A stretch of 44,107 nucleotides of DNA from a virus. This document shows positions 1-44,107 of this stretch, piece after piece; within the stretch, counting starts at the first letter, position 1, and every line of letters starts with the position of its first letter. The translations under genes and the position numbers were made by a program. The stretch is from positions 1 to 44,107 of the IMG/VR virus record IMGVR_UViG_3300048625_000250; one strand, written 5' to 3'. The notes beneath the pieces are model-generated. The model ran no database searches, was not told the origin of the DNA, and saw nothing but the letters and a program-made list of their open reading frames with translations.

Positions 1-127
1 TTAGGTGTTAGATATGCAAATTCAGCAGGTACTGCAAGCAGTTGCTCAGGTAGAGCTGAACTTTTAAATGGATGGGGAGGATGTTATAATAATAGTCACC
101 CTGGATATGGCTTAAGAGCATGGTATG
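1..127. repeat. 127-bp terminal direct repeat, left copy (assembly circularity overlap)
   Basis: Bases 1-127 are identical to 43981-44107. The repeat lies inside the tail-fibre reading frame, and joining the ends restores one continuous frame. A length of exactly 127 is a common maximum k-mer size in short-read assemblers, so this is most simply an overlap artefact of a circular contig, not a biological terminal repeat. Unique genome length is then 43,980 bp. Confidence 0.9.
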
Positions 128-1011
128 ACTGGTCTAACTGCGAAGGTTATAAAAATGGTATTACAATCGGTTCGAATCCTGGGGATCAAGCATACGGATT
201 TATGCTTTGGCAGGATATGTGGAATGACAGATTGTACACTAAAAGATACAATGGAGGCTGGCAATCTGTAAGAACAATATTGAATGCTCAAGATGACCCT
301 TACGCATACAATATGAATCAGTATGTTCGAACAACCGATGGACCTACTTTTCAGACAACATACATTAATGATTGGGTTAGAACTAGATACGAATCAGGTA
401 TTTATTTTGAAAGTTATTCCGCAGGTTTGCGTTCTGCTTATCAAGCTAGTTTTGGTCAAGTAGCTACTTATGGAACTGCTAGAAGCAGTCACGGTGGTTA
501 TGTAATTGTAAATAATTACGTTACTAACTTAATGCAAAATACATCTGGTGATTTTGGTTTCTTTAGTAATGATGATTGGGCTTGGAGATTATTTTACAAC
601 AGAGGTAATAACTGTTGGGGTATTGGAACTGATAATACATATTCAGGAGATGGTTTCCGTTGTATCAAATATGGTTCGGCTCAATATGGTTGGACTACTT
701 GGTCTGATAGACGTGCAAAGGAAAACATTACTCCTATCGTTAGTGCATTAGACAAAGTGTTAGCGATGCGTGGTGTATATTACAATTACATCAAAGATGA
801 AGCTAAATCACAACACGTTGGTTTTATTGCACAAGAATTAATAGAAGTATTACCTCAATCTGTTAGATATGCAGAAGAAATTGACGAATACAATATCAAT
901 TATGGTCCAATTGTATCTGTTTTAGCAGAAGCAATTAAAGAACAAAATGCAAAAATTACTAGATTAGAATTATTAGTAGAACAATTAATTAATAAGCAAA
1001 ATGGCATTTAA
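1..1011 (+). CDS. Tail fibre protein, C-terminal part with S74 chaperone domain (gene wraps from 40141)
   Basis: This is the 3' end of the fibre gene that begins at 40141; the frames agree across the circular junction. The last ~100 residues form an intramolecular chaperone of the peptidase S74 family (SDRRAKENI at the start, then a helical tail predicted as coiled coil). In this family the chaperone trimerises and folds the fibre, then cuts itself off. The Ser-Lys dyad spaced by five residues is visible: Ser at 703-705 and Lys at 718-720, so cleavage should fall just before the Ser. The part upstream is Gly/Tyr/Asn/Trp-rich, as in receptor-binding fibre shafts. The 3' end overlaps the next gene by 11 bases. 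Function is confident for the S74 domain; the receptor is unknown. Confidence 0.93.
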   Translation, partial: LGVRYANSAGTASSCSGRAELLNGWGGCYNNSHPGYGLRAWYDWSNCEGYKNGITIGSNPGDQAYGFMLWQDMWNDRLYTKRYNGGWQSVRTILNAQDDPYAYNMNQYVRTTDGPTFQTTYINDWVRTRYESGIYFESYSAGLRSAYQASFGQVATYGTARSSHGGYVIVNNYVTNLMQNTSGDFGFFSNDDWAWRLFYNRGNNCWGIGTDNTYSGDGFRCIKYGSAQYGWTTWSDRRAKENITPIVSALDKVLAMRGVYYNYIKDEAKSQHVGFIAQELIEVLPQSVRYAEEIDEYNINYGPIVSVLAEAIKEQNAKITRLELLVEQLINKQNGI

Positions 1012-1420
1012 AATTAACAAACCCATCGGAACAGATGCTGGAATTATTGAAGGAGCTTATATTAGAATAGGCTCTTATGAGATAAATAAAAATGGTAATG
1101 TTGTTTTTGTTATTGATGTTTTCAAAGACAAAAATTCAACTGAGGTCGAGACTTCTTACATACCTACTGTTCATCCAAATAAATTAGTTTCTAAAGAAAT
1201 TGGAATTTCATTAGATGTAAAAATGGCAACTAAGGTAAAGTACACCAAAATCATTACAAAGCAGGTTGATGGTGTAGACACTGAAATGGAGGAAGAATTT
1301 ACAAAAACAGTGTCCGATATTTCAGCATTTGAGTCAAAAAGCATTTTTGAAATTGGTTATGAAAAACTAGGTGAAAAACTAGCAACATTATTTGGTGAAG
1401 AAAACATTGAAATCGTTTAA
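1001..1420 (+). CDS. Small protein after the fibre, paralogue of the next gene
   Basis: A 139-residue product of unknown function. It starts 11 bases inside the fibre gene end, suggesting translational coupling. Its beginning (KPIGTDAGI..AYIRIGSYE) and its end (F.IGYEKLGEKLATLFGEENI) match the 116-residue product encoded at 1433, so the two are tandem paralogues. The mix of short beta-type segments and the position behind the fibre suggest a small virion or fibre-associated protein, but nothing proves this. Confidence 0.8.
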   Translation: MAFKINKPIGTDAGIIEGAYIRIGSYEINKNGNVVFVIDVFKDKNSTEVETSYIPTVHPNKLVSKEIGISLDVKMATKVKYTKIITKQVDGVDTEMEEEFTKTVSDISAFESKSIFEIGYEKLGEKLATLFGEENIEIV

Positions 1421-1432
1421 ATAAAAAAGAAA

Positions 1433-1783
1433 ATGGGATTAAAAATCACAACTCCGATTGGAACAGATAAAGGTATCACAGAGGAAGCCTATGTTCGTAT
1501 TGCAGGATATAATTTGCAAAAAGCAGGTTCTGCAACATTTACAACTGAAATTTTTATGAATCAAGAAGATTCTGATTCTATGATGAACACTTGCAAAAAT
1601 TCTCAAATTGGAGATATGATTGTGGTTTCATTAAATACTGAGGTAGAAAATGAGGATGGCAAAAAATCAATCGTAACTGATTTATCTCCTGCGGTTGGTG
1701 TTGATATTTTTACATTCGGATATGCTAGTTTAAAAGATAAACTTGTAGGTTTATTCGGAGAGAAAAATGTAATTGACTGTTAA
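1433..1783 (+). CDS. Small protein, tandem paralogue of the preceding gene
   Basis: A 116-residue product sharing the PIGTD.GI..AY.RI..Y front and the FGYASLKDKLVGLFGEKN end with the product encoded at 1001. The middle parts differ, so the duplication is old or fast evolving. It lies 12 bases after its paralogue. Probable fibre-associated or minor virion protein by position only; no family is recognised. Confidence 0.78.
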   Translation: MGLKITTPIGTDKGITEEAYVRIAGYNLQKAGSATFTTEIFMNQEDSDSMMNTCKNSQIGDMIVVSLNTEVENEDGKKSIVTDLSPAVGVDIFTFGYASLKDKLVGLFGEKNVIDC

Positions 1784-1852
1784 TGTCAATTATACATTAT
1801 TACTGAATCGTTTTGAATTAGTATTTTTATATAAACATTAAAACCCCAAAAA

Positions 1853-2251
1853 ATGGAAAAGTTAACATTAAAAATGTACGAGTTAAAACCGTTTGAATTT
1901 GAGTTAAACGGATTTGTAAATCAAGAGACTGGCGAGGTTGTCAAAAAAGGCTTCTTGCAAGAAGATTTGAGTATGGGAATTAAGTTACCGCTTGAAAGAT
2001 TTGCAGTTATCGTAGCAGAAGAATTAGCGTTTGTCGAAAAGAAACGTATTGATTTGGTAAAGAAATACGGAGTAGCAGATGAGCAAGGGAATTTGCAAGT
2101 ACCAGATGGTCACGAAGCATTTGCTAAAGAGTTTGACGAATTAATGATTTCAGAGAAAGAGGTAGAGTTTACCCCTTTGAATGCAAAAGACATTGCAGGA
2201 TTAAAATCTGAGAATCGTTACCACATGATTTTAACAAAGTTAGTAAAGTAA
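1853..2251 (+). CDS. Hypothetical protein, possibly DUF1617-like
   Basis: A 132-residue, highly charged protein. The central helix (RIDLVKKYGVADEQGNLQVPDG, then KEFDELMISEKEVEF) recalls small phage proteins of the DUF1617 type found between tail and lysis genes of Bacteroidota and Firmicutes phages; this resemblance is from memory and weak. It starts 69 bases after the paralogue pair and leads into the lysis-like genes. Function unknown. Confidence 0.75.
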   Translation: MEKLTLKMYELKPFEFELNGFVNQETGEVVKKGFLQEDLSMGIKLPLERFAVIVAEELAFVEKKRIDLVKKYGVADEQGNLQVPDGHEAFAKEFDELMISEKEVEFTPLNAKDIAGLKSENRYHMILTKLVK

Positions 2252-2263
2252 ACAATTTGAAAA

Positions 2264-2458
2264 ATGGAGGATAACCACACAGTAGCCACGTTCAACGTAG
2301 TTTTAAGCATAATGTCAGCGGTAGTATCACTAGCTACCATTCAGAGCTTGGTAGGAATCGTCGCAGGCTGTGTGGCTATCGTCTCAGGTTTGATGGCGAT
2401 TAGATATTACTATCACAAGACTGACGAAGTTTTAAAAGGAAATGGAAGCAAAGATTAA
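2264..2458 (+). CDS. Small membrane protein, candidate holin component
   Basis: 64 residues with two hydrophobic stretches (about residues 10-30 and 31-50) separated by a short turn, followed by a charged tail with several Lys. Two-membrane-segment proteins of this size next to a second small membrane protein and a spanin-like gene are typical of phage lysis clusters. It overlaps the next gene by 17 bases. The holin call is inference from size, topology and neighbours. Confidence 0.7.
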   Translation: MEDNHTVATFNVVLSIMSAVVSLATIQSLVGIVAGCVAIVSGLMAIRYYYHKTDEVLKGNGSKD

Positions 2459-2660
2459 ACAATTCTTGCAGTATGATGGAGTTTACTCTCATACTAGATT
2501 AATTTCGATTGTAGGCTCTTTTGTCTCATTCGGAGTCTTTGTTTTTAATCCTGAGAATGTAGGTGTACAAAATGTGGTTATTGCCATTATTGCCTTTAGC
2601 CTAACAAATACGACTGCCTCCAAGTTCGTAGAAAATTTTAAGGTAAAAGGTAATGAATAA
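2442..2660 (+). CDS. Small membrane protein, candidate holin
   Basis: 72 residues with two predicted membrane segments (about residues 19-36 and 44-58) after a charged N-terminus and before a charged tail (KFVENFKVKGNE). This is holin-like topology. The gene overlaps both neighbours by a few bases, so the three genes 2264-3249 are probably translated together. A holin would release the M15 endolysin encoded at 39384, which lies upstream on the circle beyond the fibre gene. Confidence 0.72.
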   Translation: MEAKIKQFLQYDGVYSHTRLISIVGSFVSFGVFVFNPENVGVQNVVIAIIAFSLTNTTASKFVENFKVKGNE

Positions 2661-3249
2661 AAAATTGCTCATCGTTGGGTCGTTAATAGCTACTGCATTG
2701 TTATTGGGGGTTTGGCAATGTAAGGAAGGTAAAAAGTCAAATGAAAAACTTGCAAGAGATATTACTATCAACGGTAAGACATTTGATGTTGTTGATGACA
2801 ACACGACCACAACTTTGAGCACAAAGATTGCTTCTGGATCAAAAACTGCAACCGCATTTAAGCCAGAGGTTATTTATTTGCAAGGCAAATCGCCTAAAAT
2901 TGATACCTTAGAAATAATTAAGCAATATCTTGCAAGCGTAGTTTACCGTGATACTCTTTTTTTGGGGGATTCCTTGGGGTCTGTGATGATTTTAGATACA
3001 TTAAGGTCGAATCGTATAGCTTCGAGAATTTGGACGGCTAAAATCAAAGAAAAACGGGTTGTTAATACTAGGTATTTACAAGAGAAACCAAAGTCGCATA
3101 TTTATGCGGGAGGATCGATTGCTACAAACGTGTCATTAGAGGCATCTTTGCTATATCAAAGCAAGTCTAGCAATATCTACGAAATAGGTGTCGGAGCTAA
3201 TGGGTTTGGGAGCTTTATTAAGGTAGGAATTTACCTTAAAATACGCTAG
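2653..3249 (+). CDS. Membrane-anchored periplasmic protein, spanin-like candidate
   Basis: 198 residues with a single N-terminal membrane segment (about residues 4-21) followed by a Cys and a long periplasmic region. The sequence before the Cys (GVWQC) does not fit a good lipobox, so a transmembrane anchor is more likely than a lipoprotein. The C-terminal ~55 residues (YAGGSIATNVSLEASLLYQ onward) look like beta strands of an outer-membrane type. An inner anchor plus an envelope-spanning body next to holin-like genes fits a single-chain spanin; this is inference. Confidence 0.72.
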   Translation: MNKKLLIVGSLIATALLLGVWQCKEGKKSNEKLARDITINGKTFDVVDDNTTTTLSTKIASGSKTATAFKPEVIYLQGKSPKIDTLEIIKQYLASVVYRDTLFLGDSLGSVMILDTLRSNRIASRIWTAKIKEKRVVNTRYLQEKPKSHIYAGGSIATNVSLEASLLYQSKSSNIYEIGVGANGFGSFIKVGIYLKIR

Positions 3250-3269
3250 AAACCGACATTTTACCCGAA

Positions 3270-3288
3270 TTGCTAAATTAAAATTTGC
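3270..3288 (+). promoter_or_regulatory. Degenerate copy of the palindromic promoter element
   Basis: TTG followed by CTAAATTAAAATTTGC, that is, the repeated palindrome with its last two bases changed. No TAnnTTT box stands 19-20 bases after the TTG, so this copy may be only an operator half-site or a relic. A TAATTTTG box further down (3308-3315) is too far from the TTG and too close to the ATG at 3319. Confidence 0.4.
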
Positions 3289-3318
3289 CTAAATGCCTCC
3301 TTTTTTCTAATTTTGGGT

Positions 3319-3567
3319 ATGAAAAATTTACATAAAGACATAAGACCATTACTAAAATTCGTTGTTCAGAAAGAGTTTATGCCTAAGTACGCTCCATCTG
3401 TAACGTGTTTTATTTTTAAATCGAGAGGAAAAACGGCAAAGGGAAAACCGCAGGATTTTACTGAGGCTGATAAGGAAGCGATCGTAAAAGGTCTTATGAA
3501 AATGGCTAGGGATGTCGAGTCTAAGTGGGAAAAAGAAAAAGCCTTAATTGCATCTAAAGAAAATTAG
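3319..3567 (+). CDS. Small hypothetical protein before the recombination operon
   Basis: 82 residues from the ATG at 3319; a TTG two codons earlier is in frame but less likely. Basic and helical, with a Lys-rich middle (FKSRGKTAKGKPQDF) and an acidic/basic C-terminal helix. No family recognised. It is isolated: a degenerate palindrome precedes it and a strong terminator (3596-3619) follows. Confidence 0.65.
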   Translation: MKNLHKDIRPLLKFVVQKEFMPKYAPSVTCFIFKSRGKTAKGKPQDFTEADKEAIVKGLMKMARDVESKWEKEKALIASKEN

Positions 3568-3595
3568 TGGTTAAATGATTGTTGCTATTTAAAAT

Positions 3596-3619
3596 ACCCT
3601 GCTTTTAGCGGGGTTTTTT
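3596..3619 (+). terminator. Rho-independent terminator
   Basis: Hairpin ACCCTGC-TTTTA-GCGGGGT (one G.T pair) directly followed by a run of T. It ends the transcript of the 3319 gene and separates it from the recombination operon. Confidence 0.85.
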
Positions 3620-3637
3620 ATTTTATTTGCATATTAA

Positions 3638-3670
3638 TTTGCTAAATTAAAATTTAGTTTATATATTTAC
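3638..3670 (+). promoter_or_regulatory. Palindromic promoter, recombination operon (bet)
   Basis: TTTG at 3638-3641 (-33), palindrome CTAAATT-AA-AATTTAG at 3642-3657, and TATATTTA at 3662-3669 (-7), with 20 bases between the TTTG and the -7 box. This is the Bacteroidota promoter layout with a palindrome filling the spacer, repeated at several other places in the genome. The palindrome is a likely operator for a phage or host regulator. Confidence 0.8.
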
Positions 3671-3694
3671 GCATCAAACAAAACAAAATATTAT

Positions 3695-4483
3695 ATGGGT
3701 AAATTAGCAACAAAAAACTCTACGGAAATTCAATACACCGCAGAGCAAGTCGATTTAATTAAATCTCAAATAGCTCCAAAAGCTACGGACAATGAATTAA
3801 AATTGTTTCTCTATCAAGCGCAACGTACTGGACTAGATGCACTATCGCGTCAAATCTATTGCATTCACAGAAATCAATGGAATTCTGATACGCGTCAGTA
3901 CGAAGGCAAGATGTCAATTCAAACTTCGATCGATGGATTTAGAGTAGTCGCAGAAAGGTCGGGTAGTTATGGAGGACAGTCTAAGCCTATTTTTCACGAA
4001 AAAGACAATCGTCTTATTTCTTGCGAGATTTCCGTATTTCGCTTTAACGGCACAGAGCGTTATGAAGCGTCAGTAGGTTTAGCATTTTGGGATGAATACG
4101 TTCCCGTAGGAAAAGACGGACAACCGACGGGTATGTGGAAAAAGATGCCTCATACTATGCTAGCAAAAGTAGCGGAGGCTTTAGCATTAAGAAAAGCATT
4201 TCCACAAGACTTATCAGGTCTTTACACAACAGAGGAAATGAGTCAAGCAGATTTTATTCCTACGGAATCAGTAGAAAAACCTAAGCAAGAAGCAGAGCCT
4301 ACGGCAGTATTATTAGAGGAAAAACAAGACTTAGGATTAGAGACTTGGAAGCTAGCATTAGAAGCGATTCAAGACAAGAAAGGTTTACTAGCTTTCTACA
4401 CTAGCAACGCTAATGCAGTAAATAGCTATCCCGAAATACAAGAATTATTTAAAGCACGTCAATCACAATTAGAACAACAATAA
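3695..4483 (+). CDS. bet: Phage recombination protein Bet (RecT/Red-beta family annealase)
   Basis: 262 residues, the usual size for Bet. It anneals complementary single strands during phage recombination and strand-annealing repair. Family-typical stretches are visible: NELKLFLYQAQRTGLDALSR and QIYCIHR near residues 38-66, SIQTSIDGFRVVAERSG, then WKKMPHTMLAKVAEALALRKAFP and the LSGLYTTEEM end of the core. A variable acidic tail follows. It is the first gene after a palindromic promoter, followed directly by 4485 and ssb. No partner exonuclease is recognised nearby; the 4485 product is the only candidate by position. Confidence 0.93.
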   Translation: MGKLATKNSTEIQYTAEQVDLIKSQIAPKATDNELKLFLYQAQRTGLDALSRQIYCIHRNQWNSDTRQYEGKMSIQTSIDGFRVVAERSGSYGGQSKPIFHEKDNRLISCEISVFRFNGTERYEASVGLAFWDEYVPVGKDGQPTGMWKKMPHTMLAKVAEALALRKAFPQDLSGLYTTEEMSQADFIPTESVEKPKQEAEPTAVLLEEKQDLGLETWKLALEAIQDKKGLLAFYTSNANAVNSYPEIQELFKARQSQLEQQ

Positions 4484-4484
4484 T

Positions 4485-4967
4485 ATGCTACAACTACAAA
4501 AACAGTTTACAGAATTCGGAGTAAAAATGCTAACCGAAATGCCAAAGCAGGAAATTTCAGCTATGGCTCAAAGAATGGTATATCAGTCGGCAGAGAATGG
4601 AGATGACATACTTTCTCAATTAGCTTTGTCAACTAAGTTTAAGCACTTTTTTACAGAAATAGAATCCGAATTAAACAAGGCTTCAATCGAAGACTTACGG
4701 AAACACGAAGGGAAATTATCTAAGCACGGAGTAGATTTTGCAATTACTGAAACGGGAATAAAGTATGATTATTCGGAAACACCTCAATGGGTCGAGTTAG
4801 AAAAACAAATTACTGAGTTAAAGGAAAAGCAAAAACAAGTAGAAACATTTTGCAAGGCTTTAAAAAGTCAAACCCTTACAGAGGTCGATACCGAAACTGG
4901 CGAAGCACACTTATTTGTAAAGCCTTCAAAAACAAGTACAGAATCAATTCGTAAAACCATCAAATAA
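4485..4967 (+). CDS. Hypothetical protein between Bet and SSB
   Basis: 160 residues, helical and charged, with a probable coiled coil about residues 100-135 (ELEKQITELKEKQKQVETF). No nuclease motif is visible. It starts one base after the bet stop and ends nine bases before ssb, so a role in recombination or in host-nuclease control is likely from position. Function not recognised. Confidence 0.8.
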   Translation: MLQLQKQFTEFGVKMLTEMPKQEISAMAQRMVYQSAENGDDILSQLALSTKFKHFFTEIESELNKASIEDLRKHEGKLSKHGVDFAITETGIKYDYSETPQWVELEKQITELKEKQKQVETFCKALKSQTLTEVDTETGEAHLFVKPSKTSTESIRKTIK

Positions 4968-4975
4968 CAAACAAT

Positions 4976-5431
4976 ATGAGCGTAAACAAAATTATCCTAA
5001 TTGGTCATCTAGGAAACGACCCAGTAGTTAATAAGCTAACATCAGGAGATAGTGCAACATCATTCTCTTTAGCTACATCAGAAAAATACCCGAATAAACA
5101 AACGGGTGAAATGATCGAAAATACAATTTGGTTTAATTGCGAGGCTTACGGAAAAACGGCAGACGTAATTGGTCAATATGTAAAGAAAGGTCATAAGCTA
5201 TACGTCGAAGGTAAGCTAGTAGAAAACAATTATACCGATAAAAATGGTGCAGTAAACAAGGGATTTAAAGTACGCATTTCGGGATTTGATTTTTTAGAGT
5301 CATCGAAATCGGCAGGTCAGCCACAAGCTCCGCAGGCTAATGCGCCAGCTCCCGCTTCATCTCCCGCTCCAGCTATGGCACAAACTCCAGCAGAGCCAGT
5401 ATATGCAGGCTCGGACGATCTACCTTTCTAA
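4976..5431 (+). CDS. ssb: Single-stranded DNA-binding protein
   Basis: 151 residues. The N-terminal OB fold is typical: MSVNKIILIGHLGNDPVV at the start, then FSLATSEKY, TIWFNCEAYGKTADVIGQYVKKG and LYVEGKL. A Pro/Ala/Gln-rich flexible linker (about residues 110-145) leads to the acidic tip DDLPF, the standard docking tail for DNA-repair partners. It coats single strands during replication and recombination. A terminator follows at 5439-5462. Confidence 0.97.
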   Translation: MSVNKIILIGHLGNDPVVNKLTSGDSATSFSLATSEKYPNKQTGEMIENTIWFNCEAYGKTADVIGQYVKKGHKLYVEGKLVENNYTDKNGAVNKGFKVRISGFDFLESSKSAGQPQAPQANAPAPASSPAPAMAQTPAEPVYAGSDDLPF

Positions 5432-5438
5432 CATTAAT

Positions 5439-5462
5439 GCCCCCGTAAAAAGGGGCTTTTTT
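5439..5462 (+). terminator. Rho-independent terminator after ssb
   Basis: GCCCC-CGTAAAAA-GGGGC followed by TTTTTT, starting eight bases after the ssb stop. The T run abuts the ATG at 5463, so the downstream genes need read-through or leaky termination; this is a possible step-down point after ssb. Confidence 0.8.
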
Positions 5463-5645
5463 ATGAAAAATAAAATATCATTATATCAGATTTTTCTAAC
5501 ACTAGCAATTTCATATTGTATTACTAGCTACATTAACGCTGAATTTAATCCGTTTAATCTTGGATTAGGTGCGAGATTGTTTCAAGTAACTTTAACTGGA
5601 TTTTCATTAATGGTTCAATACGCATTAAAAGATTTTGAAAAATGA
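5463..5645 (+). CDS. Small membrane protein
   Basis: 60 residues from ATG 5463, which lies right after the T run of the terminator. A longer frame back to 5340 exists but only mirrors the ssb linker. Two hydrophobic segments (about 8-23 and 37-53). Overlaps the next gene by four bases (ATGA). Function unknown. Confidence 0.62.
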   Translation: MKNKISLYQIFLTLAISYCITSYINAEFNPFNLGLGARLFQVTLTGFSLMVQYALKDFEK

Positions 5646-5974
5646 AAAAGGAAAAAGACCTATGTTCGGATTTTATAGATTTTGACGTATCAAATCCTAA
5701 AGTCTATAAGATGTTTGCATTCTTTACAACGCAGGCATTAAATGCAAATTATAAGCAAGTAGGTGCAAAAATGATTATGGAGCGCATCCGATGGGAAACC
5801 TATATTTCTAAGGATGGCAAACTAAGGTTTGCAAATCAATACACGGCTTTTTATGCTAGAAAATTCGAGTTTTTTAATCCACAATTTAAGGGCATTTTCA
5901 GAATGAGAAAGTCCATAGCAGACCAATTATTCAATGAAGACAATTTCGCAGAAACAATTATTGCGCTCTCTTGA
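5642..5974 (+). CDS. Conserved-type phage hypothetical protein
   Basis: 110 residues. The pattern FTTQALNANYKQVGAKMIMERIRWE...NQYTAFYARKFEFFNPQFKGIFRMRKS resembles a protein type seen in many phages next to replication genes, with an IRWET core and an aromatic YxARKF motif. Its role is not known. It overlaps the following DnaA-like gene by 41 bases, suggesting co-translation. Confidence 0.8.
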   Translation: MKKEKDLCSDFIDFDVSNPKVYKMFAFFTTQALNANYKQVGAKMIMERIRWETYISKDGKLRFANQYTAFYARKFEFFNPQFKGIFRMRKSIADQLFNEDNFAETIIALS

Positions 5975-6269
5975 AATTATTGACGTCGTAGCGAGACATT
6001 ACGGAACATCATCTGAGGCCGTTCTGTCGCGATCTAGGAGTTTTAATGACGGGGTTATTCCCGCTAGGCTAATGTGCGTGTTATTACTCCGTAGAATCAA
6101 TTTAAAATATGAGCAAATTGGCTTTATTTTAAATCGAAAGCATCATACTTGCTTGCATGCTATACGTCAGCAAGAAGACTACATAAGCGTCTATAAAAAT
6201 TTAAAGGCAGAGTATGAAAGTTTTTTAAGAATTCTACGCATTGATGTACAATTGGATTTGCTAAAATAA
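5934..6269 (+). CDS. DnaA domain IV-like DNA-binding protein
   Basis: 111 residues that correspond to the C-terminal DNA-binding domain of the initiator DnaA alone. The helix-turn-helix signature RKHHTCLHAI (residues 68-77) parallels the DnaA RDHTTVxHA motif that contacts DnaA boxes, and the preceding VVARHYGTSSEAVLSRSR and PARLMCVLLLRRI segments fit helices 1-3 of that domain. No ATPase part is present. It could recruit or block host DnaA at the phage origin or at the host origin, or act as a transcription regulator. It sits directly before the replication operon. Confidence 0.85.
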   Translation: MKTISQKQLLRSLEIIDVVARHYGTSSEAVLSRSRSFNDGVIPARLMCVLLLRRINLKYEQIGFILNRKHHTCLHAIRQQEDYISVYKNLKAEYESFLRILRIDVQLDLLK

Positions 6270-6287
6270 AATTTTGTTATTACCTTG
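6257..6287 (+). promoter_or_regulatory. Promoter of the replication operon (degenerate palindrome copy)
   Basis: TTTG at 6257-6260 and TACCTTG at 6281-6287 with 20 bases between. The spacer holds CTAAAATAAAATTTTG, a weakened form of the palindrome found elsewhere. It overlaps the end of the DnaA-like gene, so the long leader 6288-6401 is transcribed ahead of the initiator gene. Confidence 0.65.
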
Positions 6288-6313
6288 CATTACATTAGAG
6301 CGAGCAGGTTAAT

Positions 6314-6397
6314 GTAGGAGTTACCCAGTTCGTTTTTCATAGGTTTACCCAAAACCTCCAAGCCCGTTCGTCTCCTACCGTTCGGGCTTATTTTTTA
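6314..6397 (+). promoter_or_regulatory. Structured leader with terminator and competing hairpin (attenuator-like)
   Basis: The leader ends in a terminator shape: AAGCCCG (6360-6366) pairs with CGGGCTT (6383-6389), followed by ATTTTTTAT. The loop contains CTCCTAC (6372-6378), which is the exact complement of GTAGGAG (6314-6320). A middle hairpin AGGTTT/AAACCT (6341-6346/6352-6357) also exists. GTAGGAG-CTCCTAC pairing would enclose the 5' arm of the terminator and compete with it. No ligand class is recognised. Confidence 0.6.
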
Positions 6398-6401
6398 TCT
6401 T

Positions 6402-7193
6402 ATGGAAAACAAAGAGTATCAAGTAGGGACTATACAGTTTAGCAGTAGGCTATACCCTACACAAGTAAAAACAGAGATACTGCGAAACCCTAATTTAAGT
6501 ATGCAAGCGAAAGGATTGTATGCTTACTTAGAGACTCACTCGAAGTCATTTAAGATTCACAAGTCGGAATTACAGAATCATTTTACAAACGGAAAAGACG
6601 CAGTAAGAAGTGCTTTCGATGAGCTAGTTACGGCAGGTTATTTGCAGTCAATTCGAGTCGTAAATGACCAAGGAAAATTCTTAGGATGGAATCATATTTT
6701 GCACGATACGTCGGTCGCAGAAAAACCGATTGCGGAAAACCCGATAACGGGAAATCCGATAACGGAAAATCCGACGTCGGGAAACCCGCCACTAAGGTTA
6801 ATCAATAGTAAGGTTATACAATTAAAAGGAAAAGAAAAATATAAAAAAGGCAAAGATGAAATCTCAGAGCTACTCGATTCACTAAACGGGGAGCGATCGG
6901 AAATCATTAAGAGATGGGTAGATTATAAGCACGAGCGAAAAGACAAAGTAACGGCATCTATGATTCGGACTTGGTTTAAAAAATTTAGCTATCTTTCGAA
7001 CGCAGAATTTTCAAACGTAATAGACCATTCAATTAGCTCAGGATGGTCAGGGATTTTCCCTCCAAAAAACTTAGCACAAAAGCCTAGTAATTCAGTAGAG
7101 AATATCGACAGAATAAAAGCACAATTTGAAAAGCAAGAAAAAATAAAGCAATTAGCACAATCACAAAATGAACGAAAAAATAAGCATTTTTAA
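6402..7193 (+). CDS. Replication initiator, helix-turn-helix / DnaD-like
   Basis: 263 residues. The N-terminal ~100 residues form a helix-turn-helix of the phage replication-protein type (LSMQAKGLYAYLETHSKSFKIHKSEL...AVRSAFDELVTAGYL). A linker of repeated PIxENP/PITGNP units (about residues 107-130) follows, then a helical C-terminal part (ASMIRTWFKKFSYLSNAEFSNVIDHSISSGWSGIF) like DnaD or helicase-loader domains. It probably binds the iterons within its own gene (6721-6795) and loads the primase-helicase encoded next. Overlaps the next gene by 26 bases. Comparable in plan to lambda O. Confidence 0.82.
   Translation: MENKEYQVGTIQFSSRLYPTQVKTEILRNPNLSMQAKGLYAYLETHSKSFKIHKSELQNHFTNGKDAVRSAFDELVTAGYLQSIRVVNDQGKFLGWNHILHDTSVAEKPIAENPITGNPITENPTSGNPPLRLINSKVIQLKGKEKYKKGKDEISELLDSLNGERSEIIKRWVDYKHERKDKVTASMIRTWFKKFSYLSNAEFSNVIDHSISSGWSGIFPPKNLAQKPSNSVENIDRIKAQFEKQEKIKQLAQSQNERKNKHF
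6721..6795. repeat. Tandem 15-bp iterons inside the initiator gene, candidate origin
   Basis: Four adjoining 15-base units (6721-6735, 6736-6750, 6751-6765, 6766-6780) plus a partial fifth. The consensus is RAAAYCCGATAACGG, and each full unit carries the inverted pair CCG-N4-CGG. The repeats encode the Pro/Asn-rich linker of the initiator. Iterons within the initiator gene are the established layout of the lambda origin. Origin function is inferred. Confidence 0.7.
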
Positions 7194-8982
7194 GTCGCTC
7201 ACTAATATCAACGAGCCACATCAGATTACATTAGAGTCTGCACTTAGTAGAATTGAAAACGGAGCATCTAGGATTCAAGTAGAACACATCAGAACTTTAC
7301 ACGAATTAGGCGAAAATTCATTAAAAGTATCTGAGGCAAAGAAGCTATTACCTTGCGTTACCTTTTCGGGAACATTCTCTAAGCGTAGCGACTCTTTCTT
7401 GATAGAGCATAGCGGATTTATCGTACTAGACTTTGATAAGGTCTTAAACGTAAAGCAATACAAGGAAATAGTATCAGAAAATCCACATATTTACGCTTGC
7501 TGGATTAGTCCTACTGGCAACGGAGTAAAGGCATTAATTCGTATCGCCGATCCGTCAAAGCATAAAGAGCATTTTGAGTCAATTTTAGATATGTTCCCCG
7601 AACTAGATAAATCAGGCGGGAATGTTTCAAGGGTTTGTTTCGAATCGTATGACCCCGACATTTACATTAATAAAGACGCAAAGGTATTTAATACCATAAA
7701 GTCTCACGATATAAATGAGATTAGAATTCAAAATAAATTATCAGATAACGATATTTTCGCCAAGTTAATCGTATGGAAGGATAAGCGGGAGCAATTCGTA
7801 GACGGAAACAGAAACCGATACATATTTACATTAGCAGGGGCTTGTTGTCGCTACGGAATGTCAAAAGATATGTGCGAAGCGGAGGTAAAAAATTACTTTT
7901 CATTTTCGGATTCATTCGGAGAAAAGGAAGCCATTACCGCAGTACGTTCTGCATACAGAGCGAATCAACACTTATTTGCAACCGCAGAATTTACTAGGGA
8001 AAATACCTTAATTACAACTAGCACAAAGACAGAGGTAGTCATAGAGGTAGAAACTAAAATCGTAGACAACGAGGAACGCATATCAGACATTATTTACCTT
8101 AACGATATTTCGACAGACATCTATGATATTTACAAAAACGGATACCCATCCTTAGTCGGTGTAAATACACCTTTGCTAGACAAGCATTATAAACCATTGC
8201 GAGGCGATACAACCGTAATAACGGGATACGCAAACTACGGTAAGTCTACATTCCTTATGTGGTATCTAGTTATGAGAGCATTAATGTACGACGAGAAATT
8301 CGCATTATATTCGCCAGAGTCAGGAGCAAAAAGATTCTATCTAGGAATCAAGAATATGTTGCTAGGGAAGTTAGTCGCATATAGCGGGTCATACCCCGAA
8401 ACAGACCCACGTTACATTAGCCCCGATTCAATAAGGGGAGCAGACGAATGGATTAGAGACCATTTTTATTTCGTACATCCTAAAGAGGCAAGCCCAACAC
8501 CCGAATACCTAGAATCAGTATTTTTAAAGGCAGTCGTATTGCATCAGATTTCAGGTATAGTTATCGATCCATTTAATCAAATGGACAACGATTATTCTAA
8601 AGCAGGAGGTAGAGACTTATACGTCAGTCGGGTAATGTCATCGCTAAATCGATTTGCTCAAAACAATAACATCTTTTGTTTTATAGTAGCCCATCCTAGG
8701 ACACCGTCAAATAGGGGCGATAATCAGAATTTCCCTATGCCAGACGCTCACAGTATTGCAGACGGTTCTATGTATGTTAATAAGGCACACCACGTTTTAA
8801 TTTTCCATAGACCCGACAGAGAAACGCACCCCGACCTAGACACTTGCCAGCTAAGAATTGCAAAGATTAAGGATATGCCAACGCAAGGTAAGCTAGGAAC
8901 TATTGATTTTAATTACACTAATTTCCGCTTCTTTTTCGACGAGAGCGACCCATTGCAAGAAGCCATAGATTCGATACTATAA
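7168..8982 (+). CDS. Primase-helicase: BT4734/VirE-N-like primase half plus DnaB-type ATPase
   Basis: 604 residues. Residues ~50-170 (FIVLDFDKVL, YACWISPTGNGVKALIRI, GNVSRVCFESYDPDIY) match the BT4734-like/VirE N-terminal domain, related to archaeo-eukaryotic primases. Residues ~200-275 resemble a primase C-terminal helical domain (NRNRYIFTLAGACCRYGMS). The C-terminal half is a RecA-fold helicase with Walker A GYANYGKST (residues 354-361 within TGYANYGKST) and Walker B GIVIDPF (463-469). It probably primes and unwinds DNA at the fork, like T7 gp4. Overlaps the initiator gene and shares the TAATG junction with the next gene. Primase activity is less sure than helicase. Confidence 0.88.
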   Translation: MNEKISIFKSLTNINEPHQITLESALSRIENGASRIQVEHIRTLHELGENSLKVSEAKKLLPCVTFSGTFSKRSDSFLIEHSGFIVLDFDKVLNVKQYKEIVSENPHIYACWISPTGNGVKALIRIADPSKHKEHFESILDMFPELDKSGGNVSRVCFESYDPDIYINKDAKVFNTIKSHDINEIRIQNKLSDNDIFAKLIVWKDKREQFVDGNRNRYIFTLAGACCRYGMSKDMCEAEVKNYFSFSDSFGEKEAITAVRSAYRANQHLFATAEFTRENTLITTSTKTEVVIEVETKIVDNEERISDIIYLNDISTDIYDIYKNGYPSLVGVNTPLLDKHYKPLRGDTTVITGYANYGKSTFLMWYLVMRALMYDEKFALYSPESGAKRFYLGIKNMLLGKLVAYSGSYPETDPRYISPDSIRGADEWIRDHFYFVHPKEASPTPEYLESVFLKAVVLHQISGIVIDPFNQMDNDYSKAGGRDLYVSRVMSSLNRFAQNNNIFCFIVAHPRTPSNRGDNQNFPMPDAHSIADGSMYVNKAHHVLIFHRPDRETHPDLDTCQLRIAKIKDMPTQGKLGTIDFNYTNFRFFFDESDPLQEAIDSIL

Positions 8983-9197
8983 TGGAAGAAAGATACCAGC
9001 AAGCGATTAAGTGGGCAGATAATTTTCTGTCCACAACAAAGGATTCATCAATGCAAATACGTCAAGGAGTTTTTTGCCATAGCCTACATACGGTTATTAA
9101 AACTTGTAGGTTGCGAGTAGAACATAGCAACGGGTATGCTCAATACATAGCATACCGTTCAATAAAGGAGATTAAAGATAAATTGAGTGCTTTGTAA
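8982..9197 (+). CDS. Small hypothetical protein at the end of the replication operon
   Basis: 71 residues, helical, basic, start overlapping the helicase stop (TAATG). Sequence such as MEERYQQAIKWADNFLSTT and YIAYRSIKEIKDKLSAL suggests a helical bundle. No family recognised; tight coupling suggests a replication accessory role. Confidence 0.75.
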   Translation: MEERYQQAIKWADNFLSTTKDSSMQIRQGVFCHSLHTVIKTCRLRVEHSNGYAQYIAYRSIKEIKDKLSAL

Positions 9198-9214
9198 AAT
9201 TATTTTTCTAATTA

Positions 9215-9247
9215 TTTGCTAAATTAAAATTTAGCTATTAACTTTAT
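9215..9247 (+). promoter_or_regulatory. Palindromic promoter, first small-gene cassette
   Basis: TTTG at 9215-9218, perfect palindrome CTAAATT-AA-AATTTAG at 9219-9234, TAACTTTA at 9239-9246. Spacing TTTG to -7 box is 20 bases, as in the bet promoter. Drives 9283 onward. Confidence 0.78.
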
Positions 9248-9282
9248 AGAACATTAGGGAATAACCCGCTAAAAACTACAAA

Positions 9283-9510
9283 ATGAAAAACGTAAAAAGT
9301 CAAATTATCAAAGACGATATTCTAGCGACAGAAACTGCAGAATTTAACTATCAAAAGCAATTTGGAATAAATTTTTTAGAGCTATCAGAATTAGAAGCAG
9401 AACTAAGGGCATACAAAAAAATTCTTAGCACACGCAAAATAGAGTTTGTTCTAGGCAAAAAAGAGCCACAATCAGAAGAAAAACAATACTATCTTTCAAA
9501 AGGTCTTTAA
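9283..9510 (+). CDS. Small helical protein, paralogue of the next gene
   Basis: 75 residues. Aligned with the 69-residue neighbour it shares a K/R-N-xxxQxIxxD front, an FxYxKxF segment and LxELEAE..AYKKI. No known fold. The start is the shared leader AACTACAAAATG. First gene behind a palindromic promoter, so probably early expressed; host-takeover proteins are often of this kind, but that is inference. Confidence 0.75.
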   Translation: MKNVKSQIIKDDILATETAEFNYQKQFGINFLELSELEAELRAYKKILSTRKIEFVLGKKEPQSEEKQYYLSKGL

Positions 9511-9520
9511 TAACTACAAA

Positions 9521-9730
9521 ATGAGAAATTTAGAAGCACAAGTTATCAATCACGATTCTTTAAACGGAGCAGAAAAAACTCTTTTTAAGTATGAGAAAAA
9601 GTTCGCAATTGAGTATTTACAGATGACAGAAGAACAAGCCGAACAAAAAGCATTCGAAAAGATAGCCAACGTAAGGCAGATGTCAAAGGAATTATCAAAT
9701 CCAAAGTCAAAAGCATATTTTCCATACTAA
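9521..9730 (+). CDS. Small helical protein, paralogue of the preceding gene
   Basis: 69 residues: MRNLEAQVINHDSLN..., F.YEKKFAIEYLQMTEEQAEQKAFEKI. It matches the 9283 product position by position in pattern (YEKKF for YQKQF, TEEQAEQKAFEKI for SELEAELRAYKKI). Starts with the same AACTACAAAATG leader. Function unknown. Confidence 0.75.
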   Translation: MRNLEAQVINHDSLNGAEKTLFKYEKKFAIEYLQMTEEQAEQKAFEKIANVRQMSKELSNPKSKAYFPY

Positions 9731-9741
9731 AAATTACGAAA

Positions 9742-10029
9742 ATGACAGACGAGCAATTTAATTTAATCGACACGTTACAGAGAAAATTTAAAATCAATTT
9801 TCAAAAAGACAAATTCAATAATTATCAGACATCTTATTACGGAAATCTTTTAGCAAAAGCAGACGAAGGTCAATTAGCCACAGACGGTTTACCATTATTT
9901 AATTTTAACATAGAAGAACAAGGTATTTACATTGGAGGGATTCACGTTCAACTAGCAAATGCAATAGATTCAGAAGGTTTCGAATTTGAATGGTACGGAT
10001 TAAATACAGTCATTTTTTATCAAAAATAA
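9742..10029 (+). CDS. Small hypothetical protein of the early cassette
   Basis: 95 residues; begins with a short helix (MTDEQFNLIDTLQRKF) and continues as a mixed alpha/beta protein with aromatic residues (GNLLAKADEGQL, YIGGIHVQLANAIDSEGFEFEW). No family recognised. Part of the run 9283-10503 with spacings of 10-12 bases. Confidence 0.75.
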   Translation: MTDEQFNLIDTLQRKFKINFQKDKFNNYQTSYYGNLLAKADEGQLATDGLPLFNFNIEEQGIYIGGIHVQLANAIDSEGFEFEWYGLNTVIFYQK

Positions 10030-10041
10030 TTTAACTACAAT

Positions 10042-10503
10042 ATGAAAAAGTTCACACCTACAAAATTCGAATTTCAAGTATCAGAATACTTTATTGGATA
10101 CAAGTCGATATCAAAGCAAAAAAATCAGATAATGAATAGCAATTCGGCTTACAAGATTTTAGCTCCATTTTTTGAGGAATTTCACAATATCAGAGAAGCG
10201 GTTTATGCTTTATATCTTAACAGAGCAAATCACGTTATTGGAGTGCTTAAGATTTCAGAAGGTTCAATTAGCCAATGTACTATTGACCCTAGATTAGTGT
10301 TAAAGCCCGCAGTCGAATTGCTAGCTTCATCAATTATCCTAGCTCATAATCATCCGTCAGGAGTATTAAAACCAAGTAATGCAGATTTAGAAATCACTAG
10401 AAAAATTCAAAAAGGAGCTGAATTGCTAGAAATGGAATTAGTCGATCATTTAATTTTAACAGACGAATCATACATTAGTTTCGCAGATGAAGGAAGGATG
10501 TAA
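10042..10503 (+). CDS. radC: RadC-like JAB/MPN-domain protein
   Basis: 153 residues of the RadC family, a putative zinc metalloprotein with a JAB/MPN fold. The metal motif is intact: H102-N-H104-P-S-G...S112-x-x-D115, preceded by SEGSISQCTIDPR. The usual RadC helix-hairpin-helix front part is missing, as in many phage and mobile-element copies. The true reaction of RadC is unsettled; copies often sit beside antirestriction or recombination genes, as here. Start context AACTACAATATG resembles the other cassette genes. Confidence 0.92.
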   Translation: MKKFTPTKFEFQVSEYFIGYKSISKQKNQIMNSNSAYKILAPFFEEFHNIREAVYALYLNRANHVIGVLKISEGSISQCTIDPRLVLKPAVELLASSIILAHNHPSGVLKPSNADLEITRKIQKGAELLEMELVDHLILTDESYISFADEGRM

Positions 10504-10520
10504 AAATAATTTACATATAA

Positions 10521-10553
10521 TTTGCTAAATTAAAATTTAGCTTTTATATTTAC
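10521..10553 (+). promoter_or_regulatory. Palindromic promoter before 10589
   Basis: TTTG 10521-10524, perfect palindrome 10525-10540, TATATTTA 10545-10552; 20 bases between TTTG and the -7 box. Identical in layout to the bet and 9215 promoters. Confidence 0.8.
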
Positions 10554-10588
10554 AGAAAATAAGGCTAAAAGCCGTAAACAACTACAAA

Positions 10589-10882
10589 ATGAAAAAAATC
10601 ACATTATCCACAGTCAAGAGTTTTATCAGAAAAAACTCAGGCAATCTTTACATCGACATCCGTAGCGAATTTAACGGGGCAATAGATGGATTATCTTTTT
10701 ACAATCAAGGTTTTGTTAAGGCAGAAAAAGACAAGCAAGACAGAAGCTACACTCTAGGAATTAACGGAGCGTATTTTGTAGGTAGTTCAAGAGACTATTT
10801 TTCAGCATTCGAAAACGAGCAGTTTCAAGGAATTACAGTCTTAAATTCTTGCGGTAAATTTATCTTAGCAACTAAAAAATAA
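10589..10882 (+). CDS. Small hypothetical protein of the early cassette
   Basis: 97 residues. The start MKKITLSTVKSFIRKN is alike to that of the 36206 product (MKKLTLDTLRKKIIEG), the first gene of the second cassette. Mostly beta in the second half (GINGAYFVGSSRDYFSAFENEQFQGIT). Own palindromic promoter and AACTACAAAATG leader. Unknown role; early expression expected. Confidence 0.78.
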   Translation: MKKITLSTVKSFIRKNSGNLYIDIRSEFNGAIDGLSFYNQGFVKAEKDKQDRSYTLGINGAYFVGSSRDYFSAFENEQFQGITVLNSCGKFILATKK

Positions 10883-10887
10883 TCACT

Positions 10888-11250
10888 ATGTCAGAGTTAG
10901 AAACATTATCAGGAGTTTGGATCGACGCAAAATCAAGAACAGTCGAAAACGTAGTTTTTCCAATTCGTTATTTTGGAGACTCCGACACAACAGTCCTTAA
11001 CATTCAGCAAATGCTAGATTCAGAAGAAATTAGAATTGCTCAACATTTAGGATATGGAGACATCTTATGGACAGACGCAGAAGGTATAGACAGAAGATTA
11101 GATTACGGTTTTGTTTACAAAGGCACTCCACACGTAGGTAATGGAGTTATTTTAGGAATTAGAACAGACGGTATTTCATTAGATTCTAAATTGCAAGAAG
11201 CGGAGGTAGACGAATCAGTTTATTTTTTTAATCCAGTTTATAGAACGTAA
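10888..11250 (+). CDS. Hypothetical protein, weakly DUF3846-like
   Basis: 120 residues, acidic. The end (DAEGIDRRLDYGFVYKGTPHVGNGVILGIRTDG) has the look of small beta-rich phage/plasmid proteins such as DUF3846, where a GNxxxLG.D.DG segment recurs; this is only a resemblance. Follows 10589 by five bases and shares TAATG with the next gene. Acidic charge and place next to RadC would also fit an antirestriction protein, without proof. Confidence 0.72.
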   Translation: MSELETLSGVWIDAKSRTVENVVFPIRYFGDSDTTVLNIQQMLDSEEIRIAQHLGYGDILWTDAEGIDRRLDYGFVYKGTPHVGNGVILGIRTDGISLDSKLQEAEVDESVYFFNPVYRT

Positions 11251-11543
11251 TGAATTACAAAGAGTGGTGCGAGTACACGCAATTTGGGAGGGATTGCGAC
11301 ACCGAAGAAACAATAATTTCAGATTTTATAGAAACATATTCAAGACATAAACATCTACAATTTTTAATCCTAAAAAAATGGAAGCACTTAACAGAAAAGG
11401 ACACGAATACTATTCAGAAATGCCAAAGCATATTAGAAAACGATGGTCAGAAAATTTCGAACACTACGGTAAAATTAAAAGAAATGAAAAAAAGTCAGAG
11501 TATTTTGAAAAAGTTTATCCAGACTTTAGGGACTTTATGTTAA
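11250..11543 (+). CDS. Small protein with a poly-A slippery site, possibly fused to 11378 by -1 frameshift
   Basis: 97 residues in the zero frame. The first 43 codons look coding (MNYKEWCEYTQFGRDCDTEE...), but the last 54 overlap the 11378 frame and read like an out-of-frame shadow. At 11372-11378 seven A in the register CTA AAA AAA form a classical -1 slippery heptamer, and a -1 step there leads exactly into the ATG of 11378. Either programmed frameshifting, a deletion/sequencing error, or simple overlap with translational coupling could explain this. Confidence 0.55.
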   Translation: MNYKEWCEYTQFGRDCDTEETIISDFIETYSRHKHLQFLILKKWKHLTEKDTNTIQKCQSILENDGQKISNTTVKLKEMKKSQSILKKFIQTLGTLC

Positions 11544-11842
11544 CATCTTTTGAATGGAAAAAAACAGAAGAAGGATCAGAGTATTGGGTTTATGTAAGCT
11601 ATCAGAACTTTGAAGAAGCGGATAGGCTAATTAAGCCTAAAACTAGCATAGGTGGGACGATTACATTTATTTTAGTATTATTCCTTATTCTAGCTTTTTA
11701 CGCTTTAATATGGCAAGTATTCTTTAACAAAGGCATACAAACAGAAAAGCCTAAATATCAAAAATTCGTACCAGTCACAGTTTGGGAAAAAGCAGATACA
11801 TTAGATATGATTTATGCTAACAAAAACTACAAAGGGGTATGA
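11378..11842 (+). CDS. Single-pass membrane protein
   Basis: 154 residues with one membrane segment about residues 91-114 (GGTITFILVLFLILAFYALIW). The N-terminal 85 residues are charged and presumably cytoplasmic, with an aromatic-rich patch (FEWKKTEEGSEYWVYVSYQNF); the C-terminal ~40 residues lie on the other side. The start ATG overlaps the seven-A run. Could be expressed alone or as a ~197-residue fusion with the 43 codons from 11250. Function unknown; candidates include superinfection-exclusion-type membrane proteins. Confidence 0.75.
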   Translation: MEALNRKGHEYYSEMPKHIRKRWSENFEHYGKIKRNEKKSEYFEKVYPDFRDFMLTSFEWKKTEEGSEYWVYVSYQNFEEADRLIKPKTSIGGTITFILVLFLILAFYALIWQVFFNKGIQTEKPKYQKFVPVTVWEKADTLDMIYANKNYKGV

Positions 11843-12042
11843 CACACACAAATTACGAATCATGGTTCGCAGTAGGTTCAGTCCATCATAGCAGAGCAGT
11901 TACTGAAATAGACAGAAGCAAAGCTATAAAAGCAATCGAATCATTAATGATTGAGCACGATATTATAAAAATAGATGCGTGCATCGACCCATATAGATTT
12001 CCACAAAATTTAATAGACCTTAGAAATGAAAACAGAAGATAA
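11839..12042 (+). CDS. Small hypothetical protein
   Basis: 67 residues, start overlapping the previous stop (ATGA). Contains VGSVHHSRAVTEIDRSKAIKAIESLM, a probable helix after a His pair. Unknown. Confidence 0.65.
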   Translation: MTHTNYESWFAVGSVHHSRAVTEIDRSKAIKAIESLMIEHDIIKIDACIDPYRFPQNLIDLRNENRR

Positions 12043-12283
12043 AATTGAGCAAGAAAAACCATTGACAGCAGTAGAATGGCTTATTGAAATATTGTGGGCT
12101 CCTTGTCAAGGAATACCATCTGATATAATTGAACAAGCCAGACAAATGGAGAAAGAGAAGATAAAAGAAGAATTGATTGGTCTTTTGCAATGGATGAATA
12201 AAGTAGCAGAAAATAATCCAATGGCTTTCGAAACAGATTCTGATGATATTGTTGAAATGTATTTGAATGGTTATTACAAATAA
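12026..12283 (+). CDS. Small acidic hypothetical protein
   Basis: 85 residues, helical and strongly charged (EKEKIKEELIGLLQWMNKV). Overlaps 11839 by 17 bases. The tail is acidic (FETDSDDIVEMYLNGYYK). Unknown. Confidence 0.7.
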   Translation: MKTEDKIEQEKPLTAVEWLIEILWAPCQGIPSDIIEQARQMEKEKIKEELIGLLQWMNKVAENNPMAFETDSDDIVEMYLNGYYK

Positions 12284-12287
12284 TGTT

Positions 12288-12518
12288 ATGGCCAGACACG
12301 ATAAACTATACGAAAACCACCTATTTTGCCCACATTGTAAACACGAACAAAAAGATGCGGTACGACGTTTTGAAAAATCAAATAATCTCTATTCTATCAA
12401 CTATAACTGCGAAGGTTGCGATACCAAAATTCGAATCATCGAAAATTGCAACGGATTGTACCGAACTGGGAAAACTAGAAAAAAAACCAAAAAAGAAAAA
12501 GATGCACTACCCATATAA
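12288..12518 (+). CDS. Zinc-ribbon protein
   Basis: 76 residues from the ATG at 12288 (MARHDKLYENHLFCPHC); an earlier in-frame ATG at 12267 overlaps the previous gene more. Two CxxC knuckles, CPHC and CEGC, about 25 residues apart, form a probable zinc ribbon. The C-terminus is a Lys/Arg-rich tail (TGKTRKKTKKEKD). Such small ribbons bind nucleic acids or proteins. Ends overlapping 12502. Confidence 0.75.
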   Translation: MARHDKLYENHLFCPHCKHEQKDAVRRFEKSNNLYSINYNCEGCDTKIRIIENCNGLYRTGKTRKKTKKEKDALPI

Positions 12519-12768
12519 GATTACAGAGTTTATAAAATGGATGAACCAGCAAGAAATACCATACATCAGGATTCCTGATACGACAAATTTTTTGATTTTA
12601 GTTGCTAGCGGAGATTATCATTATTTGTCAATCGAATTTAGGTATATGACAGACGCATATTTTAAGACAAATATGAAGCATTTTAAAGTCAAGCGATATA
12701 AATGCGAATCGTCCGCTCAGGCAGTAGTTAAGACAAATAGATACTTAAGATTAGAGAATGTCAATTAA
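12502..12768 (+). CDS. Small hypothetical protein
   Basis: 88 residues from ATG 12502; the frame is open further back to 12283, but that part is the shadow of the zinc-ribbon gene. Contains MNQQEIPYIRIPDTTNFLILVASGDYHYLSIEFRY.. in a pattern of helix then strands and ends with a helix rich in Lys/Arg. Possible small alpha/beta nucleic-acid-associated protein; unknown. Confidence 0.68.
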   Translation: MHYPYKITEFIKWMNQQEIPYIRIPDTTNFLILVASGDYHYLSIEFRYMTDAYFKTNMKHFKVKRYKCESSAQAVVKTNRYLRLENVN

Positions 12769-12772
12769 GGTA

Positions 12773-12805
12773 TTAGGAAAATTAAAATTTAGTACCGATA
12801 TTTAC
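12773..12805 (+). promoter_or_regulatory. Degenerate palindromic promoter before rusA
   Basis: TTAG at 12773-12776 in place of TTTG, left arm changed to GAAAATT, right arm AATTTAG intact, then GATATTTAC at the -7 position with normal spacing. Together these mark a weakened copy of the repeated promoter. Confidence 0.5.
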
Positions 12806-12844
12806 ATAGTATTCTAAGACATAATTTTGTAGTTCGATTATAGT

Positions 12845-12881
12845 TTTGGGGTACGGCTTTTAGTTTGCCCCAAACTTTTTT
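12845..12881 (+). terminator. Terminator-like hairpin in the rusA leader
   Basis: TTTGGGG (12845-12851) pairs with CCCCAAA (12868-12874); a C and six T follow. It lies between the degenerate promoter at 12773 and the rusA ATG at 12904, so it may act as an attenuator, or end upstream transcripts. Confidence 0.6.
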
Positions 12882-12903
12882 ATCAGGTATAGCAGTCCCG
12901 AAA

Positions 12904-13269
12904 ATGCAAACAGTACACGGAAACGTTCCATCTAAATCTAATTGTTATCAAATCGTACAGATTCGAGACAAGTCGGGCAAAACAATTCCATCATTAGCAA
13001 AAGCGGGTTCGCTTAAGGCATACGAAAAATCATTTTATTTACAAGCAGGAGTTTACAGAGGTCGCAATATCGACGGGCTTTTTGAATTCGAGATAGACGT
13101 TTATTATCCGTCAAATCGCTCTGATTTAGATAACAGTCTAAAGGTAGTTTTAGACTGCTTACAACACATAAAAGCCATAAAAAACGACAATAATTGTGTA
13201 AAGATCGTAGCACGAAAATTCGTCGACAAGACAAATCCTAGAATAGAATTTCAAATCAAAACAATATAA
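12904..13269 (+). CDS. rusA: Holliday-junction resolvase RusA
   Basis: 121 residues from ATG 12904, the family's usual length; a TTG at 12865 would add 13 residues from within the leader hairpin. The catalytic aspartates D74, D76 and D95 and K80 have exactly the spacing of E. coli RusA D70, D72, D91 and K76 (NRSDLDNSLK then IKNDNNCVK), and the end NPRIEFQI is typical. As a dimer it cuts Holliday junctions made during phage recombination and clears branches before packaging. Works with Bet and SSB of this genome. Confidence 0.92.
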   Translation: MQTVHGNVPSKSNCYQIVQIRDKSGKTIPSLAKAGSLKAYEKSFYLQAGVYRGRNIDGLFEFEIDVYYPSNRSDLDNSLKVVLDCLQHIKAIKNDNNCVKIVARKFVDKTNPRIEFQIKTI

Positions 13270-13270
13270 A

Positions 13271-13582
13271 ATGCAAGTATTAAAAATCACAATCGCAAAT
13301 CAACTATCAACGTTTATTGCAGAAGGTTCAGAAGTAGAAATGTTTATTCCGATGGACAAGGTATCAGCTATTTTTCATTCAAAAGATGATTTAGCAGTAG
13401 TTTTAGTAGGGGATAAGCAATATAAGGGTATGCTGGAAATTTTAGAGCAAAACATCGTTTCTTTTATTGAGACAGAAACGTATTCGCATCAGGAATCGGC
13501 ATTAACAAAAGCTGAGTTAGAAGCATCTAAACAAGATTACGAATCAGAAGGAATTAGCCCACTTTTAAAAGCAAACGACTAA
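13271..13582 (+). CDS. Small acidic hypothetical protein
   Basis: 103 residues; beta-rich first half (VLKITIANQLSTFIAEGSEVEMFIPMDKVSAIF) and an acidic helical tail. Starts one base after rusA and overlaps the next start by one base. Unknown. Confidence 0.75.
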   Translation: MQVLKITIANQLSTFIAEGSEVEMFIPMDKVSAIFHSKDDLAVVLVGDKQYKGMLEILEQNIVSFIETETYSHQESALTKAELEASKQDYESEGISPLLKAND

Positions 13583-13800
13583 TGGAGCAAATAGCAAGAT
13601 TTACCCCACATTTACGCACTAGCCGTCGCAGAATGAATCGACCTATTGCTAGTAATCAGTCAAAGTTTATTCCTCAAAAAGGTAGAATTTTGCAGACTTA
13701 TTCTGAGGTTCAGGAATTGCGTAATAAGCGAAAAGTAAAAGCAAGAAGAATAGGCTTGTTACAGAAGATTGCAAGAAAAATTCAAAGGATTTTTTCTTAA
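13582..13800 (+). CDS. Small very basic protein
   Basis: 72 residues with about a quarter Arg/Lys (TSRRRMNRP, RNKRKVKARRIG, KIARKIQRIF), probably binding nucleic acid. Last gene before the tRNA pair; the first tRNA starts six bases after its stop. Unknown family. Confidence 0.68.
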   Translation: MEQIARFTPHLRTSRRRMNRPIASNQSKFIPQKGRILQTYSEVQELRNKRKVKARRIGLLQKIARKIQRIFS

Positions 13801-13806
13801 GGTATT

Positions 13807-13876
13807 GCGGGGAGGACAAATGGTAAGTCGATGGTCTCATAAGCCATAGAAGGTAGTTCAATTCTACCCCCACGCA
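13807..13876 (+). tRNA. tRNA with CAT anticodon (Met or Ile2), somewhat irregular
   Basis: D arm GAC/GTC with a GG-containing loop, anticodon arm ATGGT-CTCATAA-GCCAT (CAT at 13838-13840), and a perfect T arm GGTAG-TTCAATT-CTACC. The acceptor stem GCGGGGA/CCCACGC has two mismatches (positions 4 and 7), and only one base stands between acceptor and D stem. It may be functional or decaying. CAT could mean elongator Met or lysidine-modified Ile2; the sequence cannot decide. Confidence 0.6.
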
Positions 13877-13885
13877 ACAAAATAA

Positions 13886-13957
13886 GGTCGGTTGCTAGAG
13901 TGGCTTATAGGGTGGTCCGCAAAACCATTTACAACGGTTCGAATCCGTTACTGACCT
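13886..13957 (+). tRNA. tRNA-Cys (GCA)
   Basis: Complete cloverleaf: acceptor GGTCGGT/ACTGACC (one G.T), D arm CTA/TAG, anticodon arm GTGGT-CCGCAAA-ACCAT with GCA at 13919-13921, T arm AACGG-TTCGAAT-CCGTT. The base before the anticodon (position 33) is C instead of the nearly universal T. CCA is not encoded. It would supply cysteine, a frequent residue in this phage's virion proteins. Confidence 0.78.
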
Positions 13958-13976
13958 CAAAATAAACACTACAACA

Positions 13977-14261
13977 ATGATGAATTTAGAACAAGCAAAA
14001 TTATTTATTGAAACATCAGAATGGATATTTGCTAAAACATATGCTCAAACCGCTCCGCACGAATATACCTTAATGGTTAATGCAGATTTAGAATCTTATA
14101 ATGCTTTTTGCAAATTTATTAATTCGAATTTAGTAAAAGAGCCATTTTATAAGACATGGTTTTATTATTGCTACATCGGAGAATACAAGTATTGGACGAT
14201 GGAAAAAGTAGGCGAACAACCACATCTAATTAATAGAGCTAGAATCGAAAATAAATACTAA
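13977..14261 (+). CDS. Conserved-type hypothetical protein heading the modification island
   Basis: 94 residues with the pattern FAKTYAQTAPHEYTLMVN ... FYYCYIGEYKYWTME..GEQPHLINRARIE. I recall proteins with this FAKTxxxxPHxYTL and YKYWTM/LINR pattern from many bacteria and phages without known function. Three bases separate its stop from the glycosyltransferase ATG or less, so it belongs to the same operon. Position right after the tRNA-Cys. Confidence 0.75.
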   Translation: MMNLEQAKLFIETSEWIFAKTYAQTAPHEYTLMVNADLESYNAFCKFINSNLVKEPFYKTWFYYCYIGEYKYWTMEKVGEQPHLINRARIENKY

Positions 14262-14262
14262 T

Positions 14263-14961
14263 ATGATTTGCGTACAAAACCATTATTCAAGGAATACAAA
14301 TGACCTTGAAAAGCGTATAATTGAAACATCAGATGGATTTGATTATAAAATTTTTACGGATTCAACGGACTATTACAAAGACAGAAGATCGCCATATCGA
14401 TATATGGGGATAGCTCAAAATTTTCTTAATATGATGAGGGAAAAAACCGACAACCCATATAAGATTATTATTCACGATGATGTTTCTATTCACAAAAATC
14501 TTTTTAAAAACATAAGGTATGTAATGCCTTATTCAGATGCAGGATTAACGTGTTTTTACAATCCAACAAACAATTTTTATAAAAATGCTTTTGAAAAGAA
14601 TTTTAGTGTAGTCGCTTCGTATTCTAAATTTTGGATGCAATGTGTTGCAATAAAAACGGAATGGGGTTATGAATTTGCAGAATGGATAGATAAAAACACT
14701 ATTGTAGGTCATTTATGTGAAGACCAAATGATAAGCACATATTTAGGAATTACAAATCAATTAGCAAAAATTGTTATTCCATCATTTGTTCAGCACGAAG
14801 GTTATGACAAAAGTATATTTAAAAATCCTGCATCTATTCAAGGAAATAAAAGGAATTCATTTTCATACGATCCAGATTTTGATCCTAAATCAATAGATTG
14901 GGCTTATCAATTTGCAAATCCATTAATAGATAAAACAAAATTAATTCATAATACAATTTAA
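14263..14961 (+). CDS. Predicted GT-A-fold glycosyltransferase
   Basis: 232 residues. YKIIIHDDVSIHKNLF (H71-D72-D73) looks like the metal-binding DxD-type motif of GT-A glycosyltransferases; later SKFWMQCVAIKTEWGYEFAEW and GHLCEDQMISTYL carry the usual acidic residues, and VIPSFVQHEGYDKSIF has the terminal His common in these enzymes. Sugar donor and acceptor unknown. Being directly upstream of a DNA methyltransferase and a Mom-like gene, it could glycosylate a modified base; a protein or surface-sugar target is also possible. Confidence 0.72.
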   Translation: MICVQNHYSRNTNDLEKRIIETSDGFDYKIFTDSTDYYKDRRSPYRYMGIAQNFLNMMREKTDNPYKIIIHDDVSIHKNLFKNIRYVMPYSDAGLTCFYNPTNNFYKNAFEKNFSVVASYSKFWMQCVAIKTEWGYEFAEWIDKNTIVGHLCEDQMISTYLGITNQLAKIVIPSFVQHEGYDKSIFKNPASIQGNKRNSFSYDPDFDPKSIDWAYQFANPLIDKTKLIHNTI

Positions 14962-14962
14962 T

Positions 14963-15499
14963 ATGAACAAGGCAGAAAACAGAGACATTATGTCGTTTCA
15001 AGCATTTCCAGAGTATGATATTATTTGGTGCGATCCACCTTGGGAGGATAAGATGGTTAAGTATTTTCAGACCTTAAATCATAAGCAAACTGGTAAGGTT
15101 GTAGAAAATAATATCAATGGAATTCTCGAGAAACTATTTTTATTAGCAAATAATCAAAAGCCAATTGTAGTCGAGTATTCTATTAAAGGAAGCGAACTTG
15201 TAATTGAATATGCTAAGAAACACGGTCATACGCTTACGCAGACGGTAACGGCTATTCAGGATAATGACCTAAAATCATATTTGCTGGTTTTTAACACAGA
15301 TGTAAGATTAGAACAAGGGTTGCGCGGTTACTTAAACACAACAGAAGGTGTAAGAAAGCTAGGAGCTAAATTAGTATTTGATCCATTTGCAGGGATGGGT
15401 CGCACGGCAAAAGCCGTGTTATTAGCAGGTGCATCTTATCACGGTTCTGAATTAAACGAAGCACGTTACAAAAAGCTATGCAAGATTTTATCAGTATAG
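14963..15499 (+). CDS. DNA (adenine-N6 or cytosine-N4) methyltransferase, small
   Basis: 178 residues. Motif IV DPPW (D24-W27) comes first and the AdoMet-binding motif I DPFAGMGRT (140-148) last, the order of beta-class amino-methyltransferases. The region between (LKSYLLVF, FLLANNQKPIVVEY) is short, with little room for a target-recognition domain, so specificity may come from a partner such as the ParB-type proteins encoded downstream. The 3' end overlaps the Mom-like gene by 22 bases. Could be an orphan protective methylase or the first step of a hypermodification. Confidence 0.83.
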   Translation: MNKAENRDIMSFQAFPEYDIIWCDPPWEDKMVKYFQTLNHKQTGKVVENNINGILEKLFLLANNQKPIVVEYSIKGSELVIEYAKKHGHTLTQTVTAIQDNDLKSYLLVFNTDVRLEQGLRGYLNTTEGVRKLGAKLVFDPFAGMGRTAKAVLLAGASYHGSELNEARYKKLCKILSV

Positions 15500-15867
15500 A
15501 GCCTATTAGTCTCGATTTAATCCGTCAGTATATTGCGCAGACTAAACGCGAAGGGATGGCGGGGTATTCGGAAAAAGCGGATTATTACGGTGCATTTTTT
15601 AATGGGGAATTAGCTGGATTTACATCGATTCAGTATTATGGGAATCAAAAAGTAAAATTTAACAATCACTATGTATTCCGAAATTTTAGAGGAAGGGGTG
15701 TTTTTAAAGAAATGTTTGCTTTTTCGCTTCAAAAAATAATAACAGAAGGGTATAAGACAATTATTGCATCGTGTACATCTATGAGTCTAAATTATTATAG
15801 AAAACACGGTGCAGTTGTTACTAAGTACCATAAGATTTGTACAGACGTAATAATTAAACTAACCTAA
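15478..15867 (+). CDS. GNAT-fold transferase, possibly Mom-like DNA modification enzyme
   Basis: 129 residues. RNFRGRGVFKEMF (68-80) fits the acyl-CoA-binding motif A of GNAT enzymes; the end (IIASCTSMSLNYYRKHGAVV) fits motif B. The small size, the lack of a clear peptide-type partner and the coupling to a DNA methyltransferase (22-base overlap) recall phage Mu Mom, a GNAT relative that modifies adenine N6. Plain acetylation of a protein or small molecule remains possible. The next gene starts directly after its stop. Confidence 0.75.
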   Translation: MQDFISIEPISLDLIRQYIAQTKREGMAGYSEKADYYGAFFNGELAGFTSIQYYGNQKVKFNNHYVFRNFRGRGVFKEMFAFSLQKIITEGYKTIIASCTSMSLNYYRKHGAVVTKYHKICTDVIIKLT

Positions 15868-17037
15868 ATGGCAGAGCAAATATATTATTTTAAGGATAAC
15901 GTCTATGAAGCAAGTTTAAAACGAATCAGAAGGATTTTTGATGAATTTGATAATGTTGTTGTAGGTTTTAGCGGAGGCAAAGATTCGACGTGTACACTCA
16001 ATTTGGCATTAAAGGTTGCACATGAAAAAGGACGTATTCCTTTAGCGGTAATGTTTGTCGATCAGGAAGCCGAATGGCAGGCTACAATTGACTATGTTAA
16101 GACGATAATGTACCGAGACGATGTAAAACCTTATTGGATTCAAGCCCCCTTTAAAATCACAAATTCGACGTCAGCAGATAGCGATCATTTAATGGCTTGG
16201 GGCGAAGGAGAAAATTGGATTAGAGAAAAAGATCCAATTGCAATAAAGAAAAACAATTACAATACGGCTAAAGGTACATCGCACTTAGATGAATTTTATT
16301 CGTTTTTCCCAAAATTCTTTGCACACGAGTTTAAGGGTAAGAAATCTGCATATCTTTCGGGTGTAAGAGCAGAAGAATCGCCTAACAGACGAATGGCTTT
16401 GACGGGTAGTGCGACCTATAAGGACATTACCTGGGGCAAGGTTTTAGATGCAAAGCAAGAACACTATACATTCTACCCTCTTTACGATTGGTCATATACC
16501 GATATTTGGAAGGCTATTCACGAAAACGGATGGGAGTATTGCAAGGTTTACGACCTTATGTATCAACACGGTTATCCAGTAAGAGATATGCGAGTTTCTA
16601 ACCTGCACCACGAAACGGCAGTAAAACATCTATTTTTTTTGCAAGAGATCGAGATTGACACCTATAACAAATTAACCCAACGATTGAAGGGTATTTCGAC
16701 TGCTGGAAAATTAGGGGAATCAGATTTCTTTGTAAAAGACTTACCATTTATGTTTTCTGATTGGAAGGAATACCGTGATTTCCTAGTAGAGAAACTTATT
16801 ACCGATGAACAACGTCCCGTATTCGAAAAGCGATTTAAAGCAATGGATGAAAAATACGCTGATATGGATAACCTTAAAATTTTGCATAAGACACAAGTGC
16901 AATCCGTAGTTATTAATGATTTCGGTTTCGTAAAACTTGCGAACTGGGAGACGAATCCTGCGGTAAACTCTTGGAGACGATGGAAACGGGGAGATAAAAT
17001 TGACGAATCATTGCCAAACCCATATATCAAACGATAA
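15868..17037 (+). CDS. PAPS-reductase-fold protein with DUF3440, IbrA-like
   Basis: 389 residues. The PP-loop SGGKDS (35-40) is the ATP-binding motif of PAPS reductases and tRNA thiolases; the following VMFVDQEAEWQAT and YLSGVRAEESPNRR are typical of the IbrA/DUF3440 group, which is normally ~400 residues. IbrA and IbrB were first described as regulators of Ig-binding genes in E. coli; their chemistry is not settled. The stop overlaps the start of the IbrB-like gene (TAATG), so both are made together. A role in sulfur- or adenylation-based nucleic-acid modification is inferred. Confidence 0.88.
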   Translation: MAEQIYYFKDNVYEASLKRIRRIFDEFDNVVVGFSGGKDSTCTLNLALKVAHEKGRIPLAVMFVDQEAEWQATIDYVKTIMYRDDVKPYWIQAPFKITNSTSADSDHLMAWGEGENWIREKDPIAIKKNNYNTAKGTSHLDEFYSFFPKFFAHEFKGKKSAYLSGVRAEESPNRRMALTGSATYKDITWGKVLDAKQEHYTFYPLYDWSYTDIWKAIHENGWEYCKVYDLMYQHGYPVRDMRVSNLHHETAVKHLFFLQEIEIDTYNKLTQRLKGISTAGKLGESDFFVKDLPFMFSDWKEYRDFLVEKLITDEQRPVFEKRFKAMDEKYADMDNLKILHKTQVQSVVINDFGFVKLANWETNPAVNSWRRWKRGDKIDESLPNPYIKR

Positions 17038-17684
17038 TGATAAAAGACCAAATTTTAGAAGCGTTCGGCAAAGCCGAAAATAAGATAGAATTTCTTTGTG
17101 AAATCAGAGAGTTCTTACATACTTTGTCTCCGCTTAATACGCAACCCGTAGACTTAATCAAATGGGTAGATATTAACAAGGTAACTGCAAACGACTACAA
17201 CCCGAATTCAGTAGCTAAAAATGAAATGAAGCTACTTTACACGTCGATCCTCCACGACGGTTATACACAACCCGTAGTTACCGTGTATGACAAAGAAAAA
17301 GATATGTATGTAATTGTAGATGGATTTCACCGATTCTTAACGTGTAAGTCGAATCAAGATATTAGAGACCGTAATTATGGATATTTACCAGTTGTTGTTA
17401 TCAATAAAGACATCAATGATAGAATGGCATCTACTGTTCGACACAACAGAGCAAGAGGAAAACACGCGGTAGGATCGATGTCAAGTATGGTTTTTGAGAT
17501 GCTAGAAAACGGATGGGCAGACGATCAGATTTGTGCAGAGTTAGGAATGGAAGCAGAGGAATTAATTCGCCTAAAACATATTACGGGATTCTCAAAGCTA
17601 TTCGAAAACACAGAGTACAAAAAGTCTTGGGAGACCGAAAAGCAAGTAAAGATTAGAATGGAGTATAACAAAAAACAAAAATAA
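17037..17684 (+). CDS. ParB-domain protein, IbrB-like
   Basis: 215 residues with a ParB/sulfiredoxin-type N-terminal domain: DVYVIVDGFHRFLTC-like core (VIVDGFHRFLTCK) and TVRHNRARGKHAVGSMSSMVFEML, followed by the DQICAELGMEAEELIRLKHITGFSKLFE stretch that characterises IbrB. Partner of the IbrA-like protein by order and overlap. ParB-type domains bind or cut DNA or hydrolyse nucleotides; which applies here is unknown. Five bases or fewer separate it from the second ParB gene. Confidence 0.87.
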   Translation: MIKDQILEAFGKAENKIEFLCEIREFLHTLSPLNTQPVDLIKWVDINKVTANDYNPNSVAKNEMKLLYTSILHDGYTQPVVTVYDKEKDMYVIVDGFHRFLTCKSNQDIRDRNYGYLPVVVINKDINDRMASTVRHNRARGKHAVGSMSSMVFEMLENGWADDQICAELGMEAEELIRLKHITGFSKLFENTEYKKSWETEKQVKIRMEYNKKQK

Positions 17685-17685
17685 G

Positions 17686-18231
17686 ATGGAAGTAGAAATG
17701 CTAGACATACGGATGATTCGTCCGTATCATAGAAATCCTAGAAAAAACGAAAAAGCAGTACAAGCGGTTAAGCAATCAATCGTAGACTATGGATTTAATA
17801 GTCCAATCGTAGTCGATAAGAAGTATGTTATTATTGCAGGACATACGCGTTACAAAGCGTGTTTAGAATTAAAAAAGCAGAAAGTACCGTGTGTTGTTTT
17901 AGACATCGATGAAAAAAAAGCAAAAGCATATCGTATTGCAGATAACAAGACGTCAGAACTTGCTGAGTGGGATATGGATAACTTAATTCCTGAATTGCGA
18001 GAGCTATCCGAAAGCATCGACGATTTACAGATTTACTTTAAAAATCTAAGCATCGATGATTTAATTCAGGAGTCGGTAGGACAGAGTCATTTTAAGCCCG
18101 TTACGCAGGAGCAAATTGACGCTAAGGGCGAATCACTAGGGAGCGCATACGATAACGTATCTGTGCAAGCGGAAACACTTTTGGAGGTAATCTGTCCACA
18201 TTGCGGAGAGTCGTTTCAGATAAAAAAGTAG
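17686..18231 (+). CDS. ParB-like nuclease-domain protein with C-terminal CxxC, lacking a methylase part
   Basis: 181 residues. Residues ~5-100 match the ParB-like domain that usually heads phage DNA methylases: MIRPYHRNPRKNEKAVQAVKQSI, VIIAGHTRYKACLEL, YRIADNKTSELAEWD. The methylase half is absent; instead the protein ends with ICPHCGESFQI, half a zinc ribbon. The separate small methyltransferase encoded at 14963 may supply the missing activity. Alternatively it aids terminase, whose genes follow at once. Confidence 0.85.
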   Translation: MEVEMLDIRMIRPYHRNPRKNEKAVQAVKQSIVDYGFNSPIVVDKKYVIIAGHTRYKACLELKKQKVPCVVLDIDEKKAKAYRIADNKTSELAEWDMDNLIPELRELSESIDDLQIYFKNLSIDDLIQESVGQSHFKPVTQEQIDAKGESLGSAYDNVSVQAETLLEVICPHCGESFQIKK

Positions 18232-18254
18232 TAATTCATTAATGTGAAATTATT

Positions 18255-18644
18255 GTGGAAAAGAAATACGCAAGAGGAAAACACCCAAATAGCCAAAAGG
18301 CACTAACACCCGTCAAAAAAGGTCAGGTATTAAATCCCTATGGACAACCTCGAAAATATGTTTCTACACTAATAAAAGACGGCTACAAAAAGGCTGAGGT
18401 AAACGATACGATTCAGGCTTTAATTTCTATGAATGTAGAAGAAATCAAAGAGGTATTGACTAATGATAAGGCTACTATCCTAGAAAAGACGGTTGCCTCC
18501 GCTTTAATAAAGTCAATTAGCCGTGGCGATCTTTCATCTATTGAGTCGTTAATTAATCGTGTGTACGGTAAACCTAAAGACCACGTTGAAACGAGTGGAA
18601 CGCAGGAAATTAGGATTATAAGGACGAATGCAAGTAGAACTTAA
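18255..18644 (+). CDS. terS: Small terminase subunit candidate
   Basis: 129 residues from a GTG start; no ATG is available in the short gap. The front KKGQVLNPYGQPRKYVS resembles the GNPxGRP element of DUF5681-type proteins that precede terminases, followed by helices. It would recognise the packaging site and present DNA to the large subunit. Overlaps the large terminase gene by 17 bases, the usual arrangement. Identity is by position and pattern. Confidence 0.75.
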   Translation: MEKKYARGKHPNSQKALTPVKKGQVLNPYGQPRKYVSTLIKDGYKKAEVNDTIQALISMNVEEIKEVLTNDKATILEKTVASALIKSISRGDLSSIESLINRVYGKPKDHVETSGTQEIRIIRTNASRT

Positions 18645-19896
18645 TCAACTTCACGAAGGTCAGCAACATATCATAGACAATCGGAAACGGTTTAATGTGG
18701 TATGTTGTGGACGTCGTTTCGGTAAGACGGCTATGGCGGTCGAGTTAATCTTAGATGATGAGCAAGATAACGGTGCACTAAAGGGTCATAAGATTGCCTA
18801 TATGGCACCGTCTTACAAGATGCTAGAAGAAGTTTGGCTTGAATTACTATACCGTTGCAGGGACATCTTAAAAAGCAAGAATGAGTCTGCTAAACGGATC
18901 GTATTAGTGACGGGCGGTACAATAGACTTTTGGTCGATGGATAATATCGATTCAATTCGTGGTAGAAAATACAAACGTGTTATTTTGGATGAGGCTTCTA
19001 TTCTAAATAGCAAGAAGTTAAAAGATATTTGGGAGCAGTCTATTAGACCACTCTTAACTGACCTGAAAGGCGATGCTTATTTCCTCTCTACCCCCAAGGG
19101 GAAAAAGCATTACTTTCGGGAGCTAGCAGATAATTACAAGAAGCACGGTAAGTCTTGGGCATTCTTTCAGATGCCTACATTATCAAATCCTTTTATCGAC
19201 CCCGCAGAAGTCGAGGAAGCACGAATGATGTTGCCTCCTGTAGTCTTTGCACAAGAGTATGAAGCCGTATTTACTGATATGGTTTCAGATAACCTATTTA
19301 TTCAAACATTCTCAATTGAAAAGCACGTATCAAAAGAGCCTATTGCTTATAATCCATCGTTGCCTACCTACATATCGATTGACTTTAACGTATCACCACT
19401 ATGTTGTATTGTTGTACAGATGGATCTACATTTTAGGTCGATACACGTGATTAACGAGTACAGACAGATGGATTCGGACGTTTATGAACTTTGCGAGTGG
19501 ATTAAGTCAAACTACGATTCACGCAGAATCTTTATTACGGGAGATGCGGCAGGATTTAACCGTTCAGCCTATTCCCGTGCGCATCAGTCTGCATTTCAAA
19601 TTATTCAGACTGAACTAAACCTAAATTGGTCGCAGGTAAAAACACCTAGAGGTAAGCCCGCTGGATATGTAAACAATAAACGTCTTCTAGGCAACGCATT
19701 ATTCGCAAAACATCCTAACCTATTACTAAGCAACTGTCCGTGGCTAGTAGAGGATTTAACCAACGTAGAATGCGACTCTATGGGTCAAATGAATAAGACC
19801 CGTGACTCTACTCAGTCACACTTACTAGATTCGTTACTTGACTTTTTCTTTTCGTGTTGTCAGGACGCGGTTAAGATGCCATCTATGCGCGGTTAG
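18628..19896 (+). CDS. terL: Terminase large subunit
   Basis: 422 residues, the typical size. Walker A GRRFGKT (28-34) and Walker B VILDEA mark the packaging ATPase; the C-terminal RNase-H-fold nuclease shows the acidic residues in YISIDFNV, FITGDAAG and HLLDSLLDFFF. It pumps DNA into the prohead and cuts concatemers. Placed directly after the small subunit and before tail genes, not before the portal as in most siphoviruses. Confidence 0.96.
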   Translation: MQVELNQLHEGQQHIIDNRKRFNVVCCGRRFGKTAMAVELILDDEQDNGALKGHKIAYMAPSYKMLEEVWLELLYRCRDILKSKNESAKRIVLVTGGTIDFWSMDNIDSIRGRKYKRVILDEASILNSKKLKDIWEQSIRPLLTDLKGDAYFLSTPKGKKHYFRELADNYKKHGKSWAFFQMPTLSNPFIDPAEVEEARMMLPPVVFAQEYEAVFTDMVSDNLFIQTFSIEKHVSKEPIAYNPSLPTYISIDFNVSPLCCIVVQMDLHFRSIHVINEYRQMDSDVYELCEWIKSNYDSRRIFITGDAAGFNRSAYSRAHQSAFQIIQTELNLNWSQVKTPRGKPAGYVNNKRLLGNALFAKHPNLLLSNCPWLVEDLTNVECDSMGQMNKTRDSTQSHLLDSLLDFFFSCCQDAVKMPSMRG

Positions 19897-19971
19897 TGAA
19901 TTGTCTAAAACGACAGTCCATAAGTAATTCAAAATCAGTTAAATTTACGATTATTAAACCCCCAAATTAAT

Positions 19972-20544
19972 ATGTGGAACGAAAAGACTGTTTCAGATAA
20001 GTCGATAACTTACATCAATACAAATACGGGAGAGGAATCGTCCGCATCGTTAGTGTATAACCATCCCGAATTAGGCAGATTCTATATGTTTGATTCGGTT
20101 ATGACTATGCCTTTTCAGCGGAAATACGTATTTGACCTTATTCAGCAGAATGAGAAAATCGGGATCGAGAAAAAGGAGCTATTGACGCACTTAGAATCGA
20201 TTAAGGAGTTCCTTAATGCAGGCAAAGGTAATGACGCTTACGGTACGATTATGTACATCGAATCGAAGCTAAAAGATGGATGGGATTATCAAAAGAGTAG
20301 CTTACTAATTTGTGCTTTGCTAGTAGTCCAAGAGGGCGAAAACATAAACGGGTTTAATCAATCGGAGGCAGAGGAAAAGATTAACAAATGGGCAGTAGAT
20401 TTAACGATGCTCAGTTTTTTTTTGAACTTTGCTCAACTAAGAATAAACAGTTTGATGAACTTTGTAAACAGAAGTTCAAGCACATTTTCGGCGGTGGTAT
20501 CCCAATCAACGGAGAACCAACCACAACCGTCATCGGAAAGTTAA
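19972..20544 (+). CDS. Tail assembly chaperone, G-like short form
   Basis: 190 residues, located directly before the tape measure gene. The last ~40 codons overlap a second frame (to 20717) that is reached by a -1 step at the slippery heptamer T TTT TTT (20415-20421) in the codons AGT TTT TTT. This is the lambda G / G-T arrangement: G coats the tape measure and the rarer G-T fusion recruits tail-tube protein. Without the shift the product ends in a Ser/Gln-rich tail (QSTENQPQPSSES). No direct sequence family recognised; the call is from architecture. Confidence 0.8.
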   Translation: MWNEKTVSDKSITYINTNTGEESSASLVYNHPELGRFYMFDSVMTMPFQRKYVFDLIQQNEKIGIEKKELLTHLESIKEFLNAGKGNDAYGTIMYIESKLKDGWDYQKSSLLICALLVVQEGENINGFNQSEAEEKINKWAVDLTMLSFFLNFAQLRINSLMNFVNRSSSTFSAVVSQSTENQPQPSSES

Positions 20545-20717
20545 ACGATAAGCGAGATGAAGACTTGCAATTGTTTATTAGACGAGCTACGAATGGAAGT
20601 GTAATTGAGCGTGATAGACTGCTAGAATACAGTTGTTACGGTTTTTATAATGAGTTAAATTTGTTTGTGCTAGAAAATAATAAAGATGCAAAAGGAAATC
20701 TTCGAAATTCAGTTTGA
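20421..20717 (+). CDS. Tail assembly chaperone, T-like extension made by -1 frameshift
   Basis: Reading frame -1 to the 19972 gene. After the shift the chain continues FELCSTKNKQFDELCKQKF..., adding about 98 residues to the first 150 (248 in all). The frame also has an internal ATG at 20388, but the site of the nine-T run inside the overlap fits a programmed shift. Its 3' end overlaps the tape measure start by 32 bases. Frequency of shifting cannot be judged from sequence. Confidence 0.75.
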   Translation, partial: FELCSTKNKQFDELCKQKFKHIFGGGIPINGEPTTTVIGKLNDKRDEDLQLFIRRATNGSVIERDRLLEYSCYGFYNELNLFVLENNKDAKGNLRNSV

Positions 20718-23700
20718 TCCCGCGAGTTTTAATAACAATATCGATAAGGCTTTGGTATCATTATCAAAGCTAGAAACACAATCAGGCGAATCAGCTTTGG
20801 CAGTAAAAACCCTTGCAAATTCTATTGGAGGGGTTTCTTTCTCGCGTCCCGCAGGAGAGATTCTTAGACTAAATTCTGCACTAAGTCAGGTAAACGTAGC
20901 GACATTAAAATTAGACACTTCACAAGAAGGTTTAGCCCGTGCTACGCGGTTAACTGAGGTTGCTATGAGGAATTATGGTAAAACAACTCAGGAGACAACA
21001 GATAAGGTAACTAAGCACAAAAACGAAACCGATAAGGCTACAAAATCTACGGTATCCTTTGGCGAAAAACTAAAGAATACATTCAGCAATTTAGCGGGTG
21101 CTTTAGGGATAACTGCTGGAATCGCAGGAATTGTTTCACTAGGAAGGGCAATACTTAGTACATCGGCAGAGTTCGAAAAATACCGTGCAGTATTAACAAA
21201 TACACTAGGAAGTTCAGCACTTGCAAATAACGCTCTTGCGACTATTACAGAGTTTGCATCTAAGACTCCTTTTTCGGTTGCGGAATTGACTGATTCATTC
21301 GTAAAATTAGCGAATCAAGGGTTTGTTCCATCGATAAACGAACTGCGCAAATTAGGCGATTTAGCATCGTCTACGGGTAAGGATTTTAATATGCTTGCAG
21401 AGGCTATACTAGATGCTCAGACGGGAGAATTTGAACGTCTAAAGGAGTTCGGTATCAAAGGAAAAGTAGAAGGCGATAAGGTAACCTTTGCATTTAAAGG
21501 AATACGTACAGAGATAGATAACAACGCTGAATCAATCAGAAAGTATATTATTGGGTTAGGAGATATGAAAGGTGTAGAGGGAGCTATGACGGCTATCTCT
21601 CAAACATTAACGGGTCAGGTATCTAACTTAGGTGACGCGTGGGATCAGATGCTTGTCGCTTTAGGAAACAATACGCGAGGTATTTTTACCACATTAATCG
21701 AATACTCTGGAATCGTTCTAAATAAGATTACTGAGATTAACAATGAAATGAATGCTTTGAGCAAAGTAGACCCTAATGCAGGTGGATTTATGTCTATGTT
21801 TAACGGTTGGGATAGAGTAGCTGGTTCTACTATTGTAAAAAATAGAAGTGCTTTGCAAACTATTACGTCAGATATTATTGCAAACGCTAAGACACAAGAC
21901 GAAATCGAACAAGGAAAACTTAGGCTAAAGGCTGAGTACGATGTTAAGCGAGGGGAGATTGACGCATTATCTAATGCAAAGGCTACAAAGGATTTGAATG
22001 TTTATAGAAGCCGTTCGTATAGAGGATTAAAGATGTCCTACAACGAGCAAATTCAAGCCTTAGATGCGCAGTCAAAAGCATTACTAGAAAAGTCACTTAA
22101 AGCGGGAGAAGGCATAAGTAAAGCTAAGCAAAAAGAGTTAGATGCTTTGATGAAATTAGAGGAAGCATATTGGAAGAAATTACGCGATATGCGTTCTGCA
22201 TTAGCAACCTATAAGTTTCAGAATAGTCCGAAATCAAAGGAGGCAATTGAAGCTGAATATGCACGTTTGCTGGAAATTGAAAAAGCCGAAATACAAAAGC
22301 AATTTGGTAAGCTAGGTAAACTAAAGGTATTGACTATGCAAGCGGAGGCAGTTAAGATGTCAAAGGCTAGAAGTCAAACGGACATAGAAGAATTTAGTAA
22401 AGCACAAGCGGAGGCTTTAAACGGAATTAATCGTGCAATCGAAGATCAAGAGTTTTCTATTCGTGAAAAGAAAATTGCATTGATGAAAGAAGGCTTTGAT
22501 AAGGATAATGAAGCTACTCAGCTAGAATACGATAAGCAGATTAATGCAATCGAAAGAGCGGGTGAAGACAGACTTAAGACGATCGAGGAGCAACGCAAAG
22601 CGGGTACTCTTACCGATTTTAAAGCAGGTCAAGAACGCATTCGGGTAGAGAAAGAAACGCAGGCTAACATCGCATTAGTAGAGCAGGATAGCTACGCAAA
22701 ACGCATAGCAAACTTGCAGAAGTTCTATGAGGATATGCTAGGCATTACGGATGCTGAAAGTGCTAAGCGTGTCGCTAAGGATTCGGAGGCTATTGCTCAA
22801 ATAGTAATGAAAGAGTCAGAGCGTTACGCAAAAGGTGAAATTACCTATGAGCAGTACGAGCGTAACATTGCTAGAAAGCAGGCTGATTTTAAGAAGACCG
22901 AACTAGACACTCAGTTAACAAATCAGGAGCAATCTTTGATGTTATTAGAGCAGAGCTTAAACTTAGCCGATGAGGTAAGTAAGACTGCAATTGAGACTAA
23001 AATTGCTTTAGCTAAGGAAGGTATTGATAAGACTAAAACCGAATTAAATACGCTAAACAAAGGATTTACTAGCCCCGTAGATAGCTTAATTGGTAAGGCA
23101 TTCGGAATCGATCCTAGTGACCCTAAATCAACAGAGGATATTGATAAGTTTAAGAGTGCAGTAACAAATGCAATTAGCGAAACGGCTAAGGCTGTTAATC
23201 AATCGTTGCAGGCTCAGATAGATGCCGACAACCGCGCGATAGAGTCGCAAAGAAAACGTGTAGATGAAGCGTCTAGGATTGCATCGGAAGGTAACGCAGA
23301 ATACTTGCAACAAGAGGAAGAACGTATGCGAGAGCTAGAAGCAAAGCGCGATGAAGACGCTAGAAAGCAGTTAGCAATTAATGCCGCACTACAAGCGTCG
23401 CAAGTTCTAGTTTCGATTACGGGTGCATTAGCTAGTTCGGGAGGCGAGCCTATTCAAGTAGCAACTAAGGTGGCTACTATTATTGCCGCACTCGCTACGG
23501 GATTTGCATTAGTATCTAGCTTGCAATCTAAAACACCTAGTTTCTTTGAGGGTACAGACTTTGTTCCACTAGGAAATAACAAGAAAGGACGTGATACTGT
23601 ACCTGCATTCCTTCACGAAGGAGAGGCGGTAATTCAAGCGGATAAGAATAAGGCTTATGCGCCTACAATTAAAGCCATACGTCGAGGTTTACTGCCTCCT

Positions 23701-23961
23701 GAATTGCTTAATGGATTTGTTACGGGAAATCAAATGAACCATTTAGCATTAGGGAAAGCCTTGCAGTCTAGCTCGAATACATCGTTTAAAGAGTCACACT
23801 TTGTTGAGATGAATGAGAGACTAGCAGGACTAGAACAAGTTATGCTAGGGACTACAAAGGCAGTACGTCAAATAGGGGTTAATGTAAACCTAGATTCAGA
23901 CGGATTTAGTATGTCAATTCAAAAGCATTTAGAGCGTAAATCTAAAATCTGGAACGCATAA
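20686..23961 (+). CDS. Tape measure protein
   Basis: 1091 residues, the longest internal gene. The N-terminal third carries the phage tape-measure domain (AEFEKYRAVLTNTLGSS, ITEFASKTPFSVAELTDSFVKLANQG, LGDLASSTGKDF). The centre is a long charged helical coiled-coil rod, then a hydrophobic stretch (LAINAALQASQVLVSITGALASS), and the end has the typical DTVPAFLHEGEAVIQADKN motif. It sets tail length: at about 0.15 nm per residue, roughly 160 nm. The stop overlaps the next start (TAATG). Confidence 0.95.
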   Translation: MQKEIFEIQFDPASFNNNIDKALVSLSKLETQSGESALAVKTLANSIGGVSFSRPAGEILRLNSALSQVNVATLKLDTSQEGLARATRLTEVAMRNYGKTTQETTDKVTKHKNETDKATKSTVSFGEKLKNTFSNLAGALGITAGIAGIVSLGRAILSTSAEFEKYRAVLTNTLGSSALANNALATITEFASKTPFSVAELTDSFVKLANQGFVPSINELRKLGDLASSTGKDFNMLAEAILDAQTGEFERLKEFGIKGKVEGDKVTFAFKGIRTEIDNNAESIRKYIIGLGDMKGVEGAMTAISQTLTGQVSNLGDAWDQMLVALGNNTRGIFTTLIEYSGIVLNKITEINNEMNALSKVDPNAGGFMSMFNGWDRVAGSTIVKNRSALQTITSDIIANAKTQDEIEQGKLRLKAEYDVKRGEIDALSNAKATKDLNVYRSRSYRGLKMSYNEQIQALDAQSKALLEKSLKAGEGISKAKQKELDALMKLEEAYWKKLRDMRSALATYKFQNSPKSKEAIEAEYARLLEIEKAEIQKQFGKLGKLKVLTMQAEAVKMSKARSQTDIEEFSKAQAEALNGINRAIEDQEFSIREKKIALMKEGFDKDNEATQLEYDKQINAIERAGEDRLKTIEEQRKAGTLTDFKAGQERIRVEKETQANIALVEQDSYAKRIANLQKFYEDMLGITDAESAKRVAKDSEAIAQIVMKESERYAKGEITYEQYERNIARKQADFKKTELDTQLTNQEQSLMLLEQSLNLADEVSKTAIETKIALAKEGIDKTKTELNTLNKGFTSPVDSLIGKAFGIDPSDPKSTEDIDKFKSAVTNAISETAKAVNQSLQAQIDADNRAIESQRKRVDEASRIASEGNAEYLQQEEERMRELEAKRDEDARKQLAINAALQASQVLVSITGALASSGGEPIQVATKVATIIAALATGFALVSSLQSKTPSFFEGTDFVPLGNNKKGRDTVPAFLHEGEAVIQADKNKAYAPTIKAIRRGLLPPELLNGFVTGNQMNHLALGKALQSSSNTSFKESHFVEMNERLAGLEQVMLGTTKAVRQIGVNVNLDSDGFSMSIQKHLERKSKIWNA

Positions 23962-25886
23962 TGGGATTAGTAAAAATTGAAATAAAGAAGCATCAACTTG
24001 TTAATAAGCAAGGCGAGAATGTTATTGTTCAATGCGACAATAATCAAGGCTCTTATGTGCTTGGTAACGTAGACGATACTTGGTATGATATTACGTCTGA
24101 CACGTCAGGATTAGAGGAATTAGAGCTATACATTAAGCGTCCAGTTAATTCATCAAAAGCATCAGAACGTTCGGCTACGGCACAGATAACGATTGCAGGC
24201 ACATCCGAGTCGCTGGTAATGACGTGGCTATACGAGTTTCCTTGTTCTCAATTAAACTTCTTTGACGTCCGAATTACGGATTTGTCTTGCAATCTTATTT
24301 ACAATATGTTTTCGCTTAAAGCGGATAACATCGAGTATTGCACTAATGATGGTTGCGGGGTTACATTACCGTTAAGAGAGGCAGACAATGCCTATTTTAG
24401 ACTAAAGAAAATCTCTATAATGGATAACCATTTAAAGTGGTTTTCGGAGGACGGTACAAAAGAGCATCCTACGTTTTTAGTAACGATGCTTAATCAAATG
24501 AGTTTGCTTCAATCGGTAGCGGTAGGTATGTATCTTTTCGTGCAGAACTTGCCAGGGGTAGGTTTAATTGTTGATGCAATAGCTGATATAGAGAAAGCCA
24601 TTCGTAAATCATTAGGTGTAGGATATTACGCTCCTGCACCATTAGTTAGAACTTTGCTAGAAAACATTACAATTAAGGCAGGATTAACAATGGAAACTAT
24701 CTTTGACATCGGAAAGGATGCTGAGAATGATTGCTTGTTTATTCCTTACGGAGGAGACTATCATCACAATGACGCAAATAATGGTAGCGGATCTCCTAGC
24801 ACCAAGTACATTTGGGGAAACAGATATATTTGGTCAGCAGATAAATTTATCGAAGCATTATGTAAGGCTTACAATTGCTATTGGGAAATAGGCAACGGAG
24901 TCCTTTATATTCGCAAAAATATCGACCTAACAGAAAGCGAACCTTTTGATTTTAGGGGCGATATTATTGGAAACGTATGTTACGCTTATAACCTTGAAAA
25001 GAAGCCATCCTTTGGCAGATACGAGTACGCAAGCGACGCTTCTGATATGTCATTAAATAGTTCGGCTATTGCGTATAATGATATTGTAGATTTCGATGGC
25101 GAAGCGGACAACCCGATATTGGAAGGGGAGCTTGATAAGCGACTAGAATTTGCAAACACTAGCTTCTTGCACGATAGTTTTTCTACGAATCCATACATTG
25201 AAATCTTTGATACGGCTTACATTATTGCCTATATTTTAGCAGGCTTGCTTTCTTTCGTTGCCGCTTCATTAATTGCAGGTACACTTACTGCTACGGGAGC
25301 AATACTGATTACGGCAGGAGTGGCTTATTTTACTGCTTCTATTAGCATATCAGTCGATAACAAAAAGAATGAATACGGAGAGAATTCTGTTTATGCAGGG
25401 TCGATTCGTATTATGGGTAGCGGATCGATTAATACACCAAAATTAATCCGTTATGATGCAGAAAATACTTCGATTGGAAATGCTAAAGCAGTTTACGCTA
25501 ACATCGAAGACATTCAGCCATCTTGGATGAATACGGGAAATATAGCATACGAAAATCAACCTTGGGGATCAACATTAAAGAAGCCGTTTACAAAAGTGTG
25601 GAATTACCCTATGTATTTCGATGCTAATTACATCGGTAATATGTATGACAAATACCACGAATTAACCGACAATCCATTTAAGATAAACATCGGAAATAAA
25701 ACGCTTACAATCGTAATGGAGCTATGTTGCGATACGGTTGTAACTACGGGATTAATCGGAGACATCGGTAGAATCGTAGGGCAGGTTGCAAGAGTAAGCG
25801 ATACAGAGAAAATCCTAGTCGAGGAAGTTAAGGTATCTTACAAAGAAATGATTATCGAAATTAAGGGGAAAATAATTTATATCTAA
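23961..25886 (+). CDS. Tail-tip / baseplate protein with hydrophobic segments
   Basis: 641 residues. Directly behind the tape measure, where distal-tail and hub proteins are encoded. The front has beta-rich segments (VKIEIKKHQLVNKQGENV, LELYIKRPV). A hydrophobic patch at about residues 190-215 and a long one at about 415-455 (IIAYILAGLLSFVAASLIAG then GAILITAGVAYFTASI) look able to enter a membrane, unusual for an external tail-tip protein. It may take part in envelope penetration. No specific family recognised. Confidence 0.78.
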   Translation: MGLVKIEIKKHQLVNKQGENVIVQCDNNQGSYVLGNVDDTWYDITSDTSGLEELELYIKRPVNSSKASERSATAQITIAGTSESLVMTWLYEFPCSQLNFFDVRITDLSCNLIYNMFSLKADNIEYCTNDGCGVTLPLREADNAYFRLKKISIMDNHLKWFSEDGTKEHPTFLVTMLNQMSLLQSVAVGMYLFVQNLPGVGLIVDAIADIEKAIRKSLGVGYYAPAPLVRTLLENITIKAGLTMETIFDIGKDAENDCLFIPYGGDYHHNDANNGSGSPSTKYIWGNRYIWSADKFIEALCKAYNCYWEIGNGVLYIRKNIDLTESEPFDFRGDIIGNVCYAYNLEKKPSFGRYEYASDASDMSLNSSAIAYNDIVDFDGEADNPILEGELDKRLEFANTSFLHDSFSTNPYIEIFDTAYIIAYILAGLLSFVAASLIAGTLTATGAILITAGVAYFTASISISVDNKKNEYGENSVYAGSIRIMGSGSINTPKLIRYDAENTSIGNAKAVYANIEDIQPSWMNTGNIAYENQPWGSTLKKPFTKVWNYPMYFDANYIGNMYDKYHELTDNPFKINIGNKTLTIVMELCCDTVVTTGLIGDIGRIVGQVARVSDTEKILVEEVKVSYKEMIIEIKGKIIYI

Positions 25887-25890
25887 GAAA

Positions 25891-27048
25891 ATGAAACTTT
25901 ACAAAGTAGAAGGTAATGGTAGCAGAGATGAATTGCAAGAATGTAAATTTAACTCTCACAAAAAATGTCTATCTTATGCTATTCCAATTACGGATGCAGT
26001 CAAGAGTTCTATTAGCTATCAATTACAATTAAAAGAAATACCTACTAGAATTACGGCATTCTATGCAGACTTATGTTCTGATATGGAGAGTGAATTTAAG
26101 TTTCAAACACTTCTTTACGCTATGGCTCCTAATGGTAGCCATTACGCTAATTTCTTAGGCTTAAAAACACTACCAGAGTACGATTCATTCTACATCTATT
26201 TTGAAGTCGCATACGAGGATAATAGTATTGAAAGATTTTTCTCGCAAGACTTTGTAAAAGAGCGTTGTTCGGTTGTTAATTTAATCGAGGCTTGCTATTC
26301 GGAGAATGATAATGCAGGCTATGATTCAGACGGTAATTACTTAGGATTACCAATGATGCCTATATTCGGTAATGCTTATCTTAGGTATTATCATATGTAT
26401 CCAGTTCGTGAACTGACTACGATGTATCAGGGAAAAACCTTAACCTACAAGACGCTAAACTATGGGTCAAAAGTAGTTAAGACAACATCAGAAACAACGT
26501 ATCAAATTAGTTACGAGGTATTGCCATATTGGTATGACGAAGAAGTCTCTAAGGCATTTGAAAAAGGGGTTGTTACTGCACTAGATAAACAGTATATCCT
26601 AAAAGAATTTAAGGCAGAGGTTGTAGGCGATCCGACTTGTAGTCGAGTTTACAATACAGTCCTAGCATCCGAAATAAAAAACATCTCAATGTCTTGCGGT
26701 ACAACAGAATGTCAAACTTTCTTCTGCACTCCGACATCATTTAGCCATACGATGTTATCCGTTTGCTTGGATGCACACGAGCCGTATAGTCAAGAAGTTA
26801 CGGTAGAAGGATTGCATCCGATTGCACTAAACAGTATTACTAATAATACGGGCGCATCAATTAATGTAGTCGGATATTTAGAAGATGGGAATTACATCGA
26901 CTTTCAATCGCTTACAATATCGAATCCTACAACCGCAGGAACTATTGTAATCGACTATGAAGACTGCAATGGAACGGCTCAAAAGACGATCTATATTTCA
27001 GAAGGAGATTGTTGCTGGTTAGGGGATTTAGTACAATTAAACTCATAA
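25891..27048 (+). CDS. Tail-tip structural protein, Cys-rich
   Basis: 385 residues, beta-rich, with 13 Cys, several in clusters (MSCGTTECQTFFC, GDCCW). The C-terminal third reads like an Ig-like or adhesin module (ITNNTGASINVVGYLEDGNYIDF). Follows the 23961 gene by four bases and precedes another small beta protein. Likely part of the tail tip; exact role unknown. Confidence 0.75.
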   Translation: MKLYKVEGNGSRDELQECKFNSHKKCLSYAIPITDAVKSSISYQLQLKEIPTRITAFYADLCSDMESEFKFQTLLYAMAPNGSHYANFLGLKTLPEYDSFYIYFEVAYEDNSIERFFSQDFVKERCSVVNLIEACYSENDNAGYDSDGNYLGLPMMPIFGNAYLRYYHMYPVRELTTMYQGKTLTYKTLNYGSKVVKTTSETTYQISYEVLPYWYDEEVSKAFEKGVVTALDKQYILKEFKAEVVGDPTCSRVYNTVLASEIKNISMSCGTTECQTFFCTPTSFSHTMLSVCLDAHEPYSQEVTVEGLHPIALNSITNNTGASINVVGYLEDGNYIDFQSLTISNPTTAGTIVIDYEDCNGTAQKTIYISEGDCCWLGDLVQLNS

Positions 27049-27052
27049 GATT

Positions 27053-27496
27053 ATGCCAAATAGAACGATTACAATTAGATTAATTTCGGCTGGCAACGAT
27101 GCTGGAAATTTTACGATAAAAGATCAAGGCGGTGTAACACTTTACAATAATGTTACCCGCGAAGCTATAATGAGTCCAAGCGGATTAACGATAGATGTAC
27201 CATACGAGACTACGTCATTAACGGTTGCATCTACTGGAGTATGTACGACTGAAAAATCGATTACATTATCATCTGTTCCTCCACTTATAACTAGGTATTA
27301 TGAGCTTGTTCCGTGTGATTCGGGATTACCGAATGTTTACACTAAGCTGGCAAATACACTACCTAACAACAGATATGTAAAAACGGGTATGACTCCTATC
27401 TTTTATGTTTATCAAGGAGCTTATATCGACCAAACATACGATCCATCAAATTTAGATACGAGTATAGTTACTGCTAACGGGATAGGGTGCCCATAA
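27053..27496 (+). CDS. Small beta-rich tail-associated protein
   Basis: 147 residues with a beta-sandwich-like pattern (TITIRLISAGNDAGNFTIKDQGGVTLYNNV, LTIDVPYETTSLTVASTG). Ends with a region naming ordered Thr/Asn loops. Five bases after the previous gene. Probable minor tail or decoration protein; inferred from context. Confidence 0.72.
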   Translation: MPNRTITIRLISAGNDAGNFTIKDQGGVTLYNNVTREAIMSPSGLTIDVPYETTSLTVASTGVCTTEKSITLSSVPPLITRYYELVPCDSGLPNVYTKLANTLPNNRYVKTGMTPIFYVYQGAYIDQTYDPSNLDTSIVTANGIGCP

Positions 27497-27508
27497 ACAA
27501 AATAATCT

Positions 27509-28501
27509 ATGACAAACGAACACCAATTAAAGATTGAAGCGATTAGGAAACACTTCAATTCAACAAATATGCGAATCAGTGATTTTTGGACTGAATTCTA
27601 CGAATCATATGGTTACAATAATAGAAGTGGATTAAAGAAACTATGCGTAACAAATAACATAACAGTTAGCGAAAGAGCTAAGTTATGGCTTACTAGCAAA
27701 GGAGAAAAGACTGAGTTTAATCTTGATGAATTAGACAACTTTGGAATTCTAAATAGTATTGGAAAGGAATACACAAGTCAGAAATTACCTAGTGAATTAA
27801 AAAAGATTGGTATTCTATCTGACATTCATTTCCCGTATCATAGCCTTGAAGCTTTGCGCGTTGCTATCACATACCTTCGAGAGCAAGAAATCGACTGTCT
27901 TTACCTAAACGGAGACATTTTTGATTTTTATAGCATAAGCAGACACGAGAAAGACCCTGATATGCGCGATTTCCCAAGAGAGGTTGAGATGAACAAGGAC
28001 TTTGTCCAAAAGCTACGGAATCTATTCCCTACAATACCGATTTATTACAAGCTAGGAAATCACGAAAATCGTTACGCGAAATCCTTGCAAGTAAATGCAG
28101 AGGAGTTTGCTCAAATACACGAACTTCAATTCGATGTATTCTTTGGATTTGATAGATTGGATTTCCGAATGGTAGAAGATTGGCAAGGAATGGAAATGGG
28201 GGATTTGCTTGTACTTCACGGACACGAGCTATACGGAGGCGGGGGTGTTAACCCTAGTCAAAACTTATTTAATAAGACTATATGCAATACGCTTATCGGA
28301 CACGTTCATAGGACATCTAACACTACAAAGAAGACTGGATTTAAGAAATTTATTCACGCTTATTCTACGGGATGCCTAACAGTTTTAAGTCCAAAGTATA
28401 TGCCATTTTCACAACACAATCACGGATTCGCTTTAGTAGAGATTGAAAACGGGATTTCTAAGGTTAAGAACTTGGTTATCAAGGACGGTAAGGTATTGTA
28501 G
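27509..28501 (+). CDS. Calcineurin-like metallophosphoesterase
   Basis: 330 residues. The first ~95 residues form a helical extension (KHFNSTNMRISDFWTEFYESYGY...) that may bind nucleic acid. Then the full metal-binding set of the family follows: SDIHF (about residue 105), NGDIFDF, LGNHENR, LHGHE and GHVHR. Substrate unknown: phosphodiesters, nucleotides or DNA ends are all possible. It sits between tail-tip genes and the major tail protein promoter, so it is expressed late with structural genes, odd for a purely metabolic enzyme. Confidence 0.9.
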   Translation: MTNEHQLKIEAIRKHFNSTNMRISDFWTEFYESYGYNNRSGLKKLCVTNNITVSERAKLWLTSKGEKTEFNLDELDNFGILNSIGKEYTSQKLPSELKKIGILSDIHFPYHSLEALRVAITYLREQEIDCLYLNGDIFDFYSISRHEKDPDMRDFPREVEMNKDFVQKLRNLFPTIPIYYKLGNHENRYAKSLQVNAEEFAQIHELQFDVFFGFDRLDFRMVEDWQGMEMGDLLVLHGHELYGGGGVNPSQNLFNKTICNTLIGHVHRTSNTTKKTGFKKFIHAYSTGCLTVLSPKYMPFSQHNHGFALVEIENGISKVKNLVIKDGKVL

Positions 28502-28520
28502 TTTTGTCGATAAGCACATA

Positions 28521-28550
28521 TTTGTAGTTAAAAAAATAGCCATATATTTG
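28521..28550 (+). promoter_or_regulatory. Consensus late promoter of the major tail protein gene
   Basis: TTTG at 28521-28524 and a perfect TATATTTG at 28543-28550, 18 bases apart, matching the Bacteroidota sigma-ABfr type consensus. No palindrome in the spacer, unlike the early-type promoters. Confidence 0.75.
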
Positions 28551-28553
28551 TAT

Positions 28554-28569
28554 TGTACATAGCGGTACT
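28554..28569 (+). promoter_or_regulatory. 16-nt element complementary to the capsid 3' UTR
   Basis: TGTACATAGCGGTACT lies at or just after the expected transcription start. It is the exact reverse complement of 39319-39334 downstream of the capsid gene. Both transcripts run on the + strand, so the RNAs could pair over 16 bases. The element also has GTAC-N6-GTAC symmetry, so a protein-binding site is an alternative. Confidence 0.5.
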
Positions 28570-28602
28570 GATGGCAATTTTCAACTTTTAAACAGAAAAA
28601 AA

Positions 28603-29211
28603 ATGCCGATTAATTATTCAAATTTTGTTGATTGCGCGGGTGATACTTGTGTTAAGGTAACTTTGCCCGTAAGAGCATCGCAAGCGTGCGAATGCGAAAC
28701 TTGGAGTGGTCGTATTAACGACTTATACTTCATTGATTGTTCGGAGGAAATCTCTCCTGCAAATCTAATTGATACCGCTTGGTGGACTGCATTAAAAACT
28801 GGCAACAAGATTTTCAACTTAGGTGTTGGTATCGGTGGTTATGCTAAGAAGAATGCAACTACTTTCGACGCAGGTGGATGTGGAGTTCCTACAATCCAAC
28901 AAATCGAATGGGCTTTATCTTATCAGGTATTCTGTATGGATAAGTCTTCTGCTATGTACACTCACGAATTTGCAAACGATTTAATTAACGGTGGTTTAAA
29001 AAACTACAACGTAATTGCTCGTTTCTGTGACGGAGACAATATGATTTTGCCTATTGGTAAGGTTTCTTTATCTGACTTCAATAACGAATTGCCTACCGAC
29101 ACTACTGGCTTTATGTCATTCTCTTACGAGTTCTCTTGGAAATCTATGATTGTTCCAACTCCTTTAGAGGTTGCAGGCTTACAAGCAGTATTGCCTAAAG
29201 CAATCAGATAG
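28603..29211 (+). CDS. Probable major tail (tube) protein, Cys-rich
   Basis: 202 residues. It has its own consensus promoter and own terminator, the mark of a highly expressed structural gene, and size and beta-rich pattern fit a tail-tube protein (FVDCAGDTCVKVTLPVRAS, IARFCDGDNMILPIGKVSL, GFMSFSYEFSWKSMI). Eight Cys in 202 residues is high. It stands between tail genes and the portal. No direct family match is recognised, so a head decoration protein is an alternative. Confidence 0.72.
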   Translation: MPINYSNFVDCAGDTCVKVTLPVRASQACECETWSGRINDLYFIDCSEEISPANLIDTAWWTALKTGNKIFNLGVGIGGYAKKNATTFDAGGCGVPTIQQIEWALSYQVFCMDKSSAMYTHEFANDLINGGLKNYNVIARFCDGDNMILPIGKVSLSDFNNELPTDTTGFMSFSYEFSWKSMIVPTPLEVAGLQAVLPKAIR

Positions 29212-29245
29212 TAGTTTGTTTGTGTTTGATGAATAATGAAAATGG

Positions 29246-29269
29246 GGAGGGGTTATGCCCCTCCTTTTT
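29246..29269 (+). terminator. Rho-independent terminator after the major tail protein gene
   Basis: GGAGGGG-TTATG-CCCCTCC, a perfect seven-pair stem, followed by TTTTT. Strong. Confidence 0.9.
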
Positions 29270-29283
29270 CACTTTAAAGAGAT

Positions 29284-31221
29284 ATGGAATTAAAAGTCTA
29301 CGATATTGAAACCGCTAAGGAGATTGCGGATAGAGTGCTAAATACGCAAGGAGAAATCCCGTTGTATAAAGTTCATTATTTTGAGAAAATCAGAAAGCAA
29401 CTACAAGTACATACAGAGGGTAAAATCTTTTCAAAAGTTATTAGTGTATTTAAGAATGAGGAACAAGAGTCTACTAATTTTGTTGTAGACACTTACGAGT
29501 CAGTTACAAAGGGATCGATCTGGAGAGGTATAGATAACATTGCAAGAATCTTTAATAATACGGGATTTAACATTACGGGAGACAAAGATACAATTCAAGC
29601 ATTAAGCGATGCTAGTTTCTTTAATGATTACATCGAGGATTTTATTACGGTATCTACGGCTAAAGACCCGAATGCAGTTCAGGTTTGGAAAAAGAGAGAT
29701 GCTAATGAAGAAGCAGGCGAAGAATTATGGGAGTCAGAGTTTATTGAAACACAATTTATTCGATTAATTAATGAGAATGAAATTGCGTTTATTGATGTAG
29801 AAAATAGCGATTACACTATTGAGGTAGATCATTCAATTATCGGGTCAACAAACGCGGTATATGACGATGCAAATCGTAGAGTAACAAAATCATATTTTGA
29901 GGGTGTTAAGTATAAATTTGGTGAAAGAATCCGAATCATTTACATTAGCAACGAGCAATACATTATAATTGATAAAAATGGGAAAGAGGCTACGGTTACA
30001 ATTGAGAACTTTGCAAATAAGTTACGTTGTCCGTACACGTGCACTGGTGTACAAGAGATTGCAGAGGGAGTTTACGATTCGGCAGTCGCACCGTTTATTC
30101 CATTCGGGAATCACGCTTTAATTCAGCATAGAACATACCGTTCTGTTGAGGCTTTATTTGGTTATCCTAGAATGAGTGAGGTAGAACTACCTTGCGAGAA
30201 TTGTGTTCGCGGTCAAGAGTCTTGTGATATTACAGAACAGAATCCTTTAGGAATTAAGACGTGTACTAAATGTAGTGGAACGGGTCACGTTACGATGCAG
30301 TCTACATTTAAAATTTACAAACGTAAACTATTCCCTGACAATCCAGAGCTTAATGCAAACGTAAAGCCAGTAGAGTTTTTTACACCCGATTCGGCTATTC
30401 TTGAATACAATGCTAAAGCGTGGAAAGAGACCTTGCAAATGGGCGAGGACGCGATCTACATTCAGCAACGTATTGAGACGGGAAATGTTGAGTCAGCTAA
30501 ATCTAGGGAAAAACAATTAGAGTCGATGTACTCTTGGTTAGGACGTATTTCTAGTGTTATCTACAATAACATTCAGGATGCAATCGACAACTATTGTTTA
30601 ATTACTAATAGTGGTGTTGCTACGGTAGAAAAACCGATGTCATTCGCTATTATGTCGGAGTTAGAAGCATTCGATTATTTAAACAAGATTGTATCTACGG
30701 ATGCTCCTATTTTTATCAAGACTAGCCACATTGAGAATTTCTTAAACAAGTACATTTCTAAGACGTCGGCAGTTATTAAGATTGTCGATGTACTAAAGCG
30801 TGTCGATCCATTTGTTTTCTATACGCAAGGTGATTTGCAAGCGTTATCTGATAGCGGTGTAATTAACGATCAGGATTGGAGAGTTCACGCTTACGCATTT
30901 CCATTACTAATGCAGATGTACACTAGAGACCCTGAAATCTTAATGAAAGATTACACTTTAATTGAGTCTCAATTAATTCAGGCAGTAGATGCAAAAGTAA
31001 AGCCGAAAGCGGTAGGTATGTCAGTAGACCCTAATGACCCGTCTACTAAATTGCGTGGTTCAGTCGGAGGTATGTACACTATGATTCAAATTGCAAGAGC
31101 AGTATCAGAAGGAACGTATGATTTAGAAGCCGCAGTCGCTTTGGTTATGGATAGATTTGGTTTAACAGAACAAGAGGCTAAGAAGCAATTAGGTACACCA
31201 AATCCTGCTCCTGCCGTTTAA
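29284..31221 (+). CDS. Portal protein with inserted zinc-knuckle
   Basis: 645 residues. Portal-like features are the overall size, the start-to-middle pattern (YESVTKGSIWRGIDNIARIFNNTGF), the C-terminal helical part (ETLQMGEDAIYIQQRIETGNVESAKSREKQLESMYSWLGRISSVIYNNIQ), and the place just before a MuF-like gene. Residues 304-334 carry CENC...CTKCSGTG, a DnaJ-like four-Cys zinc site (C304, C307, C327, C330) not usual in portals. Forms the dodecameric ring for DNA entry. Confidence 0.82.
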   Translation: MELKVYDIETAKEIADRVLNTQGEIPLYKVHYFEKIRKQLQVHTEGKIFSKVISVFKNEEQESTNFVVDTYESVTKGSIWRGIDNIARIFNNTGFNITGDKDTIQALSDASFFNDYIEDFITVSTAKDPNAVQVWKKRDANEEAGEELWESEFIETQFIRLINENEIAFIDVENSDYTIEVDHSIIGSTNAVYDDANRRVTKSYFEGVKYKFGERIRIIYISNEQYIIIDKNGKEATVTIENFANKLRCPYTCTGVQEIAEGVYDSAVAPFIPFGNHALIQHRTYRSVEALFGYPRMSEVELPCENCVRGQESCDITEQNPLGIKTCTKCSGTGHVTMQSTFKIYKRKLFPDNPELNANVKPVEFFTPDSAILEYNAKAWKETLQMGEDAIYIQQRIETGNVESAKSREKQLESMYSWLGRISSVIYNNIQDAIDNYCLITNSGVATVEKPMSFAIMSELEAFDYLNKIVSTDAPIFIKTSHIENFLNKYISKTSAVIKIVDVLKRVDPFVFYTQGDLQALSDSGVINDQDWRVHAYAFPLLMQMYTRDPEILMKDYTLIESQLIQAVDAKVKPKAVGMSVDPNDPSTKLRGSVGGMYTMIQIARAVSEGTYDLEAAVALVMDRFGLTEQEAKKQLGTPNPAPAV

Positions 31222-31231
31222 ATAGATTGCG

Positions 31232-32056
31232 ATGACCCACGAGGACATTTACACTAAGATTAGTAACATAGCAACCGATAACTTTAACATTAAAGCTATT
31301 GAAAAGCTATTGCTAAACGAGATTTTAGGTAATGTTAGAAAGGGTTTAAATACTAGCAACAATAAGATAACTGGATTAAGCAGTAGTGCGGGTAGAATGA
31401 TTTCAGATTCTATCCGTGCTTTGTACGATACTAATCAATACAAGAACAGTCTTGCTAGTTTATTATCAGATGTGCAAGGTTTAGGAGTTAGCAAGGTTGG
31501 AGTCTATGTAGGAGATGGCTTAGAGGTAGCCATATCTGATTTATCTGAGGCGCAAAGCGTCGCTTACGATAGTTTACTTGATTCGCTTAATGAAAGTGGC
31601 TTAAATCAAAGATTTAATCAGCCTATCCGTCAACTTATTTATCAAAATGTAAGAGACGGTGCAAGTCAGACGGTGCTGGAAAAAGCAATCAAATCGTATG
31701 TTTTAACAGAAACGGGATCGAAGTCAGAACTAAATCGCTACATAAATTCTGTATCTATACAATCCGCAGACGCTTATTCATCTGCAATTGATCAAGAAGT
31801 TTACAAGAGATTTAAGCCTAGACTTACTCATATTCGTGTTGTCGGATCGTTAATTGATACGAGTTCCCGTCAATGCAGGAGAGCAGTTTTAGTCTACGAT
31901 CGAGAAATACCAATAGATAAGCTAGACGAGTGGATAGCTTATGCAAAAGAAAATGGAGCGAGTCAAACGCTTAATGCAAACAATTTGTCAAGTCTTAAAG
32001 CTCACTACGGTTGCAGGCATCAGTTTGTTCCCGTAATTTTAAATAACAAAAAATAG
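31232..32056 (+). CDS. MuF-like minor head protein
   Basis: 274 residues, helical front part and a C-terminal module ending in YGCRHQFVPV, the Cys-Arg-His terminus common to phage SPP1 gp7/Mu F head proteins; upstream DTSSRQCRRAVLVYDREI fits too. These proteins bind the portal inside the prohead and may be ejected. Directly follows the portal gene. Confidence 0.86.
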   Translation: MTHEDIYTKISNIATDNFNIKAIEKLLLNEILGNVRKGLNTSNNKITGLSSSAGRMISDSIRALYDTNQYKNSLASLLSDVQGLGVSKVGVYVGDGLEVAISDLSEAQSVAYDSLLDSLNESGLNQRFNQPIRQLIYQNVRDGASQTVLEKAIKSYVLTETGSKSELNRYINSVSIQSADAYSSAIDQEVYKRFKPRLTHIRVVGSLIDTSSRQCRRAVLVYDREIPIDKLDEWIAYAKENGASQTLNANNLSSLKAHYGCRHQFVPVILNNKK

Positions 32057-32058
32057 AT

Positions 32059-33039
32059 ATGGAGTGCTTAAATAACCTTTTGAAAATCCGTGATTATTGC
32101 GAGCCTAGTGCGGTCGGGCCATTTATAGGAGATTTTGTAGACGTCTCTACTGTTTTACTTTCTAACCTAGCAAATGCAGAGGAATTAACGGGGGAGCAAT
32201 ACGGAAATATGCTAATTAGTTCGGCTACGGAGCAGGTAAAATCAGATATTCTCTTATCAGCGACAGAAGGATATTCTGTACGAAATGAAGTTTATCATTT
32301 AATCAATGATAAAAAGTTCTCAGGCACTTACAATAACTGGGGAATTTCATTGTCAAACTATTTCCGTTCTAGTCATTCTAGTATTTACATTACTGCTTTA
32401 AAGTTTAAGGCTAGTTTTACGGGAGAGTTTACAATTGTATTCGATGATTTAGCAGGTCAAACTGAACTTCCTGCGGAGGCTATTGCAGGTCAAGAGGTTA
32501 CAATTCAATGTGATTATGTAACAAAATCTAAGACGGTAAGAATTTACGCTAAGGAATCAAACGCTACATTTGCAGTATTAACTGGCGCATCAGGTTGTGG
32601 TTCTTGTTCTGCTAAGAAAGGAGTCTTTTTAGGGATGCAAGGTTTTAATCGATTAACTAACCATCCTCAGTCTACGGGTTTTATTCCTACGGCTCATATC
32701 GCTTGTAATATGGATGATGTAATGTGTATCGCTTTATTACGCAATAAATCTTTGTTCTCGAAGGCGATCGCATACAAGGCGGGGGCTTTAGCTTATAGCC
32801 GTCTAATGCTTACAACACGGCTAAACGATAGCACGTTAAATATCAATATGGATGTAGCTCAAAGCTACCTAAATACATTAGAGGCTAAGTATCGTGAATT
32901 GATGTTTGGGTCTGCTCAGGCATACGGTAATGCTAGTACAAATGGAATTATTTCTGTGCTACGTCAGTCGCTTCGCTCGATGAATGATCAATGTGTTGTT
33001 TGCTCTAGTCAAATTTCTAGTTCTACTGCGGTGTTTTAA
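32059..33039 (+). CDS. Head-neck region structural protein, Cys-rich
   Basis: 326 residues, two bases after the MuF gene. Mixed fold with a beta-rich middle (FTGEFTIVFDDLAGQTELP...EVTIQCDYVTKSKTVRIY) and a helical end. Nine Cys, several paired (GCGSC, CVVC). Shares TAATG with the next gene. Probably a virion protein (connector or head accessory); family not recognised. Confidence 0.72.
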   Translation: MECLNNLLKIRDYCEPSAVGPFIGDFVDVSTVLLSNLANAEELTGEQYGNMLISSATEQVKSDILLSATEGYSVRNEVYHLINDKKFSGTYNNWGISLSNYFRSSHSSIYITALKFKASFTGEFTIVFDDLAGQTELPAEAIAGQEVTIQCDYVTKSKTVRIYAKESNATFAVLTGASGCGSCSAKKGVFLGMQGFNRLTNHPQSTGFIPTAHIACNMDDVMCIALLRNKSLFSKAIAYKAGALAYSRLMLTTRLNDSTLNINMDVAQSYLNTLEAKYRELMFGSAQAYGNASTNGIISVLRQSLRSMNDQCVVCSSQISSSTAVF

Positions 33040-33494
33040 TGAATGATTTGCAAAAGATATTGTTAAGATTAAAGGAGTGGTCAAATTCGACCGCTCCTAT
33101 TGATAATATCGTGCAAGGGATGAATCAAGGAAAATCTGCTTTGCAGAATAGAATCTTTAATTCAGAGCAAGGAACAAAAGATGTAAGCGGGAAAGGCTTA
33201 GGAAATTATTCTGACCCATATAAGAAATACCGTCAAAAACGAGGACGTCAAACTGCACACGTTGACCTAGAATTAACGGGATCGCTCCGTAGAGACATTA
33301 AGGTAATTCAAGAGAATGCTAAGGTTGCAATAGCAGTTCCATCATCGGATGAAAGGGCAAAAATAGGATACCTAGAAAAAAGATTTGCAACTACAATTTT
33401 CGATATTACATTAGATGAAAAGAGTGAAATAATGAATGTTATCGAGTACAACTTTTCAGAAGACATAAAACAGATTATTAATGGAACTAATTAG
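33039..33494 (+). CDS. Head-tail connector candidate
   Basis: 151 residues, with a basic segment (YKKYRQKRGRQTAHVDLELTGSLRRDIKV) followed by short strands and ALxxRF-like EKRFATTIFDI, which resembles phage head-tail joining proteins of the HK97 gp10 / virion morphogenesis type. Overlaps the next gene by 14 bases. Role inferred. Confidence 0.72.
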   Translation: MNDLQKILLRLKEWSNSTAPIDNIVQGMNQGKSALQNRIFNSEQGTKDVSGKGLGNYSDPYKKYRQKRGRQTAHVDLELTGSLRRDIKVIQENAKVAIAVPSSDERAKIGYLEKRFATTIFDITLDEKSEIMNVIEYNFSEDIKQIINGTN

Positions 33495-33972
33495 CGAAAT
33501 TGTAAAGGGGTTATGCCCTATTTTCGGAAAGGTAGAGGAAGCGACTCTTGAAACTATTGACGGACTAAGATTTCCCGTATCATACAAAGGGAGCGACTAC
33601 ACGTCTTTGTTGCCTAATGATACTACAAGTGAAATTATATATGTACGTGAATTATCAAACACTTCTATTGATAAGGTCGATTTAGGCGGGTCACAAAAGG
33701 CTTTGTTTGTCAATAGTAATATGCGCATTGTATTCTATTCTAAAAACGAGTACAATATCTTTGTGATAACGCAACAGTTTTATAGTGCTTTGGAAAAATA
33801 CAAAGTACAAATCGATGCGATAATTAAAAATGCAGATACCTTGCTTGCAATGGAATCGGGAAAGAAGAAGCATATCAGACTTAAGAACGTAGGGTATTTT
33901 GCTATTGATTTTACGGTAAGAAAGGAAATTAACAAATGTGAACTTTTAGACGATTGCGGAAATGAATTGTAA
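33481..33972 (+). CDS. Tail completion / connector candidate
   Basis: 163 residues, alpha/beta, with pattern MELISEIVKGLCPIFGKVEEAT ... MRIVFYSKNEYNIFVITQQFYSALEK; size and place behind a gp10-like protein fit a tail terminator or completion protein. Overlaps both neighbours. Family not directly recognised. Confidence 0.7.
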   Translation: MELISEIVKGLCPIFGKVEEATLETIDGLRFPVSYKGSDYTSLLPNDTTSEIIYVRELSNTSIDKVDLGGSQKALFVNSNMRIVFYSKNEYNIFVITQQFYSALEKYKVQIDAIIKNADTLLAMESGKKKHIRLKNVGYFAIDFTVRKEINKCELLDDCGNEL

Positions 33973-34288
33973 TAAGTGTATTCTTGATTTATGTAGCATT
34001 GATGTTTGTGGAAATACGGGTATCCTTAAGCTACCATATACAGTTTCTGTCGCTGGAGACTATACTGTTTCATTAGATTTCTTGGGAGCTAAGATACAAT
34101 CTACTGTTCCATTTATTGTAGGCGAGTCTTTGCAATTTAACTTGACTAACTTAAACGAAAAATACTGCTATACTGGAGAAATTCTTGACCCGTCAGGCGA
34201 AAGACTTTTAATTGAGTCAGCAGGAACTTTATACGGTGGATTTTCTTTTTGTACAAATCAGATAAGAATACCGTTTAATCAAAACTAA
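33962..34288 (+). CDS. Small beta-sandwich virion protein candidate
   Basis: 108 residues with an Ig-like strand pattern (LKLPYTVSVAGDYTVSLDFLGAKIQSTVPFIVGE) and a Cys-rich start (MNCNKCILDLCSIDVCGN). Overlaps 33481 by 11 bases. Possibly decoration or connector associated. Confidence 0.7.
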   Translation: MNCNKCILDLCSIDVCGNTGILKLPYTVSVAGDYTVSLDFLGAKIQSTVPFIVGESLQFNLTNLNEKYCYTGEILDPSGERLLIESAGTLYGGFSFCTNQIRIPFNQN

Positions 34289-34289
34289 A

Positions 34290-34715
34290 ATGATTTCGAT
34301 TCTTGAAATTTTAGGTTTAGTAGGATTGTTTCGCATTGCAATATATGCAATTGGCGATCCTTCTGCGGGATACAACCCTAAAGCAATACTAGCAAATTAC
34401 ACCTATTCACTTTCTTTGTGGAGGGTAAAAAAGTTAAGGATTGTATTGCCTACTCATCATACTATTGATGACGGTTTTAAATCAAAAGCAGACGATATTA
34501 TTATTAAAGAAATCAATATGTCTACTGTGGTAAACGAATGCTTACCAGTAGCTGGATTTTTAAATATGCTAGGCTTTTGTTCGACTTGCACATCTGTGTG
34601 GTTTTTTGGAATTACCTATTTATTACCCCATATTTTTACATCGGGATATTACGATGCTTTTGTCGGATACGGCTTATGCTTGCTAGCATCTCGATTCACA
34701 TTTAAAAACCTTTAA
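34290..34715 (+). CDS. Membrane protein with CxxC...W motif within the head module
   Basis: 141 residues. Membrane segments near residues 4-22 and 103-135 and a GFCSTCTSVWFF motif about residue 95, similar to DUF1360-type small membrane proteins found in phages. A membrane protein among virion genes is odd; it may act at lysis or assembly, or have no structural role. One base after 33962 gene. Confidence 0.72.
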   Translation: MISILEILGLVGLFRIAIYAIGDPSAGYNPKAILANYTYSLSLWRVKKLRIVLPTHHTIDDGFKSKADDIIIKEINMSTVVNECLPVAGFLNMLGFCSTCTSVWFFGITYLLPHIFTSGYYDAFVGYGLCLLASRFTFKNL

Positions 34716-34716
34716 A

Positions 34717-35160
34717 ATGGAATTAGTAGAAAAATTTGCCCCCTCAAATCTACCTAACCTAACTGAAAATGCTTTTGCGGAATTAACAAAAGACGATATT
34801 CAGTTACTTGCTAGTGTTTACCCCGTAATGCAACCAAAGTTATTAATTGCAAAAGAGGGTACTGTACATCCTAAATCGCCTGCAACTTATAAGTCGCTTT
34901 ATAGCCTATTGTTTTCGGGTCATAGCTTTTATATTGCAGGAACAATGTTTGGTAAGCCAAAAGAAATTATTGATTCGGATGCAGATATTAAAATGGCAAA
35001 GGCTATTGACCTAGATCAATTTATTGCTCCAGAAGGACAGATATTTACAGAGACGGATGTTATATCGGAAACGGTATTTGAAGGCGAGAAACCCGAAGCA
35101 TTTAAGAAAGAGATAGCAAAAACACCTATTAAGCGTACAAGAAAATCAAGTAAAAAATAA
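34717..35160 (+). CDS. Hypothetical protein before the scaffold
   Basis: 147 residues; helical front (FAELTKDDIQLLASVYPVMQP), then an acidic C-terminal half and a very basic last tail (KRTRKSSKK). Possibly a head assembly protein. Ends 12 bases before the scaffold gene. Unknown family. Confidence 0.72.
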   Translation: MELVEKFAPSNLPNLTENAFAELTKDDIQLLASVYPVMQPKLLIAKEGTVHPKSPATYKSLYSLLFSGHSFYIAGTMFGKPKEIIDSDADIKMAKAIDLDQFIAPEGQIFTETDVISETVFEGEKPEAFKKEIAKTPIKRTRKSSKK

Positions 35161-35172
35161 ACCCCCACAAAA

Positions 35173-36036
35173 ATGAGTTTAGAAACCCTAGTAAAAGGTC
35201 TTGGATTGACCGACGAAGACATCACTGCGTTAAGCGCAGAAGGTGCAGACTTAACCCCGATTACTCAAAAGGTAACTGATTCTATTAAGGCAAAAATCTT
35301 AGAGGATGAAGCATTCTACAATACACTAGATAAAAACCGTCTACCTAAAGATTGGTTTGACACTAAGTTTAACGAAGGTGTTCAGAAGGTTGCAGGAATG
35401 GGAAAGTCAGCTATCGATAAGCATTTTGGATTAACGTCAGAAGACAAAGCAACATTCTCTGATGATGAATTAAAAGACATCGCAAAGTACACGGCTAAAG
35501 CTACGCAGATCTTTAAAACAAAGGTAGGTGGAGACAACAAAGACGTAGCTACATTGCAAGACGAAATCATTACTTTAAAGCAAGAGCTAGATGGAAGAAA
35601 AACCGAAATAGCTTCTTTGCAAACTAAGTTTGATTCAGATTTAGCAGAAAAGCTAACTGCAAAAGAGCTAGAAACTTTATCGCTTATCGAAGCGTCGCAT
35701 TTGCAAGCTCACGTACCAGTACCAGTTGGTATTATTTTTGACAAGGCTTTTGCTAGTGTAAAATCTAAGTATAGTGTTGTTGTTGAAAATGGGATTGCAA
35801 GCATTCGCAAGAAAGACAACCCTACATTTAAAGTAGAAAAAGCTGACAAGAGCGGTCATATGGAATTAAAGGATGCTTTAGCGGAAGCATTCAAAGAATT
35901 GCAGTCTTGGAAAGATGTAGCTCCTACCGCTGGGTCGCAAGCAGGGCGCACTACGGTTACAATTGACCCTAGTAAGTCAAGTAATTCGGAAGCATTTAAG
36001 AAAAAACAAGCAGAAGAAGACGCATTTTTTTCATAG
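35173..36036 (+). CDS. Capsid scaffold protein
   Basis: 287 residues, charged and helical. A coiled coil about residues 125-165 (LQDEIITLKQELDGRKTEIASLQTKF) and the helix-rich ends are typical of phage scaffolds, which co-assemble with capsid protein and leave the prohead. Followed by a strong terminator. It is separated from the capsid gene by the small-gene cassette 36206-37992, which is unusual. Confidence 0.82.
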   Translation: MSLETLVKGLGLTDEDITALSAEGADLTPITQKVTDSIKAKILEDEAFYNTLDKNRLPKDWFDTKFNEGVQKVAGMGKSAIDKHFGLTSEDKATFSDDELKDIAKYTAKATQIFKTKVGGDNKDVATLQDEIITLKQELDGRKTEIASLQTKFDSDLAEKLTAKELETLSLIEASHLQAHVPVPVGIIFDKAFASVKSKYSVVVENGIASIRKKDNPTFKVEKADKSGHMELKDALAEAFKELQSWKDVAPTAGSQAGRTTVTIDPSKSSNSEAFKKKQAEEDAFFS

Positions 36037-36055
36037 TAGATAATAGGTTTAGAGA

Positions 36056-36090
36056 TAAAAACCCCTTTCTGTATCGGATTGGGGTTTTTT
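36056..36090 (+). terminator. Rho-independent terminator after the scaffold gene
   Basis: AAAAACCCC pairs with GGGGTTTTT around a 15-base loop and runs into T. Separates the late head genes from the second early cassette. Confidence 0.85.
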
Positions 36091-36131
36091 GTTGCCTTTT
36101 AAAAAATAATTGTAAATTTTCTTTTAATTAT

Positions 36132-36163
36132 TTTGCTAAATTAAAATTTAGCCGTAAATTTAC
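36132..36163 (+). promoter_or_regulatory. Palindromic promoter, second small-gene cassette
   Basis: TTTG 36132-36135, perfect palindrome CTAAATT-AA-AATTTAG 36136-36151, TAAATTTA 36155-36162; 19 bases between TTTG and -7 box. Same element as before bet and the first cassette. Confidence 0.8.
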
Positions 36164-36205
36164 ATATCATCTCGAACGAACGGGAGGCTATTAATAAACT
36201 ACAAA

Positions 36206-36403
36206 ATGAAAAAGTTAACATTAGACACGCTAAGAAAAAAAATAATCGAAGGTTCAGTAGAACTACAAAACGATTTAGCGGGATCAGGCTTAGGTTATTT
36301 ATACGCAACCGTTAGAAATAATACAACAAAAGTCACTACGACATACGAGATTTCAATTCATCACGGAGTAAGCATTCAAAATAGCAATTTTTTTAACCTT
36401 TAA
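36206..36403 (+). CDS. Small early-type protein
   Basis: 65 residues. Start MKKLTLDTLRKKI resembles that of the 10589 product, and the leader is again AACTACAAAATG. Short strands in the second half. Unknown. Confidence 0.72.
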   Translation: MKKLTLDTLRKKIIEGSVELQNDLAGSGLGYLYATVRNNTTKVTTTYEISIHHGVSIQNSNFFNL

Positions 36404-36414
36404 TAAACTACAAA

Positions 36415-36795
36415 ATGATAACTTTATTAGAAATCACATTAGAAGAAGCGATTAATCACGAAAAAAAAGATTACAATCCTAGAATATGGTCTCAATCATT
36501 AAATCGGTACGCAGAAAGAAATGCTAAATTTTACACTAGCATTCATCAGTCGCAGTACGGTTACAGATCAGTTTACGCAATTTATATGGTAGACGGTTTT
36601 AGAGTTATTCAAGAGGTTTCATATTCATCCTCATTATCATCCGCTCCTATGCAATCATACGAATTAATTAAAAACAAGTGGTTAAACAAACTATCACATA
36701 GTTTTTCAAAAGATGTAAGAGGTAGAAGTTTAGCAAAGTTATTTAGCTCAAACAACGAAGGAAATATGGTAGGGGATTATTTACTAGGATTTTAA
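36415..36795 (+). CDS. Small early-type protein
   Basis: 126 residues, with helical start (EITLEEAINHEKKDYNPRIWSQSL) and a Ser/Tyr-rich middle (YAIYMVDGFRVIQEVSYSSSLSSAPM). Starts with the AACTACAAAATG leader. Unknown family. Confidence 0.75.
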   Translation: MITLLEITLEEAINHEKKDYNPRIWSQSLNRYAERNAKFYTSIHQSQYGYRSVYAIYMVDGFRVIQEVSYSSSLSSAPMQSYELIKNKWLNKLSHSFSKDVRGRSLAKLFSSNNEGNMVGDYLLGF

Positions 36796-36806
36796 TCAAT
36801 AAGAAG

Positions 36807-36998
36807 ATGACTACAATAACAGAACGCACTCTAAGATTAAGTGAAACAGAAAAAAGACATTATAGCAATTATCTTAATTTGCTAGAAAAAGCATTCGACC
36901 TTACGGGAGACGAAGCAAAGCACGAGGCATTAAAGCGTATCGAAGCAAACCGAATTACACAAAATTTACGATCTACAAAATTATTAAACATTAGATAA
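36807..36998 (+). CDS. Small helical early-type protein
   Basis: 63 residues: LLEKAFDLTGDEAKHEALKRIEANR recalls the F....L(T/S)..EA...A...I pattern of the 9283 and 9521 products, so it may be a distant relative; this is tentative. One base before the next gene. Confidence 0.7.
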   Translation: MTTITERTLRLSETEKRHYSNYLNLLEKAFDLTGDEAKHEALKRIEANRITQNLRSTKLLNIR

Positions 36999-36999
36999 A

Positions 37000-37359
37000 A
37001 TGAATAAGCCTAATATATTGCTAGAATTCAGAGATTTGCTTTTAAGCAACGGATTCAAGGTAACAGACAGAGAGGAAAAAAGCACTTGGTTTTTATTCGA
37101 GAAAAACGGGTTTTTAGGATATTGCCAAAAAGACAGTTTTTTCGGTATAGGTCTTTCATCGGTAAACAAGCCACATAAAGAATATGGAACTGGCACGGTT
37201 ATATTGCGACACTTAATTAATCCAACTGTAGATGACGCAGAAGAAATGGTGAGACGGAATTGGTCTCCTATAAAAGCAGAACTATACAAAAGCCTAGAGG
37301 AATACATTAAGTATCCAACAAGCAGATGGGCAAAGTATTCTATAATTTACCCCAAATAA
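37000..37359 (+). CDS. Small hypothetical protein
   Basis: 119 residues. FLFEKNGFLGYCQKDSFFGIGLSSVNKPHKEYGTGTVI suggests a small beta-rich domain of the kind common in Bacteroidota phages and mobile elements; function unknown. Last gene before another palindromic promoter. Confidence 0.76.
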   Translation: MNKPNILLEFRDLLLSNGFKVTDREEKSTWFLFEKNGFLGYCQKDSFFGIGLSSVNKPHKEYGTGTVILRHLINPTVDDAEEMVRRNWSPIKAELYKSLEEYIKYPTSRWAKYSIIYPK

Positions 37360-37360
37360 T

Positions 37361-37392
37361 TTTGCTAAATTAAAATTTAGTATTATCTTTAC
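37361..37392 (+). promoter_or_regulatory. Palindromic promoter before the small membrane proteins and mazG
   Basis: TTTG 37361-37364 immediately after the 37000 gene, perfect palindrome 37365-37380, TATCTTTA 37384-37391, spacing 19. Confidence 0.8.
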
Positions 37393-37414
37393 ATATCAAA
37401 TAAAAACAATCGTT

Positions 37415-37528
37415 ATGAAAAAGAAGATCAAAGAGTTTATCGAGGATTACGAGCCTCAAACGGTATTAATGATTATCTTATTATCATTAGCATTATTTAA
37501 GTTAATTGATATAGCAAATCATAATTAA
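37415..37528 (+). CDS. 37-residue single-pass membrane peptide
   Basis: MKKKIKEFIEDYEPQTVLM then a hydrophobic segment (IILLSLALFKLI) to the end. Directly after a palindromic promoter and followed one base later by another small membrane protein, which supports that it is real. Role unknown. Confidence 0.6.
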   Translation: MKKKIKEFIEDYEPQTVLMIILLSLALFKLIDIANHN

Positions 37529-37529
37529 T

Positions 37530-37679
37530 ATGGTAACTACATCAATCATAGTTTTTATACTAGGCTTTCTATTTTGTCTAATTATAGCAGTAGGAGCATT
37601 ATCAATTTTTTTCACAATTTTAGAACACATAACAGATGGCAGAGACACCAAAGAAGAAAGAGATCAATTTTACCATTAG
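37530..37679 (+). CDS. 49-residue membrane peptide
   Basis: Long hydrophobic segment about residues 4-30 (IIVFILGFLFCLIIAVGALS), then a charged end (DGRDTKEERDQFYH). Its 3' part overlaps the MazG-like gene in another frame by 44 bases. Unknown; possibly acts on the host membrane early. Confidence 0.58.
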   Translation: MVTTSIIVFILGFLFCLIIAVGALSIFFTILEHITDGRDTKEERDQFYH

Positions 37680-37992
37680 CGAAAACAATCAAGGAGAGTT
37701 TGACAGATTAATCGAATCAGTTTATAATTGGGCAGAAGAAAGAAATTTGTTGTCAAAAGACAATGTAAAATCTCAAATGCTTAAGGTCGTTGAAGAAATA
37801 GGAGAAACTGCAAGGGCAGTAAACAAAGGAGATATGCTCGAGACAGTCGATGGCATAGGAGATTCATTCGTAACACTAATTATTCTTTCTTTTCAATTAG
37901 GGTTAACACCATCATTTTGTTTAAAAGAAGCCTACAATGTTATTGCAAGCAGAACGGGTAAGACTGTTAACGGAACATTTATCAAAGATTAA
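37636..37992 (+). CDS. mazG: MazG-like NTP pyrophosphohydrolase
   Basis: 118 residues. The metal-binding MazG core is present: VVEEIGETARAV (E53, E54, E57) and ETVDGIGDSFV (D72, D76). MazG-type enzymes split NTPs or ppGpp-like alarmones to NMP and PPi; in phages they are thought to tune host nucleotide pools or alarmone signals. Part of the second early cassette, not of the late head genes around it. Confidence 0.9.
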   Translation: MAETPKKKEINFTISENNQGEFDRLIESVYNWAEERNLLSKDNVKSQMLKVVEEIGETARAVNKGDMLETVDGIGDSFVTLIILSFQLGLTPSFCLKEAYNVIASRTGKTVNGTFIKD

Positions 37993-38015
37993 TTAATAGC
38001 CATAGCAATTAAAAT

Positions 38016-38043
38016 GCCTCGATTTTGTCGGGGCTTTTTTTTT
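38016..38043 (+). terminator. Rho-independent terminator after mazG
   Basis: GCCTCGA-TTTTG-TCGGGGC (one T.G pair) followed by nine T. Closes the second early cassette just before the capsid promoter. Confidence 0.9.
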
Positions 38044-38058
38044 GTCAATAAAGGCATA

Positions 38059-38088
38059 TTGTATGTTTCGGAAACCTACATATATTTG
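38059..38088 (+). promoter_or_regulatory. Consensus late promoter of the major capsid gene
   Basis: TTG 38059-38061 and TATATTTG 38081-38088, 19 bases apart. The spacer contains GTTTC-G-GAAAC, a small palindrome unlike the early operator. Confidence 0.75.
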
Positions 38089-38099
38089 TACATCAATCT

Positions 38100-38131
38100 G
38101 GGTTTTAGCAAGTCACCCGAAAAGGCTAAAA
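38100..38131 (+). promoter_or_regulatory. Potential pseudoknot in the capsid 5' UTR
   Basis: GGGT (38100-38103) can pair with ACCC (38115-38118), and TTTAGC (38104-38109) with GCTAAA (38125-38130). The pairs interleave, so together they form an H-type pseudoknot about ten bases after the expected start of the transcript. The ~85 bases between it and the ATG at 38216 hold no gene. Confidence 0.45.
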
Positions 38132-38215
38132 TAAGCAGGCAGTTCAAAGCCGTAATTTGAAAAATCCAAAAGTACATTTTTTCACTTTGACGAAAGTCAT
38201 TAAAACATATTGGTT

Positions 38216-39304
38216 ATGCCATTAGTAAATCCATCGAGCTTTGCAGGTTGTGCACCTCGCACGGCTCAGTTAGCAGATTATTTCGGTAAGCAAGTACCAG
38301 CGGGACGTGATTTCGGTTCACTTTCTTTCTTGCAGTTTTTAACATCAGCACAGAACACTTCGGGTGTTCGTCGTTTGTCTGATGACGTTGTTGGTGTACC
38401 TGGCAAGAAGCGCGGTGTTAAGTTAATGTTTACGACTCCTTTGTGTGTAAGCGTTTGCACTACTGCGTTTGATTGTACAGATACAAAAGGAGCTATTACT
38501 CCTGCGGTTCAGTTTGCTGAATTTGATATTGTAAATGAGTATCACGTTTGTGATGGCGAAGGAACTCCTTCTGCATTGAAATTTACAGATTCTGAATTCG
38601 CTCAGTATTGCGAGTTAGACGATGAGTCTTTCTTACAAGCACAGTTTGCTGAATTTGATTTGTCTATGTTTAAGGCTTTAGACAAGCAATTAGTTTCTTT
38701 GTTACGCACTCAGATTAACGTTGCAAACGATGTAAACTTCCCGTTCTTAAAGACGAATTCAACAACTGGACACCGTCAATTATCTGACGAATGGTTATTC
38801 TGGATTTCTACGGAATTAGCAGAAAATCACGGTGTGGATATTATGGATGTTGTATTGTTCGGAGGTCGTATGATTAAGACAATTCAGCAAAAGTACAAGT
38901 TAGCTACGGCTTCAACTGAGGGTTTTGATTTGTCTGCTTCGACTGGCGAAGTTCCTGCTTTGTATTACGATCGTAACTTCGATGTTTCTTTCGGTACAAA
39001 TGCAATCGTTGCAATTCCTTTAAAAGCATTGCAATTAGTAACATTCAACAAGTATGTTGGAGCTAAAGCATTCCGTGGAGAGAAAGACATCAACTTTACA
39101 AAAGTTATGCCTTTAGGTAACGGTTCAAGCGTAACATTCGACTACCAATGGCGTCGTGATGTTGAGTGTGCAGGTTACTCATATTTCCCTAGCATCTATG
39201 CTGAATTAGTTAAGACTGTTTCTTCAGGATGTGCTGGTGCAAACGCTGACGGTTTCGTAGTGTTTACAGATTGCGCGGAAAATGATTTGCCAGTTTGCGT
39301 ATAG
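38216..39304 (+). CDS. Major capsid protein
   Basis: 362 residues from ATG 38216; a TTG two codons earlier is in frame. Size, strong own promoter and terminator, and place after scaffold identify the main head protein; the pattern (LDKQLVSLLRTQIN, DEWLFWISTELAENHGVDIMDVVLFGGRMI, AIVAIPLKALQLVTFNKYVG, FDYQWRRDVECAGYSYFPSIYAELVK) agrees with HK97-fold capsids of Bacteroidota phages. Ten Cys, with clusters LCVSVCTTAFDC and near the C-terminus, raise the question of disulfides or metal binding. Subunits would form the icosahedral shell. Confidence 0.87.
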   Translation: MPLVNPSSFAGCAPRTAQLADYFGKQVPAGRDFGSLSFLQFLTSAQNTSGVRRLSDDVVGVPGKKRGVKLMFTTPLCVSVCTTAFDCTDTKGAITPAVQFAEFDIVNEYHVCDGEGTPSALKFTDSEFAQYCELDDESFLQAQFAEFDLSMFKALDKQLVSLLRTQINVANDVNFPFLKTNSTTGHRQLSDEWLFWISTELAENHGVDIMDVVLFGGRMIKTIQQKYKLATASTEGFDLSASTGEVPALYYDRNFDVSFGTNAIVAIPLKALQLVTFNKYVGAKAFRGEKDINFTKVMPLGNGSSVTFDYQWRRDVECAGYSYFPSIYAELVKTVSSGCAGANADGFVVFTDCAENDLPVCV

Positions 39305-39318
39305 TAAGATAGTGCCTT

Positions 39319-39334
39319 AGTACCGCTATGTACA
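39319..39334 (+). promoter_or_regulatory. 16-nt element complementary to the tail-protein mRNA 5' end
   Basis: AGTACCGCTATGTACA, the exact reverse complement of 28554-28569. It lies 14 bases after the capsid stop codon and before the terminator, so it would be part of the abundant capsid 3' UTR. Confidence 0.5.
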
Positions 39335-39343
39335 GGCTTAAGG

Positions 39344-39370
39344 TGGGCGGGGTAAAACCTGCCCATTTTT
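39344..39370 (+). terminator. Rho-independent terminator after the capsid gene
   Basis: TGGGCGGG-GTAAAA-CCTGCCCA (eight pairs, one G.T) followed by five T. Strong. Confidence 0.9.
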
Positions 39371-39383
39371 AATTTATATCAAT

Positions 39384-39863
39384 ATGAAAATTAGCGAACA
39401 CCTAGAATTATCAGAGCTTATTACATCCGATTCTGCAAAGAGAAATGGAATAAGTAATATGCCAACGGATCAACATCTTGCATCTCTAAAAGTATTAGCA
39501 GACAAGGTTTTTGAACCAATTAGAAATCACTTTGCAATACCAATTTTTATTTCTAGTGGATACCGTTCAGAGGAATTAAACAAGAAAATTGGAGGTTCGA
39601 AGACTTCACAACATTGCAAGGGTCAAGCGATTGACATTGATATGGACGGATCGAATAGCGAAGTATCAAACAACGATATTTTTCATTGGGCTAAAGCCAA
39701 TTTAAAATTCACACAATTAATTGCGGAGTTTCCCGATTCTTATGGGAATTTAGGATGGGTGCATATTGGATATGATGCACAAAATTTAAAGAATGAAATT
39801 ATCATTGCAGTAAGCAAGAATAAATATGTTCCATACAAAGGGAACGAAAAGCTAGTAAAATGA
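39384..39863 (+). CDS. Endolysin, peptidase M15 family
   Basis: 159 residues. The zinc site of M15 D-Ala/L-Ala peptidases is visible: H77 and D84 in SQHCKGQAIDID, and H127 in GWVHIGY; E115 in LIAEF is the likely catalytic acid. ISSGYRSEELN is the usual substrate-binding front. No signal peptide, so it needs a holin for release. Cuts peptide cross-links in the cell wall at lysis. Lies beyond the fibre gene from the holin-like genes at 2264-2660. Overlaps the next gene by four bases. Confidence 0.93.
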   Translation: MKISEHLELSELITSDSAKRNGISNMPTDQHLASLKVLADKVFEPIRNHFAIPIFISSGYRSEELNKKIGGSKTSQHCKGQAIDIDMDGSNSEVSNNDIFHWAKANLKFTQLIAEFPDSYGNLGWVHIGYDAQNLKNEIIIAVSKNKYVPYKGNEKLVK

Positions 39864-40129
39864 GCAGTCAATTAAATCAAGTCGAAGGGGAATGCTGTAA
39901 CGGAATCACAATTAACTGTGATATTACCGGTGCTACTAACAATTTGACAGATTTAGCAGGAGTAGTTTTGCAGAAGAATTGGAGTAGCAAACTTACTTGT
40001 CCTGATGCCACAAATAGAGTACAGAGTCTTAATCACAGAACTTTAGGGTATAACTACCCTATGGCTATGAACGGGGCTACAATCGAGGCTATTAGCCTTT
40101 CAGGAATATCATTAGGTTTTGGGTTTTAA
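39860..40129 (+). CDS. Small hypothetical protein between endolysin and fibre
   Basis: 89 residues with MSSQLNQVEGECCNGITINCDITGATNNLTDLAGVVLQKNW and a hydrophobic Gly-rich end (GISLGFGF). Possibly a small fibre-attachment or virion protein; unknown. Confidence 0.7.
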   Translation: MSSQLNQVEGECCNGITINCDITGATNNLTDLAGVVLQKNWSSKLTCPDATNRVQSLNHRTLGYNYPMAMNGATIEAISLSGISLGFGF

Positions 40130-40140
40130 AATAGCATATA

Positions 40141-43100
40141 ATGGCGAATACTGATATAGTAACTAGAGAAGACATTGGTAATGGATTAGCAGTAAATGCT
40201 AACAAGCTAGAAGCTGATTTTACCAAGGTTGCTAGTAAAAACGATCTTCTTACAAAAGCAGATTTAGTAAATGGAAAAGTACCTGCATCTCAATTGCCAT
40301 CCTTTATTGATGAGATTCAGGAGTATCCATCTTTAGCCACTTTTCCTATTACTGGTCAATCTGACATTCTTTATTTGGCTTTAGATACAAATAAATTATA
40401 TCGCTGGTCAGGAACTGCATATGTTGATCTAAGTGCTTTAGCGGGTATGCCCGATTTCGCTTTAAATGCAAACGTAGTTCATAAAACATTAGACGAAACG
40501 ATCGACGGAATTAAGTCTTTCAATTCCCCTATTTATGCACAAGACGGTGTATCATTAAAAAACAACAATGCTCCGTTATTACAAACTGGTAGAACAATAT
40601 TGTATGCAAACGCATCGCAGTTCGGCTTCCTTAATGGAAACGATAAGGGTGCAATTTTTATGTACAATAATCCGAATAGCTTGGTATATGTATTACCAAA
40701 TGAAACGGGTACTTTGGCTTTGTTATCAGATCTTGCTCCTTATTTGACGATCGCTACGGCTTCTAGTACATATCAAACTTTAGCAAATCTTTCTCAGAAC
40801 TTAAATGCTTCTGCTAGTAAATACCCATCTGTTGATGCGGTAAATGCTGGATTAGCAACAAAATATAATAACCCAACTGGAACAGTTTCTCAGTACATTC
40901 GTGGAGATGGTTCGATTGCTAATTTTCCTTTTATCCCTACATTGATTTGGGGCAATATCGGTGGAACTTTAGCAAATCAAAATGACTTGCAGTCTGCTTT
41001 AGATGGCAAGTTTAATAACCCGACTGGAACTACAAATCAGTATGTTCGAGGTGATGGTTCAATTGCTACATTCCCTGCACCTTATGGTTTATTGCCTACT
41101 GGAGGAGATGCAGGTCAGATTCTTACTAAGGTTGATGGCACAGATTACAATACTGCGTGGATGGATAACTACGCATTATGGACGAGTGTTATTCGCCATG
41201 AGATTAAGGCAGGAGAAGCTATAACAAAAGGTTCAGCAGTTTATATTAGTCCTATTCAAGATGGAACTAATATGATTGTAGTTAAGGCTGATTATTCTCA
41301 GGAATCTACATCTAGCAAAACTTTAGGTTTAGTGATGCAGTCGTTATCAAATAATCAATTTGGTCAGGTTGTAACTGAGGGTTTGCTAGGAAACCTAAAT
41401 ACAATAGGTGCAAATCAAGGAGACCCAGTTTGGTTAGGTGCAAATGGTAGCTTAATCTATGGTTTAGCAAATAAGCCAGTAGCTCCAAATCACTTAGTGT
41501 TTATTGGTATTGTTACTCGTGTAAATGCAAATAACGGAGAGATATTTGTTAAGGTTCAGAATGGTTTTGAACTAGAAGAATTGCATAATGTTAAGATTGT
41601 AAACAAGGCTAACAATGAGATTTTAGCTTATGAGCAATCTACTGGACTTTGGAAAAATAAGGCAATAAATGACCTAATTGGTTATGTGCCTGCAAACAAT
41701 AACGATGTTCTTCACTTATCAGGTAATGAAACAGTAGAAGGTAATAAGACCTTTACTGGAGCTACTGCTATTGCAGGCTTATTTATTGACGAAGCATTCG
41801 GTTATGCAAACATCGCTACTCACACACAATTAAAAGCTCACGCAGATTATTTTCATTTTAATGCTAGTTCGAATAACAAAGGTGCTAAATTCACATACGG
41901 CACAGCAGGTCAAAGAGTTTATGGTTTACCTATTACCGATGGTATTTTAGCACTAACATCTGATATTCCTACACTTGGTAGTTTAGGCGGTGTTCCTGCA
42001 ACTAGAACAATTTCTATCAATGGAACTACTTATGACCTGAGTGCAAATCGTGTTTGGAATCTAAGTGCAAGTGAAATTGCAGTAGCTTTAGGTTATACAC
42101 CTTTGGCAGTAGAATCTGACCCTATTTTTGTTGCTTCGCCTGCATACGGAATTACAAGTTTATTAATTGGTAATTGGAATACCGCATACGGATGGGGGAA
42201 TCACGCAGGATTGTATTCTTTGCTAGGACACACTCATACTTTTGCATCGTTAACATCAAAGCCAACTACTTTAGCAGGTTACGGAATTACAGATTCCGCA
42301 ACATCTGCACAAGGAGCAAATGCTGACACTGCTTATGGTTGGGGAAATCACGCAAACGCAGGGTATTTACTAGCATCTGTTGCATCGACTTTATATCAAT
42401 CAAAGGATGCAGATTTAACTGCAATTGCAGGTTTAGCAGGAGCTACTGGTTTACTTAGAAAAACGGCATTAGATACTTGGGCATTAGATACAAATGCCTA
42501 CTTGACTGGTATTACATCAGGTCAGGTAACTGGTGCATTGGGTTACACTCCAGTTCCGATTACAAGAACAATTACAATTAACGGAACTGCATATGATTTA
42601 TCTGCGGATAGAGCTTGGACTATTGCATCAGGTGTTACATCGTTTAACACTAGAACTGGAGCAATTGTACTTAGTTCTGCGGATGTTACTGGAGCATTAG
42701 GATTCACTCCGTACAATTCATCAAATCCAAGTGGTTATATTTCAGGCATTACATCTTTGATGGTAACAAATGCTTTAGGATTTACCCCATACAACGCTAC
42801 AAACCCTGCGGGCTATATTACAGCATCTGCTCTTAGTCCTTATTTGCCACTTGCAGGTGGTAATATGACTGGAAATCTAAGACTTGTAAGTATTAGCGGA
42901 AATGACCAAATGGTAGAAAATACCTATGGAGCATATTTGCACTTAGGAGGTTGGGCAGTAGGTCGTACAGATGCAACTGCGGTTTTAGTAAATACTGCAT
43001 ACAGAGCTGATTACGCTGATGCACTTTTCGATATGAACATATCGAGATTTACAAACAACTCAGGTTATGTAACATCTTCAGGTTCGGTAAACTATGCAAG

Positions 43101-44107
43101 TTCCGCTGGTTCTGCATCTCAGGTAACTATCAATTATAATAACGACTCGAATTCCACATATCAAATGTTATGGGGTTCAGGTAATTCAGTTTACGGAACT
43201 GCTGGTGTCTATATAAATCCAAATTCAGATACTATTTATGCTTATGGTTATAGAGGGTCAGGAAATGTAGGAGGAACTGGAGAGGCTTCTTGGCATCCTG
43301 CTGGTATTTATTCAGGAGGAACTCAGTGGCTATATGGTGATTTGTACAGAAATCAAGCAAATACTTATGGTCAAGGACTTATTTATCAAGATGGTAATTA
43401 TGGGTATGGATTAATTGGATTATATGCAAGTACAAGATACCAAGCTATTTTTGCTATGGGCAACGCATATAGAATTCCAATAGATGGTACTTCACTTGGT
43501 AGTTTATATGGTTTAGCTTGGTCTCATCCAAATGCAGGTGGTCAAGCTGGATATCTAAATGACCATGGTTTAATTATTGGAGTAGCAGGATTAACTTATG
43601 CTGCTATTTCATCTAACATTTGGACAAGAGGTAGCTTAAATGCAAATACAAACGTAAATGCAACTAATGGTTATTTCTATGGTTCAGGAAGCATTCGTTG
43701 TGGAGATATGTGGGGTGGTGCAGGTTTGTATCGTCCTAGTGGCTCAATGGTATTTGGTATTGAAAATAGCGACTGGATTTTTTCAAAAGGTGCAGTAACT
43801 CAGGCTTATTTTGGTGGAGGAGATGGTAATCTTTGGATGCGTTGGGCAGGAGACTGGTTATCTAATTTATTAGGTGCAAAAGCTACTCACAGAGGAGAAG
43901 GTTCAAACTTTGTTGACTACTCTCGTTATGTTTATAACAACGGAGCATACTCAGGTTCAGGTTGGATTGAGCCATCTGATTTAGGTGTTAGATATGCAAA
44001 TTCAGCAGGTACTGCAAGCAGTTGCTCAGGTAGAGCTGAACTTTTAAATGGATGGGGAGGATGTTATAATAATAGTCACCCTGGATATGGCTTAAGAGCA
44101 TGGTATG
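40141..44107 (+). CDS. Tail fibre protein, N-terminal and middle part (continues at base 128)
   Basis: Open from ATG 40141 to the window end with no stop; joined to 128-1011 it makes 1616 residues. The N-terminal ~60 residues (MANTDIVTREDIGNGLAVNANKLEADF) likely bind the tail. The shaft is made of repeats typical of long fibres: ITSGQVTGALGYTP / ALGFTPYN, TAYGWGNHA (twice), NNPTGT.. QY.RGDGSIA (twice), LTSKPTTLAGYGITD. The distal Gly/Tyr/Trp-rich part leads into the S74 chaperone (see 1-1011). Acts in adsorption to the host surface. Confidence 0.93.
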   Translation, partial: MANTDIVTREDIGNGLAVNANKLEADFTKVASKNDLLTKADLVNGKVPASQLPSFIDEIQEYPSLATFPITGQSDILYLALDTNKLYRWSGTAYVDLSALAGMPDFALNANVVHKTLDETIDGIKSFNSPIYAQDGVSLKNNNAPLLQTGRTILYANASQFGFLNGNDKGAIFMYNNPNSLVYVLPNETGTLALLSDLAPYLTIATASSTYQTLANLSQNLNASASKYPSVDAVNAGLATKYNNPTGTVSQYIRGDGSIANFPFIPTLIWGNIGGTLANQNDLQSALDGKFNNPTGTTNQYVRGDGSIATFPAPYGLLPTGGDAGQILTKVDGTDYNTAWMDNYALWTSVIRHEIKAGEAITKGSAVYISPIQDGTNMIVVKADYSQESTSSKTLGLVMQSLSNNQFGQVVTEGLLGNLNTIGANQGDPVWLGANGSLIYGLANKPVAPNHLVFIGIVTRVNANNGEIFVKVQNGFELEELHNVKIVNKANNEILAYEQSTGLWKNKAINDLIGYVPANNNDVLHLSGNETVEGNKTFTGATAIAGLFIDEAFGYANIATHTQLKAHADYFHFNASSNNKGAKFTYGTAGQRVYGLPITDGILALTSDIPTLGSLGGVPATRTISINGTTYDLSANRVWNLSASEIAVALGYTPLAVESDPIFVASPAYGITSLLIGNWNTAYGWGNHAGLYSLLGHTHTFASLTSKPTTLAGYGITDSATSAQGANADTAYGWGNHANAGYLLASVASTLYQSKDADLTAIAGLAGATGLLRKTALDTWALDTNAYLTGITSGQVTGALGYTPVPITRTITINGTAYDLSADRAWTIASGVTSFNTRTGAIVLSSADVTGALGFTPYNSSNPSGYISGITSLMVTNALGFTPYNATNPAGYITASALSPYLPLAGGNMTGNLRLVSISGNDQMVENTYGAYLHLGGWAVGRTDATAVLVNTAYRADYADALFDMNISRFTNNSGYVTSSGSVNYASSAGSASQVTINYNNDSNSTYQMLWGSGNSVYGTAGVYINPNSDTIYAYGYRGSGNVGGTGEASWHPAGIYSGGTQWLYGDLYRNQANTYGQGLIYQDGNYGYGLIGLYASTRYQAIFAMGNAYRIPIDGTSLGSLYGLAWSHPNAGGQAGYLNDHGLIIGVAGLTYAAISSNIWTRGSLNANTNVNATNGYFYGSGSIRCGDMWGGAGLYRPSGSMVFGIENSDWIFSKGAVTQAYFGGGDGNLWMRWAGDWLSNLLGAKATHRGEGSNFVDYSRYVYNNGAYSGSGWIEPSDLGVRYANSAGTASSCSGRAELLNGWGGCYNNSHPGYGLRAWY
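43981..44107. repeat. 127-bp terminal direct repeat, right copy
   Basis: Exact duplicate of bases 1-127. It should be collapsed when the genome is circularised. The reading frame that opens at 40141 passes through it and continues at base 128 of the window. Confidence 0.9.

Follow-up and report, generated by a model that had tools for sequence, protein, structure and literature searches.

A modular phage gene cassette with an IbrA-ParB core and an unnamed small domain, a candidate system for modification of phage DNA

The window, the whole stretch of viral DNA that was analysed (44,107 nucleotides), contains seven open reading frames (ORFs) packed on the plus strand between 13977 and 18231 (Table 1). 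The spacings between them are 1, 1, -22, 0, -1 and 1 bases. A further 23 bases separate the last from a terminase small-subunit-like (terS-like) ORF, which overlaps the gene of the large subunit (terL). An earlier note on this DNA had described seven packed genes ending at terminase, directly before the packaging genes; the ORF coordinates and spacings bear this out, and the position is also common in relatives. A tRNA-Cys has its 3' end 18 bases upstream of the first ORF. An Rfam search of 13000-20000 found tRNAs only, and a search for DNA repeats around the cassette gave nothing usable.

Table 1. Genes of the cassette and its immediate context in the window.
Feature	Coordinates	Strand	Remarks
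SMALL ('YKYWTM' domain), 94 aa	13977..14261	+	core; no named family; motif FAK[TS]-PH-YKYW[TS]M-NR
GT-A-fold glycosyltransferase (GT), 232 aa	14263..14961	+	tailoring slot; structure model
Predicted small beta-class (permuted) N6/N4-type methyltransferase (MT), 178 aa	14963..15499	+	Pfam N6_N4_Mtase; DPPW then DPFAGMG
GNAT acyltransferase, 129 aa	15478..15867	+	tailoring slot; Pfam PF00583 1e-5
IbrA-type PP-loop ATP pyrophosphatase, 389 aa	15868..17037	+	core; PHROG 2302 3.3e-90
ParB1, IbrB-type ParB-domain protein, 215 aa	17037..17684	+	core; PHROG 2159 3.5e-73
ParB2, second ParB-domain protein, 181 aa, C-terminal CPxC	17686..18231	+	PF02195 4.7e-11; PHROG 620 4.1e-49
Terminase small-subunit-like ORF (context)	18255..18644	+	DUF5681 6.6e-4, under cut-off; directly before terL
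Terminase large subunit (context)	18628..19896	+	PHROG 2 2.2e-41
tRNA-Cys (GCA) (context, outside conserved unit)	13886..13958	+	ARAGORN, Rfam

The first protein, which we call SMALL, has no family in Pfam or PHROG (E 0.1) and none in NCBIfam, in agreement with the earlier note, where it was "unrecognised". Residues A19, P27, H28, Y72, W73 and N86 are invariant in an alignment of 54 rows. Its AlphaFold model (pLDDT 93.2) resembles solved folds weakly, with a best Foldseek E of 0.66 and a best superposition of Z 3.6 (rmsd 3.9, 72 aligned). No PDB fold stands out, which in itself proves nothing, and since there is no clear solved-fold match the role of SMALL is a guess. One relative without a name was found in BFVD (A0A516LRX9, E 2.2e-7). 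Among proteins of the viral loci, redundancy included, SMALL is fused to a class-I methyltransferase in nine and to an AdoMet decarboxylase (AdoMet_dc) domain in four, while one protein joins ParB2 to a methyltransferase.

At E 0.1, neither Pfam nor PHROG has a family for the second ORF. Its model (pLDDT 89.3) gives 28 PDB matches at E <=0.001, with glycosyltransferase folds on top, and superposes on GnT-I with Z 15.1 (rmsd 3.9, 206 aligned); the mimivirus protein R655 is matched by Foldseek at 1.4e-6. As D33, D73 and D154 are invariant in 21 rows, model and acidic residues together support the GT-A-type fold proposed earlier.

The third protein reaches E 1.2e-5 with Pfam N6_N4_Mtase (25.8 bits, just under the cut-off of 26.7), and its motif IV, DPPW at 24-27, precedes motif I, DPFAGMG at 140-146. 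This is the permuted order of the beta class to which it had been assigned, and by its sequence the 178-aa protein is DNA-methyltransferase-like, of the N6/N4 type. The alignment retains P26 in 51/51, D140 in 50/51 and G144 in 51/51 rows; DPPW, SPPY or DPPY occurs in 50 of 67 profile hits and none of them in 17, fragments being included. The alignment scan was unspecific, with at least nine relatives among 600 stretches, and eight of nine loci lacked the core. Scans with single GT, MT and GNAT sequences gave 0, 2 and 1 relatives, and tblastn of the same window proteins against 50,697 phage records gave nothing at E 0.01, 0.001 and 0.01, respectively.

The GNAT family profile matches solved N-acetyltransferases (best 2.4e-13). 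The earlier note had called this protein Mom-like and of Mom size. Mom of phage Mu is likewise a phage-encoded enzyme of the GNAT superfamily, but it has 241 aa against 129 aa here; with Mom relatives fetched and six of them aligned, hhalign gave a probability of 6.1% over 65 columns, and BLASTP an E of 0.73. The analogy was dropped on these grounds.

The fifth protein matches Pfam PAPS_reduct (2.8e-17) and, just under the cut-off of 25 bits, DUF3440 (2.2e-5, 24.7 bits), so that with its PHROG match the PP-loop/DUF3440 identity given earlier stands. S35, G37, K38, D39 and S40 are present in 77/77 IbrA rows. There is no conserved cysteine, the top Cys column reaching 44/77 rows, which speaks against the thiolation that the earlier note had considered. 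Both ParB assignments hold (Table 1). ParB1 scores 21.8 bits with Pfam ParB_N, below the cut-off of 26.3, and keeps D95, G96, H98, R99 and R135-G141 in 59/59 rows. ParB2 keeps C170, P171 and C173 in 60/63 rows. Its matches to methyltransferase families of phages and of restriction-modification systems (PHROG 498 1.7e-35, PADLOC 9.7e-24) fall in the N-terminal part of these, presumably their ParB half.

A scan with SMALL only, which requires short exact peptides, provided 80 viral loci, the best 80 of 92 relatives. Five of them had no SMALL ORF called and were left out of the non-redundant set, although all five hold IbrA. The remaining set of 51 was defined by a 90% SMALL identity cut and no tree, so its statistics ignore kinship, and ORF calls are longest ORFs, with errors in GC-rich records. 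IbrA lies on the same strand as SMALL in 49/51 loci, and thus the conserved co-occurrence, whose absence the earlier note had named among its refuting conditions, was found. The two are at most three ORFs apart in 44 of the 49, and a ParB gene lies at most three ORFs downstream of IbrA in 44/46. Where at least 3 kb was available downstream, terL was within seven ORFs in 23/30 loci, by a profile built from the window's kind that counts other terminases as misses.

A variable tailoring slot lies mostly between SMALL and IbrA. When the stretch from SMALL to IbrA is extended by one ORF at each end, 46/49 cassettes contain one or more slot enzymes, in 14 combinations, and 3/49 contain no recognised one. 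The kinds are beta-class methyltransferase, GT-A glycosyltransferase, GNAT, AdoMet-decarboxylase-like protein and class-I methyltransferase. Slot contents differ even between close relatives: loci L003 and L004, with IbrA 98.2% and SMALL 88% identical, carry MT type 2 versus GT plus MT type 1, and L003 also has an upstream ParB2 without match in L004. In L017 and L018 (IbrA 97.7% identical) an MT stands against a GT. In L048, L072, L073 and L083 one slot protein resembles, on inspection by eye, a cupin or 2OG oxygenase (HxD...H); of two tested in Pfam, one gave no match and the other only Cupin_2 at 0.15, and the kind was not counted.

Considering the window plus the 51 representatives, and MTs within four ORFs of IbrA, a GT lies directly upstream of MT type 1, the subtype of the window MT, in 5/5 loci and of other MTs in 0/17 (Fisher p 3.8e-5, with thresholds set after viewing the first table). 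That first table, with unrelated MTs mixed in, gave GT in 7/8 vs 3/18 (p 0.0013).

SMALL is also found in bacteria. Genomes of Bacteroidales, Segatella and Prevotella among them, have it fused to or beside GmrSD_N, the fusions scoring 1.6e-29, 1.6e-20 and 2.2e-20. By profile, GmrSD-type genes are present in 12 of the 43 host SMALL loci and number 19; the Pfam density in the genomes of 28 of the 43 loci would predict about 0.3, an even spread being assumed. The profile was built from six proteins of these same loci, each confirmed directly by Pfam, and the other 13 of the 19 rest on it, though Pfam matches lie at coordinates that, by calculation, fit genes in L119, L120, L123, L130 and L148. 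By profile, no GmrSD_N-type protein occurs in the viral loci, and IbrA is absent from 39/43 host SMALL loci; therefore SMALL is not tied to IbrA chemistry. The cassette and GmrSD/DUF262 type IV restriction thus have the SMALL domain in common, GmrSD being host-side and the cassette viral. GmrS is described as ParB-like in a passage of PMC5512222.

Among cultured phages, Microbacterium phage Leaf carries the gene set. In a set of 11 proteins (annotated CDS) its E-values are 1.7e-15 for the GT family, 1.6e-7 for GNAT, 8e-108 for IbrA and 5.3e-11/4.9e-10 for a SMALL+MT protein; SMALL alone gives 1.2e-8 in the whole record. After these come three genes for ParB proteins, one for a DNA-binding protein and, at the record start, terminase. 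Leaf was found through the IbrA query only. Against the 50,697 phage records, tblastn gave nothing at E 0.1 with the window SMALL and nothing at 0.01 with a second member; for these queries the Leaf SMALL is too diverged. The Leaf SMALL+MT protein itself is matched in 5 of these records, and the Microbacterium phages Dewdrop, Rasputia and Hendrix are likely further carriers. IbrA occurs in 215 of the 50,697, with Flavobacterium phage examples 38-42% identical. When eight records were searched whole, seven lacked a match to SMALL.

IbrA/IbrB (YbdN/YbdM-type) pairs of phages and enterobacteria likewise consist of a PAPS-reductase-like DUF3440 protein beside a ParB-domain protein. Unlike the cassette, the pairs in the six isolates examined other than Leaf lack SMALL and slot enzymes. 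The bare combination of IbrA and ParB is old and widely distributed, and as cultured-phage IbrA, where tested, is mostly without SMALL, the pair has a job of its own. Published tables label such genes IbrA/IbrB, a regulatory label (co-activators of prophage gene expression); a passage of PMC9068703 leaves the role of YbdNM itself open, and we found no biochemical role for IbrA in print.

With moderate confidence, and judging from sequence, we favour the reading that these genes, found in distantly related phages, form a modular cassette built on IbrA, ParB and SMALL, with which a phage would hypermodify its own DNA after replication. The joint modification role put forward in the earlier note survives in that the genes form one conserved unit whose enzyme mix fits nucleic-acid modification best, and loses its Mom and thiolation parts; that DNA is the substrate, we infer. 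The fixed core would be IbrA, ParB1 (often with a second ParB) and SMALL. IbrA may use ATP to adenylate the nucleic acid at one position, probably the carbonyl of a base, where a nucleophilic group would then be joined. The ParB proteins would carry the complex to DNA, and SMALL might read the base, either as substrate or as product. The slot enzymes, whose genes mostly stand between those of SMALL and IbrA, would set the attached group or its finishing: GT-A glycosyltransferase, beta-class methyltransferase and GNAT in the window phage, and an AdoMet-decarboxylase-like protein, a class-I methyltransferase, another glycosyltransferase or subsets in relatives. The product could hide packaged DNA from restriction, and a slot swap would alter the disguise.

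It seems unlikely, but deserves weight, that the target is instead a modified nucleotide, a cofactor, a protein or a surface sugar, serving superinfection exclusion or counter-defence signalling. IbrA would then activate a small substrate, GT, GNAT, MT and decarboxylase would decorate it, and the ParB NTPases would sense nucleotides. The slot enzymes indeed belong to broad classes: the GT-A model is similar to protein/sugar glycosyltransferases, AdoMet_dc is a metabolite enzyme, and the class-I MT partner has weak matches, all under cut-off and mostly to small-molecule MTs. Amidoligase genes are present in 7/51 and GGCT in 6/51 loci. However, the permuted beta-class MT belongs to a DNA-MT family, ParB2 is akin to methyltransferase-linked ParB domains, and both the nearby terminase and the fusion of SMALL to GmrSD proteins point to DNA.

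A lower probability goes to a mosaic of morons, with IbrA-ParB as a regulator pair and the slot as a place where accessory genes settle that have nothing to do with each other. The regulatory label and the isolates having the bare pair agree with it, but SMALL predicts IbrA in nearly all loci, few enzyme classes supply the slot genes, GT accompanies MT type 1 every time, and two slot enzymes are fused to SMALL.

Modification of tRNA or other RNA, with IbrA acting like TilS or TtcA and the others finishing a tRNA base, is improbable. IbrA does have relatives among these enzymes (TilS 0.0027, TtcA 0.052), and the window has its tRNA-Cys beside SMALL. This adjacency was rejected as a cassette feature: the 51 representative loci hold one tRNA, over 5 kb from SMALL, and the first 15 loci (some from the same contigs) hold none. 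The context is also one of ParB, DNA-type MT and terminase.

It is very improbable that the cassette adds sulfur to DNA in a phosphorothioate-like way, IbrA taking the part of DndC and ParB that of DndB: Dnd, Ssp and BREX type 4 share the PP-loop ATP pyrophosphatase superfamily with IbrA (PADLOC matches DndC 4.7e-8, BrxP 3e-7, SspD 8.2e-4) and, in sections of PMC10853773, Dnd has a ParB-superfamily partner, but the matches are confined to the N-terminal PP-loop part (residues 12-91), those sections describe a cysteine dyad in DndC besides its Fe-S cluster, where the cassette IbrA has no conserved cysteines, and no DndA (desulfurase), DndD or DndE was found among the seven proteins by Pfam and PADLOC. 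A host desulfurase could replace DndA only.

Step-wise base tailoring is known from the thymine/5hmU hypermodification pathways and from T4-like glucosylated hmC, where glycosyltransferases act as a late step. The marker enzymes of these pathways are a hydroxymethylating synthase, a 5hmdU kinase and a PLP enzyme; Pfam finds none of them among the seven cassette proteins, and the cassette differs by its IbrA-ParB-SMALL core. We found no literature report of a modified nucleoside for a cassette-bearing phage. The arrangement and the SMALL domain can fairly be called a new system.

A bolder version of the DNA-modification reading is possible but doubtful. The cassettes would represent an undescribed hypermodification class, of IbrA-ParB with a possibly new-fold SMALL reader, in which swappable slot enzymes set the product (sugar, methyl, acyl, or amine/aminopropyl via the AdoMet-decarboxylase-like member). 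Bacterial GmrSD-type nucleases may have adopted SMALL to cut such DNA, so that writer and eater would share a reader.

The cassette suggests a concrete role for IbrA, and is testable since Leaf is cultured and carries the set. An unnamed domain is common to modification-type genes of phages and type IV restriction-type genes of bacteria. If the reading is right, it would add a route to new DNA chemistries that is modular and works by gene swaps, together with new modification-dependent nucleases.

The window is a virus record of 44,107 bases. The cassette in it consists of seven ORFs spaced by 1, 1, -22, 0, -1 and 1 bases, and a terS-like ORF followed by terL starts 23 bases past the block. 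Five of the proteins were assigned by family searches: a methyltransferase of the beta class (MT), a GNAT protein, IbrA (of the PP-loop PAPS-reductase/DUF3440 kind) and the ParB proteins ParB1 and ParB2. The first protein, of 94 aminoacids (SMALL), and the glycosyltransferase (GT) have no Pfam or PHROGs match at E 0.1. The GT has a predicted GT-A domain (model pLDDT 89.3), with similarity of the model to mimivirus R655 (Foldseek 1.4e-6) and to GnT-I (Z 15.1, rmsd 3.9, 206 residues), and three aspartates are invariant among 21 relatives. As for the GNAT, called Mom-like in the earlier note, its family profile matches a solved N-acetyltransferase (2.4e-13), and by profile it is an ordinary GNAT and not Mom. 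Ten other proteins of the window were compared with PHROGs, and the six matches (ssDNA-annealing protein, SSB, primase/helicase, tape measure, metallophosphoesterase and endolysin) indicate a tailed phage. The low GC over the GT, MT and GNAT stretch could reflect a separate origin of these genes.

Coordinates and gene positions of features in the window and related loci (E-values of Leaf genes 156-159 were calculated for a set of 11 proteins)
Source	Position	Feature	Observation
Window	13807-13876, 13886-13957	Tandem tRNA genes	Two by Rfam; ARAGORN finds the second (tRNA-Cys) only
Window	13977-18231 (+)	Seven-gene cassette	
Window	14001-16000	GT, MT, GNAT	32.3% GC, second lowest among 22 2-kb windows
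Window	2 kb after 16000	IbrA, ParB1	37.8% GC
Window	40141-44106	1,322-codon ORF	Open at the right end of the record; explains an apparently ORF-poor 4 kb
L004 (related locus)	81-515	CxxCxxCC-type protein (PF03692 2.2e-7)	Directly upstream of SMALL; a ParB gene at that place in related locus L003
L111 (Microbacterium phage Bush)	2469-3621	Mom relative (tblastn 2e-7)	Overlaps a ParB-like gene; independent ParB-modification pair
Leaf (Microbacterium phage)	Genes 154, 155	Annotated glycosyltransferases	154: Gly_transf_sug 2.6e-8
Leaf	Gene 156	GT family of the window	1.7e-15
Leaf	Gene 157	GNAT	1.6e-7
Leaf	Gene 158	SMALL+class-I MT	5.3e-11 and 4.9e-10
Leaf	Gene 159	IbrA	8e-108

The arrangement of seven genes before the terminase, as described in the earlier note, is real and conserved. 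It is more widespread and more variable than could be seen there. In a close relative (L002), the order MT-GNAT-IbrA-ParB1-ParB2-terS-terL is kept, with identities to the window of 96% for IbrA, 98% for ParB1, 96% for ParB2, 99% for terS and 92% for terL, while the MT (a fragment) and GNAT reach just 77-78%. Distant relatives collected from IbrA retain SMALL, MT, often GT, one extra gene, IbrA and ParB1. The extra gene encodes either an HNH protein or an AdoMet-decarboxylase-like protein (PF02675 5.2e-12 and 1.1e-12). SMALL is present in 10 of the 13 loci collected this way; of the other three, L002 and L014 are truncated where their contigs stop, and in L013 the 650 bases upstream do not contain it.

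The test of the unit begun from SMALL alone covered the best 80 of 92 relatives. A SMALL profile match was obtained in 75 of these 80 loci, the other five being left out even though IbrA is present there too, and a 90% identity cut gave 51 non-redundant loci. IbrA is found in 49 of them, always on the same strand as SMALL (49/49), against a background rate of 215 phage records with an IbrA match at 1e-10 out of 50,697. The two exceptions are L020, with ParB and terL near SMALL, and L044. Between SMALL and IbrA there are no ORFs in 11 loci, one in 10, two in 18, three in 5 and more in 5. ParB2-type proteins occur in 47, ParB1-type in 41 and terL in 35 of the 51 loci. Downstream of IbrA, a ParB gene follows within three ORFs in 44 of 46 loci, and terL within seven in 23 of the 30 loci with enough sequence, using a profile built from the window-type terL. 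One locus (L016) has MT-GNAT on one strand and terL-terS-ParB2-ParB1-IbrA facing it on the other, which is either an inverted cassette or an assembly error.

Next, the enzymes between SMALL and IbrA vary. Counting this span plus one ORF on each side, at least one of MT, GNAT, GT, GT2, class-I MT or decarboxylase is present in 46 of 49 loci, in 14 combinations; no such enzyme is recognised in L027, L028 and L043. These enzymes are exchanged, since close relatives hold different ones. Loci L003 and L004 are 97-99% identical in decarboxylase, IbrA, ParB1 and terL (88% in SMALL), with an MT of type 2 in one and a GT plus an MT of type 1 in the other, and the upstream ParB2 of L003 has no counterpart in L004. 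Likewise, L017 and L018 are 91-98% identical in ParB2, SMALL, GNAT, IbrA, ParB1 and terL, with an MT between SMALL and GNAT in one and a GT in the other. A GT lies directly upstream of the window-type MT in 5 of 5 counted loci and of other MTs in 0 of 17 (p 3.8e-5, uncorrected for kinship and with thresholds chosen after a first MT/GT tabulation). Fusions tie SMALL to the exchangeable enzymes: counted with redundancy, nine proteins join SMALL and a class-I MT, and four a decarboxylase and SMALL. The decarboxylase-like proteins keep S-H-x-x-x-H plus a later Cys, which correspond to the serine used for processing and to the residues used for catalysis in SpeD.

Other genes were observed around the cassette. 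Amidoligase (PF12224 2.5e-34 in L033) and GGCT-like genes lie nearby, mostly on the opposite strand, in L033, L050, L051, L062, L065, L081, L085 and others; they may add another step, in which an amino acid is conjugated, or form a system of their own. A cupin-like protein of 167-177 aminoacids with an HxD...H pattern, found between GT and IbrA in L048, L072, L073 and L083, is possibly a 2OG-Fe(II) oxygenase. If so, its presence beside a GT would be reminiscent of how base J is made.

Among cultured phages, Leaf was located via IbrA. Its IbrA gene (159) is followed, continuing at the record start, by three genes for ParB proteins, one for a DNA-binding protein and the terminase. Relatives of Leaf gene 158 are present in Dewdrop, Rasputia and Hendrix. 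By profiles over the stretches viewed, IbrA-ParB occurs without SMALL or exchangeable enzymes in Flavobacterium phages 23T and VK42, Streptococcus CHPC1230, Fusobacterium phiFN37 and Pseudoalteromonas XCL1123. Mycobacterium Bernardo has the order ParB, two small genes, IbrA, ParB, terL. A whole-record search of eight phages for SMALL was positive in Leaf, with none in 23T, VK42, CHPC1230, phiFN37, XCL1123, Bernardo and Bush. In phiFN37 (L160), some 3 kb separate the IbrA-ParB pair from another ParB and from genes annotated as queuine tRNA-ribosyltransferase and queuosine precursor transporter, a set that hints at DNA modification by 7-deazaguanine.

Outside phages, 43 SMALL loci were found by scanning genomes of bacteria and archaea. 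IbrA is found by profile in four, whose gene content resembles that of prophages. A GmrSD-type gene is present in 12 of the 43. SMALL precedes GmrSD_N in a fusion in L121 and, by profile, L123, and comes last in fusions in L126 and L141; GmrSD genes adjoin it in L122 and L132 (GmrSD_C 4.3e-24 in the latter). Therefore SMALL is also a domain of host restriction-type proteins. GmrSD_N is widespread, with 24 of 28 SMALL-bearing genomes and 8 of 14 controls. In the 43 loci, 19 GmrSD-type genes were observed versus about 0.3 expected from genome density, using a profile seeded from the same loci; this profile had no match in any viral locus. Elsewhere SMALL has unrelated neighbours, such as a glycosyl hydrolase (L139) or DUF72 (L118). 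In a Prevotella MAG (L151), a SMALL+MT protein adjoins a ZacC-like defence gene (4.6e-251). The GmrSD association is a hint, not proof, that SMALL senses something on DNA. The SMALL structure model (pLDDT 93.2) was compared with solved structures and none stands out.

In terms of chemistry, the PP-loop residues S35, G37, K38, D39 and S40 of IbrA are kept in 77 of 77 aligned rows. PP-loop enzymes with such a motif adenylate carbonyls or phosphates (TilS, NadE, GuaA, TtcA). The same 77 rows contain no conserved cysteine, whereas DndC has an Fe-S cluster and a cysteine dyad (PMC10853773). Without a cysteine relay, IbrA is unlikely to transfer sulfur in the way of DndC, and the thiolation raised in the earlier note is equally unlikely. 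The motif and the missing relay lead us to propose that IbrA would adenylate the target, which a nucleophile would then attack, with the exchangeable enzymes making or finishing the attached group.

Titles, abstract starts and selected passages of related literature among the matches listed hold no description of the cassette, and an earlier one may exist. As a caution, Serratia phage eta was once believed to contain hypermodified guanine, but HPLC detected none (PMC3918226). The argument for DNA as the substrate is indirect, and comes from the DNA-type MT, the kinship of ParB2 to methyltransferase-linked ParB domains, the terminase context and the occurrence of SMALL with GmrSD. DNA hypermodification is the best reading of the function of the cassette, and one we modestly favour.

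Follow-up and report, generated by a model that had tools for sequence, protein, structure and literature searches.

A GNAT acyltransferase gene in a variable position of a conserved phage gene cassette with a possible role in DNA hypermodification

The viral DNA analyzed here (the window) comprises positions 1 to 44,107 of the IMG/VR virus record IMGVR_UViG_3300048625_000250 (44.1 kb). Upstream of the terminase genes it contains a gene cassette, all genes of which lie on the same strand (+). A small conserved protein of 94 AA, labeled DUF94 here (13977..14261; invariant A19, K20, P27, H28 and Y30, followed by Y72, W73 and INRA), for which a fold search gave no match, is followed by a glycosyltransferase-like (GT-like) protein (14263..14961), whose relative in locus L009 matches the glucosyltransferase family phrog_854 (E=1e-10). 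Next are the methyltransferase-like protein MT1 (14963..15499) and a GNAT N-acyltransferase (15478..15867), then an IbrA-like PP-loop ATP pyrophosphatase (15868..17037), an IbrB-like protein with ParB/sulfiredoxin fold (17037..17684) and a second ParB protein, ParB2 (17686..18231), which ends in a CPHC zinc-finger-like tail. The 3' border of the cassette is marked by a putative small terminase subunit (TerS, 18255..18644), placed by its position between ParB2 and TerL and by a weak DUF5681 match below the cut-off; the large subunit TerL (18628..19896) matches Terminase_6N and phrog_2. A tRNA-Cys (GCA) gene lies just before the cassette (13886-13958); it was considered as a cassette part and dismissed, since a scan of 17 related loci detected no copy of it.

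Phages commonly encode GNATs, many of which have proteins or small molecules as substrates. The window protein has 129 AA, an ATG start, a canonical acetyl-CoA motif A and a pI of 9.4; values of 9.3-9.7 were obtained for six cassette GNATs. The original prediction, in which this ORF starts 22 bases inside an upstream ORF of 178 AA (14963-15499), was exact with respect to both ORFs and their overlap. Its assignment to the GNATs also holds, since PF00583 is matched with E=1e-5 and 26.2 bits (cut-off 20.7) and the fold agrees; the motif A it had given as RGRGVF reads RNFRGRGVF in the protein. The AlphaFold2 model (pLDDT 89) gave hundreds of GNAT matches in a PDB fold search and resembles ordinary acetyl-CoA GNATs, namely HP0935, RimI, Ard1 and PaiA, of which the spermidine acetyltransferase PaiA is matched by sequence as well as by structure. 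The closest relative, in locus L002, is 78% identical with a dN/dS of about 0.12 (dS near saturation); hence, the ORF is a genuine gene under purifying selection and not a chance ORF. Searching 50,697 phage records by tblastn gave no match to either the GNAT or the MT1 protein, and thus no cultured phage with exactly this pair.

In MT1, DPPW (motif IV) precedes FDPFAGMG (motif I), which is the order of beta-class N6-adenine/N4-cytosine amino-methyltransferases, and DPPW is present in 25/25 full-length MT1 sequences. Using PF01555, the window protein scored 25.8 bits (cut-off 26.7) and its L006 relative 37.5 bits; in both cases, the match is confined to the C-terminal part. The MT1 family profile matches the beta-class adenine methyltransferases HP0050, MboIIA and CcrM in the PDB, as well as 5hek (annotated as DpnA; 1.3e-8). 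Across the aligned range MT1 lacks about 48 residues compared to the HP0050-type enzyme and therefore apparently has no full target-recognition domain. ParB2 may supply the DNA binding which the short MT1 lacks, because it matches the N-terminal domain found in ParB-methyltransferase fusions of phages (phrog_498, 1.7e-35; PADLOC MTase_II, 1e-23). A search of the MT1 profile against 84,980 species genomes gave, among the matches listed, partial methyltransferase-domain matches only. The overlap between methyltransferase and GNAT genes recurs in related loci and amounts to 22 bases in the window and in L002, 23 in L020, and 4 in L004 and L114. Between the window and L002, methyltransferase and GNAT are 77% and 78% identical compared to 96% for IbrA, at similar dS; thus, divergence is faster in the tailoring pair than in the core. 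Several loci (among them L029 691-1275 and L065 6528-7097) encode, beside an intact methyltransferase, a second methyltransferase-like protein in which motif IV is altered (EPSW, EPPF or ELPW) and which is possibly a heterodimer partner.

The IbrA-like protein matches PAPS_reduct/DUF3440 and phrog_2302 (PF01507, 2.8e-17), its IbrB-like neighbor phrog_2159. The SGGKDS PP-loop is invariant in all 29 distinct IbrA homologs, and none of their cysteines is conserved, including any that could be the catalytic cysteine of PAPS reductase. In view of what is seen in the PP-loop family, this combination argues against sulfur transfer, which appears unlikely, and for adenylation. Phosphorothioation is disfavored on the same grounds and because the similarity to DndC is weak and local; the full-length DndC-type profile TIGR03183 scored 24.9 bits at a cut-off of 290. 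IbrA-IbrB pairs also occur in phages of Flavobacterium, Mycobacterium, Streptococcus and Arthrobacter, and those of the Flavobacterium phages FCL-2 and 6H were annotated as possible virulence factors (PMC4541368). The IbrB-like protein of Mycobacterium phage Gaia (L048 5617-6516) is annotated as an ectoine synthase/ParB multidomain protein.

Related viral contigs were gathered by searches with the methyltransferase, GNAT, IbrA and SpeD proteins, and the loci collected are designated by L-numbers. Each of the 42 loci retained, many of which are metagenomic fragments, was required to hold IbrA and a methyltransferase; they form 27 groups at 90% IbrA identity. All cassette counts rest on profiles built from this same locus set. 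The order kept across the 42 loci is (ParB)-DUF94-(glucosyltransferase-like)-methyltransferase-(slot)-IbrA-IbrB-(ParB)-TerS-TerL. IbrB is found in 27/27 groups, whereby the presence of IbrA-IbrB everywhere is partly by construction, ParB2 in 25/27 and DUF94 in 20/27. The GT-like gene occurs in 14/27 groups, all of them with an MT1-type methyltransferase, and is absent from the groups having only the MT2 type. Between the loci L005 and L006, identity is 93% over the stretch that begins at the end of the methyltransferase gene and includes SpeD, IbrA, IbrB and the downstream region, and 89% in DUF94, while one carries MT2 and the other GT-MT1. This pair is a natural experiment: GT-MT1 swaps as a unit. 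The cultured Arthrobacter phage Laroye (L054 3276-8295) has the same architecture, with the order ParB, PAPS reductase, ParB, 'methyltransferase', HTH and terminase; its 'methyltransferase' has no Pfam match. Three loci encode DUF94 as a fusion with a SAM-dependent methyltransferase domain of class I (L033 2530-3321, L035 670-1464, L066 4634-5440). In L004 (667-4038), IbrA fragments lie on opposite strands, and this contig may be rearranged or misassembled.

Most cassettes have no GNAT. Seven loci (six groups) contain one within the cassette; its gene directly follows that of the methyltransferase in the window, L002, L004, L020 and L114, and that of DUF94 in L003 and L030. Identity between cassette GNATs is as low as 18%, so that several may be independent acquisitions and not necessarily one family. 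Other enzymes at variable positions are SpeD-family decarboxylases, the second methyltransferase-like protein, an HNH nuclease, GP88, a saccharopine-dehydrogenase-like protein in L077 (PF16653, 1.5e-13) and an N-methyltransferase of the NNMT/PNMT/TEMT family in L067 (PF01234, 9e-9). The SpeD genes, which are found in relatives and not in the window, are located before DUF94 or after the methyltransferase gene and match PF02675 with E=5e-12 to 7e-22 (46-78 bits, cut-off 25); the two scored with the equivalog TIGR03330 reached 36.8 and 66.5 bits and thus missed its cut-off of 75.65. Some contain ESH and H(S/A)FPE, as expected of AdoMet decarboxylase, others TTSH and HTWD, which tentatively divides them into AdoMet decarboxylase-like and ornithine decarboxylase-like types. 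Li and colleagues (PMC9992855, PMC10407285) showed that phage SpeD homologs can be ornithine or arginine decarboxylases. When SpeD alone served as the seed of a scan, 12 of 14 relatives lay inside this cassette, although the query was built from cassette SpeDs and is not fully unbiased. The idea that GNAT and SpeD are mutually exclusive alternatives was withdrawn, as L114 holds both. Another glycosyltransferase-like protein (INLDDDM) accompanies SpeD and IbrA in L112 (2213-2995), L111 and L119, and neither MT1 nor MT2 was detected in these loci. As L112 contains SpeD but no methyltransferase, the parts do not have to act in a single linear pathway, and a methyltransferase that transfers aminopropyl groups from decarboxylated SAM is possible but not required.

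A role of the cassette in DNA modification is supported by its context, i.e., by the presence of a methyltransferase, a GT-like protein, ParB proteins and a PP-loop ATPase. Several inserts belong to families which make or act on amines (SpeD, saccharopine dehydrogenase, NNMT/PNMT/TEMT), and the simplest explanation of these would be an amine-bearing DNA modification which is capped or varied by tailoring enzymes. The most likely reading, held with somewhat less than even confidence, is that the product of the cassette is a hypermodified base bearing an amine, and that the GNAT N-acylates this amine or its precursor. In such a phage DNA-hypermodification cassette, the GNAT would be a tailoring enzyme that can be exchanged for others. 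IbrA would adenylate the base or the side-chain donor and, together with IbrB, an amine-bearing group would be attached. ParB2 and DUF94 would bring the methyltransferase-like enzyme, which has no full target-recognition domain, to the DNA, and this enzyme and the GT-like protein would make further changes. The basic GNAT would take an acetyl group, or another acyl group, from CoA and transfer it to the free amine of the modification or of a small-molecule precursor, and the product would hide the phage DNA from host nucleases. The proposal builds on the observed conservation of the cassette, its variable content, the one module swap, the GNAT fold, purifying selection and the catalytic motifs; from these we infer DNA as the substrate, the involvement of an amine, the order of the steps and the acyl donor and acceptor of the GNAT. 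To our knowledge, no modified nucleoside is known from any phage with this cassette. Amine chemistry does not account for the HNH nuclease, GP88 and the second methyltransferase-like protein, and for this reason the slot may be no more than a site that tolerates insertions.

The Mom family is defined by carbamoylmethyl modification of adenine N6 in DNA. In the original prediction, the Mom-sized GNAT was set beside Mu Mom, a GNAT relative acting on adenine N6, and together with its neighbor it could give a two-step or alternative adenine modification. As a Mom-type enzyme, it would add an acyl-derived group directly to adenine N6, in competition with or following N6-methylation by the neighbor. 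Like Mu Mom (PF25680; PDB 8bv8), the window protein is a phage protein of GNAT fold in a DNA-modification setting; it is basic, and its gene is translationally coupled to one whose best PDB matches are adenine-N6 methyltransferases. Kinship with Mom was nevertheless rejected, as profile, hhalign, PDB sequence and fold searches were all negative. PF25680 matched none of the GNATs of the window, L003, L004, L020 and L030 (control Mu Mom, 2.4e-75), and phrog_1384 matched neither the window GNAT nor three relatives. Aligning a profile of five cassette GNATs to a profile of seven Mom proteins with hhalign gave a probability of 2.4%. The solved Mom structure 8bv8 appears neither among the 60 best of the 84 matches to PDB sequences nor among the top 50 structural matches, which show an ordinary acetyl-CoA GNAT fold. 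Residues invariant in the seven Mom proteins (HY, ELxR, SxAD, YxA) are missing from the GNAT alignment, which instead has the canonical acetyl-CoA motif, and far from being Mom-sized the protein has about half the length of Mom. Mu Mom also sits in the com-mom pair, the window GNAT in a multi-gene cassette. A Mom-type reaction is thus highly improbable; of the earlier reading, the connection of the GNAT and methyltransferase pair to DNA modification is supported, as both lie in a cassette pointing there, and the Mom kinship does not. The variable neighbors point to a modification bearing an amine and less to alternative marks on N6. In Microbacterium phage Appa (L058 3469-4728), the gene directly downstream of a ParB gene encodes Mom and adjoins a tRNA-Gly(CCC) gene, which is perhaps relevant to the source of the Mom side chain.

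The substrate of the GNAT could also be something other than DNA. Phage GNATs which modify RNA polymerase have been described (PMC7824862), and RimI and N-terminal acetyltransferases are structural neighbors of the window protein; it could therefore modify host proteins, such as RNA polymerase, ribosomal or defense proteins, and lie in the cassette by chance or for co-expression. Given that a GNAT recurs in the cassette in seven loci at two positions and overlaps the methyltransferase gene in five of them, we consider this unlikely. Acetylation of free polyamines or of another small molecule, with SpeD and GNAT genes managing polyamine pools and not DNA, would agree with PaiA being matched by sequence and structure, with SpeD as the most frequent amine-related insert, and with documented phage polyamine enzymes including spermidine N-acetyltransferases (PMC9992855). 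The linkage to methyltransferase, GT-like and ParB genes, the absence of SpeD from the window and the strongly basic GNAT make this quite unlikely. Finally, the locus might be an ordinary anti-restriction methylation locus, producing plain m6A or N4mC, with the GNAT as one piece of unrelated cargo. MT1 does resemble beta-class adenine methyltransferases, and HNH and GP88 genes are also found in the variable positions, but methylation would need neither IbrA-IbrB, present in all groups (partly by construction), nor the GT-like protein of 14 groups, and GT-MT1 swaps as a unit; we regard such a locus as very unlikely.

Among known systems, the IbrA/IbrB pair of E. coli and many phages has the same two-gene core (phrog_2302, phrog_2159), to which the window cassette adds methyltransferase, GT-like, DUF94 and tailoring genes. 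The phosphorothioation systems Dnd, Ssp and BREX-4 (DndC, SspD, BrxP) likewise combine an enzyme of PP-loop/PAPS-reductase fold with a ParB-superfamily protein; in contrast, the similarity of IbrA is weak and local (PADLOC DndC, 5e-8 over 37 residues), conserved cysteines are missing and no DndD/DndE-like gene was identified in the cassette. TilS (lysidine) and TiaS (agmatidine) are PP-loop enzymes modifying bases in tRNA. Their ATP-dependent attachment of an amine to a pyrimidine provides a chemical model for IbrA acting with an amine, although the likeness does not extend beyond the PP-loop (TIGR02432, E=0.003, far below cut-off). The M6-type thymidine-hypermodification clusters of phages, built on thymidylate synthase and aG/PT-PPlase (PMC9599517), also achieve base modification with additional tailoring enzymes; their core enzymes differ, and neither of these two was identified in the cassette.

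In the literature searched, mostly its openly accessible part, we found no description of the cassette and no DNA-modification role for IbrA-IbrB; the text of the eLife MetaGPA study mentions neither PAPS nor ParB. The gene set thus appears to be widespread and undescribed. PAPS-reductase-like phage genes are often reported as sulfur-metabolism genes. Since the IbrA homologs have no conserved cysteine and their genes are linked to those of methyltransferase, ParB and terminase, we argue that the IbrA group may serve DNA modification instead, in which case the common IbrA/IbrB pair would gain a function. A broader idea, to which we assign a low probability, is that IbrA-IbrB forms the core of a widespread phage DNA-hypermodification system not described so far. 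In this system, PP-loop adenylation would serve to attach amines to bases, in the manner of TilS and TiaS on tRNA, and phages would diversify the product by exchanging decarboxylase, N-methyltransferase, glycosyltransferase and GNAT modules. If this is true, the window phage would carry, e.g., an N-acetylated amino-alkyl base.
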